From: Bacillota bacterium
GTDB taxonomy: Bacteria > Bacillota > Sulfobacillia > JAJYWN01
Assembly (NCBI GenBank): GCA_021791495.1
Contig: JAJYWN010000010.1
Span: 1-64,000, forward strand
Reading direction: 5' to 3'
DNA length: 64,000 bases
Part shown: positions 1 to 64,000 of the stretch, piece after piece
Numbering within the stretch: position 1 is the first letter of the stretch
Layout of the letters: the number at the start of each line of letters is the position of its first letter
Program-made: the position numbers and the translations under genes
Notes under the pieces: model-generated
What the model saw: only the letters and a program-made list of their open reading frames with translations
The model's database searches: none
Told to the model about the DNA's origin: nothing

Positions 1-368
1 GCCTGCTCTCGCAGGTGGGCACCCTGCCGGAAATCATCCGTTTCCCCATCCAGCCAGACCGCCAGGGGGTCTACTTCAGGTCTCCGCCGTTACTGGGCTC
101 CCAAAACGTTGGTGTTGGCTTAACAACGCCCGGTGAATCACGCACACAGCAGGGCTCGTTTCCGATAGACGGCTTGTTCGCAAACCCTTGCCGCTGTTAA
201 TTTTTCCGACTTTTATGATAGCATGCGGCCGAGCAGCCGGGCAAGTACCAAACGTTTCTTCGGCATTACGGTCTAGCTGCGATAACGGCGCTCAAAAGGC
301 GGACAAACCCTGCTCAAACAAGGCTCGCGCTGAATGTTCGGTGCGGCGCACGAGTCGCAGGCAGCGAG
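1..368. other. Window-edge region without a convincing gene
   Basis: No gene with a start, ribosome binding site and family motif is visible. The third forward frame is open from the window edge to a stop at about 200. Its first 40 or so codons read like protein, so it could be the 3' end of a gene cut by the window edge, but I recognise no family. From about 195 on the sequence is less GC-rich and looks intergenic. Confidence 0.35.
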
Positions 369-1169
369 CTATTGGCGTTGACCTAGAAGACCCCGGAGCT
401 CGCCGACGGCTCCGATGCCGTACTCGACCATCCGGTCGAAGACGATCTTGCCTTTTTCGGCGCTGGCGCCGGTCGGGTCGGCCGAGGCTCCGTTATCGTA
501 GACCTCATCGCTGTAACGGTAAAGGCCCAAAGGAAAGCCCTGATACTGCACCCTGGTCGCGGAGAGGGTCTTAAGGGCCTCGGTGGTGGGTTTCCTGGTC
601 CCGGCTGCCACTCTGGACTCGTCCACTTGTCCGGGGAACAGGTGCATCATCACGGAAATGGTGGGTTCGGCCCCGTGGCCGAAGGCCTTGGCAGGGTTCT
701 CGTAGAGGTCTGGCATACCACGACCGAGGTGCATCGCCAGGCTCCAAGGGTAGATCATCCCCATGGAAACACCGTGACGATCAAGGATTTCGCGGGCCAC
801 GTTGTCACAGGACGCCTCGTTCCCACCGTGACTGTTCACAAGGACCAGCTTCTTGAAGCCATGGCCGATGAGCGCTTCGCAGACATCCCGGACCAGCGCT
901 TCGAAGGTGGAGGGGCGGATGGTGAGCGTTCCGGGGAAGTGCTTGAACTGGTGTGACAAGCCGTAGCAGACGGAAGGCGCGACCACGACGCCGTCGGAGG
1001 CGGCGGCCACTTCGATGGAGAACTGGCGGGCGACCACGTAGTCCGAACCCACCGGGCCGGCGGGGCCGTGCTGCTCCACCGTGCCGATGGGGATGAGCAC
1101 GACCGTGTCTTCCTTATCGAGGTCCCGCATGTCGGTCCAGGACATCTTCTCGATCTCCACTTTCTTCAC
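369..1169 (-). CDS. Creatininase family protein
   Basis: 266 aa, about the usual length of the creatininase/creatinine amidohydrolase fold, which hydrolyses cyclic amides or related C-N bonds at a binuclear metal site. Visible family motifs are EQHGP near residue 32, a downstream Asp (SDYVV), the GLSHQFKHFPGT segment, and SHGGN near residue 114 (usually NGHGGN). A late Glu follows GHGA. The GTG start has AAGGAGG about 10 nt upstream. It is the last gene of a minus-strand series after hisS, aspS and a methyltransferase gene. The exact substrate cannot be read; members also act in cofactor and riboflavin-type pathways. It has no metabolic partner beside it, so creatinine itself is unlikely. Confidence 0.8.
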   Translation of the reverse strand: MKKVEIEKMSWTDMRDLDKEDTVVLIPIGTVEQHGPAGPVGSDYVVARQFSIEVAAASDGVVVAPSVCYGLSHQFKHFPGTLTIRPSTFEALVRDVCEALIGHGFKKLVLVNSHGGNEASCDNVAREILDRHGVSMGMIYPWSLAMHLGRGMPDLYENPAKAFGHGAEPTISVMMHLFPGQVDESRVAAGTRKPTTEALKTLSATRVQYQGFPLGLYRYSDEVYDNGASADPTGASAEKGKIVFDRMVEYGIGAVGELRGLLGQRQ

Positions 1170-1210
1170 GCATCATGACCTCCTTCTCACTCGTTCCAGA
1201 GGGAAAACAT

Positions 1211-1747
1211 CTACCAGATGAACGGCACAAACATCTTCGTGTGCGTGGCATAGTCGGCATAGGCGCGCCCGAACTTCCGCAGGTTCTCCGCCTCTTCGGC
1301 GCGGGCGGACGCCCACGCGGCGGCGGTCGCTACCAGCGCCAGGAGGACACCGGTTGGAAAGAGCTCCTTTAGCACGGCGCCCCACACGAAATAGACCAAG
1401 GAGGCGTACATCGGATGGCGGATGTAGCGGTACGGCCCGGACTTGACTAGAACCGTGGTTTTCTCGGGCCAGCCTCGCGGCTTCCCCAAGCCCAGGAGAC
1501 GGCAAACGGCGTCAACTACAAGGTATATGGAGATGAGCAAGAAGGTCCAGGAGATCACGTGGAGCGGGGTCCACGGGGCAACAAACCATCCCTGGGGCTC
1601 CAGCACGACCAATGCCAGGGAAGCCTCCAAAGCAACCATCCTCCACAGGGTCCTCGGGACCGAGCCCATGGCACGCCACGTCCCAAAGGTGAGAAGGACG
1701 ACCGGAACGGAGTACAGCGCCAGTTCAAGCCATTGACGGCTCGACAT
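1211..1747 (-). CDS. Isoprenylcysteine carboxyl methyltransferase-like membrane protein
   Basis: 178 aa with about four to five hydrophobic segments. The signature GPYRYIRHPMY near residue 108 is typical of the ICMT/PEMT-type membrane methyltransferases, which bind S-adenosylmethionine at the membrane face. A second conserved region, EEAENLRKFG..YA.Y near residue 155, completes the family pattern. The ATG start follows GGGGAGGGG. It lies 33 bp after aspS on the same strand and is probably cotranscribed. The bacterial substrate is unknown; members methylate lipids or small molecules rather than prenylated proteins. Confidence 0.8.
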   Translation of the reverse strand: MSSRQWLELALYSVPVVLLTFGTWRAMGSVPRTLWRMVALEASLALVVLEPQGWFVAPWTPLHVISWTFLLISIYLVVDAVCRLLGLGKPRGWPEKTTVLVKSGPYRYIRHPMYASLVYFVWGAVLKELFPTGVLLALVATAAAWASARAEEAENLRKFGRAYADYATHTKMFVPFIW

Positions 1748-1780
1748 ACGCGCCCCTCCCCTAGCCTGCGTTCCGAGATG

Positions 1781-3802
1781 TCAGGACTCGATGGTCTTGA
1801 TCTTCAACTCCGCTAGCTGCTTCTGGTCCACCGTGGACGGTGCCGCCGTCATCAAGTCCGTGGCGCTGGCCGTCTTCGGGAAGGCAATGACCTCGCGGAT
1901 GCTGGGCGCGCCGGCCATGAGCATCACCATGCGGTCCAGGCCGAAGGCGATACCCCCGTGCGGCGGGGTGCCGAATTCGAAGGCGTCAAGGAGGAACCCG
2001 AAGCGCGACCGCGCCTCCTCCTTCCCCAGACCGATGGCCTGGAAGACCCGCTCTTGCACGTTGCGCCGGTGGATGCGGATGCTGCCGCCGCCCAGCTCGA
2101 CGCCGTTCAGGACCAGGTCATAGGCTTTCGCCCTCACCGAAGCCGGCTCGCTCTCCAGGCGCGGCAGGTCTTCATCCATAGGTGAGGTAAAGGGGTGGTG
2201 CATGGCCACCAAGCGCCCTTCCTCCTCGCTGTACTCGAACATGGGGAATTGGGTGACCCAGGTGAAAGCCCAGGTAGCATCGGCTCCGGCGCCGGCCGGA
2301 ATGAGGTTCAGCCGCCGCGCCAGCTCCAGGCGCAAGGCGCCGAGGCTCCGCGACGCCACCTCTCCCCCGTTCGCCCCACCCGCGGCGACGAAAAAGACCA
2401 TGTCGCCAGCCTTCGCTCCCACCCTGACCAGGAGTTCGCCCAGGACGGCGTCGCTAAAGAACTTGGCGATGGGCGAGCGGACAACTTGGTGGTGGCCGCT
2501 CCCTTCGCCGCCGGAACGCTCCGCCGGGCTAAGCCCGGCTGTGCTGGCGGCTACAGGACCCCGGCCCCCACGCCCGAACTCGGTGGGGGCCGTTCCCTCC
2601 GCCGCCTGAACGCTCCGCCGGGCTAAGCCCGGCTGCGCTGGCTGCTGCAGGACCCCGGCCCCCACACCCCCTCTATCTTCCACGGCCATCCAGGCCAATC
2701 CCTTGGCGCCCAGGGCCGCCACGACCGGTGTCAGTTCGTCCACCTCTCGCCGCGAGAACCCGCCGGCGCCCGGCGCCACCACGGCCTTCACGCGGCCCCC
2801 GCCTCCCACTGCCGACTTGAACACCCCGAAGTCGGACTGGACGGCCACCTCGGACACGTCCACGATGGGCAGGCCGAAACGAAGATCCGGCTTATCGCTG
2901 CCGTACTTATCCATGGCGTCGGTGTAGGTCATCCGGGGGAAAGGCACCTTCAGTTTCACGCCCAGGACCTTCTCGAAGACCTCGGCCACCATCTCCTCGA
3001 CGATGGCCCGTACGTCCTCTTCCTCGACGAAAGACATTTCCACATCTATCTGAGTGAACTCCGGCTGCCGGTCGGCGCGCAGGTCCTCGTCGCGGAAGCA
3101 GCGCACGATCTGGATGTAGCGCTCGAAACCGCCGACCATCAAGAGCTGCTTGAAGAGCTGCGGCGACTGCGGCAGGGCGTAGAAGCGCCCCGGATTCACC
3201 CTGCTCGGGACCAGGTAGTCGCGAGCGCCCTCGGGCGTGCTCCGGGTGAGCATCGGCGTCTCGATTTCGATGAAGCCGTGGCGGTCGAAGAAGTCGCGTA
3301 CCGCCTTGACGATCCTGTGCCTTAGCATGATGCGCCCCTGCAAGTCGGGTCGCCGTAAATCGAGATACCGGTACTTCAACCGCACCGTTTCGTCGGTATC
3401 GACGTCTTCGGTAATGTAGAAGGGCGGCGTGGCGGCCGGGTTCAGGATCTGCGCCTCCGCCGGCAGCACTTCGATCTCACCCGTCGCCAGCTTGGGGTTC
3501 ACGGCGCCGGGCGCGCGGGCGGCGACGCGCCCACGTACGGACAGAACGAACTCGCTCCGTGCCTGGTCGGCCACGCGATGGGCTTCCGGCGCCTTCTCAG
3601 GGTCGACTGTCACCTGGACGACGCCGCCGCGGTCCCGCAGGTCGATAAAAATCAGCCCGCCAAGGTCGCGCCGGCGCTGCACCCACCCGTTTAACACGAC
3701 CTCTTTCCCGACATCGGCCGCAGTCAGTTCGCCGCACCAGCGGGTCCTCTTCCAACCGGTTGCCCCGGCCTTCTCTGCCGCCTTCTCCCCTGCCTTGCTC
3801 AT
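1781..3802 (-). CDS. aspS: Aspartate--tRNA ligase with an internal insertion
   Basis: 673 aa, longer than the roughly 590 aa typical of bacterial AspRS, the class II synthetase that charges tRNA with aspartate. The order is an N-terminal OB-fold (GWVQRRRDLGG near residue 40), class II motif 2 (CFRDEDLRADRQPEFTQ), the bacterial GAD insert domain, and motif 3 (FGLDRMVMLMAG) near the C-terminus. About 65 extra residues (about 370-440) split the GAD domain between MAVED and the conserved SPIAKFF. They are encoded by a duplicated palindromic DNA segment (see the repeat entry). The ATG at 3802 was preferred over an upstream start because GGGGAGG lies 11 nt before it and because it clears hisS, which ends 19 bp upstream. 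Confidence 0.97.
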   Translation of the reverse strand: MSKAGEKAAEKAGATGWKRTRWCGELTAADVGKEVVLNGWVQRRRDLGGLIFIDLRDRGGVVQVTVDPEKAPEAHRVADQARSEFVLSVRGRVAARAPGAVNPKLATGEIEVLPAEAQILNPAATPPFYITEDVDTDETVRLKYRYLDLRRPDLQGRIMLRHRIVKAVRDFFDRHGFIEIETPMLTRSTPEGARDYLVPSRVNPGRFYALPQSPQLFKQLLMVGGFERYIQIVRCFRDEDLRADRQPEFTQIDVEMSFVEEEDVRAIVEEMVAEVFEKVLGVKLKVPFPRMTYTDAMDKYGSDKPDLRFGLPIVDVSEVAVQSDFGVFKSAVGGGGRVKAVVAPGAGGFSRREVDELTPVVAALGAKGLAWMAVEDRGGVGAGVLQQPAQPGLARRSVQAAEGTAPTEFGRGGRGPVAASTAGLSPAERSGGEGSGHHQVVRSPIAKFFSDAVLGELLVRVGAKAGDMVFFVAAGGANGGEVASRSLGALRLELARRLNLIPAGAGADATWAFTWVTQFPMFEYSEEEGRLVAMHHPFTSPMDEDLPRLESEPASVRAKAYDLVLNGVELGGGSIRIHRRNVQERVFQAIGLGKEEARSRFGFLLDAFEFGTPPHGGIAFGLDRMVMLMAGAPSIREVIAFPKTASATDLMTAAPSTVDQKQLAELKIKTIES
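2515..2665. repeat. Direct repeat with palindromic core inside aspS
   Basis: Two 57-bp copies (2515-2571 and 2609-2665) differ at three positions and are offset by 94 bp. Each contains the hairpin core GCCGGGC-TAA-GCCCGGC (2523-2539 and 2617-2633). Because 94 is not a multiple of three, the copies are translated in different frames: one gives ..VLQQPAQPGLARRS.., the other ..GPVAASTAGLSPAER... Both stay open. No further copy was noticed in the window by eye. Confidence 0.85.
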
Positions 3803-3821
3803 CTTGACGAAAGCCTCCCCG

Positions 3822-5156
3822 CTACTCCCGCGGCGCCAGGGCTCTCCCCAGCTCGGCCGCGTCCAGCCGCACCTCACTCTGCTGCCCGCTGGCCATATCC
3901 TTCAATGTTACGACGCCCTTGGCCAGTTCGTCGTCGCCGATGATGGCCACGAACCGGGCGCCGAGGCGCCCCGCGTACTTCATCTGGCTTTTCAGGCTCC
4001 GGCCCAGGTAGTCTGTCTCCGCCGCATACCCGGCGTGCCGCAGCTGATACAGGATTGGCAACGCCGCGTCCACCGCCGCCGGCCCCATGGTGGCCAGAAA
4101 GACGTCCACCGGCGCCGCGCCCGGAACGGCCTTCCCCAAGGCTTCGAGGTGCAACACCAACCGTTCGATGCCCAGCCCGAAACCGACTCCCGGCACCGGG
4201 TCGCCGCCCATCATCTGCACCAGACCGTCGTAGCGCCCGCCGCCACACACCGTGTTCTGGGACCCCAGGTGCGGGGACTGAATCTCGAAAACCGTTTTGG
4301 TGTAGTAGTCCAGGCCACGCACGATCCGCGTGTCCACCACGAAAGGCACGCCGAACCGCGCCAGCAGTTCCCGCACCCGCTGGAAGTGGGCGCGGCAGTC
4401 GTCGCACAGGTGATCCAGCATCCCCGGCGCCTTGGACGTCACCGGGTGGCAGTCGGGGTTCTTGCAGTCCAGCACGCGCATGGGGTTCCGGTGCAGTCGT
4501 TCCCGGCAGGTCTCGCAGAGCTCATCGGCGTGCGGCTCCAGGTAGGCCACCAGCTTCTCGCGGTAGGTGGCCCGGCACGTGGGGCAGCCCATGCTATTGA
4601 TGTGAACGACCAAGTCGGCCTCGGCGGCGGCCGCGTTCGCCTTGGCATCCACCTTGGCGCCGGGTTTCCATTCCGTCAGTCCAAGCCGCGAGAACAGCTC
4701 CATGGCCAGCATGATGACTTCCACATCGGCCTCGGCCCCCGCCACGCCGAAGACCTCCACCCCGAACTGGGTGTGCTGGCGCAGCCGCCCCGCCTGCGGC
4801 CGCTCATAACGGAAAATCGGGCAGATGTAATAGACCTTGGTCGGCTGCGGCTGGGCGTAGAGGCCGTCCTCCAGGAAGGCGCGCACCACCGGCGCTGTCC
4901 CTTCCGCCCGCAGCGTAATGCTCCTGTCTCCGCGGTCGTTGAAGGTGTACATCTCCTTCTGGACGATGTCGGTAGCCTCGCCCACGGCGCGCGAGAAGAG
5001 CTCAGTATGTTCGAAGACGGGCGTCCGGATCTCGGCGTAGCCGAACTGGTGGGCCAGCCGGCGCATGACCCCTTCGATGTAGTGTAGTTTCTCGACTTCA
5101 CCGGGCAGGACGTCGGTCGTCCCGCGCGGGCGGTTCGTCAGTAACTGCATCGGCAT
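3822..5156 (-). CDS. hisS: Histidine--tRNA ligase
   Basis: 444 aa, normal for bacterial HisRS. Class II motif 2 is in the TLRAEGTAPVVRAFLE region near residue 81 (the usual LRPEGT has Ala for Pro here). The histidine-binding signature RGLDYYTKTVFE is near residue 280, motif 3 lies around GFGLGIERL, and an anticodon-binding domain follows. A Cys-rich stretch near residues 188-250 (CPTC, CETC, CDDC) is the insertion commonly seen in Firmicutes HisRS and could bind zinc. It is the first gene of the hisS-aspS series. A sigma-A-like promoter lies about 100 bp upstream. The leader is too short for a T-box, which some Firmicutes hisS genes carry. Confidence 0.97.
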   Translation of the reverse strand: MPMQLLTNRPRGTTDVLPGEVEKLHYIEGVMRRLAHQFGYAEIRTPVFEHTELFSRAVGEATDIVQKEMYTFNDRGDRSITLRAEGTAPVVRAFLEDGLYAQPQPTKVYYICPIFRYERPQAGRLRQHTQFGVEVFGVAGAEADVEVIMLAMELFSRLGLTEWKPGAKVDAKANAAAAEADLVVHINSMGCPTCRATYREKLVAYLEPHADELCETCRERLHRNPMRVLDCKNPDCHPVTSKAPGMLDHLCDDCRAHFQRVRELLARFGVPFVVDTRIVRGLDYYTKTVFEIQSPHLGSQNTVCGGGRYDGLVQMMGGDPVPGVGFGLGIERLVLHLEALGKAVPGAAPVDVFLATMGPAAVDAALPILYQLRHAGYAAETDYLGRSLKSQMKYAGRLGARFVAIIGDDELAKGVVTLKDMASGQQSEVRLDAAELGRALAPRE

Positions 5157-5256
5157 CGCCCAAGCCCCTCCCCACTCACACGCATAAAACCCCTTCTATC
5201 TCGCACGAAGCCCGACCGCCCGACCTTCCGGCCGAAGGACTCCGCTGCTAGTCCAT

Positions 5257-5285
5257 AGAATACCTGTTTCACCCTCTTTTGTCGA
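5257..5285 (-). promoter_or_regulatory. Sigma-A-like promoter of hisS-aspS
   Basis: On the minus strand TCGACA (5285-5280) and TATTCT (5262-5257) are separated by 17 bp, matching the -35/-10 consensus at 5/6 and 4/6 positions. The predicted leader before hisS is about 95 nt. Confidence 0.5.
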
Positions 5286-5302
5286 GGTGACCCAAGGTCC
5301 AG

Positions 5303-6892
5303 ATGTCCGCCTTTCATCGCCCGGTCATCCGCCTGCGGCGCGGACTCGTCCCGTCGGCGGGGCTTCCGCCAGGGCAGCGTTTTCACAACCCCGTGCCGGG
5401 CGTTGTGCGCCTGGCCGTCTTCGCTTTCCTGATCGCTTTCGCAGCCATGCTTCTCTTCGTGTTCTCCCCCGGCAGCCTGGGCTTCACCAGACATGAGTAT
5501 GTGAACTCTGAAGTGTACTCCTTTAAGAAGTTGGACGTCCGCGGCACTTTCCTTCACCTGAGCGTCACTGATGGCCTGCTGATTCCCACCTATCGTGGGA
5601 AGCAGGTGTCGGGCGCCGTGCTCTTAGGAGCGGGCAATTTTACCTTGGACCTCCCGGCGGAGGTGGCGGACAAGGTGGCGACCGAACTCGGAACGGCGGC
5701 CACCACGGGATCGGCGGCGCCATCGGACACTTTCAAGACAGCCTACCTGCCACTCACCTACGAGAACCTGGAGACACTGAAAGACGACGCCAATGCCCAG
5801 AAGAAGGTGGACCCGGGAGATGCGGTCGATCTGGCGCGGCGCGTGGTGGAACAGAATCAGGCCGGCCGCGGCGCCGTCAAACTCTTCGGTGTCTCGCGGC
5901 AATTCCACGCCGCCCAGCAGGATGCGGTGGTCCTGTACGCCGACAAGCTGGGGCAAGTGCGGCTGGTGGAGGCGGAGAAATCCGTCTTGTCATTCTCCGG
6001 CGGCATGGTGGCCGCGAGCGGTGGGGCCGGCGGCCAACCGAACAACCAGCCCAGCGACACCGAGCACGTTTTCACCTTTGTCAATCCGGGAGCCCGCACG
6101 TCCTTCTTCCACCTAGGACGGGCTAACCAAGGGAACGTGGTCCTCTCGGTGATCCTCTTTGCCGCCATGGCGGCCTTGCTTTTCTTCTTGGTTCTTGTCC
6201 TCACCATTGACTTGGAGGCTCCGGCCGTGCCGGACCCGGGCCCTCTGGTCGATAATCCGTGGGCCATCCTGGCCCTGGTGGGAGTGGACATTGCCCTGAT
6301 GGCCACCGTGCAACTGCTGAAAGCCGGGCGCGTGGCCCAGGCCGCACCCGGCGTCTTGGTGGCAGGCGGCGCGGTGGCCCTCCTTTACCGGGCCGGGCGC
6401 CGATACCGCCGGCGTCACCCTTGGGCCATGGCCGTGGGTTTCCTCGGCCTTACCAAGGCCAACCTCTGGCGCTCCCTCTTTGTGGGGCTTTGGCTGGGCG
6501 TTCTGTCCGTCACTGCCGGCGCCGTCGCCTTCCCCGCGGGCGTGCAGGCTCTCACGGCGAAGCAGGTGTTTGCCAGCGCGGCCTGGGCTTTCCTGGCGGT
6601 CGGAGTGGGCCGTACCGGGTTCTACCACGGCTATGTCCAGAGTTTCCTGACGCTCCGGCTGGGGCCGAGGCAAGCGGTGTGGGCGACGGCCGCCATATCC
6701 GGGCTGGCCTACATGGTCCCGCGGCTGGCAACGGCTGGGGCCCTCACGCTCCCGCTGCTCCTCGAGACCATCGTAGTGGTACCGGCCACCACTGCCTTGA
6801 ACGGTTACCTCTTCCTCCGCACGCACAATCTGGCGGGGCCGGTGCTGTCGCGGTCGTTGCTGGAGTTCTTGCCGGCGGTGCTCAAATACTAG
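5303..6892 (+). CDS. CPBP-like polytopic membrane protein with extracytoplasmic domain
   Basis: 529 aa. A transmembrane segment at about residues 33-55 is followed by an extracytoplasmic region of about 220 residues. A second membrane block from about residue 275 has roughly seven segments. The C-terminal block resembles the CPBP (CAAX protease / bacteriocin-processing, Abi) fold: VGVGRTGFYHGYVQSFL near residue 432 aligns with the motif normally reading EExxxRGxxQ, and NGYLFLRTHN near 500 with the later motif. The paired catalytic glutamates are absent (Gly-Arg instead), so peptidase activity is doubtful. It is transcribed away from hisS. The function is unknown; a membrane-protein chaperone-like or regulatory role is possible. 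Moderate confidence in the fold, low in activity. Confidence 0.55.
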   Translation: MSAFHRPVIRLRRGLVPSAGLPPGQRFHNPVPGVVRLAVFAFLIAFAAMLLFVFSPGSLGFTRHEYVNSEVYSFKKLDVRGTFLHLSVTDGLLIPTYRGKQVSGAVLLGAGNFTLDLPAEVADKVATELGTAATTGSAAPSDTFKTAYLPLTYENLETLKDDANAQKKVDPGDAVDLARRVVEQNQAGRGAVKLFGVSRQFHAAQQDAVVLYADKLGQVRLVEAEKSVLSFSGGMVAASGGAGGQPNNQPSDTEHVFTFVNPGARTSFFHLGRANQGNVVLSVILFAAMAALLFFLVLVLTIDLEAPAVPDPGPLVDNPWAILALVGVDIALMATVQLLKAGRVAQAAPGVLVAGGAVALLYRAGRRYRRRHPWAMAVGFLGLTKANLWRSLFVGLWLGVLSVTAGAVAFPAGVQALTAKQVFASAAWAFLAVGVGRTGFYHGYVQSFLTLRLGPRQAVWATAAISGLAYMVPRLATAGALTLPLLLETIVVVPATTALNGYLFLRTHNLAGPVLSRSLLEFLPAVLKY

Positions 6893-6913
6893 GCAGTCCG
6901 AATTCCCGAGGCC

Positions 6914-8383
6914 CTATGTCTGCGTTCCGGCGGCCGCAACCCCGCCCGCGTGGGTTCGCGCAGCACTAGCTCCCGAAGTTTCTTGAGCCTCGATCCGGCG
7001 CAAAACGTGGAGGACACCCGCGCCCGCCAAGCGTATGCCGGCCAGGGTGAGGAAGGACCAGAACCAGCCCAGCTCCGAGAGGATGGCTACACCGGCGATG
7101 GGCGCCAGCATCGCCGATATGTTGGCGATAGTGGTATGATAGGCGATGAAAGAGGTCCGTTTCCCTTCGGGAGCCACTTCCAGCAGGTAATTCAGGAGGC
7201 AGAGGTTGAGCCCCGAGAAGAACCCTTCGGTCACAAGGCTGCTGAGCGCGACCTGCTGGATGTTCCGGGAGAAAGCGTAGGCGACGGGTACCAGGAAGAT
7301 GCCCGTACTTGACATGGCCAGGGCCCAGAGGTTCCCTTTTCGCTCTGCGAGCCGCGCCCAGATATACCAGCCGAAAAGGCTGCCGATGGTAGCCATTAGG
7401 TTGACCATGCTGATCCAGAAGTTGTTAGCCCCAAAATGCTTGACCTGTCCGAGGGTAAGAACCGGCCAAGAGGCCTGCCACATGAAGTAGAAGAGGAACG
7501 AGGCCACGACGAAACGGACGAACCGCTTCTCGGCCCGGATTTCGCGGATAGATTCGGCGGCCGCCGCCAGCATACCCGGACGACCATGGCCGTGCTCAGT
7601 AGCGGGGGCTGGCCCGGAGGCTGGCGCGGAAGCCGGTGCGGAAGCCGGTGCGGCCCCGGTCGTGGAGCCGGCCGGGCCGCCGGCGGCCCCGGCGCCCGCT
7701 GAGGCGATGGCGCCGGCGCGCCCCTTGGTGGTATCCGCGGTCGTGCCTTCACTTATCTTCGAGAACACCCAAATCTCCGCCATCCCGAGGACGAAAGCTG
7801 TGGCGAAGACGATCTGGTAGCCTACGGGGTATCGGACGATGTCCAAGAAACGGCCTGCTATCAACACCATCACGGTGCCAACTACCTGCATCAAGCGGCT
7901 GCGGGCGGCGAAGGCCGCGGCGCGCCGGTCAGGCGGGATGACGCGGGCGATCAGGGACTGCCAAGCTACGATGCTGGCCGACCCAGGCAAGTTCATGATA
8001 GCGACCACGGCGACCAAGAGCCAGGCACGCCGGTCTGGCGTGACAAAGGGGACCGCGGCCATGGCCAGCCAGAACACGCGGTTCGCCAGCATGAGCAGCC
8101 CCGTGATTCGCTTCTTCGTGGGGAATCGGTCCACCATCCGGGCCACGGGGATCATGGCCAGAAGGCTCATCACGGCTGGGAGGGACGAGAGTAATGCTAC
8201 CTGGAAGTTCGTGGCCCCGATGCGGACGGCGAAGATGCCGGTGAACGGCTGGACAAGGTTCGCTGCGGCGACGGAAATGGCGCCATGGGCGGTGTTGATC
8301 CAGATGTTGCGATTGAGCTGCGATATCTTCGACGGCCCCAGCCGGCTCCTAAGGTCAGCCGGCGGGCACCACAGCGATAGCAT
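6914..8383 (-). CDS. MFS transporter
   Basis: 489 aa from the chosen start, with about 12 hydrophobic segments in two halves, as in the major facilitator superfamily. The substrate is unknown. A loop of about 50 residues rich in Ala/Gly/Pro/Ser separates the halves (DNA about 7576-7729), longer and lower in complexity than usual. The ATG at 8383 is preferred because GGGGGA precedes it by 7 nt, whereas an upstream ATG at 8419 lies inside the extended -10 promoter and has no ribosome binding site. The gene converges with the CPBP-like gene. Confidence 0.85.
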   Translation of the reverse strand: MLSLWCPPADLRSRLGPSKISQLNRNIWINTAHGAISVAAANLVQPFTGIFAVRIGATNFQVALLSSLPAVMSLLAMIPVARMVDRFPTKKRITGLLMLANRVFWLAMAAVPFVTPDRRAWLLVAVVAIMNLPGSASIVAWQSLIARVIPPDRRAAAFAARSRLMQVVGTVMVLIAGRFLDIVRYPVGYQIVFATAFVLGMAEIWVFSKISEGTTADTTKGRAGAIASAGAGAAGGPAGSTTGAAPASAPASAPASGPAPATEHGHGRPGMLAAAAESIREIRAEKRFVRFVVASFLFYFMWQASWPVLTLGQVKHFGANNFWISMVNLMATIGSLFGWYIWARLAERKGNLWALAMSSTGIFLVPVAYAFSRNIQQVALSSLVTEGFFSGLNLCLLNYLLEVAPEGKRTSFIAYHTTIANISAMLAPIAGVAILSELGWFWSFLTLAGIRLAGAGVLHVLRRIEAQETSGASAARTHAGGVAAAGTQT

Positions 8384-8417
8384 CGACGGTTCCCCCAGGG
8401 GCACAAGTCCTTGAGGC

Positions 8418-8426
8418 ATTATAGCA
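8418..8426 (-). promoter_or_regulatory. Extended -10 promoter of the MFS gene
   Basis: The minus strand reads TGCTATAAT, an exact extended -10 element. The predicted transcript would start about 25 nt before the ATG at 8383, supporting that start. Confidence 0.5.
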
Positions 8427-8530
8427 TATTGTGCCAGCTAAGAGTGCTCATGGCCTTCCGATTTCGGTCAGTTGCCTTCCGGCAGACTTGGCCTCTCCGG
8501 AGGGGAAAGGGACGACGGTGCCCATACAGA

Positions 8531-8596
8531 ATGCTCAGTGAGAAGACTGAGCATCCCGCTGGACCACTCCACCATCGTGGGATGTCGAGCACGATG
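8531..8596 (+). promoter_or_regulatory. Two inverted repeats upstream of a small orphan gene
   Basis: ATGCTCAGT (8531-8539) and ACTGAGCAT (8546-8554) form a perfect 9-bp dyad with a 6-nt loop. CATCGTG (8573-8579) and CACGATG (8590-8596) form a second 7-bp dyad ending 14 bp before the start of the 116-aa gene. They could be operators or leader hairpins; no T-run follows either. Confidence 0.4.
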
Positions 8597-8610
8597 ATAG
8601 GGTGATTACC

Positions 8611-8952
8611 ATGACCCAACCGGAGGGGACCGGTGCTCTGCAGGTGTCTTTCGCCCGGCGTACCGCGACACGCGAGCAGTTATCCGAGGTGGCACGGGGC
8701 CTTCTGAACCGATTTCTGGAAGAGCAGGGCCTAGAGGGTGACAGCGTGCAGGTCGCGGTCAAGGGCGGGGTTGCCATCGCTTCCGCAAGCCTGAGCTACT
8801 CGTCCCCCGATGGCGAGTCAGGGGTGGTTCTTGTCTGGTTCTTCGTAGAGAAGAAGCGTGGAGCCCTTGTGACATACAATCACCAAGGCGCCGGTGATAC
8901 CCAAGAGATTGAAATGGTCGTGCAAATAGTGGATTCAATTGCTTTTGACTGA
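8611..8952 (+). CDS. Hypothetical protein, 113 aa
   Basis: I do not recognise this family. The protein is soluble, with no signal peptide or membrane segment. A helical, charged N-terminal half (ATREQLSEVARGLLNRFLEEQ) is followed by a beta-rich half (VQVAVKGGVAIASASLSYS, VVLVWFFVEKKRGALVTY). The ATG at 8611 follows AGGGTG by about 5 nt; an in-frame GTG lies 9 nt upstream. It stands alone between the divergent MFS gene and the convergent MBL hydrolase. Base composition is slightly less GC-rich than its neighbours, and two dyads lie upstream. Confidence 0.6.
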   Translation: MTQPEGTGALQVSFARRTATREQLSEVARGLLNRFLEEQGLEGDSVQVAVKGGVAIASASLSYSSPDGESGVVLVWFFVEKKRGALVTYNHQGAGDTQEIEMVVQIVDSIAFD

Positions 8953-9009
8953 TATTCCGTTGGCCCAGATCCGTGTCACGCGGCTTTGGCCAGCGGGTCC
9001 GATGGCAGT

Positions 9010-9666
9010 CTAGTCCAGGTAGGGATTGGTTGCCCGCTCATCGCCGATGGTGGTTTCGGGGCCGTGGCCGGGGATAACGTCAAGGTCGTCGGGCAGCGGC
9101 AAGAGCTTCTCCTTGATCGACCGGATGAGGGTGGTATGGGAGCCCCCCGGGAAATCGGAGCGGCCGACAGAACCGGCGAACAGGGTGTCGCCCGACAACA
9201 GTGCCAAGGGTCGGGGCAGATCGCCGGCTGCGACCTCGGCCGCCTCCAGCACCAACAAGCATATGCCACCTCGCGTGTGCCCTGGGGTGTGCAGGGCCTT
9301 CAAGACAAGATCGCCCACCGGTACTTCGTCGCCGTCAGTCAGCAGCCGGTCCGCCGTTGGGCCCTCATAGGGTTCGCCGGTGAAGAATGACAAGTTTGCA
9401 CCAGCGTCGGTGAGCATGCGGGCGTCATCCTTGTGGATCATCAGGGGGCACCCATACCTGGCCTTCAGGGCGGCGTCGCCGCCAATGTGATCTATGTGGC
9501 CGTGGGTGTTGATGATGGCCGTGACCTTGAGCCCGCGGCGGGCGACTTCCTGGTGTATGGCCTGGTCATCGGCGCCAGGATCCACCACCACGGCTTCTTT
9601 GGTGGCGTCACTGGCGACGATAATGCAGTTGGCGCCGAGCGCGCCGACAGGCAGGACGCTTATCAC
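9010..9666 (-). CDS. MBL-fold hydrolase, glyoxalase II-like
   Basis: 218 aa, typical of the single-domain glyoxalase II-like metallo-beta-lactamase proteins. The metal-binding motif THGHIDHIGG is near residue 54. Further ligands appear as HTPGHTRGG near 131, a later SGDTLF Asp and a final PGHGPET His near 200. In Firmicutes a gene of this type commonly sits between dtd and hisS, and its position here fits once the inserted genes are set aside. The likely role is thioester hydrolysis, but the substrate is not determined. GTG start. Confidence 0.88.
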   Translation of the reverse strand: MISVLPVGALGANCIIVASDATKEAVVVDPGADDQAIHQEVARRGLKVTAIINTHGHIDHIGGDAALKARYGCPLMIHKDDARMLTDAGANLSFFTGEPYEGPTADRLLTDGDEVPVGDLVLKALHTPGHTRGGICLLVLEAAEVAAGDLPRPLALLSGDTLFAGSVGRSDFPGGSHTTLIRSIKEKLLPLPDDLDVIPGHGPETTIGDERATNPYLD

Positions 9667-9716
9667 GTGACCACCGCTCCAATAAGGGTTTGGACGTGAC
9701 TCAGGCTATTACCCCC

Positions 9717-10062
9717 TTAGAGGGCTCTAAGCCACAGTGCACGTCTGTTGTCCTTCTCAATGGCTACCCGGAATTCCCCAAAGTCCCCAGAAGGCAAGAA
9801 CTGCCCTCTCTCACGCATCTTGACAATAGCGATGTCTGCTTGTCCAGCGGTGAGAACTCCGATCGTCACCGCCTTATAGAGTACCCTTCGCCAGCGCCTC
9901 CTCGACCTCAACGTGGACCCCCAGGTTCTTTCTGGCCTCGTATAGCGCGCTCTCCGACACGCAGATTCGACCACTGAACATGACGCGCAAACTATCGAGA
10001 ATTCCTCCAGCGACATGGTAAGAGAGAGGCCCCGCGTCTGTAATCAGTGTGCTAGATGACAT
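9717..10062 (-). pseudogene. PIN-like domain protein, interrupted by a frameshift
   Basis: The first 62 codons from ATG 10062 read LITDAGPLSYHVAGGILDSL, typical of the start of PIN-like nuclease domains with an early Asp. They end at a TAA at 9874-9876. A +1 shift just before that stop opens the continuation LYKAVTIGVLTAGQADIAI.., which fits the second half of a PIN-like fold and ends at 9717, giving about 115 aa in total. Later acidic positions look degenerate (GQAD where GEAE is usual). The start overlaps the metallopeptidase gene by 11 bp, so the intact gene was translationally coupled to it. It could be a decayed toxin, a sequencing error, or much less likely programmed frameshifting, since no classic slippery site is seen. 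Confidence 0.5.
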
Positions 10063-10810
10063 CCCCGACCTTCGCGGGATGCTTAAGGTCTAGCGTCTCA
10101 GCTCGCATCCCAATCCTTAGGAGAGCAGCGGCCAGCTTCTGATAGGTAACTCTTCCCGACTCGTAAGCATCCACCCATAACGCGCCGTACTCGTCTGGGA
10201 CCTGTAGAGCCTGATCCGGTTCATAGAGTTCCGTGGGGAGCCCCCACCGCTTCGCGAGTTGCACCGGAGACTCCTTGGTCCACTCCTCAAACTGCCCCGT
10301 GGAGAGAACCGACAAGGCCTTGAGCTGGAAGAGCGCTGCTTTGTGGCTCACCCCAAAAGCCTGCTCCAAACGGAGAACGTCGTGAAGCGACGGTGCTTCG
10401 GGCGTGAGGGCGCGGTTGTCCAGCCACCAATCGACAGCCACCTTAGGCATCAGGAATTCTATGGCGAACTTATCCGCGAAATCCTCGAAGGCGCTGTCCC
10501 CATTACTTGGTGGTTCAGACGGGTCGCAGGTAAAGTAGAGGCGGTCCCGGTGGGCCAAGTAATGGCTTAGTTCGTGGGCGGCCGAGAACCGCTGGTGTCC
10601 TAGCGTCCGTGCCGAGTCCAAGACAACGAAGAAGTCCTCCCTATGCCGGCATAGCAGCGCAGACGTCTTTCCGGAGAACCTGAAAGGGTATCTGATTACT
10701 CCGATACCACTTAGCTGAATAGCCTTGAACAAATCGGATATCGGGAGCTGTGGGCTGACGCCGAGTTGCTGACGAGCTTGAAATGCTAAGCTAGAAGCTC
10801 GTTGAACCAT
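10052..10810 (-). CDS. ImmA/IrrE-family metallopeptidase
   Basis: 252 aa. The zinc-peptidase motif HELSH is at residues 79-83, followed by FEDFADKFAIEFLMP near 108-122, which supplies the third ligand and the hallmark LMP of the ImmA/IrrE (COG2856) group. Known members cleave partner XRE repressors (ImmA on ImmR in ICEBs1, IrrE/PprI on DdrO in Deinococcus). It overlaps the XRE gene upstream by 20 bp and the PIN-like gene downstream by 11 bp, a tight three-gene operon. The sequence is visibly less GC-rich than the flanking housekeeping genes, suggesting acquisition. Cleavage of the adjacent XRE protein is an inference. Confidence 0.85.
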   Translation of the reverse strand: MVQRASSLAFQARQQLGVSPQLPISDLFKAIQLSGIGVIRYPFRFSGKTSALLCRHREDFFVVLDSARTLGHQRFSAAHELSHYLAHRDRLYFTCDPSEPPSNGDSAFEDFADKFAIEFLMPKVAVDWWLDNRALTPEAPSLHDVLRLEQAFGVSHKAALFQLKALSVLSTGQFEEWTKESPVQLAKRWGLPTELYEPDQALQVPDEYGALWVDAYESGRVTYQKLAAALLRIGMRAETLDLKHPAKVGDVI

Positions 10811-11168
10811 CGGCGTTCTCCATGAGGTCTCTAATCAGGGCCCAGTCAGTTAGGAAACCATGTAGCCAACTGAGCTTAAGGCGGTCGTCTTCACTCAAAT
10901 CCTTTGACCGGAAGAGAGCGGTGACTGAGTCACTATTCTCTGCCACAGCGAAGAAGTGAGTTACGGGGTAGCCAAGAAGAGTGGCCAGCTTCTCCAGCTC
11001 CGGAAGATTGACTCGTCTTTGTCCGTTCTCTATGTTTGAAATGACTGGTCTTGTAACACCCAAGTGAGCGGCCACGGCATCCTGGGTCAGGCTTAGCCGC
11101 TCTCGTGCCTGTCTTATCCGCATCCCGATCTCATGCCATTCTGGAGCACCGTGCCGGGGACCAGCCAT
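10791..11168 (-). CDS. XRE-family transcriptional regulator
   Basis: 125 aa from ATG 11168, which follows GAGGAGG by 7 nt. The helix-turn-helix (RLSLTQDAVAAHLGVTRPVISNIENG) occupies about residues 23-50, followed by a C-terminal helical region. It is first in the operon with the ImmA-like peptidase and the broken PIN-like gene. It is the probable repressor of its own promoter, where two CTACGTT direct repeats lie downstream of the -10 element. By analogy with ImmR/DdrO it could be inactivated by the neighbouring peptidase; this is inferred only from gene order. Confidence 0.88.
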   Translation of the reverse strand: MAGPRHGAPEWHEIGMRIRQARERLSLTQDAVAAHLGVTRPVISNIENGQRRVNLPELEKLATLLGYPVTHFFAVAENSDSVTALFRSKDLSEDDRLKLSWLHGFLTDWALIRDLMENADGSTSF

Positions 11169-11185
11169 GGTCAACCCTCCTCGCT

Positions 11186-11223
11186 CTACGTTCACTTTCC
11201 CTACGTTGTCCTCTGCTATTATA
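11186..11223 (-). promoter_or_regulatory. Promoter and candidate operator of the XRE-ImmA operon
   Basis: The minus strand has a perfect TATAAT at 11223-11218; the -35 is poor. Two direct repeats CTACGTT (plus-strand reading, 11186-11192 and 11201-11207), 15 bp apart start to start, lie between the -10 and the gene, well placed for autorepression by the XRE protein. Confidence 0.45.
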
Positions 11224-11286
11224 CTACCATGTCACTAAATCTTACAGAGCGCAGAGGCGATATTTGGAGAGGGGTAGCTAGCTTAG

Positions 11287-11766
11287 TCAGACGGCCTGGC
11301 CGGTGAGCAACTGGATCTCTGAGCGAACTTGTTCGGCCACAGCGGCTGCCTCCTCGTCACTGGCAGCCCACTCCTTGCCTTCAAACATTCTTCGAAGGAC
11401 ATCCAGCCCGTTGGAGGGCATGCCGGGAAGGCGCGGGATCACGTAGAAGTGGACATGCTGGACCGATTCGCCAAAGGAGCAAACGTACGTCTTGGCTGGC
11501 CGTAGAACCTTCTCCAAGGCCGTGCAGGTCAACTTCAATGTGGCAGCGAGGGCTGCCATCTCGTCTCCTGTGAGTTCAGACAGGTTCTCACAGTGCCGCT
11601 TTAGCTTTGCTATCAGGAACCCTGGGAACAAGACGGGGCTCATGGAATGGTCGACTACCCAGTAGGTATCCTCGTAGATGGTCCCACCGGGGGCACTCCG
11701 CTTGCCACGGAGAATGTCACAAGCCATGCAACCGTCCACGAACACGGAATCGAACTCCCTTGCCAA
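11287..11766 (-). CDS. HIT-family protein
   Basis: 159 aa, HIT-fold size; the family hydrolyses or transfers nucleoside phosphates. The N-terminal CMAC pair and DHSMSPVLFPGFLIAKL match HIT architecture. The catalytic triad motif normally reads HxHxH followed by hydrophobics; here it is VQHVHFYVIPR near 108-117, so the third His is Tyr while the middle, nucleophilic His is kept. It follows dtd by 5 bp. The start is uncertain: TTG at 11766 has its ribosome binding site almost touching, while GTG at 11745 has GGGAG 9 nt upstream. Confidence 0.8.
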   Translation of the reverse strand: MAREFDSVFVDGCMACDILRGKRSAPGGTIYEDTYWVVDHSMSPVLFPGFLIAKLKRHCENLSELTGDEMAALAATLKLTCTALEKVLRPAKTYVCSFGESVQHVHFYVIPRLPGMPSNGLDVLRRMFEGKEWAASDEEAAAVAEQVRSEIQLLTGQAV

Positions 11767-11771
11767 TCCTT

Positions 11772-12221
11772 CTAGAAAGCTTTCTTAGAGTCCATCAGAA
11801 TCGTAACTGGCCCGTCATTCGCAATCTCCACAAGCATGGTCGTGCGGAAAACGCCTGTCGCTGCTGTGACGCCGAGCCGCCGCAGGTTTTCCACATAGAG
11901 GTCGTACAGGCGCTCGCCTTCTTCAGGCCGCGCCGCCCCGATGAAGCTGGGCCGCCGCCCGCCCCGCGTATCCCCGCACACCGTGAAGTTCGAAACGGCC
12001 AGAACCGACCCGCCCGTCTCCAGGACGCTGCGGTTCAGCTTGCCGGCCTCATCCTCGAAAATGCGGAGGTTGGCGGTGCGTTCGGCCATCTGCCGGGCGT
12101 CGTCGTCGGTGTCGCCCACCGCCACGCCAAGGAGGACGGCCAGCCCCGGCCCGATCTCCCCCACCGTTTTCCCCTCAATGGTGACCCGACCGCGCGCCAC
12201 CCGCTGAATCACTGCTCGCAC
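11772..12221 (-). CDS. dtd: D-aminoacyl-tRNA deacylase
   Basis: 149 aa, full length for DTD, the enzyme that removes D-amino acids and glycine from mischarged tRNA. The start MRAVIQRV, the [11 protein letters not shown] segment and the NDGPVTI motif near the C-terminus are diagnostic. The usual SQFTL active-site motif reads SNFTV here, and FGAxM reads FRTTM, mild departures from the common pattern. GTG start with AGGAGG 9 nt upstream. It lies directly downstream of rel on the same strand, as in Bacillus and Clostridia. Confidence 0.93.
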
Positions 12222-12276
12222 CAGTGGAGACCTCCTGTTGACACGCCAACGTTTTGGAAATGGGGCGCCGCGAAGG

Positions 12277-14574
12277 TTACCCTTGCGCCCGCCCCTGGCC
12301 GGCCCGCCCCTGCTCTGGGGCCACCCGGTTCACCGCCAGCACGTCGCGCACCCGGGCGATCTTCGAAATGATGTACCTGAGCTGCTCCAGATTTCTGATT
12401 TCCAGCACCAAGGTGATGGTGGCGGTCCGGTCCTTGTGCGTCACCGCGTTCACCGAATGCATGTTGGTGCGGGTGTCCGAGATGGCGTTGATGACCTCCG
12501 ACAGCAGCGCCGGCCGATCCAGGGAACTTATCTCCAAGGTCACGGGGTAGACGCCACCCTCTCCGCCCTCCCACGACACTTCGATGATGCGGGGGTCCTT
12601 CGGGTCCAGGTGGACCACGTTCGGGCAAGTCCTCCGATGAACGGTCAACCCCCGACCCCGCGTGATGTACCCCACGATGGGGTCGCCCGGAATGGGGCTG
12701 CAGCAGCGCGCGAAGCGGATTAGCGGGTTCTCCACGCCCTCCACATGCACGCCCACCGCCGGCGCCGACCGCCGCGCCTTGGCCTTGGCCTCCTCGTTGA
12801 TCCGCTCCAGGTCGATCTCGGCCAACACCTTGTGGACGCGGTTGTACTCCTCGCGGAGCTTGTTAACGATGTATTGCGGCGTGACCGTGCCGTCCCCCAC
12901 CGCCGAGAACAAGTCGGCCGCGGTGGCCCAGTTGTGCTTCTTCCCGAGGTCGGCCAGCCACTGGGGATCGAGCAGGTCCGGCGGCTCAAACCCCTGTCGC
13001 CGCGCCTCCTTCTCCAGCAAATCCTTCCCCCGCTCCTGAAACTCCTCGCGGCGCTGCACCTTGAACCACTGACGAATCTTGCTCTTCGCCGAAGACGTCG
13101 TGACGATGTCCAGCCAGTCGGAACTCGGCCCGGAGCTCTGGCGGCTGGTCAGAATCTCGACGATGTCGCCGGTCTGAAGCCTGTAGTCGAGGGTGGCGAT
13201 GCGTCCGTTTACCTTGGCCCCGATGCAGCGGTGGCCCACGTCGGTATGGACGCGGTAGGCGAAGTCCAGCGGCGTCGCCCCCGCGGGCAGGTCGATGACG
13301 TCTCCCTTCGGGGTGAAGACGAAGACCTCGTCGGCGAAAAAGTCCAGTTTCAGGGCCTCTAAGAACTGATGGTCGTCGGGCGAGTCCCGCTGCACCTCCA
13401 GGATGCGGCGCAGCCAGGAGAGCTTTTCTTCAAAACTGCGCTCGGAGGCGCTACCACCACCCCCGGCTCCACCTCCACCGCTACCACCAGCACCGGCGCC
13501 GGCGCCGCCGCCCCCTCCTCCGCCTCCGCCCGGTCCGCCCGTAATACCCTCCTTGTACTTCCAGTGGGCCGCCACACCGTATTCCGCCGTCCGATGCATG
13601 TCCCAGGTGCGGATCTGGATTTCGAAGGGCTCGCCGCCCTCGTGCCCGATGACCGTCGTGTGCAGCGACTGGTACATGTTGGGCTTGGGCATGGCGATGA
13701 AGTCCTTGAAGCGGCCCGGAATGGGTTTCCACAAGGAGTGGACCACACCCAGGGCGGAGTAGCACTCGCGAATGTTATCGACGATAATGCGGATGGCGAT
13801 GAGATCGTAGATCTCGTTGAACTCGCGCCCCTGCACGAACATCTTCCGGTAGATGCTGTAGAAGTGCTTGGCGCGGCCCTGGATGTCGGCCTTGATGCTA
13901 TGCCGGTCCAGTGCCTCTCGCATGGCGCCGATAACTTGCTGGGTAAACTCCTCGCGCTCCTCCCGCTTCTTCGCCACCAGCTGACGGAGCAGCATGTACT
14001 TCTCCGGCTCCAGGTAGCGCAGGGACAGGTCCTCCAGTTCCATAACCCAACGGAACACGCCGAGGCGGTGGGCCAGCGGGGCGAGGATCTCCAAGGTTTC
14101 CTGGGCGATGTCCACCTGGCGGTCGGGCGGGAGGAACTCCAGTGTCCGCATGTTATGGAGACGGTCGGCCAGGCGGATGTAAATGACGCGGAGGTCGCGG
14201 GCGACGGCCACGAACATCTTGCGTAGGTTCTCCACCTGCTCTTCCTCGCGCGACCTCATTTCAAGGTGGGACAGCTTGGTGACGCCGTCCACCATCAGCG
14301 CTACCTCGGCACCGAACTCCTTTTCCAGATCGGCCAGAGTCCTGCCCGTATCTTCCACCACATCGTGGAGCAGGCCGGCGGCCAGAGTGGCGGTGTCCAG
14401 TTCCAGTTCGGCCAGGATGGTGGCCACGGCGACGGGGTGGTTGATATAGGGCTCGCCGGACACCCGGTATTGGCCCTCGTGGGCCGTCCGGGCATAAAGA
14501 TAGGCGCGCTCCACGAGGCCGAAGTCCGACCCGGGAGCGTAACCCGCGACTTTAGTTCTCAGTTCGTCCAACAA
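12277..14574 (-). CDS. relA: Bifunctional (p)ppGpp synthetase/hydrolase Rel with poly-Gly insertion
   Basis: 765 aa. An N-terminal HD hydrolase domain has HDVVED at 70-75. The synthetase domain (about 235-340) includes [12 protein letters not shown]; the RxKD form is that of bifunctional Rel/SpoT rather than E. coli RelA. A TGS domain (about 412-475), a Cys-containing region ([12 protein letters not shown]) and a C-terminal ACT domain follow. Residues 346-379 are an almost pure Gly/Ala/Ser insertion between synthetase and TGS domains (DNA 13438-13539), where most homologues have only a short linker. TTG start. It lies between apt and dtd in the usual Firmicutes order and makes or destroys the stringent-response alarmone. 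Confidence 0.96.
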
Positions 14575-14681
14575 GCGCGGCTATCCGCCTTTCAGGGTCA
14601 TCCCAGCCCAGCTCGGCGCGCGGGCGGGCGCCCGACCTGGCCGGAGGCGCCAAGGCGCCGCCCACCTTTCACCCGTCTCTA

Positions 14682-15209
14682 CTAGAAGGGGTATTCTATC
14701 AGCGATTTCACCTGGTACTTCCCTAGGCGCTTCCGCCCGCCCAGCTCGGTCAGTTCGATGAGGAAGGCCACACCCACGACTTCTCCGCCCAGCTTCTCCA
14801 CCATCTTGATGCTGGCCTCGATGGTGCCGCCGGTGGCCAGCAGATCGTCTACCACCAGGACCTTGAGGCCGGGGCGGATAGCGTCCTTGTGGATCTCCAG
14901 GCTGTCCTTACCGTACTCCAGCTGGTAGTCGCCGCGCAGGCACTCCGCCGGCAGTTTGCCGGCTTTCCGCACCGGGACGAAGCCGAGACTGAGGCGGTAG
15001 GCCAAGGCGGCGCCGACGATGAATCCGCGCGCCTCGGGCCCCACCACCACGTCCGCGCCCAGTCCCGCGCATTGCTGTGCCAGGGCGTCGATGGCTTTGG
15101 CCCACGCCGGCCCATCGGCCAAGAGCGTGGTGATATCCTTGAAGCTGATCCCCGGCTTGGGGAAATCGGGAATGACCCGAATCTTGGCTTTCAAATCCTC
15201 CATGCTCAA
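14682..15209 (-). CDS. apt: Adenine phosphoribosyltransferase
   Basis: 175 aa, normal for APRT, which converts adenine and PRPP to AMP in purine salvage. Visible motifs are IPDFPKPGISFKDIT at the N-terminus, GPEARGFIVG near 58-67, and the PRPP loop VLVVDDLLATGGT near 115-127. The TTG start at 15209 overlaps the recJ stop (TTGA) and has GGAGGGG 6-7 nt upstream; an ATG two codons later is also possible. Located between recJ and rel as in many Firmicutes. Confidence 0.97.
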   Translation of the reverse strand: MSMEDLKAKIRVIPDFPKPGISFKDITTLLADGPAWAKAIDALAQQCAGLGADVVVGPEARGFIVGAALAYRLSLGFVPVRKAGKLPAECLRGDYQLEYGKDSLEIHKDAIRPGLKVLVVDDLLATGGTIEASIKMVEKLGGEVVGVAFLIELTELGGRKRLGKYQVKSLIEYPF

Positions 15210-17932
15210 ACCTGTCCCCTCCCAGTTCCTTGCCCAGTTCCTCTCCCAGTCGCACCTCGGGGGCCGCTTGGCGATCCGCCGGCGACCGCACTGGCCACTT
15301 TGCCCGGACCGGCTATCCCTACACTAACTTCCACAAGAGCCTGCCGTACTTCCTCCGGGGCAGCCTCTAGGACGAAAGATGCGTAATTCCGGTACTGGCG
15401 GACCAGGTCGTGGGCCGCACGGAACGTCCGGCTGGCCTCCAGGTCGAGTTTGCCCGGTGGGCTCGGCGCCAGACGGAGAGACCCGTTCTGAAGCAGGCCC
15501 AGGTCCCGCAGGACTTGCAGGCCGACCTCCACGCGCGCCTTGGCGGCTACCCGGATCACCAACGTGGGCGCCGCCCCCGAGGCTGGGGCCGCCACCGGGG
15601 TCATCGCTTCGAGCCCGGCCAGGATATCACCGGGCGCCAGTTGGGTCTGCCCCCTATTCTTCTCACGCAGAACCCGGTACAGCCGCACTAGGAAATCCCG
15701 GTCCGGGCAGACCGCCGCCAGAAATACCTCGTTGGTCGCAGCGTCGTCTTCGTCAAAGGCCAGCCAGACTTCCTCGGCCCACGCCGAACGGGCGCACAGG
15801 TCGGCCAGAGAGAAGCCGGGGTGCAGATGCAAGACCGTGCGGGCGCGCGCCGACTCGTCACCCGGCATTCCGCCTGACTGTCGCCGTAGAGCCGCCACCT
15901 GCCCGGCGTTCCGTCCCCGGCGGGCGTCCATGATGGCCACCCTGTCCAACGCCGGCACATCCCCGAACCCCGATCCGGCCTCGGCCACGATGGCGGCGGC
16001 CGCCTGCCCGGCCAGGGTCTCGCCGGCCGTCCACCGTTCTCCGCCTGCGCTGGCCCCGGTCAGCGCCACCGGCGCCCCGGCCGGAGTGATGTCGCGCACC
16101 ACCAGCCGCAATCGTTCCCGGCCTTGCCACGAATCTATCTCCGGGTTGACAGCCAGGTAAACTCCGTCAGCGCAGTTCTTCAAGGCTCCCTGGTATTGCC
16201 CCAGGCCAAAGGCCACGGTCTCCAGTCGGCGCCCGCCCGTGTCCGACACGTCGATCCGGAGGTGCTGGCCCGATTGCCCCAGGGAACTGACCCTAACCAC
16301 CTGAAAAGGCCCCGCAAGGAACACCGGTGACGGGTTACCGTAACCGAAAGGAGCGAGGTTCTGGATCTCCTTGATGACCTTCTCCTCCAGGTCCGCCGCC
16401 GCCAACCACCCATCCGCTTCGGCCGAGGCCTGCCCCGGAGTAGCCCCTTCTACCGCGGCCACCGCCGCACACGCCTCCTCGATCCGGCGGGTGAACTCGC
16501 CGATGTTCTGCTCAAGGACCGTAAAGCCGGCCGCCTGGTGATGCCCGCCGAACCTCACAAGGATGTCCGCCGCACCGGCCAAGACCGTATAAAGGTCGCA
16601 CCACGGTACGCTGCGCGCCGATCCCCGCCCCTCCTCCTGTTCCCCGTCCAAAGCGATAAGGAAGACCGGGCGGTGGAAAACCTCGGTCAACTTCGACGCG
16701 ACGATGCCAATAACCCCCGGGTGCCACCCTCGGGCCGCCAGCACCACGGCCGGCCTGGTATATGCTTCAGGGGCGCCCGTCATGGACAGCGCCTCCGTTA
16801 GAATCCGCTGCTCCGTGGACTGGCGTTCGCGGTTCCAGGCATCCAACTGCGAGGCCAGAGCCGCCGCTTCGCCCTTGCGGCGCGAAAGCAGCAGGTCCAG
16901 GGCGGTCTGGGCCGTCCCCATGCGCCCGGCGGCGTTTAGCCTGGGGGCCAGGCCGAAAGCCACTTGGCCCGCTTCGATTCCGCCCCCACCGGCCCCGCCG
17001 CGCCCCGCGGCCGCGCCGCTCCCGCCAGTCCCCACTGCCTTGCCGGCCCCGCGCCCAGGCTCATAGCCCGATACGGTGCAGAGCGCGGCGATGCCGGGAC
17101 GGGCGAAAGCGCTAAGAAGCTCCAGCCCTCTCTTCACAAGGTAACGGTTCTCTCCCAGGAGCGGGACTACGTCGCCGATCGTACCGAGGGCGACCAAGTC
17201 CAGATAGGACGTGGCTTCCGGTATACCGCCCCGAGGGCTGCCGGGGCCGTCCGCTTCCGGCCCGGATGCACGCGCCAGCAGGCCTTGCGCCACTTTGTAG
17301 GCTACGCCCACGCCGGCCAGGTCCTTAAATGGATAAGGGCAGTCTGCCCGCCGCGGGTTGACCACTGCCAGACACTCCGGGAGTTCCTCGCCAGGGCGGT
17401 GGTGATCGGTGATAATAAGGTTCAGCCCCAGCTCGTGGGCCCGCCGGGCCTCCTCAATGGCGCTGACCCCGCAGTCCACGGTCACCACCAGCCTGGTGCC
17501 GCGCCCCCGGATTTCCTCCAGCGCCGCCGCGTTTAGTCCGTACCCTTCGTCCAGCCGTCCCGGAATGTAGTGGTCCACGACGGCACCCAGGCTACTTAGG
17601 ACCTCGACCATCAGGGCCGTGGAGGACACGCCGTCGACGTCGTAGTCGCCGTAGACCGTGATCTTCTGACCGGCTTGAATGGCCCGCCAGATCCCGTCCA
17701 CCGCCTCGGCGAGGCCGGCCAACCCACGAGTGGTATCCATTGGGTCGTGCAGAGCTTCGTCCCCGCCCCGCCAGAAAACCGTCGCTTCTATGGGGTCGGT
17801 CAGCCCTCGCAGAACGAGGGCGCGGGCCGTGAGGGGCGAGACACCCAGGGCGGAGGCCAGCTTTCGCACGCGATGCTCGGAGGCCGGGCGGATACGCCAG
17901 CCCCGGCCGGTGAGGGAGAGAGCGAGTTTCAC
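15206..17932 (-). CDS. recJ: Single-stranded-DNA-specific exonuclease RecJ
   Basis: 908 aa. The DHH phosphoesterase domain carries YGDYDVDGVSSTAL at 94-107, VDCGVSAIEEA near 152 and TDHH at 175-178. The DHHA1 domain carries RFGGHHQAAGFTV near 465, followed by an OB-type domain and a C-terminal extension as in Firmicutes RecJ. The enzyme degrades single-stranded DNA 5' to 3' in repair and recombination. Residues about 292-319 are a Gly/Ala-rich insertion (DNA about 16976-17059) just before AFGLAPRLNAAGR. The GTG start overlaps the LapA-like gene by 4 bp, and the stop overlaps apt. Confidence 0.95.
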   Translation of the reverse strand: MKLALSLTGRGWRIRPASEHRVRKLASALGVSPLTARALVLRGLTDPIEATVFWRGGDEALHDPMDTTRGLAGLAEAVDGIWRAIQAGQKITVYGDYDVDGVSSTALMVEVLSSLGAVVDHYIPGRLDEGYGLNAAALEEIRGRGTRLVVTVDCGVSAIEEARRAHELGLNLIITDHHRPGEELPECLAVVNPRRADCPYPFKDLAGVGVAYKVAQGLLARASGPEADGPGSPRGGIPEATSYLDLVALGTIGDVVPLLGENRYLVKRGLELLSAFARPGIAALCTVSGYEPGRGAGKAVGTGGSGAAAGRGGAGGGGIEAGQVAFGLAPRLNAAGRMGTAQTALDLLLSRRKGEAAALASQLDAWNRERQSTEQRILTEALSMTGAPEAYTRPAVVLAARGWHPGVIGIVASKLTEVFHRPVFLIALDGEQEEGRGSARSVPWCDLYTVLAGAADILVRFGGHHQAAGFTVLEQNIGEFTRRIEEACAAVAAVEGATPGQASAEADGWLAAADLEEKVIKEIQNLAPFGYGNPSPVFLAGPFQVVRVSSLGQSGQHLRIDVSDTGGRRLETVAFGLGQYQGALKNCADGVYLAVNPEIDSWQGRERLRLVVRDITPAGAPVALTGASAGGERWTAGETLAGQAAAAIVAEAGSGFGDVPALDRVAIMDARRGRNAGQVAALRRQSGGMPGDESARARTVLHLHPGFSLADLCARSAWAEEVWLAFDEDDAATNEVFLAAVCPDRDFLVRLYRVLREKNRGQTQLAPGDILAGLEAMTPVAAPASGAAPTLVIRVAAKARVEVGLQVLRDLGLLQNGSLRLAPSPPGKLDLEASRTFRAAHDLVRQYRNYASFVLEAAPEEVRQALVEVSVGIAGPGKVASAVAGGSPSGPRGATGRGTGQGTGRGQV

Positions 17933-18363
17933 CGCCTTGGTTCGTTTCCCCGGGGAGCGCCGGACGGTCCACGGAAGCCGGGCGCGGAGCCGGCGGGGGA
18001 CGAAGGTGCGGCGGCGCCAGTGGAGCTGATAGAGCCCGTGGAGCCGGTGGAGCCAACAGGAGAAGACGCGGCGGCCTCCTGTTTGGACCGGGCTTCCATG
18101 TCCTTGTAGTTCCGCAACTCGCCTTCGAGGCGGCGAACCTTGCCCCGGAGTTCACGCACCTGCCAGAAGCCGCGGAACTGCCTCGGCAGGAACAGCACGG
18201 CGGACAGGACCGCCCCCGCGACCGCCGATATGACGATTACCAGCGACAAGGGGGCCGTGGTCTTCCAGACCATGAGGTTGACATCCACCGGAGAGGCGTT
18301 GAAGGCAGCAAAGAAGGCTATGAGCAGGGCGAAGACAAGGAAAACGATCCACACCACAGCCAT
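17929..18363 (-). CDS. LapA-family (DUF1049) membrane protein
   Basis: 144 aa with two N-terminal transmembrane helices (about 3-22 and 40-60), a short NASPVDVNLMVW link, then a charged helix (VRELRGKVRRLEGELRN) typical of the LapA/YciM-partner type. The tail of about 50 residues is low-complexity (repeated GSTGS, SSPAGS). First gene of the recJ-apt-rel-dtd series, overlapping recJ by 4 bp. Related proteins sit beside recJ in other Firmicutes, but their role there is not established. Confidence 0.75.
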   Translation of the reverse strand: MAVVWIVFLVFALLIAFFAAFNASPVDVNLMVWKTTAPLSLVIVISAVAGAVLSAVLFLPRQFRGFWQVRELRGKVRRLEGELRNYKDMEARSKQEAAASSPVGSTGSTGSISSTGAAAPSSPAGSAPGFRGPSGAPRGNEPRR

Positions 18364-18452
18364 CCATCCTCCTTCTGGAGGCCAGTATTTCTCCCGGACC
18401 GGCCCTAAATCCTGCCCCGGCGGGGGCTCTCTTTCGACAGGGCCGATGGCGG

Positions 18453-18802
18453 CCTAGGTGAGCGCTGCAAAACCCCAGTTGTCTAGCCAATCTGGAGAGT
18501 TCTTGGGACGGCATGCTGTCGGGCGCGAGTTAGTGCCAGAGGAGTACAAGGTTTCAGGGCAAAAGGTCGGTTTTCCGGACACTCGGGTGCACCAAACCGT
18601 CCGGAAATCCCGACACTTCTCCCCCCGCGGAGGTCAAGACAAGCCTTCTAGCGACGCGGCAGGTTACATAACTACCGAATCAATCCGGGTTTCCGGATGG
18701 TTACTAAGCGGTGAGGATCCACTTTTCCGACCATTCATGTTTTGAGAGCTCTGACACAGGGCATCGAACTCTCAGAAACCGCTTCTGCAGCGCTCACCTA
18801 GG
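18453..18802. mobile_element. Candidate MITE with perfect 17-bp terminal inverted repeats
   Basis: CCTAGGTGAGCGCTGCA at 18453-18469 is repeated exactly in inverse orientation at 18786-18802, bounding 350 bp with no coding potential. CCTAGG is itself palindromic and could be a 6-bp target duplication; the element proper would then be TGAGCGCTGCA...TGCAGCGCTCA, 338 bp. Subterminal GAGAGTTC motifs occur inverted near both ends. Inside, GTCGG.TTTTCCGGAC and GTCCGGAAATCCCGAC form an imperfect hairpin (about 18566-18616), with further TTTCCGGA copies near 18689. The element is less GC-rich than the surroundings and lies exactly where the ancestral secDF-recJ cluster is interrupted. It fills the gap of about 540 bp between two divergent genes. 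Confidence 0.6.
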
Positions 18803-18907
18803 GAGGAAGCAGGGGCGAAAGGAAGAAACTCGTGGTATTCCCCTTCCCCATGTGCCCGTCCCGTTACCTTCATCTGACCAAGTTTGGTCCTTGGGGGAGA
18901 CACAGGC

Positions 18908-21091
18908 ATGAAGAATCCGGACTCGAGGCGCCGGCCGACCGGCGCCACCCTGGCCCTATGCCTGCTCGCAGGCTTCTGCCTTCTCTTTGCACTTACCTTT
19001 GGGGGTTTGGATTTCGGACTGAAGACCGAAGCGGCCGGTAGCAATCCGGCCGGCAGTGGTCCGGCCGGGAGCGGTCCAGCCGGAAGCATCTCCAATGGGG
19101 ATGGGCCGCTCGCCTTTTCGCGAGCTGTGGCCGAGGAAGTGATCGGGGCCATGGTGGATGCCCTGGTTAAGGGCGATAGGGCTGCATTCCTGGCACAGCT
19201 GGATCCGGAAGCCGCCAGCACGGATGACCTAAGCGAGTTCAGTGAACCCAACCGGCAGCTCTTCGCCTCAGGCATCCAATGGGAGGTGCAGGAGACCTCC
19301 ACGGACCCGCCGTGGGCCGTGGTGTCTATGAGCGGGAAAGGGTGGTCCCTCCTATACCGGATGTCTTTTCGGGCCCTTGGAGACCGCTGGGTCATGACCG
19401 CCTCCAATCCAGTCCAGGTGGTGGCCGAGGGCGAGTATGAGCTGGACGTCACCATTACCCCGGAAGACCAAAACCTCAAAGTGACTGGCTCCTACACTTT
19501 CCGGCTCAACCGTTCCGTCCCCTCGCTCAGCCTATCGCTCTCTCACGGGCTGGCTATCAGCGCCCTGGCCCTGGATGGCCAGGATCTCCTAACAAGCCTC
19601 ACAGAGCAGGCATCGGGTGACATTGGCGTAGTGTCCATACCGCTGGTCGGCAATGTGACCGGTCGGAAACGGCTGTCCTTCACCTACAGCGGTCCCATGG
19701 CAGTACGTAGTCAATACGGATGGTACTCGGACTACATCGGCCCCGAGGGGGCTTATGTAAGGTATGGGTCGGGTTGGTTTCCGCGTTTTCCCTCAGACCC
19801 GTGGGATACTCTCACGCGGGCACGGATCACGTTCCACGTTCCACTTGACTGGACGGTGGCTTCCGTCGGAGAGGAGATCTCAGAAGAGAGCGACCCCAGC
19901 GAGCACACCATCACATTCCTGTCCAAGGAAACCGATATCCTGAGTTTCACCGCCGGTCCGTACCGGGTTACCACCTCTACGGCGGGCGGTGTCCCGATTT
20001 CTGTCTTCACTCTGCCGGCCAACAACACCGATCCCGACAGTGTGATGAAGATGGCTCGCGATGCTGTCGAGATCGAGCAAGCTATTCTTGGGTCTTACCC
20101 GTCCCGGTCGCTGACTCTGGCCGAAACACCGGACACAAACGCTTCTGGACACGGGGATATTGGCCTGCTGATCCTCGCTCCTCCCAAACGGGCACAGGTC
20201 TATGACGAGTTCATTGCCCATGAACTGGCCCACCAATGGTTCGGTCACGCCGTGCACCCGCCCGTAGGAGGGACTGGTTCATGGTGGCTTCGAGAAGGGC
20301 TCTCAAACTACGTTGCCGCATTGTACCTAGAGAGAAAGCATGGTAGACAGGAACTGCTGAACGCGCTCGGCCGTTTCGAGGAGAAGTACCTGGCCGCTAA
20401 GAAGCGGTCCGCCGAACCCGAACCCAACCTGCTCTTGGGCGGCTCTTCCTCCCCTCTGGCCGAGGCCGTGACCTATAACAAGGGCGCCTGGGTCTTCCAC
20501 CAGCTACGCCTGTTCGTAGGCGATGACGCCTTCTTCTCCTTGCTCAAGGATGTCGTTTCGCGTTACTCCGGAAAGTTCATGACCCTCGACGACTTCTTTT
20601 CCATGGTGACGGAGAAGGGAGGTGTGGCGGCCACCGATTTCTTGAAGACCTGGTTGACGAAGGTGGGACAACTTGACCTTGCGTTAGAGAATGTCAATCA
20701 AAGCAGGAATAACGATAGAACGTACCGGACCACCTTCAAGCTGGGCAACCGGGGAGACTTGCCAGCACCCCCGACGCCGGTGCGCCTCGACTACTACGGC
20801 GGGTCACTTACTTCGGTAACTCGACCCGGCGTCCCGTCCATCTGGGACACCCCCGGCCTGGTCTGGCGGATCGAAATCGACCCCGGCCACGAGGTGTGGG
20901 ACCAAGACCGCCAGAACAACCTGCTGATCCTTCATGCTTCGCCGCGAACCCGCCTGGCCATCTGGTTGAGCGGGGCGGTCGTCGCCCTCATCGCTACACT
21001 CTTGGCGATTGAGACGCCACGGGCGATGGTGTTTCGGATCCCGCGTGCGTTCCGGAGGTCTTCCATCCACGGGGCGCCTCCAGACAAATGA
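18908..21091 (+). CDS. M1-type metallopeptidase, membrane-anchored
   Basis: About 727 aa. An N-terminal transmembrane segment (about 13-35) is followed by a low-complexity PAGSG repeat linker. A region of about 100 residues that may be an NTF2-like or lipocalin-like domain follows, then beta-rich M1 N-terminal domains. The catalytic HELAHQWFGH lies at about 438-447, with the third ligand Glu in LREGLSNY about 22 residues on, as in gluzincins. A C-terminal hydrophobic segment (about 690-710) ends in a basic tail, so the catalytic part is probably outside the cell. The ATG at 18908 follows GGGGGAG. The M1 GAMEN exopeptidase motif is not seen, so aminopeptidase specificity is uncertain. Confidence 0.82.
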   Translation: MKNPDSRRRPTGATLALCLLAGFCLLFALTFGGLDFGLKTEAAGSNPAGSGPAGSGPAGSISNGDGPLAFSRAVAEEVIGAMVDALVKGDRAAFLAQLDPEAASTDDLSEFSEPNRQLFASGIQWEVQETSTDPPWAVVSMSGKGWSLLYRMSFRALGDRWVMTASNPVQVVAEGEYELDVTITPEDQNLKVTGSYTFRLNRSVPSLSLSLSHGLAISALALDGQDLLTSLTEQASGDIGVVSIPLVGNVTGRKRLSFTYSGPMAVRSQYGWYSDYIGPEGAYVRYGSGWFPRFPSDPWDTLTRARITFHVPLDWTVASVGEEISEESDPSEHTITFLSKETDILSFTAGPYRVTTSTAGGVPISVFTLPANNTDPDSVMKMARDAVEIEQAILGSYPSRSLTLAETPDTNASGHGDIGLLILAPPKRAQVYDEFIAHELAHQWFGHAVHPPVGGTGSWWLREGLSNYVAALYLERKHGRQELLNALGRFEEKYLAAKKRSAEPEPNLLLGGSSSPLAEAVTYNKGAWVFHQLRLFVGDDAFFSLLKDVVSRYSGKFMTLDDFFSMVTEKGGVAATDFLKTWLTKVGQLDLALENVNQSRNNDRTYRTTFKLGNRGDLPAPPTPVRLDYYGGSLTSVTRPGVPSIWDTPGLVWRIEIDPGHEVWDQDRQNNLLILHASPRTRLAIWLSGAVVALIATLLAIETPRAMVFRIPRAFRRSSIHGAPPDK

Positions 21092-21143
21092 GGCACCCCT
21101 GGTCGATCGCGTGGATTGTATAGAAAGGAGAGTAAGAACACCA

Positions 21144-22421
21144 ATGATCGCCATTAAAGGGGCTAGGGTCTGGACCCTTGGCCCTCAAGGCACCCTGGAG
21201 GACGGCACCATTCTCATTGAGAACGGCAGGGTCAAGGCAACCGGCACCCACCTGGAAATACCGGTCGACGCCACCATCATGGACGCCACTGGGTTGACGG
21301 TGGTTCCGGGCTTCGTCGATGCCCATTCCCACCTTGGCCTGTCCATTCAAGGGCTGGGCGCGGAGGACGCCAATGAACAGACAGAGCAGATTGGCCCCCA
21401 GTTGAACGTCCTTGATGCCCTCGACCCCGTTCACCCCACCCTGAAAATGAGTTTGGAGGGCGGGGTCACGACATCGGCCATGTTGCCTGGGGCGGCCATG
21501 TCCTTCGCCCAAATAGTCGAGAACATTACCGTCATGCCGGGGATGGCCTCGGTCCTGAAGGTCCGGGCGACTTATCCCGAAGTGTTGCGTGAAAAGGCCG
21601 GCATAAAGATGGCCTTAGGTGACCAGCCCAAACGCGCTGTCGAGGAGAAGAAAACCTCTCCGACCACGCGTATGAGCATCATGGCCATGATCCGCGAGAA
21701 TCTCAGGGCCGCCCAAGTCTATGCCGGGCGCCGTGCGAAGGGCGACGGTGGCGGTATCGGCGGCGACCTTGGTGGCGGCATTGGCGGCGGTGTTGGCGAT
21801 GTCGGCGTCGTTGGCAGCGGCTCGGAAGCCAAGGACGCGAAGAAAGAAGCCCTGGTCGGCCTTCTGGAACGTCGCTACCCAGCCCACATCCACGCCCATC
21901 GCGTGCGCGACATCCGTCTAGCCCTTGAGTTGAAGAAGGAGTTTGGGTTCGACCTGGTGCTCCACCACGCCACCGAAGGTTACCTGATGGCGGACGAGAT
22001 CGCCGCCGCCGGGGTGCCCTGCGCGGTCGGTCCCCTCCCCTTCGCCCGCCGGGGTAGCGAACTGGCACGGTTGTCGCTGTCCAATCCCGCCGAACTGGTG
22101 CGGGCGGGCGTGAAAGTGGCGCTCATCAGCGACTTCCCCACCTTCCCCGGACACTACCTCCCCATCCACGCGGGCATGGCCCACCGCGAGGGTCTTCCCT
22201 ATGAGGAAGCTCTCCGCTCCGTGACCATCAATGCCGCGGAGATTCTCGGCGTGGCCGGCCGCGTCGGCTCGCTGGAAGCCGGCAAAGACGCCGACCTTGT
22301 CGCTTTCGCCGGTGACCCGCTAGGTGCGATGAGCCGGGTCAAGCTGGTGGTGGCGTCGGGCGAGGTTGTCTTGGACCGGACATCCGGTGTGGCGGCGGCC
22401 GGCAAAGGAGGTCGGGCCTAA
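21144..22421 (+). CDS. Amidohydrolase family protein (imidazolonepropionase-like), copy 1
   Basis: 425 aa. Amidohydrolase TIM-barrel fold: VDAHSHLG near residue 60 gives the HxH metal motif, HIHAHRVRDI and VLHHATEGY give further His ligands, and LISDFPTFPG the late catalytic Asp. C-terminal NAAEILGVAGRVGSLEAGKDADLV is the composite domain typical of the family. A Gly-rich insertion of about 28 residues (DNA 21741-21825) interrupts the barrel before EALVGLLERRYPAHIHAH. Start chosen for AAAGGAG upstream. Its stop directly abuts the ATG of copy 2, so the two are one transcript. Substrate unknown. Confidence 0.88.
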   Translation: MIAIKGARVWTLGPQGTLEDGTILIENGRVKATGTHLEIPVDATIMDATGLTVVPGFVDAHSHLGLSIQGLGAEDANEQTEQIGPQLNVLDALDPVHPTLKMSLEGGVTTSAMLPGAAMSFAQIVENITVMPGMASVLKVRATYPEVLREKAGIKMALGDQPKRAVEEKKTSPTTRMSIMAMIRENLRAAQVYAGRRAKGDGGGIGGDLGGGIGGGVGDVGVVGSGSEAKDAKKEALVGLLERRYPAHIHAHRVRDIRLALELKKEFGFDLVLHHATEGYLMADEIAAAGVPCAVGPLPFARRGSELARLSLSNPAELVRAGVKVALISDFPTFPGHYLPIHAGMAHREGLPYEEALRSVTINAAEILGVAGRVGSLEAGKDADLVAFAGDPLGAMSRVKLVVASGEVVLDRTSGVAAAGKGGRA

Positions 22422-23591
22422 ATGCTGGCCATCCAAGGGGGCCGGTTCTACAGTATCACCCGCGGGACTTTCGATGGTGGCATCATGTTGGTGGACGGGG
22501 GGAAGATCGTGGCCCTCGGCCATGACGTGACTATTCCGGCCGGTGCCCAGGTCGTCGACGCCACGGTCAAGTCCATCGCCCCAGGATTCCTCGATTGCCA
22601 CTGCCACGTCGGCATCGTCCCCGAGGAAGTGGACTGGGAGTACAGTGACGTCAACGAAACCACCGATGCCGTTACCGGCCACGTGCGCGCGGTCGATGGC
22701 ATCGACTTCGACGACCGGGGTTTCCGCGACGCCATCGAAGGCGGCGTGACTGGCATGCTCATCCATCCGGGTTCATCCAACGTCATCGGCGGTACAGACA
22801 TTGCCGTCAAGGCCGCCGGGCCCATGGAGCGCCGCATCATGCGCGACCCGGCCGGCATGAAAATGGCCTGGACCGCCGGCGGCAGGGGCGGCACGCGGAA
22901 AGGCGCCAAGTACCCGTATCCGACAACCCGCATGGGCGTAGCCGGGATTCTCCGGACGCAGTTGGAACGGGCGAGTCAGTATCTCAGCGATAAGGCCCGA
23001 GCCGAAGCTCAAGGCAAAGAACCTCCAGCGATAGAGCCGCGCGAAGAGATGACCAGGGAGATTCTGGCCATGGTTTTGCGGCGAGAAATCCCCGCTCGCA
23101 TCCACTCCATGACGCCGGTCGATATCCGGTCAATCCTTCGTATCAAAGAGGAGTTCGGTTTCGATTGTTCGGTGGACCATGGTGATGAGGCCCATCTCAT
23201 CGCCGGCGAACTGGCGGCGGCGGGTGTACCTGTGGTCTACGGACCCTTCATCGGGGACCGCTACGTGCCCGCGTTCAGGAACTGCACCACCGACGCCCCG
23301 CGGCTCTTGGCCGAAGCCGGAGTGCTGACCGCTTTCCAGACAGACCACCCCGTTTTGTCGGTGCGTGACCTTCGACTCCAGGGCGGCCTTACCGTCCGCT
23401 ATGGGACGTCAGAGGACATGGCTATGAAAATGCTAACCATCAACGCGGCGAAGATCATGGGCTTGGAGCGGCGACTGGGTAGTTTGGAGCCTGGCAAGGA
23501 CGCGGACTTCTCCATCTTCTCCGGTCACCCGCTGGAGGTGCTTTCAAGGGTGGAGGCCGTCTACATCGATGGCGAGTTGGTTAGCCGGTGA
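22422..23591 (+). CDS. Amidohydrolase family protein, copy 2
   Basis: 389 aa, clearly a paralogue of the preceding gene. It has LDCHCHVG for the HxH motif, RIHSMTPVDI and DHGDEAHL for middle ligands, FQTDHPVLS for the catalytic Asp, and NAAKIMGLERRLGSLEPGKDADF at the end. The middle motif differs from copy 1 (HSM rather than HAH). It has no Gly-rich insertion. AAAGGAGG lies 10 nt before the ATG, inside the upstream gene. The stop is 3 bp from the stop of the convergent VWA gene. Two diverged copies in tandem suggest either two substrates or a heteromer; neither can be decided here. Confidence 0.88.
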   Translation: MLAIQGGRFYSITRGTFDGGIMLVDGGKIVALGHDVTIPAGAQVVDATVKSIAPGFLDCHCHVGIVPEEVDWEYSDVNETTDAVTGHVRAVDGIDFDDRGFRDAIEGGVTGMLIHPGSSNVIGGTDIAVKAAGPMERRIMRDPAGMKMAWTAGGRGGTRKGAKYPYPTTRMGVAGILRTQLERASQYLSDKARAEAQGKEPPAIEPREEMTREILAMVLRREIPARIHSMTPVDIRSILRIKEEFGFDCSVDHGDEAHLIAGELAAAGVPVVYGPFIGDRYVPAFRNCTTDAPRLLAEAGVLTAFQTDHPVLSVRDLRLQGGLTVRYGTSEDMAMKMLTINAAKIMGLERRLGSLEPGKDADFSIFSGHPLEVLSRVEAVYIDGELVSR

Positions 23592-23594
23592 AGA

Positions 23595-25544
23595 TCAGGT
23601 ATGACGCGATGGTGCGGCTTGAAGGTCAGGAGGGTGACGTCCTCCCTGGCTCACCTCCAGGCGCTTGAAACGCTCCTGGGCGACGATCTGGACCATTTTC
23701 TCTTTCTCCAACTCGTCTAGGATGTAGAGCGTGCCGCGCGCCTCCCGCACCAGGCCCTCCAGGAAGAGGCGGTTTGGCTCCAGCCCGATGCAGGCGAACT
23801 GAACGCGGTTGGCGGCCACGGCCTGCGCCGCCTCGCGCGCGTCCCGCATGGGGTCCACCGACCACTTCGGTACCGTCGGAATGCCGTCAGTGATGAGCAC
23901 CATCAAGGGGTTGGAAACGCGGTTCTGCATCAGGTAGTTGAGGGAGGTGTCCAGCCCGTGGGCCAAGGGCGTCAGACCCAGAGCCTGCACCCGCTTGAGG
24001 CTGTTCTCCGCCCGCGAGTAATCGCGCGTGAACGGCAACCACAAGAAGCTGTCCCGCTCCTGGAAGACCACCACCGCCACCCGGTCGCGCGTGGACAGCA
24101 GGAGCTGGGTGGCCAGGAACTGGGCCGCCCTTAGCCGCCGCCCCGCCATACTGGCGCTGGCGTCGATGACCAGGCAGAGGTCGATAGGCTGGCTCCGCTT
24201 CCGCTCGTAGAAGTGCAAGTCTGGGACGCCGATGTGCAAGGGTGACCGCCCGAAGTGGCACCGCTTGGCGGCCGCCAACACGGTCTCGGGAACGGCGATG
24301 TCGCCGCGCAAACGGCACCGGGCTGCCGGTACGGCCTTGATAGTGTCCGAACCGGCCTCTGGACCCAGGCGGGTGGCCCGCGAAGCGGCGCGGTGGCCTC
24401 GGGCCAGGTTACCGCCGGTGATGGGGACGGAACGGGCCATGGCGCGCAGGCGCATCTCCACCTCGCGGTGCCGCCGGCGCAGGTAGTCTGCCAGGGCCAG
24501 TCCCGATGGGGTCAGGGACGGCCCGTGAAAACCGTCGTTTACCAGCCCGCGGCGCTTGAGCTTCGGCAGGGCGCCGGGGGCGGGTCCCAGGCGGGTCAGC
24601 TCAGGCTTAAGCTCCCCCCACCCTTTCCCCTGTCCGAGCGCTTCCAGGTAAGCACGGGCATCGTCCAGGCTGGCGAAGTCTTCCACCAGGGTGTTGGCCA
24701 GCTGGAGCATCCTGGCGTCGTTGGCGGCCTCACGGCCCAGCCGCCCCCCGTCCACGCCGGTACCGCCTCCCCCAGCGCTCCCTGATTCCTCATAGCCCTC
24801 TCGGCCTGATAAGCCACCGGCAGCACTGGACGCCCCAGGCGCTCCCTGGTCCCCCTGGGAGGTCACCGATCTGCCTTGGGAAGCGGGCGCCGGATCGGGC
24901 GGAGGGGGCGCCACGCTCCATGGGCCGCGTCCCGGCCCCTTGAGAAATGAGTCCGTGAAGGAAGCGTAGGGCGAAAGGTCGGCCGGCTGCCCCCCTCCCG
25001 ATAGGGAGACCTCGTTCCGGATACGGTCAATGCGGCGGAGAGAGAGTCCTTGGGCGGTGATGGTCCCTTCCACCGCACTTACCAGGTAGAACAGGAAGAC
25101 CAGGTCGGCATCGTCCAGCATCACGGCCAGGTGAACGTGGTTGAGGTGCGCCCGCCGGAGGCTTTCCTTAGTACCGTAGGCCAGCAGGCCAGAGGCGCGC
25201 CCGCCGCCGGTCCCGGTCTGCACGTCGATGAGGTCCCGCAGTCCGAAACGGCCGAAGCGGTCGGCGGCCGCCACACAGGCCCGGCCCACGCTACGGTGGT
25301 CCACCTGACCGGCGTCGTGGAAGATGTCCGCGTGCACGACCTGGTCCGGTTTGGGGCGACCGTAGAAGACCAGGCCGGCATCGGCCGCCGCCACGATCTG
25401 GACTTCGCCCGGCAGGCCCGGGATGAGTGTGTGCAGCCTGCGGCTGACGACGGCCGTCTCGCCCAGGCGGACTCCGCCCCCCCGCGTCAGTGCCGTTCCG
25501 ATCTTGGCCGCCGCCGCCTCCCAGGCCCGTCTAGCTCCGCTCAA
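23595..25544 (-). CDS. VWA-domain protein, magnesium-chelatase D-like
   Basis: 649 aa. The C-terminal von Willebrand A domain begins near residue 450 with an intact MIDAS motif (DASASM), a later TPL and an ITDGIP Asp. The N-terminal 190 residues look like a degenerate AAA-type or ChlD N-terminal region. The middle (about 205-275) is Pro/Gly/Ser-rich, followed by helical segments (LANTLVEDFASLDDARAYLEALG). It overlaps the AAA gene by 4 bp (ATGA), which mirrors the ChlI/ChlD partnership in which AAA hexamers drive insertion of a metal. No tetrapyrrole or corrin gene is nearby, so its real client is unknown; alternatives are MoxR/VWA-type chaperones. Confidence 0.78.
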   Translation of the reverse strand: MSGARRAWEAAAAKIGTALTRGGGVRLGETAVVSRRLHTLIPGLPGEVQIVAAADAGLVFYGRPKPDQVVHADIFHDAGQVDHRSVGRACVAAADRFGRFGLRDLIDVQTGTGGGRASGLLAYGTKESLRRAHLNHVHLAVMLDDADLVFLFYLVSAVEGTITAQGLSLRRIDRIRNEVSLSGGGQPADLSPYASFTDSFLKGPGRGPWSVAPPPPDPAPASQGRSVTSQGDQGAPGASSAAGGLSGREGYEESGSAGGGGTGVDGGRLGREAANDARMLQLANTLVEDFASLDDARAYLEALGQGKGWGELKPELTRLGPAPGALPKLKRRGLVNDGFHGPSLTPSGLALADYLRRRHREVEMRLRAMARSVPITGGNLARGHRAASRATRLGPEAGSDTIKAVPAARCRLRGDIAVPETVLAAAKRCHFGRSPLHIGVPDLHFYERKRSQPIDLCLVIDASASMAGRRLRAAQFLATQLLLSTRDRVAVVVFQERDSFLWLPFTRDYSRAENSLKRVQALGLTPLAHGLDTSLNYLMQNRVSNPLMVLITDGIPTVPKWSVDPMRDAREAAQAVAANRVQFACIGLEPNRLFLEGLVREARGTLYILDELEKEKMVQIVAQERFKRLEVSQGGRHPPDLQAAPSRHT

Positions 25545-27697
25545 CGGTGGAACAGTTCCTCCTCCGTACGGACCAAGTTCTCGGGACTTAAGGCCGACAG
25601 GGGACGGGCCACGTGCGGTGGCACCTCCACACGGTATTCCAAGGGATTGGCGATGCCTCCGCCCCCCCAGACCCCGCTTTCGGGGCCGGCGTGGCCACCG
25701 GCGCCCGGGACCGGAACCGGGACGGGTTCATCGATGTTCCGGCCGGGCCCCGGATCGGCCGGTTTTCCCGCCAGGTTGCGGGACGGCACCGTGCCGGGCA
25801 TGGGCGCAAGTGTGGGCAGGCGGCTGGGGTCCTTGATGCGCGGGGGTTCGCAGGAAACACCCGGAACAGCGGTGTTCACGCTGGCCCGACCGGCGGGCCC
25901 CGACGGGTCCTGGGGCCGGCCGGCGATCCATTCTCTGAACCTATGGAAAAGGTGACTCCAGTCGAAGGGTCGTTCGTTTGTGGTGGACCCAGCCTCCGGT
26001 GGCATGCCGGTTTGGGCCTGGGGCGAAGCGGATGCGGCCCCGCCGGTTGCGCCGGCCTCGGCGGCCACACCAACCCCGCCGGCAGCCTGCGCTGGACTCG
26101 CCTGCCGAGAGGCGACGGTCCCGGATGACTGAGGCGCCGCGGCCTTTCCCGGCCCTTTCATGACACCGGGCACACTGGTCAAGGCCTCCTTGGCGTTGGC
26201 CGCCGCATTTCCGCCCGTGGCGCCCGCAGTGTTCTCTGCTCCCGTAGCCGCAATTCCGCTGCCCTCCGCGCCCTCGGCTCCTTCGGCTGTCTCCTCATCC
26301 GCGCCCGCCCGCTCCTCGGCGTCGCGGTTACGGCGGTCCGCCCTGGAACGGATCTTCTCGCCGATGTGGTCGGTGATGCGGGCCAGAGTGTTTGTTTCCA
26401 CACGGTGCTGAAAGGCCAGGGGAACGATGAAAGCGATGTCGTCGTAACTCACGCGTTCCCGGCGGTCCAGGGCGGCACAGGCCCGCGAACCGTGGAACAC
26501 CGCCTCGATGGCGCGAAGGCTCTCCAAGCCGAAGTCCACGTAGAGCCGGGCCAGGAAATCCTGCATCGGCCGGGAGAGACGCACGCGCGCCAAGGATTGA
26601 GCGCGGCTCTCTTCGATCACGTCGGCACTGCCGGCGTCCACTTCCGACACCGTCACGGTGGCCCCCGCGACCACCGCCCCGGCCCCCCCGGCCGCCACCA
26701 TGGTCCCCGCGGCCGCCGCCCCGGCCCCCGCAACCACCGCCTCTGCTTCCGCCGCGGACGAACTGGATGTCGCCGCGGGGGCGGCACCGGCAGCACCGGC
26801 GGCACCGGCAGCACCGGCGGCACCGGCAGCACCGGCGGCACCGGCAGCAAAACCGAGGGCCGGGCCCGCCAAAACGACGGTCGAAGTGGTGACGGAGGTT
26901 CCTACTGAGGTGACCGTCGCGGTGGTGGCTGGGGTGACCGTCAGGCCGGCGCTGGGGCCGGCCGTCACTCCCTGTCCTACCGTCTCGGCCTGGGCCAATA
27001 TCCGCCGCACCGTGTCCACTTCCGACGGTCGCGACACCGTGACCACGAAATCGAAGCGGTCCGATAGCTGCCGCCGGATGGTCTCCAGGGGACCGGGGTC
27101 CTCATCAGGATTACTGGCGGCCCAAACCGATACGTTCACGGGCATCTCCACCGTGGGCAGGCCCGACTCCTCGATCTGGATCCGTCCCGGCTTGGTGCCC
27201 ATGACGTCCAACAGAATGTCGGCCAGCTCCGGCGACGTGTCGGCCAGCCGGTTGATCTCATCCACGAAGATGATGCCCCGGTGCGCCTGGGCGATGGTCC
27301 CGGGCAGAAGCGCCGCCACCGGGTTTGACGGGTCGGAAATGCGGGCCAGATCGATAGTGCCCACCACCGTGCCCGTCTTAGCCGAGTGGGAAATTTCAAG
27401 GAACGGGAGGGGCACTTCCTCCACACCTAGCGCGGCCACTTCCGCCGCGCCCAGCCCGACATGGGCCGGGCAGTGCGGCCGCTGGGGGTCGCAGTTACAT
27501 AGGCAACCCTTGATGCGTTTGATCCGCGGGAACAAGCTCCGCGCACTGCGCAAGATGGTGGTCTTCCCGGTCCCGCGCAGCCCCTCTACGTGCAGGTGGA
27601 GCGGAACCCCGGCCAGGGTGGAGAGGACGGAGGCTTCGATGGCCCGGAAGAGTGCGGAGTTCCCCTGGTGGCGGATCAGGCGGCTGTAGGGCTTCAA
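25541..27697 (-). CDS. AAA ATPase, magnesium-chelatase I-like, with Ala-rich insertion
   Basis: 718 aa from a TTG start at 27697 that follows GGGAGGA by about 8 nt; the open frame further upstream merely shadows the next gene. Walker A EGLRGTGKTT is at 38-47, a Cys cluster CLCNCDPQRPHC at 65-76, Walker B IIFVDE at 142-147, a sensor Asn in ASNPDED near 196 and Arg-containing RRQLSDRFDF near 208-217. The VVGTIDLARI and ALLPGTIAQAHRGI segments match ChlI. Residues about 240-350 are an Ala/Gly/Val/Thr-rich insertion, partly an 18-bp tandem repeat, ahead of the helical lid (about 365-450). A long Pro/Gly-rich C-terminal region follows. Probable partner of the overlapping VWA protein. Confidence 0.85.
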   Translation of the reverse strand: MKPYSRLIRHQGNSALFRAIEASVLSTLAGVPLHLHVEGLRGTGKTTILRSARSLFPRIKRIKGCLCNCDPQRPHCPAHVGLGAAEVAALGVEEVPLPFLEISHSAKTGTVVGTIDLARISDPSNPVAALLPGTIAQAHRGIIFVDEINRLADTSPELADILLDVMGTKPGRIQIEESGLPTVEMPVNVSVWAASNPDEDPGPLETIRRQLSDRFDFVVTVSRPSEVDTVRRILAQAETVGQGVTAGPSAGLTVTPATTATVTSVGTSVTTSTVVLAGPALGFAAGAAGAAGAAGAAGAAGAAGAAPAATSSSSAAEAEAVVAGAGAAAAGTMVAAGGAGAVVAGATVTVSEVDAGSADVIEESRAQSLARVRLSRPMQDFLARLYVDFGLESLRAIEAVFHGSRACAALDRRERVSYDDIAFIVPLAFQHRVETNTLARITDHIGEKIRSRADRRNRDAEERAGADEETAEGAEGAEGSGIAATGAENTAGATGGNAAANAKEALTSVPGVMKGPGKAAAPQSSGTVASRQASPAQAAGGVGVAAEAGATGGAASASPQAQTGMPPEAGSTTNERPFDWSHLFHRFREWIAGRPQDPSGPAGRASVNTAVPGVSCEPPRIKDPSRLPTLAPMPGTVPSRNLAGKPADPGPGRNIDEPVPVPVPGAGGHAGPESGVWGGGGIANPLEYRVEVPPHVARPLSALSPENLVRTEEELFHR
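26783..26848. repeat. 18-bp tandem repeat in the AAA gene
   Basis: GGCACCGGCAGCACCGGC is repeated about 3.7 times without a break. On the coding strand it gives alternating Ala-Ala-Gly. It is in frame, since the unit is a multiple of three, so copy number can change without breaking the gene. Confidence 0.9.
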
Positions 27698-27840
27698 ACA
27701 GATTCCTCCCGCTCGTGGCAGGCGGCCGGACGCCGTCGCCCGACGGTGACGCCGCCGCGAGCGGAGGGGCCGGCCAGCCATACGTGTAGCTTGTCCGCCG
27801 GCCCCACCCTTGATGCCGCCTGAACCGGCGAAAGCACTTC

Positions 27841-28314
27841 TCAGGCGCCAGCGGCGATAGCCGTGACTAGGCTGAACGAAGCGATGACGATCGACGCCAC
27901 GACCCGGACGGCGTATCCGGCCAAGACCAAGCCCAGACCGTAGATGCCCTTCATCATGCGGCGGGCCGGTTCGAAGCCGATGACGATCTGCCACAGCAGG
28001 TAGCCGAGGAGCGCCCCGGTGACGAGGCTGGTGAAAGTGAGCGCGGCCAACCCGCCGCCCACCACGCCGGGGTCCATGACCCGCCGCGCCACCGCGCCCG
28101 CAAAAGCCTTGCTGCGCAAATAGGCCTCGGCTCCCACCGCGGCTAGGGCCGTGGCGCCGGTGGCGATCATTCCTGCCATCCGGATGCTTTCGGCGCCGGG
28201 CAGAAACAGAAAGAGGAAGTAGGCTCCGGCCAGCGTTATCCAAAGCCCCACCCGGCCGGCCAGGATGGAGACTAACACTCCGGCGATAATGAGGATGGCT
28301 GCCAAGGCTAACAC
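27841..28314 (-). CDS. Hypothetical integral membrane protein
   Basis: About 157 aa from GTG 28314, though the start is uncertain: ATG 28359 and TTG 28416 are in frame without clear ribosome binding sites. There are about five hydrophobic helices (LALAAILIIAGVLVSILAG, WITLAGAYFLFLFLPG and later segments) with few charged residues. I recognise no family. It lies upstream of the chelatase-like AAA/VWA pair on the same strand, with a gap of about 140 bp, and could be the membrane part of that system. Confidence 0.6.
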   Translation of the reverse strand: MLALAAILIIAGVLVSILAGRVGLWITLAGAYFLFLFLPGAESIRMAGMIATGATALAAVGAEAYLRSKAFAGAVARRVMDPGVVGGGLAALTFTSLVTGALLGYLLWQIVIGFEPARRMMKGIYGLGLVLAGYAVRVVASIVIASFSLVTAIAAGA

Positions 28315-28436
28315 TGGTTCTTCACACGCCTCATTATTGTCCCGTTGGGCGCCGTCCATGCGCCGGCCAATCTGAAGGTAGGCCGCCCCGGAGGAGAGAA
28401 AACCGTGCCGTGACAAGTTCTGGGGGAGGGGTTTCC

Positions 28437-29093
28437 GTGAAAGTCGACACTGCCCCGCGCGGCGGTCAGGACTGGGAGGACCATCTAAGAGCGGTGGCCC
28501 GCGAGCGGTCTGGCGGCGCCGACCCGGCCCACGACTACCTTCACGTCCTCCGCGTGACGGCGAACGCCCGCCGCATCGCGACGGCCGAGGGCGCCGACGA
28601 GGATGTCGTGGTCCCCGCCGCGCTGCTGCACGAGATCTTCAACTACCCGAAAGACCACCCGCTGTCGCACCTGTCTGGTGACAAATGCGCTGAGGAAGCG
28701 GCCGCGGTCCTGGCCGGGGAGGGTTGGGCGGCCGAGCGTGTGGAGGCTGTGGCCTACTGTATCCGCGTCCACAGCTTTTCGCGGGGTATCGTGCCGGTGA
28801 CCCTTGAAGGTCAGGTCGTGCAGGATGCCGACCGCCTGGACGCCATCGGCGCCGTGGGTGTGGCCCGCTGCTTCTCCACCGGAGCCAGCTTGGGCCGTCC
28901 CTTCTACCAGCTAGAGGACCCTTTCTGCCGGAGGCGGCCGCCGGACGACAAGGAGTGGACCGTGGACCACTTTTACCGCAAACTACTGCACATCCCCGAA
29001 ACTCTTCACACGGCAACGGCACATCGGCTGGCTGAGGAGCGAATGATTTGGATGAAAGGCTTTCTGGCACAGTTCGAACGGGAGATGGACTGA
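28437..29093 (+). CDS. HD-domain phosphohydrolase, YedJ-like
   Basis: 218 aa. Architecture fits the YedJ-type HD hydrolases: DPAHDYLHVLRV near residue 30, ALLHEIFN near 65 and QDADRLDAIGAVG near 138. The central HD dyad reads HE rather than HD, a conservative metal-ligand change. Helices AHRLAEERMIWMKGFLAQFEREM close the protein. GTG 28437 was chosen because GGGGGAGG lies 7 nt upstream; an upstream GTG at 28410 lacks a site. It diverges from the membrane protein gene. Substrate unknown, probably a nucleotide or phosphoester. Confidence 0.85.
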   Translation: MKVDTAPRGGQDWEDHLRAVARERSGGADPAHDYLHVLRVTANARRIATAEGADEDVVVPAALLHEIFNYPKDHPLSHLSGDKCAEEAAAVLAGEGWAAERVEAVAYCIRVHSFSRGIVPVTLEGQVVQDADRLDAIGAVGVARCFSTGASLGRPFYQLEDPFCRRRPPDDKEWTVDHFYRKLLHIPETLHTATAHRLAEERMIWMKGFLAQFEREMD

Positions 29094-29113
29094 CACCGGA
29101 AGGCAGGATCAGC

Positions 29114-29151
29114 GCCGACAGCCGCCGGTGCCGCCGACAGCCGCCGGTGCC
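29114..29151. repeat. 19-bp tandem repeat between two genes
   Basis: GCCGACAGCCGCCGGTGCC occurs twice, perfectly and without a gap (29114-29132, 29133-29151), in the intergenic region before the PrcB-like gene, followed by related CCGGTGCCGCCGG sequence. Confidence 0.8.
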
Positions 29152-29234
29152 ACCGGTGCCGCCGGAGCCGCAGGCCGAATAGCGAGGAACCGGCCTCTCC
29201 CCTTCCCCGTCTAAGCGGATGGAGGTGCTCGGTA

Positions 29235-29771
29235 GTGAAAAGACTGATAGCACTCTTACTCGTTCTCTTCGTCGCCGCCACCGCTGCCGGCTACGTCGCT
29301 TATACAGCCCTGGCGCGTGCCTCGCTGGCGGAAGCATCCAAGGGTAAGGTGCCCGACACGACCGGTCCGGACAAGGGTGCCGGCCCGATCGGTGACTCCG
29401 GTCCCACCTCGGGGTCGGGTGCCGCGGGTCTTAACGTTCAAAAGATCGAGACGGTCACGTTGGAGACCGCTCCCGCTGTCATCCAGGACTGGGTGCGCAA
29501 CAGCCTTCCGTCGAAGTTCGCCGGGTACAGGACGGTGGGGAAGGACCTTTATCTCCTGGTGACGGCCGGTCCGCAGCCTACCACCGGCTACGGGGTGACG
29601 TTAGTCAGCGCCGGGGAGTCCAACGGCCGGTTGGAAGTGGTGGTGCGGTTTACCTCGCCGGCCAAGGGGACCGCGCAGGGCCAGGTCATCACCTACCCCT
29701 ACGCCCTGGCCAAAGTCCCCGCTTCGACCGCCTTCAAGACCGTGGAGTTCGTGGAGGAAAAGCCGCGGTAA
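29235..29771 (+). CDS. PrcB-like protein with signal anchor
   Basis: 178 aa. An N-terminal hydrophobic segment (LIALLLVLFVAATAAGYVAY) acts as signal or anchor, followed by a Gly/Pro/Ser linker. A C-terminal domain of about 90 residues has the PrcB pattern: TTGYGVTLVSA near 118, a VVVRFTSPAKG strand and YPYALAKVP near 155. In Treponema denticola PrcB is a partner of the dentilisin protease complex; in Firmicutes such domains occur in many envelope proteins of unknown role. GTG start with GGAGGTG 8 nt upstream. It converges with the methyltransferase gene, leaving 11 bp. Confidence 0.72.
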   Translation: MKRLIALLLVLFVAATAAGYVAYTALARASLAEASKGKVPDTTGPDKGAGPIGDSGPTSGSGAAGLNVQKIETVTLETAPAVIQDWVRNSLPSKFAGYRTVGKDLYLLVTAGPQPTTGYGVTLVSAGESNGRLEVVVRFTSPAKGTAQGQVITYPYALAKVPASTAFKTVEFVEEKPR

Positions 29772-29782
29772 TCGCAGTCAGG

Positions 29783-30571
29783 TCAGGCGCCGGCCCGTTT
29801 GACTCCCGGCTCGACTCCGGGCTTGACCCCGACCATCAGCCTGGTGACCAGACCGAACCGCCCGTCCGTGATGGCAAAGGCCTCCTTCTGTGCCGGCCCC
29901 GCGCCGGCCAGAAGTGAACGCAGCTCCGCCACCCGGTCGGGCGGTGTCTTTGAGCGGGCCACCCAATCGTCGAATTCAAGGGGCAACGTCCAGGTGCGGA
30001 CCACCCGGAAGTCAAGCCCGGCGGCGTGACAGAAACCCTCCCATTCACCCTCGGACCATTCCTTGACGTGCGAAGGGTCGCGGAGCCGCTCGACGTGGTT
30101 GATCCACTGGTCCAGCTCGCCGTTTTCCGGGGCGGTGTTATCCACCACCACCAACCGGCCGCCAGGGCGCAGCGTCCGGGCCATTTCGCCCACAGCCACC
30201 TTTGGCCGGCGGAAATGGTGGGCGGTGTAGCGGCAGGCCACGATGTCGAAGGACCCGTCAGGGAAAGGAAGCTCCTCGGCGTTGGCGACCTCGGCCGTGA
30301 AATTGGCCAGCCCCGACTGCCCCGCGTTGCGGCGGGCCGCCTCCACCATGGCCGGCGTGACATCGATGCCCACCACCCGGCGGACCAGCGGTGCCAAAGC
30401 GAAGGCCGTGTAACCCGCCGCCGTCCCTACATCTAGGGCGTCCTCGTCCGACCGGGGGGCCGCCGCCTCCACCAGCCAGCGCAGGTCCTCGCCGTCACTG
30501 AAGATGGCGCTCGCCGTGTAAGCTTCGGCAGCTTGCCCAAACTGCTTCTTCGTACGACCGTACTCAGCCAC
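29783..30571 (-). CDS. Class I SAM-dependent methyltransferase
   Basis: 262 aa. Rossmann-type methyltransferase of the UbiE/Methyltransf_11 type: DVGTAAGYTAF near residue 44 (motif I), VVGIDVTPAMVEAAR (motif II, acidic residue for the ribose), FDIVACRYTAHHF (motif IV) and a LRPGGRLVVVDN strand. The GTG at 30571 is preferred because GGAGG lies 8 nt upstream, although the frame continues to 30601. It stands between the convergent PrcB-like gene and secF. The substrate cannot be told. Confidence 0.85.
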   Translation of the reverse strand: MAEYGRTKKQFGQAAEAYTASAIFSDGEDLRWLVEAAAPRSDEDALDVGTAAGYTAFALAPLVRRVVGIDVTPAMVEAARRNAGQSGLANFTAEVANAEELPFPDGSFDIVACRYTAHHFRRPKVAVGEMARTLRPGGRLVVVDNTAPENGELDQWINHVERLRDPSHVKEWSEGEWEGFCHAAGLDFRVVRTWTLPLEFDDWVARSKTPPDRVAELRSLLAGAGPAQKEAFAITDGRFGLVTRLMVGVKPGVEPGVKRAGA

Positions 30572-30652
30572 ATTCTGGACCTCCAACATGAGGTTAAGCA
30601 AAGGCGCCGGGTGAGGGCCACCCGACGCCCAGCATCAGTTCCAGTGCACTGT

Positions 30653-31831
30653 CTAGCGGCGTTTCTTGCCGCCCTTGCCACCTTTGGCGCCGCTCTTCTT
30701 GGCGCTCTTCTTCCCGCCTCCCGCGGCCCGCGCTGCGCCGGTACCACCACCGGCTGCGCCACCACGTCCGGCTCTGCCCATGCCACCGTTGTCGCTTTCC
30801 TCGCCGGATCCGGCCAGAGCCGCGGCCGATTGCACATTGGATGCGCCGGCACCCGCCGTCGCCAAACCGGCCGACCGCGCCTGACGTGCCAGCCTGGCTT
30901 CGCGGGCCGTCTTGGCGGCTTCTTCCTTCTTCGCTCCGGCCTGGCGTGACTCGTGGTTCCTCCACATTAGCCAAATCGGGCTGGCGATGAAGATACTCGA
31001 GTATCCGCCCGAGACGATGCCCACCAAGAGGGCCAGGTTGAAGTTACGGATGGTGGGTCCGCCCAGGACGAACAAAGCCAACACGGCGATGATGACCGTG
31101 GCCATGGTGTTGATGGACCGCATCATAGTCTCAGTGATACTGCGGTTTACCAGATGCCTGGGATCCTCTTTCCTGGACAGCCGCAGGTTCTCACGGATGC
31201 GGTCGTAGATCACGATGGTGTCATTGATCGAGTAACCAAGGATGGTGAGGATAGCGGCGATGAAGGCGCTGTCGATCTCCAACCGGAAGATGACGAAGAC
31301 CGCGATGGTGAGGAAGACGTCATGTAGCAGGGCGATGATGCCGGCCACAGCGAACCGTATCTCAAAGCGGATGGTGATGTAAAGCAGCATGCCGATGGAC
31401 GCCAGGACTACGGCGATGATCGCCGACCTTACCAGATCTTTCCCTATAACCGGGTCCACGGACTCGATGCGGTTGGTCTGGAAACTGCCCAGGGACTTCT
31501 GAATCGCGGCGTTGACGTCGCGCCGCTGCGCGTCACTCATCGGTTTGGTACGGATAAGCACACTCTTCTCGTCCTGGCCGGCCAACTGAATGACGCTGTC
31601 CCCGTAGCCTGTCGGGACTAGGGCATTCCGGACCTCGCCGGTGGTGACGGCCTTATCGAAATGCAGGTCCATAATGGCGCCACCGGTGAAGTCGATGCCC
31701 TTCTTCAGCCCGAAACCCGGTACAAAGAGGAGCACCAGGCCGAGCAGGATGATAGCGACGGAGACACCCCAAGTGTACTTGAAGGCCCCCATGAAGTCGA
31801 AGATTCGGCGTTCCTTTGGTTGCTCCAGCAC
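30653..31831 (-). CDS. secF: Protein translocase subunit SecF
   Basis: 392 aa. The six-helix SecD/SecF fold is visible: the first helix near residues 16-36 is followed by GLKKGIDFTGGAIMDL, the SecF signature. Conserved segments RFEIRFAVAGIIALLHDV and LTILGYSINDTIVIYDRIREN lie in the second half. With SecD it uses the proton motive force to pull exported proteins off SecYEG. A C-terminal tail of about 70 residues is Gly/Ala/Lys-rich and strongly basic. The GTG at 31831 follows GGGGGGAG, 13 bp after the secD stop. Confidence 0.95.
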   Translation of the reverse strand: MLEQPKERRIFDFMGAFKYTWGVSVAIILLGLVLLFVPGFGLKKGIDFTGGAIMDLHFDKAVTTGEVRNALVPTGYGDSVIQLAGQDEKSVLIRTKPMSDAQRRDVNAAIQKSLGSFQTNRIESVDPVIGKDLVRSAIIAVVLASIGMLLYITIRFEIRFAVAGIIALLHDVFLTIAVFVIFRLEIDSAFIAAILTILGYSINDTIVIYDRIRENLRLSRKEDPRHLVNRSITETMMRSINTMATVIIAVLALFVLGGPTIRNFNLALLVGIVSGGYSSIFIASPIWLMWRNHESRQAGAKKEEAAKTAREARLARQARSAGLATAGAGASNVQSAAALAGSGEESDNGGMGRAGRGGAAGGGTGAARAAGGGKKSAKKSGAKGGKGGKKRR

Positions 31832-31844
31832 GGTGTCTCCCCCC

Positions 31845-33056
31845 TTATACCCCAAAGAATACTCTGGCGTTCTGCATCAGCCGGGCTCCCACCATGCGCA
31901 TCAGCACCCATCTGGTGATGACCACAGCCGTCAGCATGGAGATGATGATGCCGAGGCTCAGGGTCACGGCGAACCCGCGGATCGGTCCGGTGCCGTAGAA
32001 GTACAGTACCACGCCGGCGATGATGGTCGTCAGGTTGGCGTCAACGATGGTGCGCATGGCTTCATTGGTGCCCACCACCACGGCCGACCTCGGAGTCAGC
32101 CCTTTGCGAAGCTCTTCCTTGATGCGCTCGTAGATGAGAACGTTGGCGTCCACGGCCATGCCGATCGAGAGAATAAAGCCGGCGATGCCCGGCAGGGTCA
32201 GGGTAGCCCGCAGGGATACCAGAGCCACGATCATCAGGAACGCGTAAATCGCCAAGGCGAAATCGGCCACGCCGCCCGCCAGGCGATAGAACGGCAGAAG
32301 GTACAACACGACCAGAACCGCGCCGACCAAACCGGCCTTCAGACTCGACTGGATGGAGTCGGCACCCAGGGTCGCGCTGACGGTGCGGTTCTCGACGACG
32401 TTGAGTTTGACCGGAAGGGCGCCCGAATTGAGGATGATGGCGACGTTTTGGGCGTCCTTAAAAGACTCGTAAGGCGAGATCTGGGCGCTGCCGCTATCGA
32501 TCTCCTCGCGGACGCTGGGGTTCTGCACCAACTCACCATCGAGGTAGATGCCGATGTTCTGGCCCACCAACCGCTTGGTCGCTTCGGCGAACTTCTTGGC
32601 CCCCGCATCATTGAACTGCAGTGATACGGTGTTCTCGCCGTTTTGAATCACGGCGTCGGCTTTCTTCAGATCGGCGCCGGTGACGATCACCTTGCCGTCC
32701 GGGTCCTTGAACTCCAGTAGAGCCGTGCGTCCGATAGTTTCGATGGCCTTGTCCGGGTCTTTCTCTCCGGCAAGCTCGACGATGATCCGGCGCGCGCCCT
32801 GCCGCTGGACCACGGGTTCCTTGATGCCCAGCTTATTAACGCGTAAGTTGATGATGTCGGTGGCTTTCTTCATGGCCTCGTCGTTGACCGGCGCCTGAGG
32901 GGTGTCGACCGCTTCCAGGACCACGTGGATGCCGCCCTGAAGGTCAAGGCCCAAGTTCAGCATCTTATACAAGGGCTTTACGGCGAGGAAGTAAGTGAAA
33001 AGACCGGCCACGACGGCGACAAAAACCAGGAGCCAAGCCAGATTCCGGTTGGGCAC
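31845..33056 (-). CDS. secD: Protein translocase subunit SecD
   Basis: 403 aa, short-form SecD as in Clostridia. N-terminal helix (LAWLLVFVAVVAGLFTYFLA), GLDLQGGIHVVLEA motif, periplasmic P1 region with the usual INLRVNKLGIKEPVVQRQG segment, then the membrane block with TLPGIAGFILSIGMAVDANVLI and RIKEEL. GTG start with AAGGAGGAG and a near-consensus promoter just upstream. Separate secD and secF genes lie together, as is common outside Bacillus, where they are fused. Confidence 0.96.
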   Translation of the reverse strand: MPNRNLAWLLVFVAVVAGLFTYFLAVKPLYKMLNLGLDLQGGIHVVLEAVDTPQAPVNDEAMKKATDIINLRVNKLGIKEPVVQRQGARRIIVELAGEKDPDKAIETIGRTALLEFKDPDGKVIVTGADLKKADAVIQNGENTVSLQFNDAGAKKFAEATKRLVGQNIGIYLDGELVQNPSVREEIDSGSAQISPYESFKDAQNVAIILNSGALPVKLNVVENRTVSATLGADSIQSSLKAGLVGAVLVVLYLLPFYRLAGGVADFALAIYAFLMIVALVSLRATLTLPGIAGFILSIGMAVDANVLIYERIKEELRKGLTPRSAVVVGTNEAMRTIVDANLTTIIAGVVLYFYGTGPIRGFAVTLSLGIIISMLTAVVITRWVLMRMVGARLMQNARVFFGV

Positions 33057-33079
33057 GGCAACTCCTCCTTAACAGCGTA

Positions 33080-33109
33080 ATTATATCGGCGGCGGAAAAA
33101 GCTTGTCAA
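33080..33109 (-). promoter_or_regulatory. Near-consensus sigma-A promoter of secDF
   Basis: The minus strand carries TTGACA (33109-33104) and TATAAT (33085-33080), both perfect, 18 bp apart, about 25 bp before the secD start. The -35 overlaps the stop codon of the upstream transporter gene (33106). Confidence 0.75.
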
Positions 33110-34785
33110 CGAACTGCCCCATGGTGGGACCGCCGCAGGGGGATCTCCTTCAGGAAGAAGGTCGCTACCAAGGAGACGGCGACGGCCAAAGCACCCGCCC
33201 AGAACACGTCGTGTAACGAGACGGCGATGGCGTGGCGTACGCCCACCATCACCTGGTCGAATAGCGGCGCTAGGGCCGGCGAAAGGTGCGCCCTGGCTTG
33301 GGCCAGGGCAGCGGGGTTGATGAGCGCCTGAGGGTCCAGTATCCCCTTCAGCTGGTCCGCCGGCACCATCGCCTTTAGCTGCGCCGGGATGGCTGTGGCC
33401 AGTTCCCGCTGCATGCTTGAGGTAAGGAAAGTGCCGAAGACCGCGACGCCGATGGTGCCGCCGATGCTGCGGAAGAACTGCACGGCCGCGGTGACGATGC
33501 CGAGTTTGCTGTAGGGAACCGAGTTCTGGACCGTGATCATGAAGAGCGGCATGGTGACCCCCAGCCCCAACCCGACCACAATCATGTTCCGGACCACCAG
33601 GCCGTAGGTGGCCGCCTCCGTCATCCGCGACATCAGGAACATCCCGAACGTGAGAATGGCCAAGGCCACCACGGCCACGCCCTTGTACTTCCCGGTGCGC
33701 GAGATGATCTGCCCGCCCACCATGCTGGAGAAGACCAAGGCCAGCATCATCGGGGTGAGCATTACGCCCGAATTCGTGGCCGAAGTGCCGATGACCGCCT
33801 GCATGAACAAGGGAATGAAGGTGATGGCTCCGAACATGCCGGCGCCGGTCAGGAACACGACGATACTGGAGACGGAGACGATGGAGTTCGAAGTAAACAG
33901 GTCCACCGGCAGGATGGGCTCTTTAGCGCGCCGCTCCACCAGCACCAAAGCTACCCAGGCCAGGGCGGAGAAGGCCAGGAGGCCGACGATGGTGGGCGAA
34001 GCCCAGGCGTACTCCGTACCCGCCCAGGAGAGGGCCAGGAGCATGGGGACCGTGGCGGCGATCAGCATGGAGACGCCCAGGTAATCGACGGAACGCCGCT
34101 CGGTGAGGCGCACGCGTGGCATGGCCCAGAGCAGGATGAAGAGGGCGATGACGCCTACTGGAAGGTTCACGTAGAAGACCCAGCGCCAGTTCAGTTGGTC
34201 GGTGATGTAGCCGCCCAAGGTCGGTCCGATGACGCTGGACAGTCCGAAAACCCCGCCCATGAGCCCTTGGTAACGGCCGCGTTCGGCCGGTGGAAAGATG
34301 TCGCCGATGATGGCGGCCGCGTTGGCCATCATGCTGCCGCCCCCCAGGCCCTGCAATCCACGAAAGACGATCAGCTGCGTCATGTTCTGGGCCGCGCCGC
34401 ACGCCATGGATCCGGCCATGAAGAGCGCGAGACTGCCGAGGTAGAACCACTTACGCCCAAAGAGGTCGGAGAGCTTGCCGAAAACCGGCACCGAGGTGGT
34501 GGAAGCCAGCATGTAAGCGGTGAAAACCCAGGAGTAGTAGTCCATCCCACCCAGGCTGGAAATGACGCGGGGCATAGCGGTCCCGACGATGGTCTGGTCC
34601 AGTGATCCCAGGAGCATGCCGAAAAGGATGCCGACCAGCACCCAAATCCTCTTGCCGGTGAGAGGACCCTGGCCGGCTGCGCTGTCGCTATGGTTGACGA
34701 CGCTGTTGCCGTGGGGTATGACGCTGGCACCGTCGTCGGCGACGGTAGTTTCTGGGCTGGTCTTGGCCTGCCTGGATAGTGCCAC
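33106..34785 (-). CDS. MFS drug efflux transporter, DHA2 (EmrB/QacA) type
   Basis: 559 aa from GTG 34785, with about 14 transmembrane segments, the hallmark of the DHA2 drug:proton antiporters. Motifs are LDQTIVGTAMPRV near residue 55 (motif D1), GKLSDLFGRKWFY (motif A) and GLGGGSMMANAAAIIGDIFPPAERGRYQG (motif C region). The C-terminus ends in a soluble helix. GAGGAGG precedes the start, and a sigma-A promoter lies about 35 bp upstream. No regulator is adjacent. Probable substrates are amphipathic drugs, inferred from family only. Confidence 0.92.
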   Translation of the reverse strand: MALSRQAKTSPETTVADDGASVIPHGNSVVNHSDSAAGQGPLTGKRIWVLVGILFGMLLGSLDQTIVGTAMPRVISSLGGMDYYSWVFTAYMLASTTSVPVFGKLSDLFGRKWFYLGSLALFMAGSMACGAAQNMTQLIVFRGLQGLGGGSMMANAAAIIGDIFPPAERGRYQGLMGGVFGLSSVIGPTLGGYITDQLNWRWVFYVNLPVGVIALFILLWAMPRVRLTERRSVDYLGVSMLIAATVPMLLALSWAGTEYAWASPTIVGLLAFSALAWVALVLVERRAKEPILPVDLFTSNSIVSVSSIVVFLTGAGMFGAITFIPLFMQAVIGTSATNSGVMLTPMMLALVFSSMVGGQIISRTGKYKGVAVVALAILTFGMFLMSRMTEAATYGLVVRNMIVVGLGLGVTMPLFMITVQNSVPYSKLGIVTAAVQFFRSIGGTIGVAVFGTFLTSSMQRELATAIPAQLKAMVPADQLKGILDPQALINPAALAQARAHLSPALAPLFDQVMVGVRHAIAVSLHDVFWAGALAVAVSLVATFFLKEIPLRRSHHGAVR

Positions 34786-34817
34786 GGAAAGTCCTCCTCG
34801 TACACCAACAACCTTTA

Positions 34818-34846
34818 ATTTTAATGCTATCAAAAACTGCCGTCAA
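34818..34846 (-). promoter_or_regulatory. Sigma-A promoter of the DHA2 efflux gene
   Basis: The minus strand reads TTGACG (34846-34841), 17 bp, TAAAAT (34823-34818); each element matches consensus at 5 of 6 positions. Confidence 0.6.
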
Positions 34847-34886
34847 CCAAAATACGAGCTAAATCAGGTGCTAACACTAGAGTCAG

Positions 34887-36989
34887 GTGACGAAAGGAGC
34901 CGTCAAGCAGGCTGTGCCCAGCCCATCCGAAGAACTGAAACTGCGCCTGAAGCGCTGGTTCATCGGTCGTCCCAAGCGCACCGACCAGCAGAATGTGGAA
35001 AGGCTGTCGGTGGCTTCCGGTCTGGCCGTTTTCAGCGCCGACGGCATCTCCAGCGTGGCTTACGCCACCGAGGAGATCATGTGGGTGTTGATCGGAGCGA
35101 GCGCGGCGGCGGCTGTCTATGCCCTTCCCGTGGGTGTTGGTATCGTACTCCTGGTGCTCATCGTCGCGGCGTCTTACACCCAGACCATTCGGGCCTACCC
35201 CGCGGGTGGCGGGTCGTACATCGTATCCCGGGCCAACTTGGGAACCGTGGCCGGGTTGGTAGCCGGGGCGTCCCTGCTGATCGATTACATACTCACTGTC
35301 GCTGTTTCGACCGCGGCCGGTATCGCGGCGGTCACCTCGGCCATCCCGTTTCTGCAAGGACATGAAGTAGTATTGTGCCTTGTGGCCATATGGTTCGTGG
35401 CGTGGGTTAACTTGCGGGGCGTGCGAGAATCGGGGGCCATCTTCTCCATCCCGACCTATAGCTTCGTGTTCAGCATCTTCCTGATGATCGCCGTGGGCGT
35501 GTACAAAGCTCTGCACGGCCTCTGGCACCCGCCGGTGAGTCCTGGCGCCGGATTTGGTCTGGTCGGTCTCGGTGCGGGGGGTATGGCGGCGTTTCCCGGA
35601 CTGGCCAGCGGCGTCACAGTCTTCCTGCTGCTGCGGGCCTTCTCCTCGGGTTGCACGGCCCTGACCGGGTTGGAGGCGATCTCCAATGGCGTGGGTGCCT
35701 TTAGGGCGCCAGAGACGGTCAACGCGGTGCGCACCATGAGCCTGGAACGCACCTTGTTGTACACCATGTTCGCCGGCATTACCTTGCTGGCGTTCGGGTT
35801 CAGCGCCCTTCCTAAACCCAACGAGACCGTCCTTTCGCAGATCGCCCGCGACGTCTTCGGCGGGACCAACGTCTTCTACTACCTGGTCCAAGCCACCACC
35901 ATGCTGATCCTGCTGCTCGCCGCGAACACAGCCTACGCCGACTTCCCGCGCCTGGCCGGTTTCATTTCCCGGGATGGATACCTGCCCCGCCGCCTCTCAA
36001 ACCGCGGAGACACTCTGGTCTTCAATTACGGCATCACCCTCCTCGCCGCTCTGGCCTCCGGCCTGATCATCCTCTTCAGGGGCAGCACCCACCTGCTCAT
36101 CCCCCTCTACGCGGTGGGAGTGTTCACGGCGTTCACCTTGTCGCAGACCGGTATGGTGGTCCACTGGATTAAGGAAGCCCGGCAACGCGCCGAGCCGGTC
36201 TGGCGGCACTGGTGGTCGCTCTTCCTGAACGCTCTGGGGGCACTCCTAAGTGGCATGGTCCTCATGATCATCGCCGTTACAAAGTTCAGCCATGGCGCCT
36301 GGATCGTCCTGGTTTTGATACCGGGGATCTTGTGGTACTTCCTCTGGGTTCACCGCTACTACGAACGCTTCAGCGAGCGTCTAAAAGGCCTCATTCACGA
36401 GCACATGACCATCGACGACCCGCCCGCCACCAAGGTGATCCTCACCCTTGGCAAGCTGAGCCCCGTCATCGATCACTCGCTGCGGGTGGCGCGGCGGATG
36501 TCGCGGGACATCACCGCCGTGTACGTGGCCGTCGATCCTGAGGTCGGCGAGGAGTATAGGAGGAAGTGGGACTTGCGGCGGCACGGTGGCGTGCCCTTGG
36601 TGGTGCTGCCTTCGCCCTACCGTGACGTCGTGGGTCCCATGCGTGAGTACTTGGAGCGGATCAGGGCCGAAAACCCCAAGACCTTGATTAATCTGGTGGT
36701 CCCCATCGTCGCCACCAACGAGCCCTTCGACAGTTACCTGCATAATGGGACGGCCGACCTGATCCTGCGCGAGCTCCGTTACACGGAAGGCATCGTCATT
36801 TCGGTGGTGCCCTTCTACGTGGACATGAGCAGCCACGCCGAGCGCGTCATCTGCGCCTGGTGCGGGCCGGAAGGAGAAGAAGGTCTGAAGGGCACCGGGG
36901 GGACGGCCGGAGAGCCGGCCGGTGAAGGCTCACTGGCGGGGCCACTGCCCGAGGCGCCGCAAGTGCTGCCGCACAGCCCGCGTCCGTGA
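34887..36989 (+). CDS. APC-superfamily transporter, KimA-like
   Basis: 700 aa. About 12 transmembrane helices follow a short cytoplasmic N-terminus with the conserved FSADGISSVAYATEEI segment. RAYPAGGGSYIVSRANLG and GASLLIDYILTVAVS match the KimA (YdaO) potassium importer branch of the amino acid-polyamine-organocation superfamily. A soluble C-terminal region of about 190 residues (from about 500) resembles the cytoplasmic regulatory domain of those proteins; in Bacillus KimA is controlled by c-di-AMP. The upstream gap of about 100 bp, shared with the divergent efflux gene, is too short for a ydaO riboswitch. The start is uncertain (GTG 34887 or GTG 34914). It might instead carry amino acids. 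Confidence 0.8.
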   Translation: MTKGAVKQAVPSPSEELKLRLKRWFIGRPKRTDQQNVERLSVASGLAVFSADGISSVAYATEEIMWVLIGASAAAAVYALPVGVGIVLLVLIVAASYTQTIRAYPAGGGSYIVSRANLGTVAGLVAGASLLIDYILTVAVSTAAGIAAVTSAIPFLQGHEVVLCLVAIWFVAWVNLRGVRESGAIFSIPTYSFVFSIFLMIAVGVYKALHGLWHPPVSPGAGFGLVGLGAGGMAAFPGLASGVTVFLLLRAFSSGCTALTGLEAISNGVGAFRAPETVNAVRTMSLERTLLYTMFAGITLLAFGFSALPKPNETVLSQIARDVFGGTNVFYYLVQATTMLILLLAANTAYADFPRLAGFISRDGYLPRRLSNRGDTLVFNYGITLLAALASGLIILFRGSTHLLIPLYAVGVFTAFTLSQTGMVVHWIKEARQRAEPVWRHWWSLFLNALGALLSGMVLMIIAVTKFSHGAWIVLVLIPGILWYFLWVHRYYERFSERLKGLIHEHMTIDDPPATKVILTLGKLSPVIDHSLRVARRMSRDITAVYVAVDPEVGEEYRRKWDLRRHGGVPLVVLPSPYRDVVGPMREYLERIRAENPKTLINLVVPIVATNEPFDSYLHNGTADLILRELRYTEGIVISVVPFYVDMSSHAERVICAWCGPEGEEGLKGTGGTAGEPAGEGSLAGPLPEAPQVLPHSPRP

Positions 36990-37026
36990 CCGGGCAAAGC
37001 CGCCGGTACGTGGCGGGTGAAAAGCC

Positions 37027-37695
37027 CTAGAGCAGCCTCACTTCGTTTATGGAAAGCTCGAAATTGCATCCCAGGAAAGACGCGGCGCGCCGGCACATGA
37101 CCATGCGGGTCAAGAAGATTTCGAAGTACTCCATCACCGGCGCGATCTTCGTGTCGACCGTGAGTTCAAGGGTAATGGTCTTCTCCTTCTCATCTACTCT
37201 GACGAAGGACTTCTCCGCGGCGTAGTTCACGCGGTCGTGGATGTCAAAGGTGGCGGGATCGATGTTCCGGACGCGGGTACGGTGGACGTCTGACTTGTCT
37301 CCAAGGAGGATGGCGGCGCTGATGCGGCTCACCGGCTGCCCGACGTCGTCGTCGTGGTTGCCGATGGCGCCCATGACCTGGGCCACTTCATCGATGGGCA
37401 GACCCATCCGGCGCAGGATGTCTCCGGCGATGACCGCCCCGATCTGGCCGTGGTTCAGGCGGCTCACCACGTTTCCGATATCGTGCAGGTAACCGGCCAC
37501 CGCCGCCAACTCCGCCTCCCGCTGCGGGTAGCCGAGGTGCGCCATGATGTTATGGGCGATGTGGGAAACCAGGCCCACGTGGCGGAAGCTATGCTCGGTG
37601 TACCCCAGGGCGCCCATCACCTCGTTGCTGCGCTCCAGGTATGCCATGACCTCGGGGTTCCTTTTCACGTCCTCAAGGCTGATGACCTTGGCCAC
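37027..37695 (-). CDS. HD-domain phosphohydrolase
   Basis: 222 aa from GTG 37695. HD motif set: HSFRHVGLVSHIAHNI near residue 35, AGYLHDIGNVV near 66, HGQIGA, then GNHDDDVG near 112 and LLGDKSDVHRTR near 128. The last 60 residues are a beta-rich domain (KTITLELTVDTKIAPV). It follows selB by 17 bp on the same strand and appears to be part of the selA-selB transcript. Its substrate is unknown. Linkage to selenocysteine genes may be incidental. Confidence 0.85.
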   Translation of the reverse strand: MAKVISLEDVKRNPEVMAYLERSNEVMGALGYTEHSFRHVGLVSHIAHNIMAHLGYPQREAELAAVAGYLHDIGNVVSRLNHGQIGAVIAGDILRRMGLPIDEVAQVMGAIGNHDDDVGQPVSRISAAILLGDKSDVHRTRVRNIDPATFDIHDRVNYAAEKSFVRVDEKEKTITLELTVDTKIAPVMEYFEIFLTRMVMCRRAASFLGCNFELSINEVRLL

Positions 37696-37712
37696 AACGC
37701 GTTCCCCTTCCG

Positions 37713-39767
37713 TTACCTTCGCACGGCCGGGCCGGCCACCCGGGTCTCTCCCTGGCGAAGGGTAATCCCACATCGATCCAAGTATTCCAGCAAGGGCAGG
37801 GCGTACTTCCGCGTGGCCCCGATCAGATCGCGGAAAGAGGCCACCGGTAGTTCGCGGTTCCCGGCAGCGAAATAGCCCACCACGAGGGCACGGGCCCTCT
37901 CCACGGCGGCCGCATGGAAAGGCATTCCTTCCAGGCGGACCACCCGGCCCTGGGCCGCCAGGGCGGCCAGGACGTCCTCCAGGTCCGGTCCGGAGAGGCC
38001 GACCCGCGCCGCCAGTTCGGAAGTGGCCGGGGGAGCCAGGCCCGCTCCGGCCACGGCCTCCTCCACCCGCGTCCAGACACGGGACGCCTGCTCGAACCGG
38101 CGCCTCTCCGCGTCGCTTTCGCGGTTCAACGCCAGCCGGTCGCGGTCGCCCTGAATGAGACCGGACCGCGCAAAGTGATCCAGAATGGCCGCGAACCGGC
38201 GTGGTTCCAGCTTTCCGAAAACCTTGCTGCGCACATCTTCGCGATCGGCGCCCAGGCCGTAGGGGTGCTTCCTGTAATAATCGTTCAGATAGTCGCTGAG
38301 GTGGCCGGCGAGTCTGGACAGGCCCGCGGGATCGGCCCAGAACTCCGGTGCCTGGCCTGTCGAAGGCCCGACCAGCCCGACGGCCGTCCCTTCCGATGTC
38401 AGACCGGCCAACAGCGATGGCACGGTGGGGTCGGCCAGTTCCATCCCAATAGCCTGTGCAAGTCCGGCTGCCTGCGCCAACTCGGCGGCGGTGGCCGGCT
38501 TTCCTCCGGCGGAGACCAGCGCCCGCCGTAGGTGGTCAATAGGCCGGCCCGCCTCGGATGACCGCAGGTATTGCCCCATCTGGGCACGGTTCTTGACCCT
38601 GGCGGTCAAGTCAGGCTCCAAGATGATGCCCCCGCCGACGGTGGTCACCGGGGAGTAGGACCGGATGATGAAGCGGTCTCCCCGGGCCAGGACGACGGGC
38701 TCTTCGGCCCGGAACCCGACCAGATCGCTGTCACCGGGCCCGAGCGTCTTACCGGCCGTCAACAGAGCCCGCGCCACCACTTCGGTAGTCCCGGTATGGA
38801 AATGGACCGGCGCGCCGTCGGACAGCTCGTAGGTGGCGCCACCGCGGCGGGGCGGTGTCATGGTCAGGCGAGCACCGAAGTAAGCCGTTACCTTGTAAGT
38901 CCCCGGGGCCGCCAAGGTATCGCCCCGTTTCACCTGCTCATGGTCCACTCCAGCCAAATTCACCGCCACGCGCTGGCCGGCCCCGGCCCTTTCCACCTGG
39001 CCGCCGTGGACCTCCAGCCCGCGCACCCGAGCCTGGCGGCCGGCGGGCAGGAGTTCCACCGTGTCTTCACGGCGGAGGCTTCCCGCCACCAGAGTCCCGG
39101 TGACCACGGTTCCGAAACCCGGCAGTGTAAATACCCTATCTATAGGGAGGCGGGCGGGCCGGGACACATCGCGCCCAGAGGGGCGGGTCAGCTCTTTCTC
39201 GATAGCCGTGACCAACTCACCAAGGCCGGCATGGGTTACGGAAGACACCGGCACGATGGCGGCTCCTTGTAGAAAAGTGCCGGCCACCGCCGCTGCCACT
39301 TCGCCGCGGACCAGTTCCAGCCAGTCGGCGTCCACCAGATCCGACTTGGTCAGGGCGATGACTCCCCGCGAGAGCCCCAGGTGCCGCAAGATATCCAGAT
39401 GCTCCAGGGTCTGCGGCATCACCCCTTCGTCCGCCGCTACCACCAAGAGCACCAAGTCCATACCTGTAGCCCCAGCCAGCATGTTACGGATGAAACGCTC
39501 GTGACCGGGCACGTCGACGATCGAGGCGGAGCGGCCTGACGGCAGTGTGAAACTGGCAAAGCCAAGCTCGATGGAAATGCCCCTGGCCTTCTCTTCCGGG
39601 AGACGGTCGGTGTCCTGTCCGGTCAGAGCCAGGACCAGGGCGGTCTTGCCGTGGTCCACGTGGCCCGCCGTCCCGATGATGGCGCCTCCGGCCCCTCCGA
39701 ATCCAACGGCCCCACCGACCGCCGCGGCCCGCGGGTCGGGGGTGGCGTCGGCGGCTTCCTTGTTCAA
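37713..39767 (-). CDS. selB: Selenocysteine-specific elongation factor
   Basis: 684 aa. An EF-Tu-like GTPase domain starts near residue 30 with IGTAGHVDHGKT (G1) after an Ala/Gly-rich N-terminal extension. DVPGHERFIRNML (G3) and ALTKSDLVD (G4) follow. Three beta-barrel domains and winged-helix repeats at the C-terminus (about 560-680) bind the SECIS hairpin of selenoprotein mRNAs. SelB delivers Sec-tRNA(Sec) to in-frame UGA codons. It overlaps selA by 4 bp. No selC tRNA, selD or obvious selenoprotein gene was recognised in the window. Confidence 0.95.
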   Translation of the reverse strand: MNKEAADATPDPRAAAVGGAVGFGGAGGAIIGTAGHVDHGKTALVLALTGQDTDRLPEEKARGISIELGFASFTLPSGRSASIVDVPGHERFIRNMLAGATGMDLVLLVVAADEGVMPQTLEHLDILRHLGLSRGVIALTKSDLVDADWLELVRGEVAAAVAGTFLQGAAIVPVSSVTHAGLGELVTAIEKELTRPSGRDVSRPARLPIDRVFTLPGFGTVVTGTLVAGSLRREDTVELLPAGRQARVRGLEVHGGQVERAGAGQRVAVNLAGVDHEQVKRGDTLAAPGTYKVTAYFGARLTMTPPRRGGATYELSDGAPVHFHTGTTEVVARALLTAGKTLGPGDSDLVGFRAEEPVVLARGDRFIIRSYSPVTTVGGGIILEPDLTARVKNRAQMGQYLRSSEAGRPIDHLRRALVSAGGKPATAAELAQAAGLAQAIGMELADPTVPSLLAGLTSEGTAVGLVGPSTGQAPEFWADPAGLSRLAGHLSDYLNDYYRKHPYGLGADREDVRSKVFGKLEPRRFAAILDHFARSGLIQGDRDRLALNRESDAERRRFEQASRVWTRVEEAVAGAGLAPPATSELAARVGLSGPDLEDVLAALAAQGRVVRLEGMPFHAAAVERARALVVGYFAAGNRELPVASFRDLIGATRKYALPLLEYLDRCGITLRQGETRVAGPAVRR

Positions 39768-41386
39768 TCGCCGCCCCCTTCGCCGCTCCGGGAGAGGGCG
39801 TCACGGAGGGCCTGGACCACGTCGTCCTCATCACCTTCCAGGATGGTCCGCGGGTCCAAGAGGATCTGATCTTGGCGGATGCGCGCCAGCACCGGCGGTT
39901 GCGAGAGGCGGAGCCGTTCCTCAAGGGCGGCAGCGGAAACGCGGTTACTCCGGATGGCCACCAGGCGAGTCGGGAGTTCAACCCCCGGCAGCGCCCCGCC
40001 GCCCGCGGGCGATGTGCCCTCGGCTACTTCCACCGTGACATCGCCTTTCTTAGTCACTCCCGAGACACCCCGGCGGATGGCTTGGGCCAGGGAACGGGCT
40101 CGCGCCTCGAGATCGGTGGGACTGGCGGTGAGCATGGCCAGTACCGGGACGCGGGTGCGCGCCTCGCCTTCGGCGTAGAGGCGCAATGTGGCCTCGAGGG
40201 CGGCAAGCATCACCTTATCGAGGCGGATCGCCCGCATTAGGGGGTTCCGCCGCAGGGCATCGATGAGTTTGCGACGGCCGACGACCAGGCCGGCCTGGGG
40301 CCCGCCAAGCAGCTTATCACCACTGAAGGTCACCAGGTCGGCGCCCGCCGCGACGCTGGCCTGAGGCGTGGGCTCGCCGGGGATGCCGTAGGCCGTAAGG
40401 TCGATCAGGCACCCGCTGCCCAAGTCGTCGAGGACCGGAATGTTGTAGCGCCGGCCCAGGCCGACCAGGTCGGCTGTGGGCACATCGGCCGTGAAACCGA
40501 CTACCTTGAAGTTGCTGGTGTGCACACGTAACAGGAGATTGGTGGCAGGGCTGATGGCTTCTTCGTAGTCGGACAGGTAGGTCTTGTTGGTGGTGCCCAC
40601 CTCCACCAGGTGGCACCCGCTTTTCTCCATGATGTTGGGCAGCCGGAAAGACCCGCCGATCTCGACCAGTTGACCGCGGGAGACAATGGCCTCACCGCCC
40701 CGCGCGAAAGTGTCCAGGACCAGCAGAACTGCGGCGGCGTTGTTGTTCACCGCGATGGCCGCTTCGGCGCCGGTCAGCTTGGCCAATAGACCCTCCACAT
40801 GGACCAAGCGCGAGCCGCGCTGGCCCGTGGCCACATCCAGTTCCAGGTTAACGTAGGACGCCGCCGCCTCTACGGCCGCCTCCTGGGCCTCACGGGCCAG
40901 CAGGGAGCGCCCCAGGTTCGTGTGAAGCACCACGCCGGTGGCGTTGATTACCCGCGTCAAGCTGCGCTTGGCCTTGACGCTCAGGTGGGCGTGGGCGGAC
41001 CCGAGGAGACTCTCGGGTGATAGGTCCAATTCGGCCAGGCTCTCCGCCCGCGCGGCATTGATTCTCTGCCGGGTATCTTCGATGGCTTCGCGGCAGGCCT
41101 CGAGAAGGAGGGGACGCGGCAGGGCGCGTTCCTTGGGCGACAAGTCCTTTTCGAAGAGTTTTAGAAACTCGTCCACGGACGGCAGTTGCCGGAAATATTT
41201 CGCGCGGTCCTGGCGCGGACGACGGTGGCCGCGATTGCCGCCGCGCGAACGGCCGCGCTTATTAGACCGGGCTCCAGACCCGCCGGATGCGGCGCCGGAC
41301 GTAGCACCGGACGCGCTGCCAGCCGGGCCGCTGGACGTGGCGCCTCCGTTGGCCGGCTTGGGCTGCTCTTGGTCATTCTCAGTCAT
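39764..41386 (-). CDS. selA: L-seryl-tRNA(Sec) selenium transferase
   Basis: 540 aa. PLP-dependent decamer-forming SelA: RQLPSVDEFL at the start of the conserved region, INATGVVLHTNLGRS near 130, ANNNAA-type segment (IAVNNNAAAVLLVL), and the PLP lysine in TFSGDKLLGGPQAG near 357. It converts Ser-tRNA(Sec) to Sec-tRNA(Sec) using selenophosphate. An N-terminal extension of about 65 residues is Gly/Ala/Ser-rich and then strongly basic (NKRGRSRGGNRGHRRPRQ), which could help bind tRNA; this is unusual for the family. ATG 41386 has GGAG about 10 nt upstream. Confidence 0.95.
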   Translation of the reverse strand: MTENDQEQPKPANGGATSSGPAGSASGATSGAASGGSGARSNKRGRSRGGNRGHRRPRQDRAKYFRQLPSVDEFLKLFEKDLSPKERALPRPLLLEACREAIEDTRQRINAARAESLAELDLSPESLLGSAHAHLSVKAKRSLTRVINATGVVLHTNLGRSLLAREAQEAAVEAAASYVNLELDVATGQRGSRLVHVEGLLAKLTGAEAAIAVNNNAAAVLLVLDTFARGGEAIVSRGQLVEIGGSFRLPNIMEKSGCHLVEVGTTNKTYLSDYEEAISPATNLLLRVHTSNFKVVGFTADVPTADLVGLGRRYNIPVLDDLGSGCLIDLTAYGIPGEPTPQASVAAGADLVTFSGDKLLGGPQAGLVVGRRKLIDALRRNPLMRAIRLDKVMLAALEATLRLYAEGEARTRVPVLAMLTASPTDLEARARSLAQAIRRGVSGVTKKGDVTVEVAEGTSPAGGGALPGVELPTRLVAIRSNRVSAAALEERLRLSQPPVLARIRQDQILLDPRTILEGDEDDVVQALRDALSRSGEGGGD

Positions 41387-41495
41387 CAAATCACGCTCCG
41401 CAACTAGTCGTTCCTGGTATACCCGGCCATGGTGGGCCTATTCCCCCTATAATTCCTGTCGCATCGGGCTCCTTCCTCCCTACTCCGCGCGGGGA

Positions 41496-41543
41496 ACCCG
41501 TGCAGCCAGAGGGAACGGGTGGAGGCTTGATGTGGCGGCCTCC
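41496..41543. promoter_or_regulatory. Two abutting hairpins in the selA-hemerythrin gap
   Basis: ACCCGT (41496-41501) pairs with ACGGGT (41515-41520), and GGAGGC (41521-41526) with GCCTCC (41538-41543). The two stems touch with no spacer, so they could stack coaxially on either strand. The position fits a long leader of selA (minus) or of the hemerythrin gene (plus). I tested the region by eye as a selC tRNA and it does not fit (no TTC-type T loop). Confidence 0.4.
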
Positions 41544-41637
41544 GTATCGCGGCGCCGGTTGGGTGATGGGTAGCGGCTCGCGTCCCCTTTGACCGGTGTG
41601 ACGGTAGCGGTTCTTTGCGGCATTTTCGAATCCGTGA

Positions 41638-41664
41638 CCGGCGTCAAAGAAAGGCCGACGCCGG
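41638..41664 (+). promoter_or_regulatory. Inverted repeat upstream of the hemerythrin gene
   Basis: CCGGCGTC (41638-41645) and GACGCCGG (41657-41664) form a perfect 8-bp dyad with an 11-nt loop, 46 bp before the start. It could be a leader hairpin or an operator. It is not an FNR box. Confidence 0.4.
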
Positions 41665-41710
41665 CACGATACGATGAGAGCGAAAAGAGATGCGAAAAGG
41701 AGGATGGAAA

Positions 41711-42328
41711 ATGGAAACGGAACGTTTGACCAAGCCTGTGCCTGCCGTCCGGCCCGACCGGGTCGCGGAAGACCTGGAGGAACTGCGCGCCTCGCTCGAA
41801 CCGGGCCACCCCATCGACACGTTGTACCGTGAACACGATGAGATCCTGCGGTTCCTGGACCTCTTGGAGGAGGTTAACCCCCGGATCCAGCGCCTCGCCG
41901 CTCACGAGCCGGGAAACCGTGATCTGGCTCTGTTGAAGCACTTGGCCGAGCACTTGGTGGCCGCGGAAAAGCACCACGCCCGCGAGGAGGACGTCCTTTT
42001 CCCCGCTCTCGAAGCCCGGGGGCTCACCGGTCCCACCAGAGTCATGCGGGTTGAGCATAACCAGTTCCGCCCGCGCAAACACCGTCTGCTGGTCTTGGCC
42101 GAGAATGCCGCCACTGCTCCCGACTTCGCCGCTTTCCAGACCGAGGTGGACGAAATCGCCCGTTTCATAGCCGAGAACCTGCGCGAACACATCTACAAGG
42201 AAAACGCCGTCCTCTACCCGGCGGCGCTCCGCCTTATCACCGGCGACGCCGACTGGGAAGTGATAAAGGAGAAGTGCGATGCCATCGGTTATTGCTGCTT
42301 CACGCCGGGGAAGGGGACCGGCCACTAG
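41711..42328 (+). CDS. Hemerythrin-like protein
   Basis: 205 aa. A hemerythrin HHE-type four-helix domain shows the expected His/Glu ligand pattern: LYREHDEIL near residue 38, AAEKHHAREEDVLFPALE near 85-100, MRVEHNQFR near 112 and REHIYKENAVLYPAAL near 158. A short C-terminal extension follows with CDAIGYCC. The di-iron site could bind O2 or NO. AAAGGAGG lies 9 nt before the ATG. It lies upstream of the FNR-like regulator and NO reductase genes, which suggests a role in NO or oxygen handling, as for hemerythrin-like proteins of the YtfE/DNRN type. Confidence 0.85.
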   Translation: METERLTKPVPAVRPDRVAEDLEELRASLEPGHPIDTLYREHDEILRFLDLLEEVNPRIQRLAAHEPGNRDLALLKHLAEHLVAAEKHHAREEDVLFPALEARGLTGPTRVMRVEHNQFRPRKHRLLVLAENAATAPDFAAFQTEVDEIARFIAENLREHIYKENAVLYPAALRLITGDADWEVIKEKCDAIGYCCFTPGKGTGH

Positions 42329-42420
42329 CATTCGGAACGTCGTCGCTGTTGGGGCGGCACACGCTTTTCGCGCGGCACCCGCCGCGTGGACCCGATACCC
42401 GTCGCCGGCGCGCTCCAGCC

Positions 42421-42429
42421 TGGTATAAT
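42421..42429 (+). promoter_or_regulatory. Extended -10 promoter before the FNR-like gene
   Basis: TGGTATAAT is an exact extended -10 element about 108 bp before the start of the regulator gene; the -35 region is poor. This matches the promoter type seen for the MFS gene at 8.4 kb. Confidence 0.5.
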
Positions 42430-42536
42430 GGGCTTGGACGAAAAAGACAAGCCGGCGACGGGCTCGCCCCTCAGTTTCCCACCGGCGCACGCTGGTGGCC
42501 GTCTCGGGGTGACCCGCCCGCCCTGGGGGGAAACCT

Positions 42537-43262
42537 TTGGAGACACCATCGGCCACACTCTGTCAGCGCTGCGGCCGCCACTGCCTGGGGACCATCTCCA
42601 TGTTCGCGGCTCTGCCGGACGCAGACCTGGAAGCCTTGGAAGGCTTGGTCGCCCACCGGCGATACCACAAGGGGGACGATATCGTCCGCGAAGGCGACCC
42701 GGCCGACGCTCTGCATATCATCCACGGTGGGGAAGTCAAACTCTACCGGCTGCGCCCCGACGGTGGTGAGCAGGTCCTCCGCATCCTGGGCGAGGGAGAT
42801 TTCTTCGGTGAACTGGCCCTCTTGTCCGGCGCCCGGGCCCCCTCCACCGCCACCGTGGTCAGTCCCAGCCTGGTGTGCGCCGTTCACCAGCGTGACCTGC
42901 GGAGGTTCCTGTTGGAACATCCGAGGACCATGTACGTGATCTTGACTATCCTGGTAGGCCGGTTGGCGCAGGCCGAAGACATCGTGGAGAACATCGCTTC
43001 CTTTAATAGCCGCCAGAAGGCGGCCGCCCTTCTTCTGACCCTGGCGCAGCGGCAGGGCCGGCAGACCAGGCAAGGCACGGAGATCAAGCTCTCGTTGAAC
43101 CGGGCCGACCTGGCCAGCATGGTGGGACTGACCCAGGAGACACTGAGCCGCCGCATCTCGGAGTTCAAGGAGCAAGGGTGGGTTCAAACCAAGGGGTACC
43201 GCCACCTGTATTTGACAGATGAGGTGGCGCTGGCCCGGCTACTGGACGAGGCACCGGTGTAG
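42537..43262 (+). CDS. Crp/Fnr-family regulator with four FNR-like cysteines
   Basis: 241 aa. A cyclic-nucleotide-binding-like beta roll covers residues 22-135 (GEGDFFGELALLSG near 85-98). A dimerisation helix follows, then a winged HTH with LASMVGLTQETLSRRISEFKEQG near 185-210. Cys9, Cys12 and Cys16 at the N-terminus plus Cys114 resemble the four [4Fe-4S] ligands of E. coli FNR (Cys20, 23, 29, 122), though spacing is not identical. Start: TTG 42537 after GGGGGG. It lies directly upstream of norB. Oxygen- or NO-dependent control of norB is a good inference; no clear FNR box was seen before norB. Confidence 0.88.
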   Translation: METPSATLCQRCGRHCLGTISMFAALPDADLEALEGLVAHRRYHKGDDIVREGDPADALHIIHGGEVKLYRLRPDGGEQVLRILGEGDFFGELALLSGARAPSTATVVSPSLVCAVHQRDLRRFLLEHPRTMYVILTILVGRLAQAEDIVENIASFNSRQKAAALLLTLAQRQGRQTRQGTEIKLSLNRADLASMVGLTQETLSRRISEFKEQGWVQTKGYRHLYLTDEVALARLLDEAPV

Positions 43263-43313
43263 GCCACCCGGAAAGAGGCCGCCCGGCAGAGGCCTGTGAC
43301 GCACCTGCCCCGT

Positions 43314-43352
43314 CCTTTCTGGAGAAGAAGCCGGCCCGTATTCTCCGAAAGG
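43314..43352 (+). promoter_or_regulatory. Hairpin overlapping the norB ribosome binding site
   Basis: CCTTTCT-GGAGAA (43314-43326) and TTCTCC-GAAAGG (43341-43352) form a 12-bp stem with one bulged base and a 14-nt loop. The 3' arm includes part of the AAAGGGGG that serves as ribosome binding site, 12 nt before the ATG. Folding would hide the site, so translation control is possible; as DNA it could equally be an operator. Confidence 0.5.
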
Positions 43353-43363
43353 GGGATTCAAAA

Positions 43364-45673
43364 ATGCAGGTGCGTTCCGGGCTATGGAAACACGGCCTTC
43401 TGATAACGGCCCTCGTGGCCATGAGTATCTTACTGGTTGTGGGCCTGGGGAGCTTTCGCCAGGTCCCGCCCATCCCGGCCACCGTCCGCTCGGGTGACGG
43501 GGCCGTGGCCTTCACTTCCTCCGACATTCTGGCCGGTCAAGCCGTCTATCAGCAGCACGGGTTGATGGACTTCGGATCGGTGCTGGGTGATGGGTCGTAC
43601 CGCGGCCCGGACTTCACCGCCGAGACGCTGCGGACCATGGTGGAGGCCATGCGGGATTTCGAATCCCAGGCCGCTTACCACTCGCCGTACGCCCAACTCG
43701 CTCCGGACCAACAGGCCATCATCTCCGCCCGAGTGGCTGCGGAAATAAAGACAAACCGCTATGATGCTTCCGACAAGGTGCTAACTCTGACGTCCGCCCA
43801 GGCTTATGCCGCGGCGCAGGTCGAGCGGCATTGGCGCGACTTCTTTGCCGCCCAGGCCACGGACCTGGGCCTGCCGCCTGACTACGTTGCCGGTTCCAGC
43901 CACGATGTGGCTTTGGCGGCCGGTGTCGGCGCCGGCGCCGGCGCCGTCTCGGCCGGCGGCGACCAACTGACCTCCCTATCCCGGTTCTTTTTCTGGACGG
44001 CCTGGCTCTCATCCACCGACCGTCCGAACGGAAACTATTCCTACACCAATAACTGGCCTTACGAGCCTGGCGCCGGGAACAGCCCCACTCCGGCGGCGGT
44101 GGTCTGGAGCGCCGTCAGCGTAGCTCTCCTGGTCGCCATGTCCGGCCTGGTGGTCTTCCTGTTCTTCCGCCATCGCCTGCATTGGGACGCGGAGGCCGGC
44201 GCGACGGCGCCCGACCCGCTGGCCCTGCCGGTCAGTCCGTCCCAACGGGCCACGGCCAAGTTTATCGGTTTGGTCATGGCGCTCTTCCTTGCTCAGACCC
44301 TCCTGGGTGGTTACCTCTCGCACGCTTTCGTCCAACCGACCTTCTTTGGGATCGACCTCCGGGGACTGCTCCCGTTTACCGTGGCACGCACCTGGCACCT
44401 CCAGTTGGCCATCTTCTGGATCGCCACAGCCTGGGTGGCGGCGGGTCTCTACGTAGCCCCACTGGTCAGCGGCCGCGAAATCCGCGGCCAGCGCACCTTG
44501 GTGAACATCATCTTCGGCGCCCTGGTGGTTGTAGCCGTGGGTAGTCTGGGGGGCGAATGGCTGGGCGCCAAGGGCTACCTTGGTCGCCTCTGGTTCTGGC
44601 TGGGCAACCAGGGATGGGAGTACCTCGAACTCGGTCGGGTGTGGCAGGCGCTGCTCCTTGGCGGACTGGTCGTCTGGTGGATAGTCCTTTACCGCGGCAT
44701 CAAGGGCGCCCTGGCCCGGGAAAGCGACCGCGGCGGGCTGACCCACCTCCTCCTCTACGCCGGCATCCTCATCCCCTTCTTCTACGGATTCGGCCTGTTC
44801 AACACACCAAGCACCAACTTGACCATCGCCGAGTACTGGCGCTGGTGGGTCATCCACATGTGGGTGGAAGGCGTATTCGAGATGTTCACCGTGGTGACCG
44901 CCGGTGTCATGCTCACGACCATGGGTCTCGTCACCCAGAAGTCGGCGCTCCGGGCCGCTTACTTCCAGCTCATCCTGGTGGCGGCCAGCGGCATCATCGG
45001 CACGGCGCATCACTACTACTTCGTCGGCCTGCCCGAGATCTGGCTGGCCCTGGGATCAGCCTTCTCAGCGCTGGAAGTCATTCCGCTGACACTGATGGGC
45101 ATTGACGCCTATGAACACTACCGCCTGATCAAGGCCCAAGAGAGAGACGGCCGCGTCTTCCCGTACACCACCGTCTTCTACTTCTTGATGGCCACCGCGG
45201 TCTGGAACCTGGTGGGAGCGGGTGGCTTGGGCTTTCTGATTAACCTCCCGGTGGTTAACTACTTCACCCACGGGTCGTTCTTGACCGCGACTCACGGGCA
45301 CGCGGCCCTGGCCGGAGTGTACGGCAACCTGGCGCTGGCTCTCGGCCTGTTCACCCTTAGAGGTCTAGCCGCAAGGGACGGGTGGTCCGAAAGAGCTGCC
45401 CGCCTCGGTTTCTGGGGAGTGAACCTGTCTCTAATGGGTATGGTCGTCCTCACCCTGCTGCCGGTGGGGTTGGGTCAAATGGCGGCGGCTTTGGGCGGCG
45501 GTTTCGCGGCGGCGCGCAGCCAGGCCTTCTACAGCACCGGTTGGGTACGGGGCCTGCTCATCCTGCGCAGCGTACCGGACTCGGCCTTCATCGGCGTCGG
45601 CGTAGTGCCTCTGCTCTACGTGGCCATCCGGGCGAACCTGAAGTCACGTCGGGCCAACATGCTGCCGGAGTAA
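43364..45673 (+). CDS. norB: Quinol-dependent nitric oxide reductase (qNor)
   Basis: 769 aa, the length of the single-subunit quinol-dependent enzyme that reduces two NO to N2O. An N-terminal helix and an extracytoplasmic domain (GQAVYQQHGLMDFGSVLGDGSY, DFTAETL) are typical of the fused NorC-like part, without a heme c CxxCH motif. About 12 further helices form the heme-copper-oxidase-type core. Ligands include the His of HLQLAIFWIATAW, His498 in IHMWVEGVFE with its neighbouring Glu, the HH pair near 548-549 (GTAHHYYFVG) and the late HGHAAL. Preceded by an FNR-like regulator gene and a leader hairpin. It may serve detoxification or denitrification; no nir or nos genes are in view. Confidence 0.95.
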   Translation: MQVRSGLWKHGLLITALVAMSILLVVGLGSFRQVPPIPATVRSGDGAVAFTSSDILAGQAVYQQHGLMDFGSVLGDGSYRGPDFTAETLRTMVEAMRDFESQAAYHSPYAQLAPDQQAIISARVAAEIKTNRYDASDKVLTLTSAQAYAAAQVERHWRDFFAAQATDLGLPPDYVAGSSHDVALAAGVGAGAGAVSAGGDQLTSLSRFFFWTAWLSSTDRPNGNYSYTNNWPYEPGAGNSPTPAAVVWSAVSVALLVAMSGLVVFLFFRHRLHWDAEAGATAPDPLALPVSPSQRATAKFIGLVMALFLAQTLLGGYLSHAFVQPTFFGIDLRGLLPFTVARTWHLQLAIFWIATAWVAAGLYVAPLVSGREIRGQRTLVNIIFGALVVVAVGSLGGEWLGAKGYLGRLWFWLGNQGWEYLELGRVWQALLLGGLVVWWIVLYRGIKGALARESDRGGLTHLLLYAGILIPFFYGFGLFNTPSTNLTIAEYWRWWVIHMWVEGVFEMFTVVTAGVMLTTMGLVTQKSALRAAYFQLILVAASGIIGTAHHYYFVGLPEIWLALGSAFSALEVIPLTLMGIDAYEHYRLIKAQERDGRVFPYTTVFYFLMATAVWNLVGAGGLGFLINLPVVNYFTHGSFLTATHGHAALAGVYGNLALALGLFTLRGLAARDGWSERAARLGFWGVNLSLMGMVVLTLLPVGLGQMAAALGGGFAAARSQAFYSTGWVRGLLILRSVPDSAFIGVGVVPLLYVAIRANLKSRRANMLPE

Positions 45674-45730
45674 GGTTACTGGCGCCAGCTAGGGGACACC
45701 GACAAAGAAACATCAGCCAAGAGGCAGGAT

Positions 45731-45760
45731 GGCGGCCGCTCCGTCCAAGGGGCGGCTGCC
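45731..45760 (+). terminator. Strong hairpin after norB
   Basis: GGCGGCCGCTCC (45731-45742) pairs along its full 12 bases with GGGGCGGCTGCC (45749-45760), allowing two G-U pairs, around a 6-nt loop. Only a weak T-rich stretch follows, so it may end or protect the norB transcript. Confidence 0.5.
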
Positions 45761-46046
45761 AGTCTATTCGCCGCGGGGCCGTTGCATGTGCGGAGACCAT
45801 GTCGTTTTCTTCATCGGTTTCTTTACTAGTTTCCATTGACTGGAAACACAAGAGGTGTTAAGCTTCTCCACAGAGCCCCAAACCACGAGACGGTCGACGA
45901 AACTCCCCCCGGGGCGCGGTTTTCCCCTTCCTTGTTCCCTATGGTCGGCGGCTTGGTCGCCGTCTGTGTCCGACGTCATGGTTTACCTTGGTGCCGCTCC
46001 GCCCCTTTTTAGCACGCCCTGTTCGGGAGAAGGGAGGGACACTTCC
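45761..46046 (+). other. Leader region upstream of a secreted-protein gene
   Basis: No gene is seen. GTTTCCA-TTGAC-TGGAAAC is a 7-bp dyad near 45828-45848, and the TTGACT inside it could be a -35 element with a weak -10 (TAAGCT) 17 bp later. If so, the leader would be about 180 nt. Further small hairpins (GGGGCGCGGTTTTCCCC; GTCGG..CCGAC near 45940-45975) and a T5 run near 46010 occur. I could not match it to a known riboswitch. Confidence 0.35.
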
Positions 46047-46529
46047 ATGAAGCGGGTTCTCTTGACCCTTTTGTCCGCCATGCTGATCGCGGCGGGCGTG
46101 GCCCTCCAATTCGGAGGAGGGGCCACCGCCGAGGCCTCGGCCGTGACCGTTCAGGTGAATTCCCTGGAGCAGATCACCTTGACCATGGGCAACCCCACGG
46201 TGGACTTTGGTTCCATGCAACCGGGCACCGTCGTCACGTCGGCCACCCCGGTCGTGTTCACGGTGAGCAGCAACGTGCCCTATGACGTGAGCTACTCGGC
46301 CAGCGGACTGGACGTCACACGTGGCTTTCCGCTATCCTGCCTGAAATGGGGATTGGCCGCCGATGGTTCGGATGCCGCCCCCTTGAACCAGACGGGAGCC
46401 TTCCTGGCCAATGAACCCAAGGTTACGGCCCGTTCAATTACGCACTACTACACTCTGGACATGCCTTGGTCCGCGTCGCCGGGCGCCTATGCGGCCAGCG
46501 TCATTTATACCGCGGTACCGCACCAGTGA
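46047..46529 (+). CDS. Secreted beta-rich surface protein
   Basis: 160 aa. A signal peptide (KRVLLTLLSAMLIAAGVALQF..ATAEASA) is followed by a beta-strand-rich domain of about 130 residues with one Cys (SCLKWG). Patterns such as VDFGSMQPGTVVTSATPVVFTVSSNVPYDV resemble WxL-like or other Ig-like surface proteins. There is no sortase motif and no WxL motif at the end. ATG with GGGAGGG about 8 nt upstream. The next gene encodes a DUF916-like protein. In WxL clusters of Gram-positive bacteria such pairs are displayed together on the wall; here this is an analogy only. Confidence 0.65.
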   Translation: MKRVLLTLLSAMLIAAGVALQFGGGATAEASAVTVQVNSLEQITLTMGNPTVDFGSMQPGTVVTSATPVVFTVSSNVPYDVSYSASGLDVTRGFPLSCLKWGLAADGSDAAPLNQTGAFLANEPKVTARSITHYYTLDMPWSASPGAYAASVIYTAVPHQ

Positions 46530-46626
46530 GGGTGACCGGAAATCGCCTGCTATCGTCCGGGAGCCGGACGGGCCAAAAATAGACCCGTCCCGGCCCCGGC
46601 GGCAGGCTTGGTGGGGGTGTATCCTT

Positions 46627-47634
46627 GTGCGAAATCTTCCCTGGCGCAGCCGTCCGCCGTCTCGCCTGGCTTTCGTGGCTTGGGCCATCGCGACTACCAT
46701 GGCGGTAGCGGCACTGTTCTTCTCCTCGACACCCGCGGCGGCTTCCGTCGCCCTAGGGGCCGCTCCGACCAGGTTCGACATCACCGTGGACCCCGGAAAT
46801 ACCAGCGCCCATGCCATCTGGGTCGTCAACGACGGCCAGGAGTCTTTATCTATCAGGTCCTACGCTATGGACCGGAATCTGGGCCGCGGTGTTCAGGAAT
46901 TCACCGCGCCTGGGAACAAGACCGACTCCGCCGCCGCCTGGGTGAGACTCGACCCAGAGAGCTTCGACCTGCTTCCGGGCGGGAAACGGCAGATCAGTTG
47001 GAGAGCGGAGGTCCCTGAGGACGCCACCCCGGGGGACCACCTGGCAGTCATCTTCTTCGAGACCGCACCCGCGGCCGTACCCGGCCGCCTGGGCATCGGC
47101 GCACGGGTCGGAGCCATCGTCAACGTCAGGGTGTCGGGGACCGCTGTGGAATCGGCAAGGTTTCTGGGGGCGTCGCTCGGCTCATCGGAAGAGCCGAAGC
47201 ACGCTGGCCGGGAAGGCAGCCGGGCCCACCTCTTTCCGCTAGGTCTGGCCTTTGGAAGGGAACCTCTGACCGTGACGGGGAGGTTCCAGAACACCGGGAA
47301 CATCCGCATCCCTCTCACGGCGGAGGCATCGGCCAAGGGGCTCTTCGGCGGCACGGTCAAGCTGACCGGCGGCGAGTCCGGAACCCTCTATCCGGGGGAA
47401 TCCGGCGACATATCTCTCCGTTGGGCTGATACCCCGCCGGTGGGAGTGCGTACCGTCCGCATCCGGTTCCAGGCGGGATCGGTGCAAGCCGACGTGGGGT
47501 TCCTGGTATTCTTCGTGCCAGAAAGAGGCATCTCGTCATTAGTCCTCATTGCTGCCGGCCTCTGGCTGCTATCCTACGTACGAAGGTTGCGCCCGGCCTT
47601 GCCGCCGGCCGCCCGGCCGGCTCCGGAGGACTGA
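46627..47634 (+). CDS. DUF916-like anchored surface protein
   Basis: 335 aa from GTG 46627 after GGGGGTG. Signal segment at about 15-37, then GAAPTRFDITVDPGNTSAHAIWVVND, an Ig-like domain of the kind in DUF916/pilus-chaperone-like proteins. A second beta domain (LTVTGRFQNTGNIRIPLTAEASAKG) follows, and a C-terminal transmembrane helix (SSLVLIAAGLWLLSYV) precedes a basic/Pro-rich cytoplasmic tail. It follows the small secreted protein by about 100 bp. It probably holds or presents that protein at the cell surface. Family assignment is by pattern only. Confidence 0.65.
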   Translation: MRNLPWRSRPPSRLAFVAWAIATTMAVAALFFSSTPAAASVALGAAPTRFDITVDPGNTSAHAIWVVNDGQESLSIRSYAMDRNLGRGVQEFTAPGNKTDSAAAWVRLDPESFDLLPGGKRQISWRAEVPEDATPGDHLAVIFFETAPAAVPGRLGIGARVGAIVNVRVSGTAVESARFLGASLGSSEEPKHAGREGSRAHLFPLGLAFGREPLTVTGRFQNTGNIRIPLTAEASAKGLFGGTVKLTGGESGTLYPGESGDISLRWADTPPVGVRTVRIRFQAGSVQADVGFLVFFVPERGISSLVLIAAGLWLLSYVRRLRPALPPAARPAPED

Positions 47635-47673
47635 CTGCCGTCAAAGGTGCCTGACCCCGGAGAGTGCCACCTG

Positions 47674-50094
47674 TCATCTTGGGGAGCCGCTTACCGATGC
47701 CAGAAGGGCCTGGAGTTCCGGATCGGTGGAGGCCGCCGGCGCAAGCCTCCGGCAGGTCTCAGTCAGGAGTGATCGGCACGCCACGGCCAGGCCGGCCAGG
47801 AAGCGGACCTCGCCGGCCTCGGCCCCGGCCAGCTCGACGGCTAGTTCCAGGTGCCGGACACTCTCCTCGGTCCATCCGTGGCGCGCCATGACAGCCGCCG
47901 CCACCCCTAGGCCGGTGGAGGTGAGAAGACCGTGCGCCTTGAGAACGTCTGTGAGCGTGGGGCCCCCGCCACTGGTCACTACCAGCGGAACAAGCCCCTC
48001 CAAGGCCCGCTCCAGGGCGCCGGGTTCGGTCGCCGCTCTCGCGAACAGGCCGATGGCTTCCTCCCGTTCCCCTTTCAATGCCGTGATAGTCGCCAAAGAG
48101 CAGAGGGCCTTGAACCCGCCCGTGCCCGCCATCACCGTGTACTTCCGCCAATCCGCGGGTCCCCGACGGATGCAGAGTCTCAGGAGTTCGGCGGCCCGTT
48201 CGGAGGCCCCGAGTTGAAAGTGGGCCATGGCCGACAGGTAGAGAAGGTCAGTGTAATCGGGGTACACTTGGACCCCCCTGTCCAGCAGATCGAGACAAGC
48301 TACAAGGTCGCCCGTGTTCAGGAGGGCCAAGCCGTAGTAGAGGAGGAAATCGGGTCGGGATGCCAGACCGTCCGGCGATTCGGCCCCGGCCTTCGCCAGA
48401 AGGACGCAGGCGTTCGCGTAATCGCCGTGGATGCACTCCTCCACCCCCATGGCGAAGTCGGCTGCGCCACCGACCGGCGATATTCTCTGCCGGATGACAT
48501 CGCTCTTCCACCGGCGGCGCTGGGCCACCCTTTCCGGTCCCGCGGCGCTGTGCCAGTGGCCGATGATCACTTCCACATCGTCAACCCCGACCACATTGGC
48601 CGCGGCGGACTCCCCAGCCACGGGCAGCGGCGACTCGCCGAGGGCCTCCGAAAACCGATAAGCCCCTTTCCGGACGACGCGACAGGAAGCCGAAAAGGAT
48701 GATTCCGCGGGGGAGAGACGGGCATCAAGGAAAGTCTGCACGCATAACCGGAGGGCATCGCCCCGCGCCGACCGGAGAACGGCCGCCAACCGCTCCCGGC
48801 CGGTGTCGGAAAGCACCTCGTCGGCGTTGAGGAAGAGGACCCATTCCCCGCTGGCCTGGTCCAAGGCGAGGTTCCGGGCGGTGCCGAAGTCGCCAGGCCA
48901 AGAGAAACGGCGTACCGTGGCCCCCATCTGGTGCGCGATAGCCGGCGACCGGTCGGTGGAACCCGTGTCGACGTAGACCAATTCGCTTCCCAGTTCAGCC
49001 CCGCTTTGCAGGCAGTTTCCCAGGAGAGCGGCCTCGTCGCGACCGATGACGCAGACGCTGACGCTGACTGGAGGGCACTGCGCCCTCTTCAAGCTCAGGG
49101 CTTCCGCCTTTTCCAGAAGGAGCTGAGGAGCCAGTACCGGAGACGGTGTTTCCTTCGGATACTTGCCCTGGGGGTCCGTCATCTCCTGATGGCGGGCGAG
49201 GACGGCGGCGGCCTCCGTGAACCGACCACAGTCGAAGTGGCAAATCCCCTCCAGCAGTAGAAGGTCCCTGAAATCCGGGTAGACCGTACGGTAGTACGCT
49301 ATCTGCTCCAGGGCGTCCCGATAGCGCTGCAGATCGATGAGCGTGGTGATCGTCCTTTTGACCAGAACCGGGGCGAAAGCCTGCCCCGGTCCGGTGAGCG
49401 GTAGCGCACGGACAAAGGAGGCCAGGGCCTTGGTCTTCTCTCCCAATCTCAGGTATTCCACCCCGAGGTTGTAGTGGAAGAACCCGTCCCGGTCCTCCTC
49501 CGGATAGTTCTCGAGTATCCGAAGGTTCCGGCGGATCTTGGCCCTGGTGTTCTGAGTCCTGGCGTCATACCCGTAATGGAGGATGCGGGCCCCGCAGTGG
49601 CCCAGCGCCCACACCCCCCGGCCGGCCAGGACCGCCGCGGCTATCTGCTCATGGATGCGGCCGTGGAAACGGTGCTCGGGGCGGTTGCGGAAGACACGGA
49701 CACTGGAGTGCACCAGCTCCGGGCCGTTTTGCGTAAGGCTCACTACCGGGAGATGGAAGGCCTCAACCCCCGGAGGCGCTGCCTCCAAGGTCCGAGGTAG
49801 TTCGGCACGGGTTGCCCCCTCCAGTTCCTCGTCGGCGTCCAGGAAGAGGATCCAGTCGCCGCTGGCCCTTTCCAGCGACGCATTGCGCGCGGCGGAGAAG
49901 TCCTCCGTCCACACGTGCTCGAACACCGAGGCACCGGCCGCCAGAGCCACTTCGACCGTGTCGTCCACCGAGCCGGTATCCACCACAATGGTTTCGTCCA
50001 CCGTTCCGGCGGCGCTCGCCAGGCAGCGCCCTATGTTCTCGCCCTCGTTCCGTGCAATGACGCAGAGGCTGAGACGTGGCCTCATGGTTATCAC
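47674..50094 (-). CDS. Double GT2 glycosyltransferase with TPR repeats
   Basis: 806 aa (or 803 from ATG 50085). Two GT2 (GT-A fold) domains: the first starts SLCVIARNEGENIGRCL with LFLDADEEL near residue 87; the second starts near 343 (VSVCVIGRDEAALLGNCL) with LFLNADEVL, where the first Asp of the DxD-like motif is Asn. Helical TPR-like repeats lie between and after them. The GTG start overlaps the upstream GT2-TPR gene by 4 bp. The family includes SunS, the S-glycosyltransferase of sublancin, and other peptide or protein glycosylators. The divergent Cys/Ser/Thr-rich protein at 51.8 kb is a candidate acceptor. Confidence 0.85.
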   Translation of the reverse strand: MITMRPRLSLCVIARNEGENIGRCLASAAGTVDETIVVDTGSVDDTVEVALAAGASVFEHVWTEDFSAARNASLERASGDWILFLDADEELEGATRAELPRTLEAAPPGVEAFHLPVVSLTQNGPELVHSSVRVFRNRPEHRFHGRIHEQIAAAVLAGRGVWALGHCGARILHYGYDARTQNTRAKIRRNLRILENYPEEDRDGFFHYNLGVEYLRLGEKTKALASFVRALPLTGPGQAFAPVLVKRTITTLIDLQRYRDALEQIAYYRTVYPDFRDLLLLEGICHFDCGRFTEAAAVLARHQEMTDPQGKYPKETPSPVLAPQLLLEKAEALSLKRAQCPPVSVSVCVIGRDEAALLGNCLQSGAELGSELVYVDTGSTDRSPAIAHQMGATVRRFSWPGDFGTARNLALDQASGEWVLFLNADEVLSDTGRERLAAVLRSARGDALRLCVQTFLDARLSPAESSFSASCRVVRKGAYRFSEALGESPLPVAGESAAANVVGVDDVEVIIGHWHSAAGPERVAQRRRWKSDVIRQRISPVGGAADFAMGVEECIHGDYANACVLLAKAGAESPDGLASRPDFLLYYGLALLNTGDLVACLDLLDRGVQVYPDYTDLLYLSAMAHFQLGASERAAELLRLCIRRGPADWRKYTVMAGTGGFKALCSLATITALKGEREEAIGLFARAATEPGALERALEGLVPLVVTSGGGPTLTDVLKAHGLLTSTGLGVAAAVMARHGWTEESVRHLELAVELAGAEAGEVRFLAGLAVACRSLLTETCRRLAPAASTDPELQALLASVSGSPR

Positions 50095-51704
50095 TCCGCC
50101 CTCCGCCGCGTGGCCAAGTTGGTGGCTTTGGCCCGCAGAGTGGCCGTAGCGAAGACCAGACGGCGCAACTCAGTGTTTTCGGGCTCCAAAGACAACAAAC
50201 GTAATCCCAGTTCCTGGCAGCGCGTGGCCAGCCGCGCCAGCGCCTCGACTGGCGCCGCGGCCCGTACCAGGGCCGACGCCTCGGCCGGTGCCTCGCCTCG
50301 CCGGTCCGCCACTCCGGCCGGCCGTCCCGCCGCCGCCGGTCCGTCCCCCACCGAGACGGCCGCCAACACCGCCCCCGCCTCCGCCTCGCCCAAACCAAAC
50401 AGGTCCCTCAAGCAGCGTCGCATGGTGGCTTCGTCAGATCCGGTGGCCCTCATGAACCCGCAGGCCCTGGCCAGCACGCGGCCACCTGGCATGCGCCTGT
50501 CCCCTCCTTCTCGCGCACCACCGGTCCCCGGAACGACCTCTGGAGCGGAGCCCCCGACGGCATCCCAGGTCCTGCCCAGAGCCTGCAGGGCCTCCTCCAG
50601 CCGGCCCTGCCTGGCACGCACCTCCGCCAGGTTCTCCCACGCCATACTCGTGATCACCTCTTCCATGGTGGTGTACTCCGGAGGCACACGCCGGAAGTGA
50701 GTGCATTTCTGGAAAAATGCTTCCGCCTCCGCCAAAAAGCCTAGTTCCCAGCAGACTTGGCCCTTTATGAAGTAGAGGTCGGGGTAGTCCGGGTAGATGG
50801 AGAGTCCGGCGTCGCAGAGGTCAACGGCTTGGTCATACTCTCCTAGAGCCTGCAGGCATAGACTGTAGTTTCGGTATAGACCGGGGAGCGCCTGGTCTCC
50901 CATCCCGGAGAGCGCCTGCCGGAAGTGCGCGGCCGCTTCGGCGGGCTGCCCCAGGTTCATGAGGCTCGTCGCCAGGTTGAACCGGCTGAAATGGTCGCCG
51001 GGGTTCTCGGCCAGCACCAAGCCCAGAAGGTCGGCGTTGCGCCGGCTCTTGGTGGCAACGCCCCCCTCGTCCCGGCGGTAGCCGTGATGGAGAATGCTCA
51101 AGCCCGAGTAGCGAATGGCGCCGTCCGGCACGCTGGTGTTGGCACTGGCGTCGGCGCCGGCGTCGGCCCGGAGAAGGCTGGGCCTGACCTGCTCATGGAC
51201 GCGCCCCTCGAACCTGTAGCAAGAACGGTTCCTGAACATCCGCAGGTTCAGGTTCCTCGACGTCAGCCTCTCCCCGCCGATGACCACCGGACTGCGGATA
51301 GTGAAGGTCCACCCCTCGACACTGTTCTCTCCCGCCAACGCTCTCAAACGTTCCGCCGTCTCCGGCGGCACTTCCTCGTCGGCGTCCAGAACGAGCACCC
51401 ATTCGCCGCCCGCCAAGTCCAGACTGGTGTTGCGCGCTCGGGAAAAGTCCGACTCCCAGACGATTTGGCTCACCCTGGCGCCGAACCCGCGCGCCACATC
51501 CACCGTGCGGTCGGACGAACCCGTGTCGACCACCACGATCTCATCGACGTGAGCGGCGATGCTTGTCAGGCAGCGCCCCAGGCTATCCTCTTCGTCCCGG
51601 GTGATCAGGCAGACGGTGATCGCTCCCGCGCCCAGAGTGCCCCCTGGCTCCGGCTTCCGCCCCGACGGTCCCAGATCCATCGTCATGCTGTCCCCCATAT
51701 CCAT
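50091..51704 (-). CDS. GT2 glycosyltransferase with TPR repeats
   Basis: 537 aa. One GT2 domain (ITVCLITRDEEDSLGRCLTSI, VVDTGSSDRTVDVARGFGA, VLVLDADEEV) near residues 28-125, then the FRNRSCYRFEGRVHEQV and ILHHGYRRDEGG segments characteristic of TPR-linked GT2 enzymes. TPR repeats cover about 225-350. The C-terminal 150 residues are Ala/Gly-rich helices. Start near a divergent promoter region shared with the small Cys-rich protein. It is translationally coupled to the double GT2 gene and probably works on the same acceptor. Confidence 0.87.
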   Translation of the reverse strand: MDMGDSMTMDLGPSGRKPEPGGTLGAGAITVCLITRDEEDSLGRCLTSIAAHVDEIVVVDTGSSDRTVDVARGFGARVSQIVWESDFSRARNTSLDLAGGEWVLVLDADEEVPPETAERLRALAGENSVEGWTFTIRSPVVIGGERLTSRNLNLRMFRNRSCYRFEGRVHEQVRPSLLRADAGADASANTSVPDGAIRYSGLSILHHGYRRDEGGVATKSRRNADLLGLVLAENPGDHFSRFNLATSLMNLGQPAEAAAHFRQALSGMGDQALPGLYRNYSLCLQALGEYDQAVDLCDAGLSIYPDYPDLYFIKGQVCWELGFLAEAEAFFQKCTHFRRVPPEYTTMEEVITSMAWENLAEVRARQGRLEEALQALGRTWDAVGGSAPEVVPGTGGAREGGDRRMPGGRVLARACGFMRATGSDEATMRRCLRDLFGLGEAEAGAVLAAVSVGDGPAAAGRPAGVADRRGEAPAEASALVRAAAPVEALARLATRCQELGLRLLSLEPENTELRRLVFATATLRAKATNLATRRRAE

Positions 51705-51755
51705 GACCAGATTATGTTTTCATGTTATGAAGGGAACCAAGGTTTGGCAGCTGTT

Positions 51756-51784
51756 CTCACATTCTGTAAACTAGCCCATATAAT
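51756..51784 (+). promoter_or_regulatory. Promoter of the Cys-rich protein gene
   Basis: CTCACA (51756-51761), 17 bp, TATAAT (51779-51784) on the plus strand; the -10 is perfect and the -35 matches 4 of 6. Transcription would start about 20 bp before the ATG. Confidence 0.55.
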
Positions 51785-51811
51785 GAACCGGCAGAAAGGA
51801 GGGATTAACCG

Positions 51812-52258
51812 ATGACCATCCGGCAAATCTGTGTCAACTTGGTTTCCTCGGCCGCGGCCACCTACTCGAACGTCGTAACCTGCACCAACCCGGCCCACAC
51901 TCCCACCGGACCAGGGACCGATAACCACGTCGTCCTGTTCAACGTCGCCGCGAACTATGGCGCTTCGCCACCGACGATTGCGTTCTCGTACTCCTCGAAC
52001 ATGGAGTACACCTGGACGCAGGCTGGCTCCACCTTCGACGCCTACTGCGACGTCCTGGGTTCCAGCGGCTCAGTGACGTTGCCCAGCGGCTCCGGCACGT
52101 GCTGCGGGATCACGCCCAGCATCACCTACTCCGCCACGATCGGCAGCATCACGACCACATCCACGATGGTCCAGGGGACGGTGAGCTTCGCCTTCACCGT
52201 GACCAACCTGTGCTCGCCCACCATCATCTGCGTGGACGACACGACTTGTCCCAGCTAG
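51812..52258 (+). CDS. Cys-, Ser/Thr-rich small protein of unknown family
   Basis: 148 aa, not recognised. It has no signal peptide or membrane helix. Composition is dominated by Thr, Ser, Gly and Val in beta-like strands, with eight or so cysteines spread from residue 7 to the C-terminus (including a CC pair in GTCCGIT and CVDDTTC at the end). A very strong AAAGGAGG site and a good promoter suggest high expression. It is flanked by divergent GT2-TPR genes. Cytoplasmically made, Cys-rich beta proteins of this size occur among spore-coat, exosporium and endospore-appendage proteins; an O- or S-glycosylated structural protein is one hypothesis. Confidence 0.7.
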   Translation: MTIRQICVNLVSSAAATYSNVVTCTNPAHTPTGPGTDNHVVLFNVAANYGASPPTIAFSYSSNMEYTWTQAGSTFDAYCDVLGSSGSVTLPSGSGTCCGITPSITYSATIGSITTTSTMVQGTVSFAFTVTNLCSPTIICVDDTTCPS

Positions 52259-52301
52259 CCGGCCGGCCCACACCTCCCCGGTCTGCCGCCCGGCCACGCG
52301 C

Positions 52302-52337
52302 GGAAAGGGCCACCCCTTTTTCGGAGGTGGCCCTTCC
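52302..52337. terminator. Bidirectional terminator between convergent genes
   Basis: GGAAAGGGCCACC (52302-52314) pairs with GGTGGCCCTTCC (52326-52337) with one bulge; the loop contains T5. It serves the Cys-rich gene (plus) and the solute-binding lipoprotein gene (minus). Confidence 0.75.
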
Positions 52338-52375
52338 GCCACTCACCCAGCCCTTCGGTCTGGCGGCAGACAGTG

Positions 52376-53392
52376 CTACTTAATGCCTAGCTCCTTGCGG
52401 GCTTGGTCCATGTACTTTAGAGTAGCCCAGCTGTCCATCGGCTTGTTAGGAACGGCGCCCGCCTTCGAGAGGAAATTGAAGGTGTCCATGACCGTGTCCG
52501 CGGTCATCAGTCCGTTAAGCGGATAGGCATCCATATCTTTCAGGACCGTGTAGAGTTCCTTAGCCACGTTCTGGTCGAGGCCATCCACCTTCTCGGCCGC
52601 CAGTTTCAGCCATTCCTCTGGCTTCTCCCGGAACCACTTAGCCGCCTGTAACTGGGCCTTGGCCACGGCTACGGCCAGGTCCCCGTTCTTATCCAACCAC
52701 TCTTTCTTGGCGCACCACATGTCATCGTGAATGCCGGGCAGTTCCTTCGGGACTGTGGTCAGAGTCGGGAATCCGGCCGCACGGAGCTTCAGGTAGTTGC
52801 TGCCATACGTCCAGATGGCGTCCACCTTTCCGGCCACCAGGGCCGCGGCGCGGGCTCCGTTACCGCCGATGGAAACGTGTTTTACCTGTGATGCCGGAAG
52901 TCCGTTCTTCTCCATGACGGCGTCGCTGATGACGTTTACCGCCGAGCCCGGGTCGGCCTCACCGATCACTTTCCCCTTGAGATCTGCCATGGTTTTGATG
53001 TTCTTCTGCACCACCATGGCGTAAGTATTCTTTGGACGACTCAAGGCGAAAGCGACCAGGCCGCCGTTAATCACGTCGTCCAACTGGCTGGCGCCTATGT
53101 CGGCCTGGCCGGCCAAAATGGCCTGGACGGCTTTGGAACCGCCGTCGGCCAGAGTAACTTTGACGTCGATACCTTGCTCTCTGAGGATGTCCACCATTCG
53201 GTAACCAAACGTGTCGATGGCGTCGGGGGCGGCGCTGAACACGACCCTCAAGGTCTTCCCTTTCACGTTGGCGGACCGACGGCATCCTGCAACCGAGAAG
53301 ATGGAAAGGACCAGGACCAACAGGAGTGCCGAAGCCAAACAATGGCGGGCAAAACTGGTGGCCCGCCGTGATAGGTTGGGATTCTCATGCAT
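52376..53392 (-). CDS. ABC-type solute-binding lipoprotein, NMT1/SsuA-like
   Basis: 338 aa. Type II signal peptide with lipobox SVAGC near residue 36. The body matches the NMT1/THI5-SsuA-TauA binding fold: VKVTLADGGSKAVQAILAGQADIGAS, a DLKGKVIGEADPGSAVNVISDAVMEKNG segment and AALVAGKVDAIW. Such proteins feed thiamine precursors, sulfonates, nitrate or similar small ligands to ABC importers, but no permease or ATPase gene is adjacent. It lies 19 bp after a glycosyltransferase gene on the same strand and is probably cotranscribed with two of them, an odd pairing. Confidence 0.85.
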   Translation of the reverse strand: MHENPNLSRRATSFARHCLASALLLVLVLSIFSVAGCRRSANVKGKTLRVVFSAAPDAIDTFGYRMVDILREQGIDVKVTLADGGSKAVQAILAGQADIGASQLDDVINGGLVAFALSRPKNTYAMVVQKNIKTMADLKGKVIGEADPGSAVNVISDAVMEKNGLPASQVKHVSIGGNGARAAALVAGKVDAIWTYGSNYLKLRAAGFPTLTTVPKELPGIHDDMWCAKKEWLDKNGDLAVAVAKAQLQAAKWFREKPEEWLKLAAEKVDGLDQNVAKELYTVLKDMDAYPLNGLMTADTVMDTFNFLSKAGAVPNKPMDSWATLKYMDQARKELGIK

Positions 53393-53411
53393 TGCGAGGG
53401 CAAACCTCCCT

Positions 53412-54464
53412 TCATTTGCCCCAGCCTATGCTATTGTCCCGCCCCGACGTGACAGGAGCCCAGACGTGGTCCGATTGCCCATCCCCGCTTCGGTTGAACG
53501 CCGCGATATAACGGGCCATGACCTTCTCCTTGGCAAACTGAGTGACCGCGTGGGGACGGACCGGGCGGTCCACCACCAAGTTCACCACCTGCTCAAGGTG
53601 GAACGGCGCATAGAGGTTGTCCGGATGGACGAATTCGGGGAAACAGAGAGACCGGGGGGCGGCGGGGACCAGGCCAAGGTAAATGGCCTCCAAAAGCGCG
53701 ACCGGCAGGTTATCGCAGAGGGAAGTAGTGATGACGACACTGGCCTGCGCCAAGCGGTGGTGGTACTCGTCTTTGGTCGCGTTGAACACGAAGTCCAGGC
53801 CCACCGCGCGGCCCGCGCGTAGCAGGCGTCCCAGGTCGGGGCTGCGCGCGGCGATCCGGGACTCCGGCTCGCCGGAGAGCTGCCGCACCCGGTAACCCTT
53901 CTGCCCGAGGAGCCGGGCCAATTCGATAACCAGGGACGGAGCCCTCTCCAGCGCGAACCGCTGGTTGAACACCACCAAGTCCTGTTCTTTCGGCGTTTCG
54001 CGGTACGGGTCCAGCTTCCCGTAGTCCATGGGAAACCCAGTGATGACGAAACGGTGGGCGTGCTCCGGGTAGGCCCGCATGGCGTTTTCGTAGCTCCAGC
54101 GGGAATTCAGGAAGAGGCAGTCGTAGTACCCGAAGCGGGTTTTCTCCTTAAGGTCCACGCCCGCCAGCACCGCGGGTTCAAAGGGGAAGCAGCAGAGTCC
54201 GTGGACATGCCCGCACTTCAGACCGGGCTTGTGCTCGATCAATTCGATGAGGGGATTCTGGGCCCAGGCCAGGAGCCACACGTCGTCGACCTTCGAACGA
54301 ATGTACTGCACTTCATTCAGCACCGTGTGGCATGAGGGAGAGAAGTAGTCCACCACAATCTTGCGGTACTCCAAACCGCACCTGGCAAGCTCGGACGTCA
54401 CGGCCTCGTTATACATCCCTTGCCAGTGGCCCTCGGACTCGGGATAAGTCAGGAAGTAAATCAT
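53412..54464 (-). CDS. Glycosyltransferase, GT-B fold
   Basis: 350 aa from ATG 54464. N-terminal Rossmann-like half (MIYFLTYPESEGHWQGMYNEAV). The second half has VVFNQRFALERAPSLVIELARLL and a sugar-nucleotide-binding segment ASVVITTSLCDNLPVALLEAIYLGLVPAAP, matching GT4/GT1-type enzymes in which a Glu precedes the conserved loop. HGLCCFPFEP includes a Cys pair. The start has only a weak ribosome binding site, but it begins 8 bp after the preceding GT4 gene stop, suggesting coupling. Acceptor unknown; a surface polysaccharide or glycoprotein is likely from context. Confidence 0.78.
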   Translation of the reverse strand: MIYFLTYPESEGHWQGMYNEAVTSELARCGLEYRKIVVDYFSPSCHTVLNEVQYIRSKVDDVWLLAWAQNPLIELIEHKPGLKCGHVHGLCCFPFEPAVLAGVDLKEKTRFGYYDCLFLNSRWSYENAMRAYPEHAHRFVITGFPMDYGKLDPYRETPKEQDLVVFNQRFALERAPSLVIELARLLGQKGYRVRQLSGEPESRIAARSPDLGRLLRAGRAVGLDFVFNATKDEYHHRLAQASVVITTSLCDNLPVALLEAIYLGLVPAAPRSLCFPEFVHPDNLYAPFHLEQVVNLVVDRPVRPHAVTQFAKEKVMARYIAAFNRSGDGQSDHVWAPVTSGRDNSIGWGK

Positions 54465-54472
54465 CTCTGTTG

Positions 54473-55699
54473 CTACCGCCCCGCGTTGCGGCGGCGGCGG
54501 GCCGTTTCGTAGACGGCCCAAAGTACCGTGAGGTGCTCTTCCCAAGTGCGCTCGCGGAGCACCCTTTCGCGGCCGCGGGCACCCAGGCGCCGCCGCAGTC
54601 CGCTGTCACGTAACACCTGCTCCAGGGCACGGGCCATGGAACTCCCGTCGGCCGGTGGCACCATGACCCCCGTGTCCATCTGGTCCAGCATGTCAGGAAT
54701 CCCTCCCACATCCGTGGCCACCACGGCTTTCGCGGCTAGCTGGGCTTCCATGATGGCCAGAGGCGTGACTTCCTGCAGAGACGGCACCGCCAAGACGTCG
54801 GTGCGCGCCAGGATGGCCGGTACATCGTCACGGCGCCCGAGGAAGTGGACCACCGTGTCCAGTCCCATCGCGGAAACAGCTTGTTTCAAGGAGAGTTCCA
54901 GGGGCCCGTCGCCCACTATCAGACAGACGGCTTCGGGAATGGACCGGTGGAGTTCGGCCATGGCCTCCAGGAGGTAACGGTGGCCCTTCAAAGGCACGAG
55001 CCGGGCGATACAGGTAACCACCGGACGACCGGATAGATCAGGCAGGCCGACGGCCCCTCCCCCCAACCCCGCCCTCCGGTCGAAGTCGGCCACGTCGATT
55101 CCGTGCGGCAATACCACGATGTTCTCCGGCGACAGACCGAAGTGTTCCACATACTCCCGTTTCATCCAGTTCCCCGGAACGATGACCCTGTCGGCGCACT
55201 CCAGGCCCAGTTTCTCCCGAAGGAATACGTAGCGCCATTCCAAGGACTCCCCACCCGCGACCCGCCCCTCCACCAGCCATTCGTAGGCGGCCAGACCGTG
55301 GGCGCTGGTCACCAGCGGGACCTGGGGGACTAGCCTGGCAAGGGCCCGGGAGGAGTACACATCTTGCGCGTGAATGAGGTCATATTCCCCGAAGCGACCA
55401 AGCTGCAACGCCCCGACCTCATAAACGTATTGGTCCTCCTCCCTGGACAAAACCCAGTTGGACGGGTGGTAAGCGAAATGCGTGAAGTGGTCCCGGAACC
55501 CCGGGATGATCAGCGGCCAGATGGTCCGAAGATCGACTTTGCCGCCGTTGTCCAGAAGCCGTAGCTCGTCCCAGCCGTTGCGGGCCAGGATATCCACCTG
55601 ATGGCCGGCCTGCCGGAGCTTGCTGCTTACCAATCTTAAGTAGATCTCTATGGCCCCTGTGCTTGGGTAACTCCAGTAGCTCGCCAGCAGTATCCGCAA
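54473..55699 (-). CDS. GT4-family glycosyltransferase
   Basis: 408 aa from TTG 55699, preceded by GGGAGGAG. An upstream open frame only shadows the divergent gene. GT-B fold with ILLASYWSYPSTGAIEIYLRLV at the N-terminus, HGIDVADFDRR near 200, VVTCIARLVPLKGHRYLLEAM, ICLIVGDGPLE and the EVTPLAIMEAQLAAKAVVATDVGGIPDML donor loop with the E-x7-E pair typical of retaining GT4 enzymes. First gene of the glycosyltransferase/lipoprotein series. It diverges from the sugar dehydrogenase gene, which may supply its donor. Confidence 0.9.
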   Translation of the reverse strand: MRILLASYWSYPSTGAIEIYLRLVSSKLRQAGHQVDILARNGWDELRLLDNGGKVDLRTIWPLIIPGFRDHFTHFAYHPSNWVLSREEDQYVYEVGALQLGRFGEYDLIHAQDVYSSRALARLVPQVPLVTSAHGLAAYEWLVEGRVAGGESLEWRYVFLREKLGLECADRVIVPGNWMKREYVEHFGLSPENIVVLPHGIDVADFDRRAGLGGGAVGLPDLSGRPVVTCIARLVPLKGHRYLLEAMAELHRSIPEAVCLIVGDGPLELSLKQAVSAMGLDTVVHFLGRRDDVPAILARTDVLAVPSLQEVTPLAIMEAQLAAKAVVATDVGGIPDMLDQMDTGVMVPPADGSSMARALEQVLRDSGLRRRLGARGRERVLRERTWEEHLTVLWAVYETARRRRNAGR

Positions 55700-55801
55700 A
55701 GGCCTTGCTCCTCCCGTCTGGTGTCTGGCACCGTTAGGTGATGATCTCATACTATGTTTTAGCTGCGTAGAGGCGTTCAGGAAGAAGAGAGGACCGGTCG
55801 G

Positions 55802-56911
55802 ATGCGTTGTGCCGTGATAGGTATGGGCCGAATCGGTGCGTCGGTGTACCAGGACTTGGCGCCCCGCCTGCCTTCGATTATCGGGCTGGACATTGATGGG
55901 AAACGAGTGGCGGAACTGGCGGCCCAGGGATTCCGGGTCACCACTGATTTTCAAGACTGTACCGATATCGACGTCTGGATCATCTGCACCGCCACCGGCA
56001 GGAACATGGAGACGATCCTCTCCCTCGGCGCAGCCCTGACTCCCGGCCCCGGGTCCCTCGTCTCGGTAGAATCCACCCTGCTACCCGGAACCATGGGCGA
56101 CTTGGCCGCCCGCTTCGCCTCACGCGGTTTCCGGGCGGGACAGGACTTCTTCTTGGTGCACGTGCCCCACCGGGTCATGCTGGGATGTGACGCTTCCACT
56201 CTGTCCATGCCGCGGGTAATCGGCGGAATCACACCCCATTGCCTGGACAAGGGTATGGCCTTCTACCGCCCGTTGGTCTCGGACCTCGTTCCCGTTACCG
56301 ATATCCGCGTGGCCGAGCTATCCAAGATCGTCGAGAACTCGCTACGGTTTGTGGACATCGCTTTCGCCGAGACCGTGGCCGCCATCTGCGCCGCCGCCCA
56401 AGGCCTTGACTTCCAGTCTCTGCGCCAGGCCGTGAACAGCAAGGGGAACGTGAGGCTCCTCGACGTCGATTATGGTATCGGCGGCGAATGCCTGCCCAAG
56501 GACATCGGGTTTCTCAACCGCGTCTTCCCCTCACCCGTGCTGAGCGGCGCGGTGGAGGCCGACCTCCGCTATCGGGAAGACCTCCAGGGGCGCGCCCTGG
56601 CCGCCGCTCTGGCTGGGGGACGCTCCGTACTCGTGGACGGAGTGGGGTACAAGCCGGGGATAGCCGACCTTTCTTTCAGCCGGGCCGTGGAAACCGCCAA
56701 AAGCCTCCAGGCCGCCGGGGCCCGCGTCTTCGTGTACGACCCCCTCTTCCCAGATGAAGTGCTGAAAAAGGAGGGGTTAGTCCCTGTGGCTACACCCGAG
56801 GGCCCGTACGACCTGATTATCCGCCGGGGAAGGTTCCTCACACCCCAGGAGGCGCAAGAGGTGCGGGGGATGCGGGAGGTGCAGGAGGTGCACAATTGGC
56901 CAGAATCCTAG
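55802..56911 (+). CDS. Nucleotide-sugar dehydrogenase (UDP-glucose/GDP-mannose dehydrogenase family)
   Basis: 369 aa, shorter than the 430 or so aa usual for the family. N-terminal NAD-binding motif AVIGMGRIGASVY, SVESTLLPGTMGDL in the central part, and the catalytic Cys near residue 229 in YGIGGECLPKDIGF. A C-terminal UDP-binding domain (VLVDGVGYKPGIADLSFSRAVE) follows. It oxidises a UDP- or GDP-sugar to the uronic acid; the sugar is undetermined. The C-terminus is rich in Glu/Val/Arg repeats (EAQEVRGMREVQEV) and overlaps the epimerase gene by 16 bp. Confidence 0.88.
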   Translation: MRCAVIGMGRIGASVYQDLAPRLPSIIGLDIDGKRVAELAAQGFRVTTDFQDCTDIDVWIICTATGRNMETILSLGAALTPGPGSLVSVESTLLPGTMGDLAARFASRGFRAGQDFFLVHVPHRVMLGCDASTLSMPRVIGGITPHCLDKGMAFYRPLVSDLVPVTDIRVAELSKIVENSLRFVDIAFAETVAAICAAAQGLDFQSLRQAVNSKGNVRLLDVDYGIGGECLPKDIGFLNRVFPSPVLSGAVEADLRYREDLQGRALAAALAGGRSVLVDGVGYKPGIADLSFSRAVETAKSLQAAGARVFVYDPLFPDEVLKKEGLVPVATPEGPYDLIIRRGRFLTPQEAQEVRGMREVQEVHNWPES

Positions 56912-57996
56912 TGACAGGGAGCCGGGGAACCATCGGTCGTCCGTTGGTCCAGGCGCTGAAAGCCCAGGGGCACGAGGTCTGGGAAATGGACCTCGGACAC
57001 GCGGTGGGAGACCGTTACTTCCGGGCCGACGTAAGTTCTTTTCGAGAGTTGGAAAAGGTGTTCGACCAAAAGTACGATTTCGTCTACCACTTGGCCGCCG
57101 AGTTCGGACGCCAGAACGGCGAAGAGTACTATGAGTCCGTCTGGCGGACCAACGTCATCGGGACCCGGAACATCCTGGAATGGCAAGTGCGCAAGGGCTT
57201 TGAACTGATCTTCACCAGTTCTTCCGAGATCTACGGGGAAACCCGGGCCGACTGGCTGGACGAAGCCTTGCCCGAAAGGCAACCCGTTTTCCCGCATAAC
57301 GACTACGCCCTCTCCAAATGGGTCAACGAGATCCAGATCATCAATTTCGAGAAGCGCTACGGGGTGCCCGTCCTCCGGCTCCGTCTCTTCAACGCCTACG
57401 GCCCCGGCGAGTTCTATCACCCTTACCGGAGCGTGGTCTGCCAGTTCGTGTACCGGGCGCTTCACCACATGCCCTACACGGTATACCAAGGTTACCACCG
57501 TGTTTTCATGTACATCGACGACCTCATCCCGACCCTGACCCGAGCCGTGGCCCGTTTCGCCCCCGGAAGGGTCTACAACGTGGGCGGGCGGGACTACCGA
57601 AGTGTGGAGGAACTGAGTGATCTGGTCCTCGCCTGCACGGGAGGCGACCCCGGACTGGTCTGCTACGCTCCCCTGGACCGCCATAACACCACCAACAAGC
57701 GGCCGGACATCAGCTTGGCCTCGCGGGAACTGGGGCACGACCCCAAAACTACGCTGGAAGAAGGGGTTCCCAAGACCGTTGCCTGGATGAAGCAGGTCTA
57801 CGGCAGCAACGGTGGCGGCGAGGATGGCGGGCGCGACGATGGCGACGGCCATGACGGCGGCGACGGCCATGACGGCGGCGACGCGGGTGGCGGCGGCGAC
57901 GCGGGTGGCGGCGGCAGCGAGGGCGAAGGCGGCAGCGAGAATGGCCGCGGCCGCGACGACCCTGGTGAAGCGGCGCAAAAGGGTCAGTGGGGGTGA
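56896..57996 (+). CDS. NAD-dependent nucleotide-sugar epimerase/dehydratase with Gly/Asp-rich tail
   Basis: 366 aa. Extended SDR: GSRGTIG at 8-14, FTSSSEIYGE near 112 and catalytic Tyr137/Lys141 (DYALSK). About 300 residues form the enzyme. The remaining 60 (from about 305) are Gly/Asp/His/Glu-rich with repeats such as GDGHDGG and GDAGGGG, a striking tail absent from ordinary relatives. TTG start with GGAGGTG 5 nt upstream, coupled to the dehydrogenase. Together they would produce a uronic acid and its epimer or a related deoxysugar for the adjacent glycosyltransferases. Confidence 0.88.
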   Translation: MARILVTGSRGTIGRPLVQALKAQGHEVWEMDLGHAVGDRYFRADVSSFRELEKVFDQKYDFVYHLAAEFGRQNGEEYYESVWRTNVIGTRNILEWQVRKGFELIFTSSSEIYGETRADWLDEALPERQPVFPHNDYALSKWVNEIQIINFEKRYGVPVLRLRLFNAYGPGEFYHPYRSVVCQFVYRALHHMPYTVYQGYHRVFMYIDDLIPTLTRAVARFAPGRVYNVGGRDYRSVEELSDLVLACTGGDPGLVCYAPLDRHNTTNKRPDISLASRELGHDPKTTLEEGVPKTVAWMKQVYGSNGGGEDGGRDDGDGHDGGDGHDGGDAGGGGDAGGGGSEGEGGSENGRGRDDPGEAAQKGQWG

Positions 57997-58000
57997 TGTT

Positions 58001-58309
58001 ATGGGTCAGTGGTATTGGGGTGGCCAACTGAACGATCCGTCGTTGACCGGCTTCCGGGCCGTGTTGGAGAGACTTGCCAGGATGGCCTTCGCGCCAGTCA
58101 TGGGGATTCACGGGCCCCTGGGGTCCTTCCTGAACCCGTCCTCCCCTATCCTTTTCCGGCTACCCATAGCCGTGGAGAGAGCCTGGGAGCCGGTCTTTGC
58201 CAAAGCCCCGTCGGGCTATCACGTGCCGGACCTGGAGCTCTGGCAGGCCCTGGTCTACACAGTGGTTCCCGCGGCCCCCAGCCTGCCACGCCGGCCACCG
58301 CCCGCCTGA
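58001..58309 (+). CDS. Small hypothetical protein, 102 aa
   Basis: Starts ATG 58001 after GGGGGTGAT. The sequence is mostly hydrophobic/aromatic with Trp (MGQWYWGGQLN, LERLARMAFAPVMGIHGPLG) and ends in a Pro/Arg tail. No family recognised. It follows the epimerase gene by 4 bp, and GGGTCAGTGG is directly repeated across the junction (57981-57990 and 58003-58012). It may be real by position and start, but codon evidence is modest. Confidence 0.4.
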   Translation: MGQWYWGGQLNDPSLTGFRAVLERLARMAFAPVMGIHGPLGSFLNPSSPILFRLPIAVERAWEPVFAKAPSGYHVPDLELWQALVYTVVPAAPSLPRRPPPA

Positions 58310-59342
58310 GGTCGATCAGGTGGTATCTACTGCGTAATCCAGAATCCGCACCGCCACGACCACGGACGCGGACGGCGACTCCGCCGTGGCCGCAGCCGCG
58401 GCCACAGTTGGGAATTCGTGCAAAACGCAGTTTGCGAAGGTACATTTATTCCTCATGGGGCTTCGGGGAAGTGGGCCCGGCAGGGGGCCGAGGTCTATTG
58501 GCAGCCCAAAATGGTCACTGGAATGGGCTCCAGCAGATCATCGTTAGCCATTATGGTCAACTCGACCGGGGCCAATCGCGCCCGGGCTCCCGAAATGGGG
58601 AAAAAATGCCCTTTCCCAAACCGCCACATGCAGAGATTCCCACTCCGGCCGTACCCGGATTGTGCCCAGGAGAACTGAATCGTCGCCTCAAGACGAACTC
58701 CTGGAGAAAAGCGTGTGTCCGGAGAGGACATCGGTCGCTCGGGGGGCGTCTGCGGGGTGTCTGAGGCGTCGGCCCATGCGCCGATCGCCGGCTCCGGATC
58801 AGCCCTTCCTGTTTCGCTACCAGTATTACCGCAGATAGACGACGTTACCCTCGTCCGGGCTTCTTTGACAATCGCTTGCCCAACCCCAACCGTTGAACAA
58901 TGAGTTGCCATCAAGCACCCTCGCCACACCCCATCCAAACACGTTGGGGGTTAGTAACGACCCGGTGTCTCCTCCGGACACAAGGCCACGCTCCCATCTG
59001 TGTCTGGAGACATCAAAACAGTCGTAAGTGGCACAATCCCGCGGAAGCGAGGCGAGGAGGATCCGCAAATATCGGTCGGGGCAGCTCCGGGTAACCAGCC
59101 ATGAGAAACCGGTCTCTTCGCCATCAAGCTACACTCCGGGCCGCTTGACGCGGCCCGGAGTGTATTGAACTGCTGTTCTTCGGTTGTCGGTTCCGCATAG
59201 GCTTCCGCTTTACCGGGACGCGGTACCGGCGGTGCGGTACCAGCTGTGCGGCACCGGCGGCGCGTTGCCAGCGGCGCGTTGCGGCAGCTAGTCGCCGCGC
59301 GGCGTGCACCGTGTGGCGCGCCCGGCATGTTGGGTAAGCCGG
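58310..59342. other. 1-kb region with possible gene remnants
   Basis: No intact gene is convincing. On the minus strand two short stretches look protein-like but lie in different frames and are cut by stops: 58826-59068 (with GLVSGGDTGSLLTPNVFGWG and GWGWASDCQ) and the end of a frame at 58495-58700 (RARLAPVELTIMANDDLL). Together they could be the remains of one decayed gene. A long hairpin lies near the right end. Confidence 0.4.
59130..59164. terminator. Perfect 15-bp hairpin downstream of the peptide transporter genes
   Basis: TACACTCCGGGCCGC (59130-59144) and GCGGCCCGGAGTGTA (59150-59164) are perfectly complementary around TTGAC. No T-run follows on either strand, so it is an intrinsic terminator only in a broad sense, or an RNA-stabilising or Rho-related structure for the oppF end. 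Confidence 0.6.
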
Positions 59343-60371
59343 TCAAGAGACCCAGCAGGACACCAGGTGCCCCCCACCGCGGTCGGTCAGTTCGGGTTCT
59401 TTCTCCGCGCACTCCGGCTTGGCAAACCGGCAACGGGTCCGGAAGTGGCAGCCGCTGGGCGGATTGATGGGGCTGGGCACATCGCCCTCGAGAATGATGC
59501 GCTTGCGCTCCTCCTCCACCGACGGGTCGGGGATGGGGATGGCCGACAAAAGGGCCTGGGTGTAAGGGTGCGTCGGGTGAGCGTACAGGTCGAAGCCGTT
59601 GGCCAACTCGACGATCTTCCCCAGGTACATCACGGCCACCCGGTTCGAAATGTGCTTCACCATGGCCAGGTCGTGGGCGATGAATAGGTAGGTCAGCCCC
59701 AGCTTTTGCTGGAGGTCCTGAAGCATATTCACCACCTGGGCCTGGATAGATACATCCAGGGCCGAGATGGGCTCGTCGCAAATGATGAAATCGGGCTCGG
59801 CCGCCAAGGCCCGCGCCACGCCGATGCGCTGGCGCTGCCCCCCAGAGAACTCGTGCGGGAAACGGCTGGCGTGCTCGCGGTTAAGGCCGACCGTTTCCAG
59901 GAGTTCGAAAATGCGGTCCTTCCGCTGGTCCTTATTCTTGGCAAGATGGTGGATGTCGATGGGCTCACCGATGATGTCGCCCACGGTCATACGAGGGTTC
60001 AGAGAGGCGTAAGGATCCTGGAAGATCATCTGGACCTTGCGCCGCGTCTCTCCCATCTTCGCCGCCGACGGGATCAGCTTCCCGTCGAAAAAGACTCTCC
60101 CGGAAGTGGGTTCGTACAGGCGGGCCACCGTACGTCCCACGGTGGTCTTCCCGCAGCCGCTTTCGCCCACCAAGCCCAACGTCTCCCCGCGGGCGATCTC
60201 GAAACTGACGTCGTCCACCGCCTGCACCCATTCCCGCTTGGCCACAAGGCTCAGGCCCGCCGCGGACACGGGGAACCATTTGCGCAGACTCTCCACCTTG
60301 ACCAGCGGTTCCGCACCGGGCCGGGCGGCTTCCCCGAGGTCGTTGATGCTCGCTTCTGCCCTCACGCTCAT
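59343..60371 (-). CDS. oppF: Peptide ABC transporter ATP-binding protein, OppF/DppF type
   Basis: 342 aa from ATG 60371, which overlaps the upstream oppD stop by 4 bp. Walker [11 protein letters not shown]-loop, signature FSGGQRQRI, Walker [13 protein letters not shown], and the oligopeptide-type C-terminus with a Cys-containing segment ([14 protein letters not shown]). An N-terminal stretch of about 45 residues precedes the ABC domain, as in OppF. Second ATPase of an Opp/Dpp importer that takes up oligopeptides or dipeptides. Confidence 0.93.
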
Positions 60372-61384
60372 GCCGTCACCGCCTTCGGGATCGCCGAAAC
60401 TTTCGGGGCCGCCGGATGCTGCAGCCAGCAAGACGCTAGGTGCGTGCTGCAACAATCAGACGTGAAGTAGGGCGGTTCCTCCGTCTGACAGATCTTCATC
60501 GCGTAGTCGCACCGGGGGTGGAAGCGGCAGCCGGTCGGGGGCTTGAGCAGGTCGGGTGGCTGCCCGTAGATTGGCACCAAACGCTGCTTGTCCGACTCAT
60601 CTAGCCTGGGAACGGACTTCAGTAGGCCCCAGGTGTACGGGTGACGCGGGTCGGCGTATATCTCTTTCACCGGCCCATACTCCACGATCTTTCCGGCATA
60701 CATCACAATGACCCTATCGGCCAGGCCGGCCACCACCCCAAGGTTATGCGTGATGAGGATGATGGACGTCTTCGTCTCCCGGGCCAACTCCTTCAGGAGC
60801 TCGATGATCTGCGCCTGAATGGTCACGTCCAGAGAAGTCGTCGGCTCATCGGCGATGATCAGTTTCGGGCGGCAGGAAAGGGCCATGGCGATCATGGCGC
60901 GTTGCCGCATACCGCCTGACAGTTGGTGAGGATATTGGGCCAGGCGTTTCTCCGGACTGGGGATACGCACCATTTCCAGGGACTCGATGGCGCGCTGCCG
61001 GGCTTTCGCCTTGTCCACGTTCTCATGCCGGACCACCGACTCCATTAGCTGATAGCCGATGGTCAGAACCGGGTTCAGGGATGTCATGGGGTCCTGGAAG
61101 ATCATGCTGATATCCTTGCCCCGGACCTTCTGCATCTCTTTCTCTCTTAGTTTCAGCAAGTCACGGCCCGCCAGGATGACCTCGCCGGACATGATCTTCC
61201 CAGGCTCGGGGATCAAGCGCTGGATGGACATGGCCGTCACGCTCTTGCCGCAACCGGATTCGCCCACCACCGCCACCGCCTCGCCCAGGCCGACGTCGAA
61301 GGAGACACCATCCACGGCCTTGACCTCGCCGGCGTAGGTGAAGAAGGAAGTCTTCAGGTTCTTGACGCTGAGTAGGGTTTCCAT
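60368..61384 (-). CDS. oppD: Peptide ABC transporter ATP-binding protein, OppD/DppD type
   Basis: 338 aa from ATG 61384 with GGAGGTG 9 nt upstream. Walker [10 protein letters not shown], signature LSGGMRQRA, Walker [15 protein letters not shown], and the OppD/DppD-type C-terminal region ([25 protein letters not shown]) with clustered cysteines that in relatives bind an iron-sulfur cluster or are structural. Pairs with OppF as the ATPase dimer. Same strand and operon as oppB and oppC. Confidence 0.94.
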
Positions 61385-61399
61385 CGCAGTCCCCACCTC

Positions 61400-62338
61400 C
61401 TAGCGGCGCAGCCGCGGGTCAAGCGCGTCCCGCAGACCGTCGCCGAGGAAATTGAATGCCAGCATGGTGATACTGATGGCTAGAGCCGGGAACAGAGTCT
61501 GCCAAGGGTAAGAGGTCATTCCCCCCACGCCCTCGGACGCCATCACGCCCCAACTGGCGGCCGGGGCCTGAACGCCCAGGCCGATGAAGGAAAGCCAGGC
61601 CTCAGTGAAGATAGCCTGAGGAATGCCCAGGGTGAGAGTGACGATGATGGGGCCCATGGTGTTCGGGATGAGGTGGCGCAAGAGCAACCGCCACTGGCTG
61701 GAGCCCACCATCCGGGCCGCCAGGACGAACTCCTGCTCTTTCAGGCTCAGGACCTGCCCACGGACGATACGGGCCATCCCCAACCAGTAGACCAGGCCCA
61801 GGGCTATGAAGATGTTCCATAAGCTCGAGCCCATGACCACCATCAGGAGGATGACCACCAACTGCAAGGGGATGCCGTAGATAATATCCACCACGCGCAT
61901 CATGTAGTTGTCCACGCGACCGCCCGCCAGTCCGGAGATGCCGCCGTAGAGGGCGCCGACCCCGATGCTGATGACGCTGGCTACGATACCGACCTCGAGG
62001 CTGGTGCGACCGCCATAGAGCAGGCGCGTCAGTTCATCCCGTCCCAGGTGGTCCGTACCGAAAAGGTGGCCCTGCTGCCCCGGAGCCAGGTTGGTCTGGT
62101 CTAGGTTCTGACTGTAATAGGTATGTCCAGTGAAGAAGGGCCCGACGAAGGTCAGCAGTAGCAGGACGATGATGGTGTAGAAGCTGGCCATGGCCAGGAA
62201 GTTCTTCTTCAGCCGGCGCCAGGCGTCGGCCCAGTAAGTCGTCGGGGCGCGGACGATGAGGTTCTGCGCTTCGGGGATCGGCCCGACGTACTGGAAAGCG
62301 TCGCTGGGAAAATTGGTGACATTGTGTTCAGTCATCAT
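61400..62338 (-). CDS. oppC: Peptide ABC transporter permease, OppC/DppC type
   Basis: 312 aa. N-terminal cytoplasmic region (about 35 residues), a helix near 45-68, a LFGTDHLGRDELTRLLYGGRTSL segment diagnostic of DppC/OppC, five more helices, and the EAA loop in REQ..FVLAARMVGSSQWRLLLRHLIPN. ATG start. It forms the membrane channel with OppB. Confidence 0.94.
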   Translation of the reverse strand: MMTEHNVTNFPSDAFQYVGPIPEAQNLIVRAPTTYWADAWRRLKKNFLAMASFYTIIVLLLLTFVGPFFTGHTYYSQNLDQTNLAPGQQGHLFGTDHLGRDELTRLLYGGRTSLEVGIVASVISIGVGALYGGISGLAGGRVDNYMMRVVDIIYGIPLQLVVILLMVVMGSSLWNIFIALGLVYWLGMARIVRGQVLSLKEQEFVLAARMVGSSQWRLLLRHLIPNTMGPIIVTLTLGIPQAIFTEAWLSFIGLGVQAPAASWGVMASEGVGGMTSYPWQTLFPALAISITMLAFNFLGDGLRDALDPRLRR

Positions 62339-62351
62339 CTGGTCTTCCCCC

Positions 62352-63290
62352 CTATTCCTTATGACCCGTCAGTTGAATGCGCGGGTCGAGGAAGCCGTAG
62401 ACGATGTCGACCAACAGGTTCATCATCAGAAGGAAAGCCCCGTAAAAGATGGTCAGACCCAGCAGTACGGTATAGTCACGGTTGGTCACGCTCCAGACGT
62501 ACTCGCGACCAAGACCGGGGATGGCGAAGATCTGCTCGATAACGAAGGTGCCGGTGAGGATACCGGCGATGAGAGGCCCGAGATAGGTCACCACCGGCAT
62601 AATGGCGTTCTTCATGACGTGCCGCCAGACAACCTGAAGCTCCGAGAGCCCTTTCGAACGGGCCGTCTTGATATAGTCCTGACTGATGACGTCGAGAGTG
62701 GAAGATCGCATCAGCCGGGCGAAAGTGGCCAGCGGCAGCAGCGCCAAGGAGATAACGGGCATGACGGCCTGCTTCCAGGTCATACCCCACATGGCTGCCG
62801 GTAGCCAGTGCAGCTTCAGAGCCAGGACGTACATGAGCAACGGGGCTACAATGAAGCTCGGCACCGAGACCCCGATGATAGCCACAAACATGGCGGCGTT
62901 ATCTTGCCACTTGTTCTGCCTGAAGGCGGAAATCACCCCGGCGGGAATCCCCACCAAAAGGGATAGGATGATCGAAAGAATACCGATTTCCGCGGAGACC
63001 GGGAATTCCCGGCGAATGAAATCATTGACGGTTTGCCCCTTGAACTTGTATGAAGGGCCGAGGTCCAACCGTATGACATTCCCGAGGTACCGGATGTACT
63101 GCTTCGGTAGGGGCTGGTCCAAACCGTACTTCTGCTCGAGGTTCCTCAGGATAGCTTCCGGGACCGCTTTCTCAGTGGCGAACGGTCCACCCGGAACAGC
63201 GTGCATCATGATGAAAGTGATGGTGATCAGCACCCAGAGGGCGATGAGTGCGGAGAAAAACCGTTGCAGGATGTAGCGGGCCAAACCCAT
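62352..63290 (-). CDS. oppB: Peptide ABC transporter permease, OppB/DppB type
   Basis: 312 aa. First helix at the N-terminus (LARYILQRFFSALIALWVLITI), the periplasmic region typical of OppB, then five helices with the EAA loop (DYIKTARSKGLSELQVVWRHVMKNA). The start is ATG 63290, which touches GGGGAGGA, or TTG 63284, which has better spacing. A strong hairpin separates it from the binding protein gene upstream. Confidence 0.93.
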   Translation of the reverse strand: MGLARYILQRFFSALIALWVLITITFIMMHAVPGGPFATEKAVPEAILRNLEQKYGLDQPLPKQYIRYLGNVIRLDLGPSYKFKGQTVNDFIRREFPVSAEIGILSIILSLLVGIPAGVISAFRQNKWQDNAAMFVAIIGVSVPSFIVAPLLMYVLALKLHWLPAAMWGMTWKQAVMPVISLALLPLATFARLMRSSTLDVISQDYIKTARSKGLSELQVVWRHVMKNAIMPVVTYLGPLIAGILTGTFVIEQIFAIPGLGREYVWSVTNRDYTVLLGLTIFYGAFLLMMNLLVDIVYGFLDPRIQLTGHKE

Positions 63291-63311
63291 TCCTCCCCCC
63301 CGTAGCGCCAT

Positions 63312-63353
63312 AGGAGGCGGCGCAAGCCCCGAAAAGGGCCGGCGCCGCCTCCT
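63312..63353 (-). promoter_or_regulatory. Intercistronic hairpin between oppA-like gene and oppB
   Basis: AGGAGGCGGCGC (63312-63323) and GCGCCGCCTCCT (63342-63353) are perfectly complementary around an 18-nt loop. With no T-run it is more likely an mRNA-stabilising or attenuating element that lets the binding protein be made in excess of the membrane proteins. Confidence 0.6.
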
Positions 63354-63375
63354 TGTGACGCTAATCTAGGGTTAC

Positions 63376-64000
63376 TTAGTGCTTGGCAATCCAGGCGTGC
63401 ACGAAGTCCGTGTTGCCGATGGTGTTGATGGCCACCGACTTCACGTAGGGCTTCTGCAGGACGATGTGCACGTAGTAGTAGATCGGCGCGATGACCATGT
63501 CGTCGACCAGGATCTTCTCGGCCTTGTGCATGTTGTCCATCCGGACCTTCTGGTCGCCGGTCTTCTTCGCGGCGTTCAGGAGGTCATCGTAGGTCTTGTT
63601 GGCGTACTGCGGGTCGTTGTTGCCGTTGTCGGTCATGAACATGTCAAGGAAGGTCATAGGATCAACATAGTCACCGATCCAGCCGGCGCGGGCAACCTGG
63701 AAGTCGTGAGTCTTCGTACGGCTGGAGAGGTAGACGCCCCATTCCTGGGAGTTGAGCTTGATCTTTTCCTTCGGGATGTTCAGGCCCTTGGACCACATCT
63801 CCTGAATGGCCTCGGCGATCGTCTTGTGATTGGGGTTCGTGTTGTAGAGGATCTCGATGGTCGGGATCTTGCTCCGGTCCTTGTAGCCGGCGTCGTCTAG
63901 AAGCTTGTTGGCGGCGGCCAGGTCGTTGTCCTTATAGAAGTCGCCACCAGTCTTCCGGAAGTCGCTGCCCGCGGTTGCATCGGGAATTCCAGGCGGGACG
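63376..64000 (-). CDS. Peptide ABC transporter substrate-binding protein (SBP family 5), partial
   Basis: Only the C-terminal 207 residues are inside the window; the gene continues past its end. The visible part fits the SBP_bac_5/OppA-DppA family: LAAANKLLDDAGYKDRSKIPTIEILYNTNPNHKTIAEAIQEMW, WGVYLSSRTKTHDFQVARAGWIGDYVDPMTFLDMF and APIYYYVHIVLQKPYVKS near the end. It is the first visible gene of the opp series and would capture peptides outside the cell. The signal peptide is off the window. Confidence 0.92.
   Translation of the reverse strand, partial: VPPGIPDATAGSDFRKTGGDFYKDNDLAAANKLLDDAGYKDRSKIPTIEILYNTNPNHKTIAEAIQEMWSKGLNIPKEKIKLNSQEWGVYLSSRTKTHDFQVARAGWIGDYVDPMTFLDMFMTDNGNNDPQYANKTYDDLLNAAKKTGDQKVRMDNMHKAEKILVDDMVIAPIYYYVHIVLQKPYVKSVAINTIGNTDFVHAWIAKH

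Follow-up and report, generated by a model that had tools for sequence, protein, structure and literature searches.

What is the 350-bp stretch, bounded by perfect inverted repeats, that lies between lapA and a peptidase gene in this DNA, and how did it come to be there? The original prediction, made from the 64,000-nt stretch analysed here (the window), took it to be a non-autonomous transposable element (MITE). Both arms are present as claimed: CCTAGGTGAGCGCTGCA at 18453-18469 returns as its exact complement at 18786-18802, giving a 17-bp perfect inverted repeat at the two limits of the stretch, and when the arms are lengthened 19 of 20 positions match. It is the sole perfect inverted repeat of at least 17 bp with arms no more than 1 kb apart in the 64-kb window, where base composition leads to an estimated chance expectation of about 0.01 such repeats. 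The lower GC content proposed for the interior was also observed (55.7%, versus roughly 60-71% in the surroundings), as were the subterminal and central palindromes.

With the 350 bp as query we searched the genome to which the window belongs (81 contigs, 4.2 Mb), the copies described here being gathered by search only, and obtained 33 matches which, when aligned in one orientation, split into two sets. The first consists of about 14 loci with one or both ends (L001, which is the window copy, L002-L011, L015, L020 and L030), and the second of matches to the middle of the element only. Both ends are kept at 8 of the 14 loci (L001, L002, L003, L006, L008, L009, L010 and L020), and the flanks of the 14 are unrelated to one another. 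With 25 ends aligned, the multiple copies with conserved ends that a MITE should have left elsewhere in the genome were thus found. Identity to the window copy is 73-80% for the full copies; the copies differ by 15-27%, and several are truncated. The window copy alone is without a 33-bp piece after about 18509, the other full copies having ~33 bp extra between the left arm and the core described below; L020 is an internal-deletion copy of 176 bp that retains both ends. At L004, at ~1771-1815 (C18:85255 region), short repeats of GCACTCACCCAA lie in tandem just after the right MITE end, which looks as though it had undergone duplication.

The consensus of the 25 aligned ends is n-CTAG-GTGAGCGCYGCARAA, in which the base outside CTAG is variable and CTAG is conserved in most ends. 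The ends are conserved over 19 bp; beyond this point left and right ends diverge from each other and the flanks are unrelated. The terminal inverted repeats are therefore 15 bp long, or 19 bp counting CTAG, and the limits of the element are as follows.

18454 to 18457, no strand: CTAG, left copy of the putative target duplication (25 ends; TAG is the host stop at 5 loci).
18458 to 18472, + strand: left terminal inverted repeat GTGAGCGCTGCAAAA (25-end consensus GTGAGCGCYGCARAA).
18458 to 18797, no strand: MITE proper, 340 bp (alignment of copies).
18783 to 18797, - strand: right terminal inverted repeat GTGAGCGCTGCAGAA, read on the - strand (25-end alignment).
18798 to 18801, no strand: CTAG, right copy of the putative target duplication (end alignment and inverted-repeat scan of the window).

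CTAG is present on both sides of the element, yet it is itself palindromic. At five loci (L002, L008, L020, L038 and L039) CTAG supplies the in-frame stop (TAG) of a host gene, the frames stopped in this way being long, of coding composition and intact-looking; they include alaS at L039 and, at L020, a proA-like gene for a member of the aldehyde dehydrogenase family. The presence of host stop codons in CTAG indicates that CTAG predates the element, at least on the side of the stop codon, and insertion exactly at such a codon leaves the host gene whole. On its simplest reading, CTAG would be a 4-bp target that is duplicated on insertion. Since CTAG is more likely target than element, we place the element proper at 18458-18797. 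At L006, where the flanks CCAG...CTGG form an inverted rather than a direct pair, CTAG could instead belong to the terminal repeat, or the copy may have mutated. A CCTAGG target duplication had been suggested for the window copy; its CTAG part is what these ends point to, and its outer C/G part fell away, as the outermost C/G, outside the repeat, occupies a position (position 1) that varies among the 25 ends. It should be noted that CTAG is scarce in the window, at about a third of its expected frequency (66 observed, 213 expected).

An IS sharing the ends had been named as a further sign of a MITE. What we observed is a second element type in three copies (L055 1502-2075, L039 1502-1955 and L038 949-1516; search and alignment), which opens with the same ~28 bp as the MITE and continues into another interior, 455-570 bp in size and containing large palindromes. 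The three copies share 93-95% identity, and the element is younger than the MITE; no right end was found for it. A fragment of an IS1634-family transposase is present in two of the three copies, and a longer IS1634 remnant lies at another locus, L107. No intact IS of this kind came to light: searches of the genome with PF01609, PF05598 and PF13546 gave none with the MITE ends, and PF01609 gave no intact IS1634 element. Directly downstream of the second element at L055 (2101-2734) a gene for a Phd/YefM-type antitoxin lies next to a small RelE-like ORF, for which there was no Pfam match.

Elements of the IS1182 family in the same genome also start at CTAG (L105, L106 and one end at L110; L105 and L106 were assigned to the family by NCBIfam). 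The copies at L105 and L106 (C42, C62:179 kb) have intact-looking transposase frames and terminal repeats that start CTAGGAG. These elements resemble the MITE in having CTAG at their ends and the first G in common, and differ from it in the remainder of the end (GAGCCYGTGTTGG or GAGTCTGTCGGGC) and in carrying a transposase. Derivation of the MITE from IS1182 was rejected, terminal agreement being restricted to CTAGG; IS1272, of the IS1182 family, reportedly replaces stem-loops without target duplication (PMC5678879). The likeness to the IS1634 family is that a fragment of its transposase lies beside the sister element that shares the MITE ends. In contrast, the two closest Bacilli plasmid relatives examined (Alicyclobacillus, Geobacillus) end differently, and plasmid IS1634 ends were varied, one having CTAG (Acidiphilium, L150) and one a CTAA duplication. 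From the CTAG-ended IS1182 elements and the IS1634 fragments in the second element we infer that the mobilising enzyme may have been a DDE transposase of IS1634 or IS1182 type that has since been lost or has decayed.

The interior had been said to code for nothing, and our tests agree. There is one longish open frame, of 95 codons in the window copy, that stays open in several copies and in which indels are often in frame. A coding role was nevertheless rejected: among eight copies the substitutions at the three codon positions are nearly equal (523/522/477), and the median dN/dS is 1.07.

In the aggregate, the dispersed conserved ends, the putative CTAG target, the second element that shares the ends and the non-coding interior uphold the MITE proposal, and we regard it as highly probable that the window element is a non-autonomous DNA transposon of this kind. 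By the mechanism that we propose, a DDE transposase supplied in trans would bind the terminal repeats GTGAGCGCYGCARAA, excise the element and paste it into CTAG, with duplication of the 4 bp. The family is old and probably now inactive, since its copies are 15-27% different and include several truncated ones, and the genome yielded no intact partner IS. A close parallel is MITEPsy1 of Pseudomonas syringae, an IS5-like MITE that inserts at CTAG or YTAA with a 4-nt duplication and whose transposition has been shown (PMC3189936). Like the window MITE it is short and gene-less, with terminal inverted repeats (18 nt in MITEPsy1), and its CTAG target answers to the one proposed here; unlike the window MITE, MITEPsy1 is 100 nt long, has another end sequence, was recently active and has a candidate parent IS present (PMC3189936). 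The family described here is new in sequence and ordinary in kind.

The unusual part is an independently dispersed core with patch exchange. Without the arms, the middle of the element (~205 bp) recurs at about 17 further loci, in some of them only partially, and a border comparison of 14 of these solo copies showed the conserved stretch to stop at the same points. Solo cores occupy intergenic spaces of every orientation, and all copies are intergenic. In the window copy the parts of the core are as follows.

18525 to 18732, + strand: core repeat, ~205 bp (searches; core alignment).
18565 to 18582, + strand: core site S1, GGTCGGTTTTCCGGACAC (core alignment).
18599 to 18616, + strand: core site S2, GTCCGGAAATCCCGACAC, 34 bp centre-to-centre from S1 (core alignment).
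18617 to 18660, + strand: hypervariable core centre (copy comparison).
18684 to 18697, + strand: core site S3, TCCGGGTTTCCGGA (core alignment).
18715 to 18732, + strand: core site S4, 34 bp centre-to-centre from S3 (core alignment).

The layout thus comprises a small left palindrome, four palindromic sites, a conserved block and the hypervariable centre, the pairs S1-S2 and S3-S4 having the same spacing and inverted symmetry. The block, TTACATAAC, is largely conserved and contains an invariant CATAA. There is little pair covariation in the core, and the inner 4 bp are reversed in S2 in five copies and in S1 in one; together these features are more in keeping with double-stranded binding sites than with an RNA stem. 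An RNA stem in the core was rejected, compensatory changes being few and the S2 reversal breaking the S2/S3 stem in those five copies.

Comparison of the centres connects the two sets of copies. The MITE copies have three centre types, two of which (the types of L013 and L022) also occur in solo cores. In the L008 core, a tract of ~80 bp is 95-100% identical to the solo core L013, and on either side of it the sequence matches other MITE cores (L002). Most simply, this patch would have been exchanged between a MITE-borne and a solo core by gene conversion.

We take the core to be a repeat in its own right, dispersed through intergenic spaces, which the MITE probably captured a single time before it spread; since then patches have been swapped between MITE-borne and solo cores, gene conversion being the simplest route. 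It is possible, though somewhat less likely than not, that the core represents an independent, previously undescribed multi-site repeat family for which the MITE serves as a carrier and whose patches are exchanged with solo copies by gene conversion.

It is conceivable, but doubtful, that the core rather than the arms is the mobile unit, i.e., a REPIN-like or other short self-moving repeat that was picked up by the transposon owning the terminal repeats. Such a repeat would leave what is seen at the ~17 solo loci, namely copies that share their borders and lie in intergenic spaces of either orientation, and the symmetric 34-bp pairs are suggestive as well, REPINs and BIMEs being likewise symmetric intergenic arrays of short palindromes in inverted orientation. 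Unlike these, the core has four sites in two pairs, so that each half contains two sites and not one REP, is ~205 bp long, and has no core-flanked RAYT that we found. A Y1 transposase gene fragment does lie ~600 bp from one solo core; however, the remaining Y1 genes of the genome are not flanked by cores, and a Y1/RAYT partner is not supported. Neither a target duplication nor a conserved terminal motif was seen at the solo-core borders, and the solo copies are diverse (44-71% identity), so that any movement may be ancient.

A cellular role is unlikely. The core would in that case be a chromosomal protein-binding array of four palindromic operators, serving for example in nucleoid organisation, and the MITE would carry it as cargo. 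Conserved palindromes around a variable centre, the strictly intergenic positions and the inner-base reversals, which suit double-stranded sites over RNA pairing, are all consistent with such an array, but the sites are candidates only, and none of the 153 other genomes of the class contains the array. As for the whole 350 bp being an RNA element (regulatory or structured) inherited vertically between lapA and the peptidase gene, with the inverted repeat as its stem, the 350-nt strand does fold better than shuffles (z -5.5), but this very improbable reading is largely refuted by the dispersed copies at 14 loci with unrelated flanks, the fold being largely explained by the terminal repeats, core folding being similar on both strands, compensatory pair changes being almost absent in the core, and an Rfam covariance-model search of the window copy and six solo cores giving no match near threshold.

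Returning to the element as a MITE that carries a separately dispersed core, we examined its surroundings. In the window, the element and three + strand genes, for an M1 peptidase and two amidohydrolases, lie between lapA-recJ-apt-relA and a VWA gene, with the element located at one edge of the inserted block. In G025, of the same class, recJ is followed directly by VWA, ATPase and secDF genes, and in G002, of the same order, by a TnpB-like ORF and then the VWA gene. These two genomes, which keep recJ near VWA (G025 also secDF), bear out the view that the element sits at a break in an ancestral secDF-recJ order. We report its place beside this break as a position only, not as the cause of the break. 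The TnpB-like ORF of G002 (L147 1552-2373), between recJ and VWA, is another insertion at the same junction.

Outside its genome the family was not encountered. The full element had no match in 60 relatives, and the core none in the 153 other genomes of the class. Exact-pattern scans of GTDB with both ends and the core gave none, in a search that could miss diverged copies. Neither MITE nor core was found in viral contigs, plasmids or phages, and all these collections may omit own-species records. The end and core sequences, searched as text, gave nothing in the literature. Because it is absent from the compared genomes, the closest of which are of the same order, the MITE/core family looks lineage-specific.

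For the biology of this lineage, the MITE is thus an example of a lineage-specific element that would use a scarce 4-bp target without harm, the genes remaining intact after insertion at their stop codons. The nested core, with its three centre types, may preserve on a small scale a natural history of recombination among non-coding repeats scattered through a bacterial genome.
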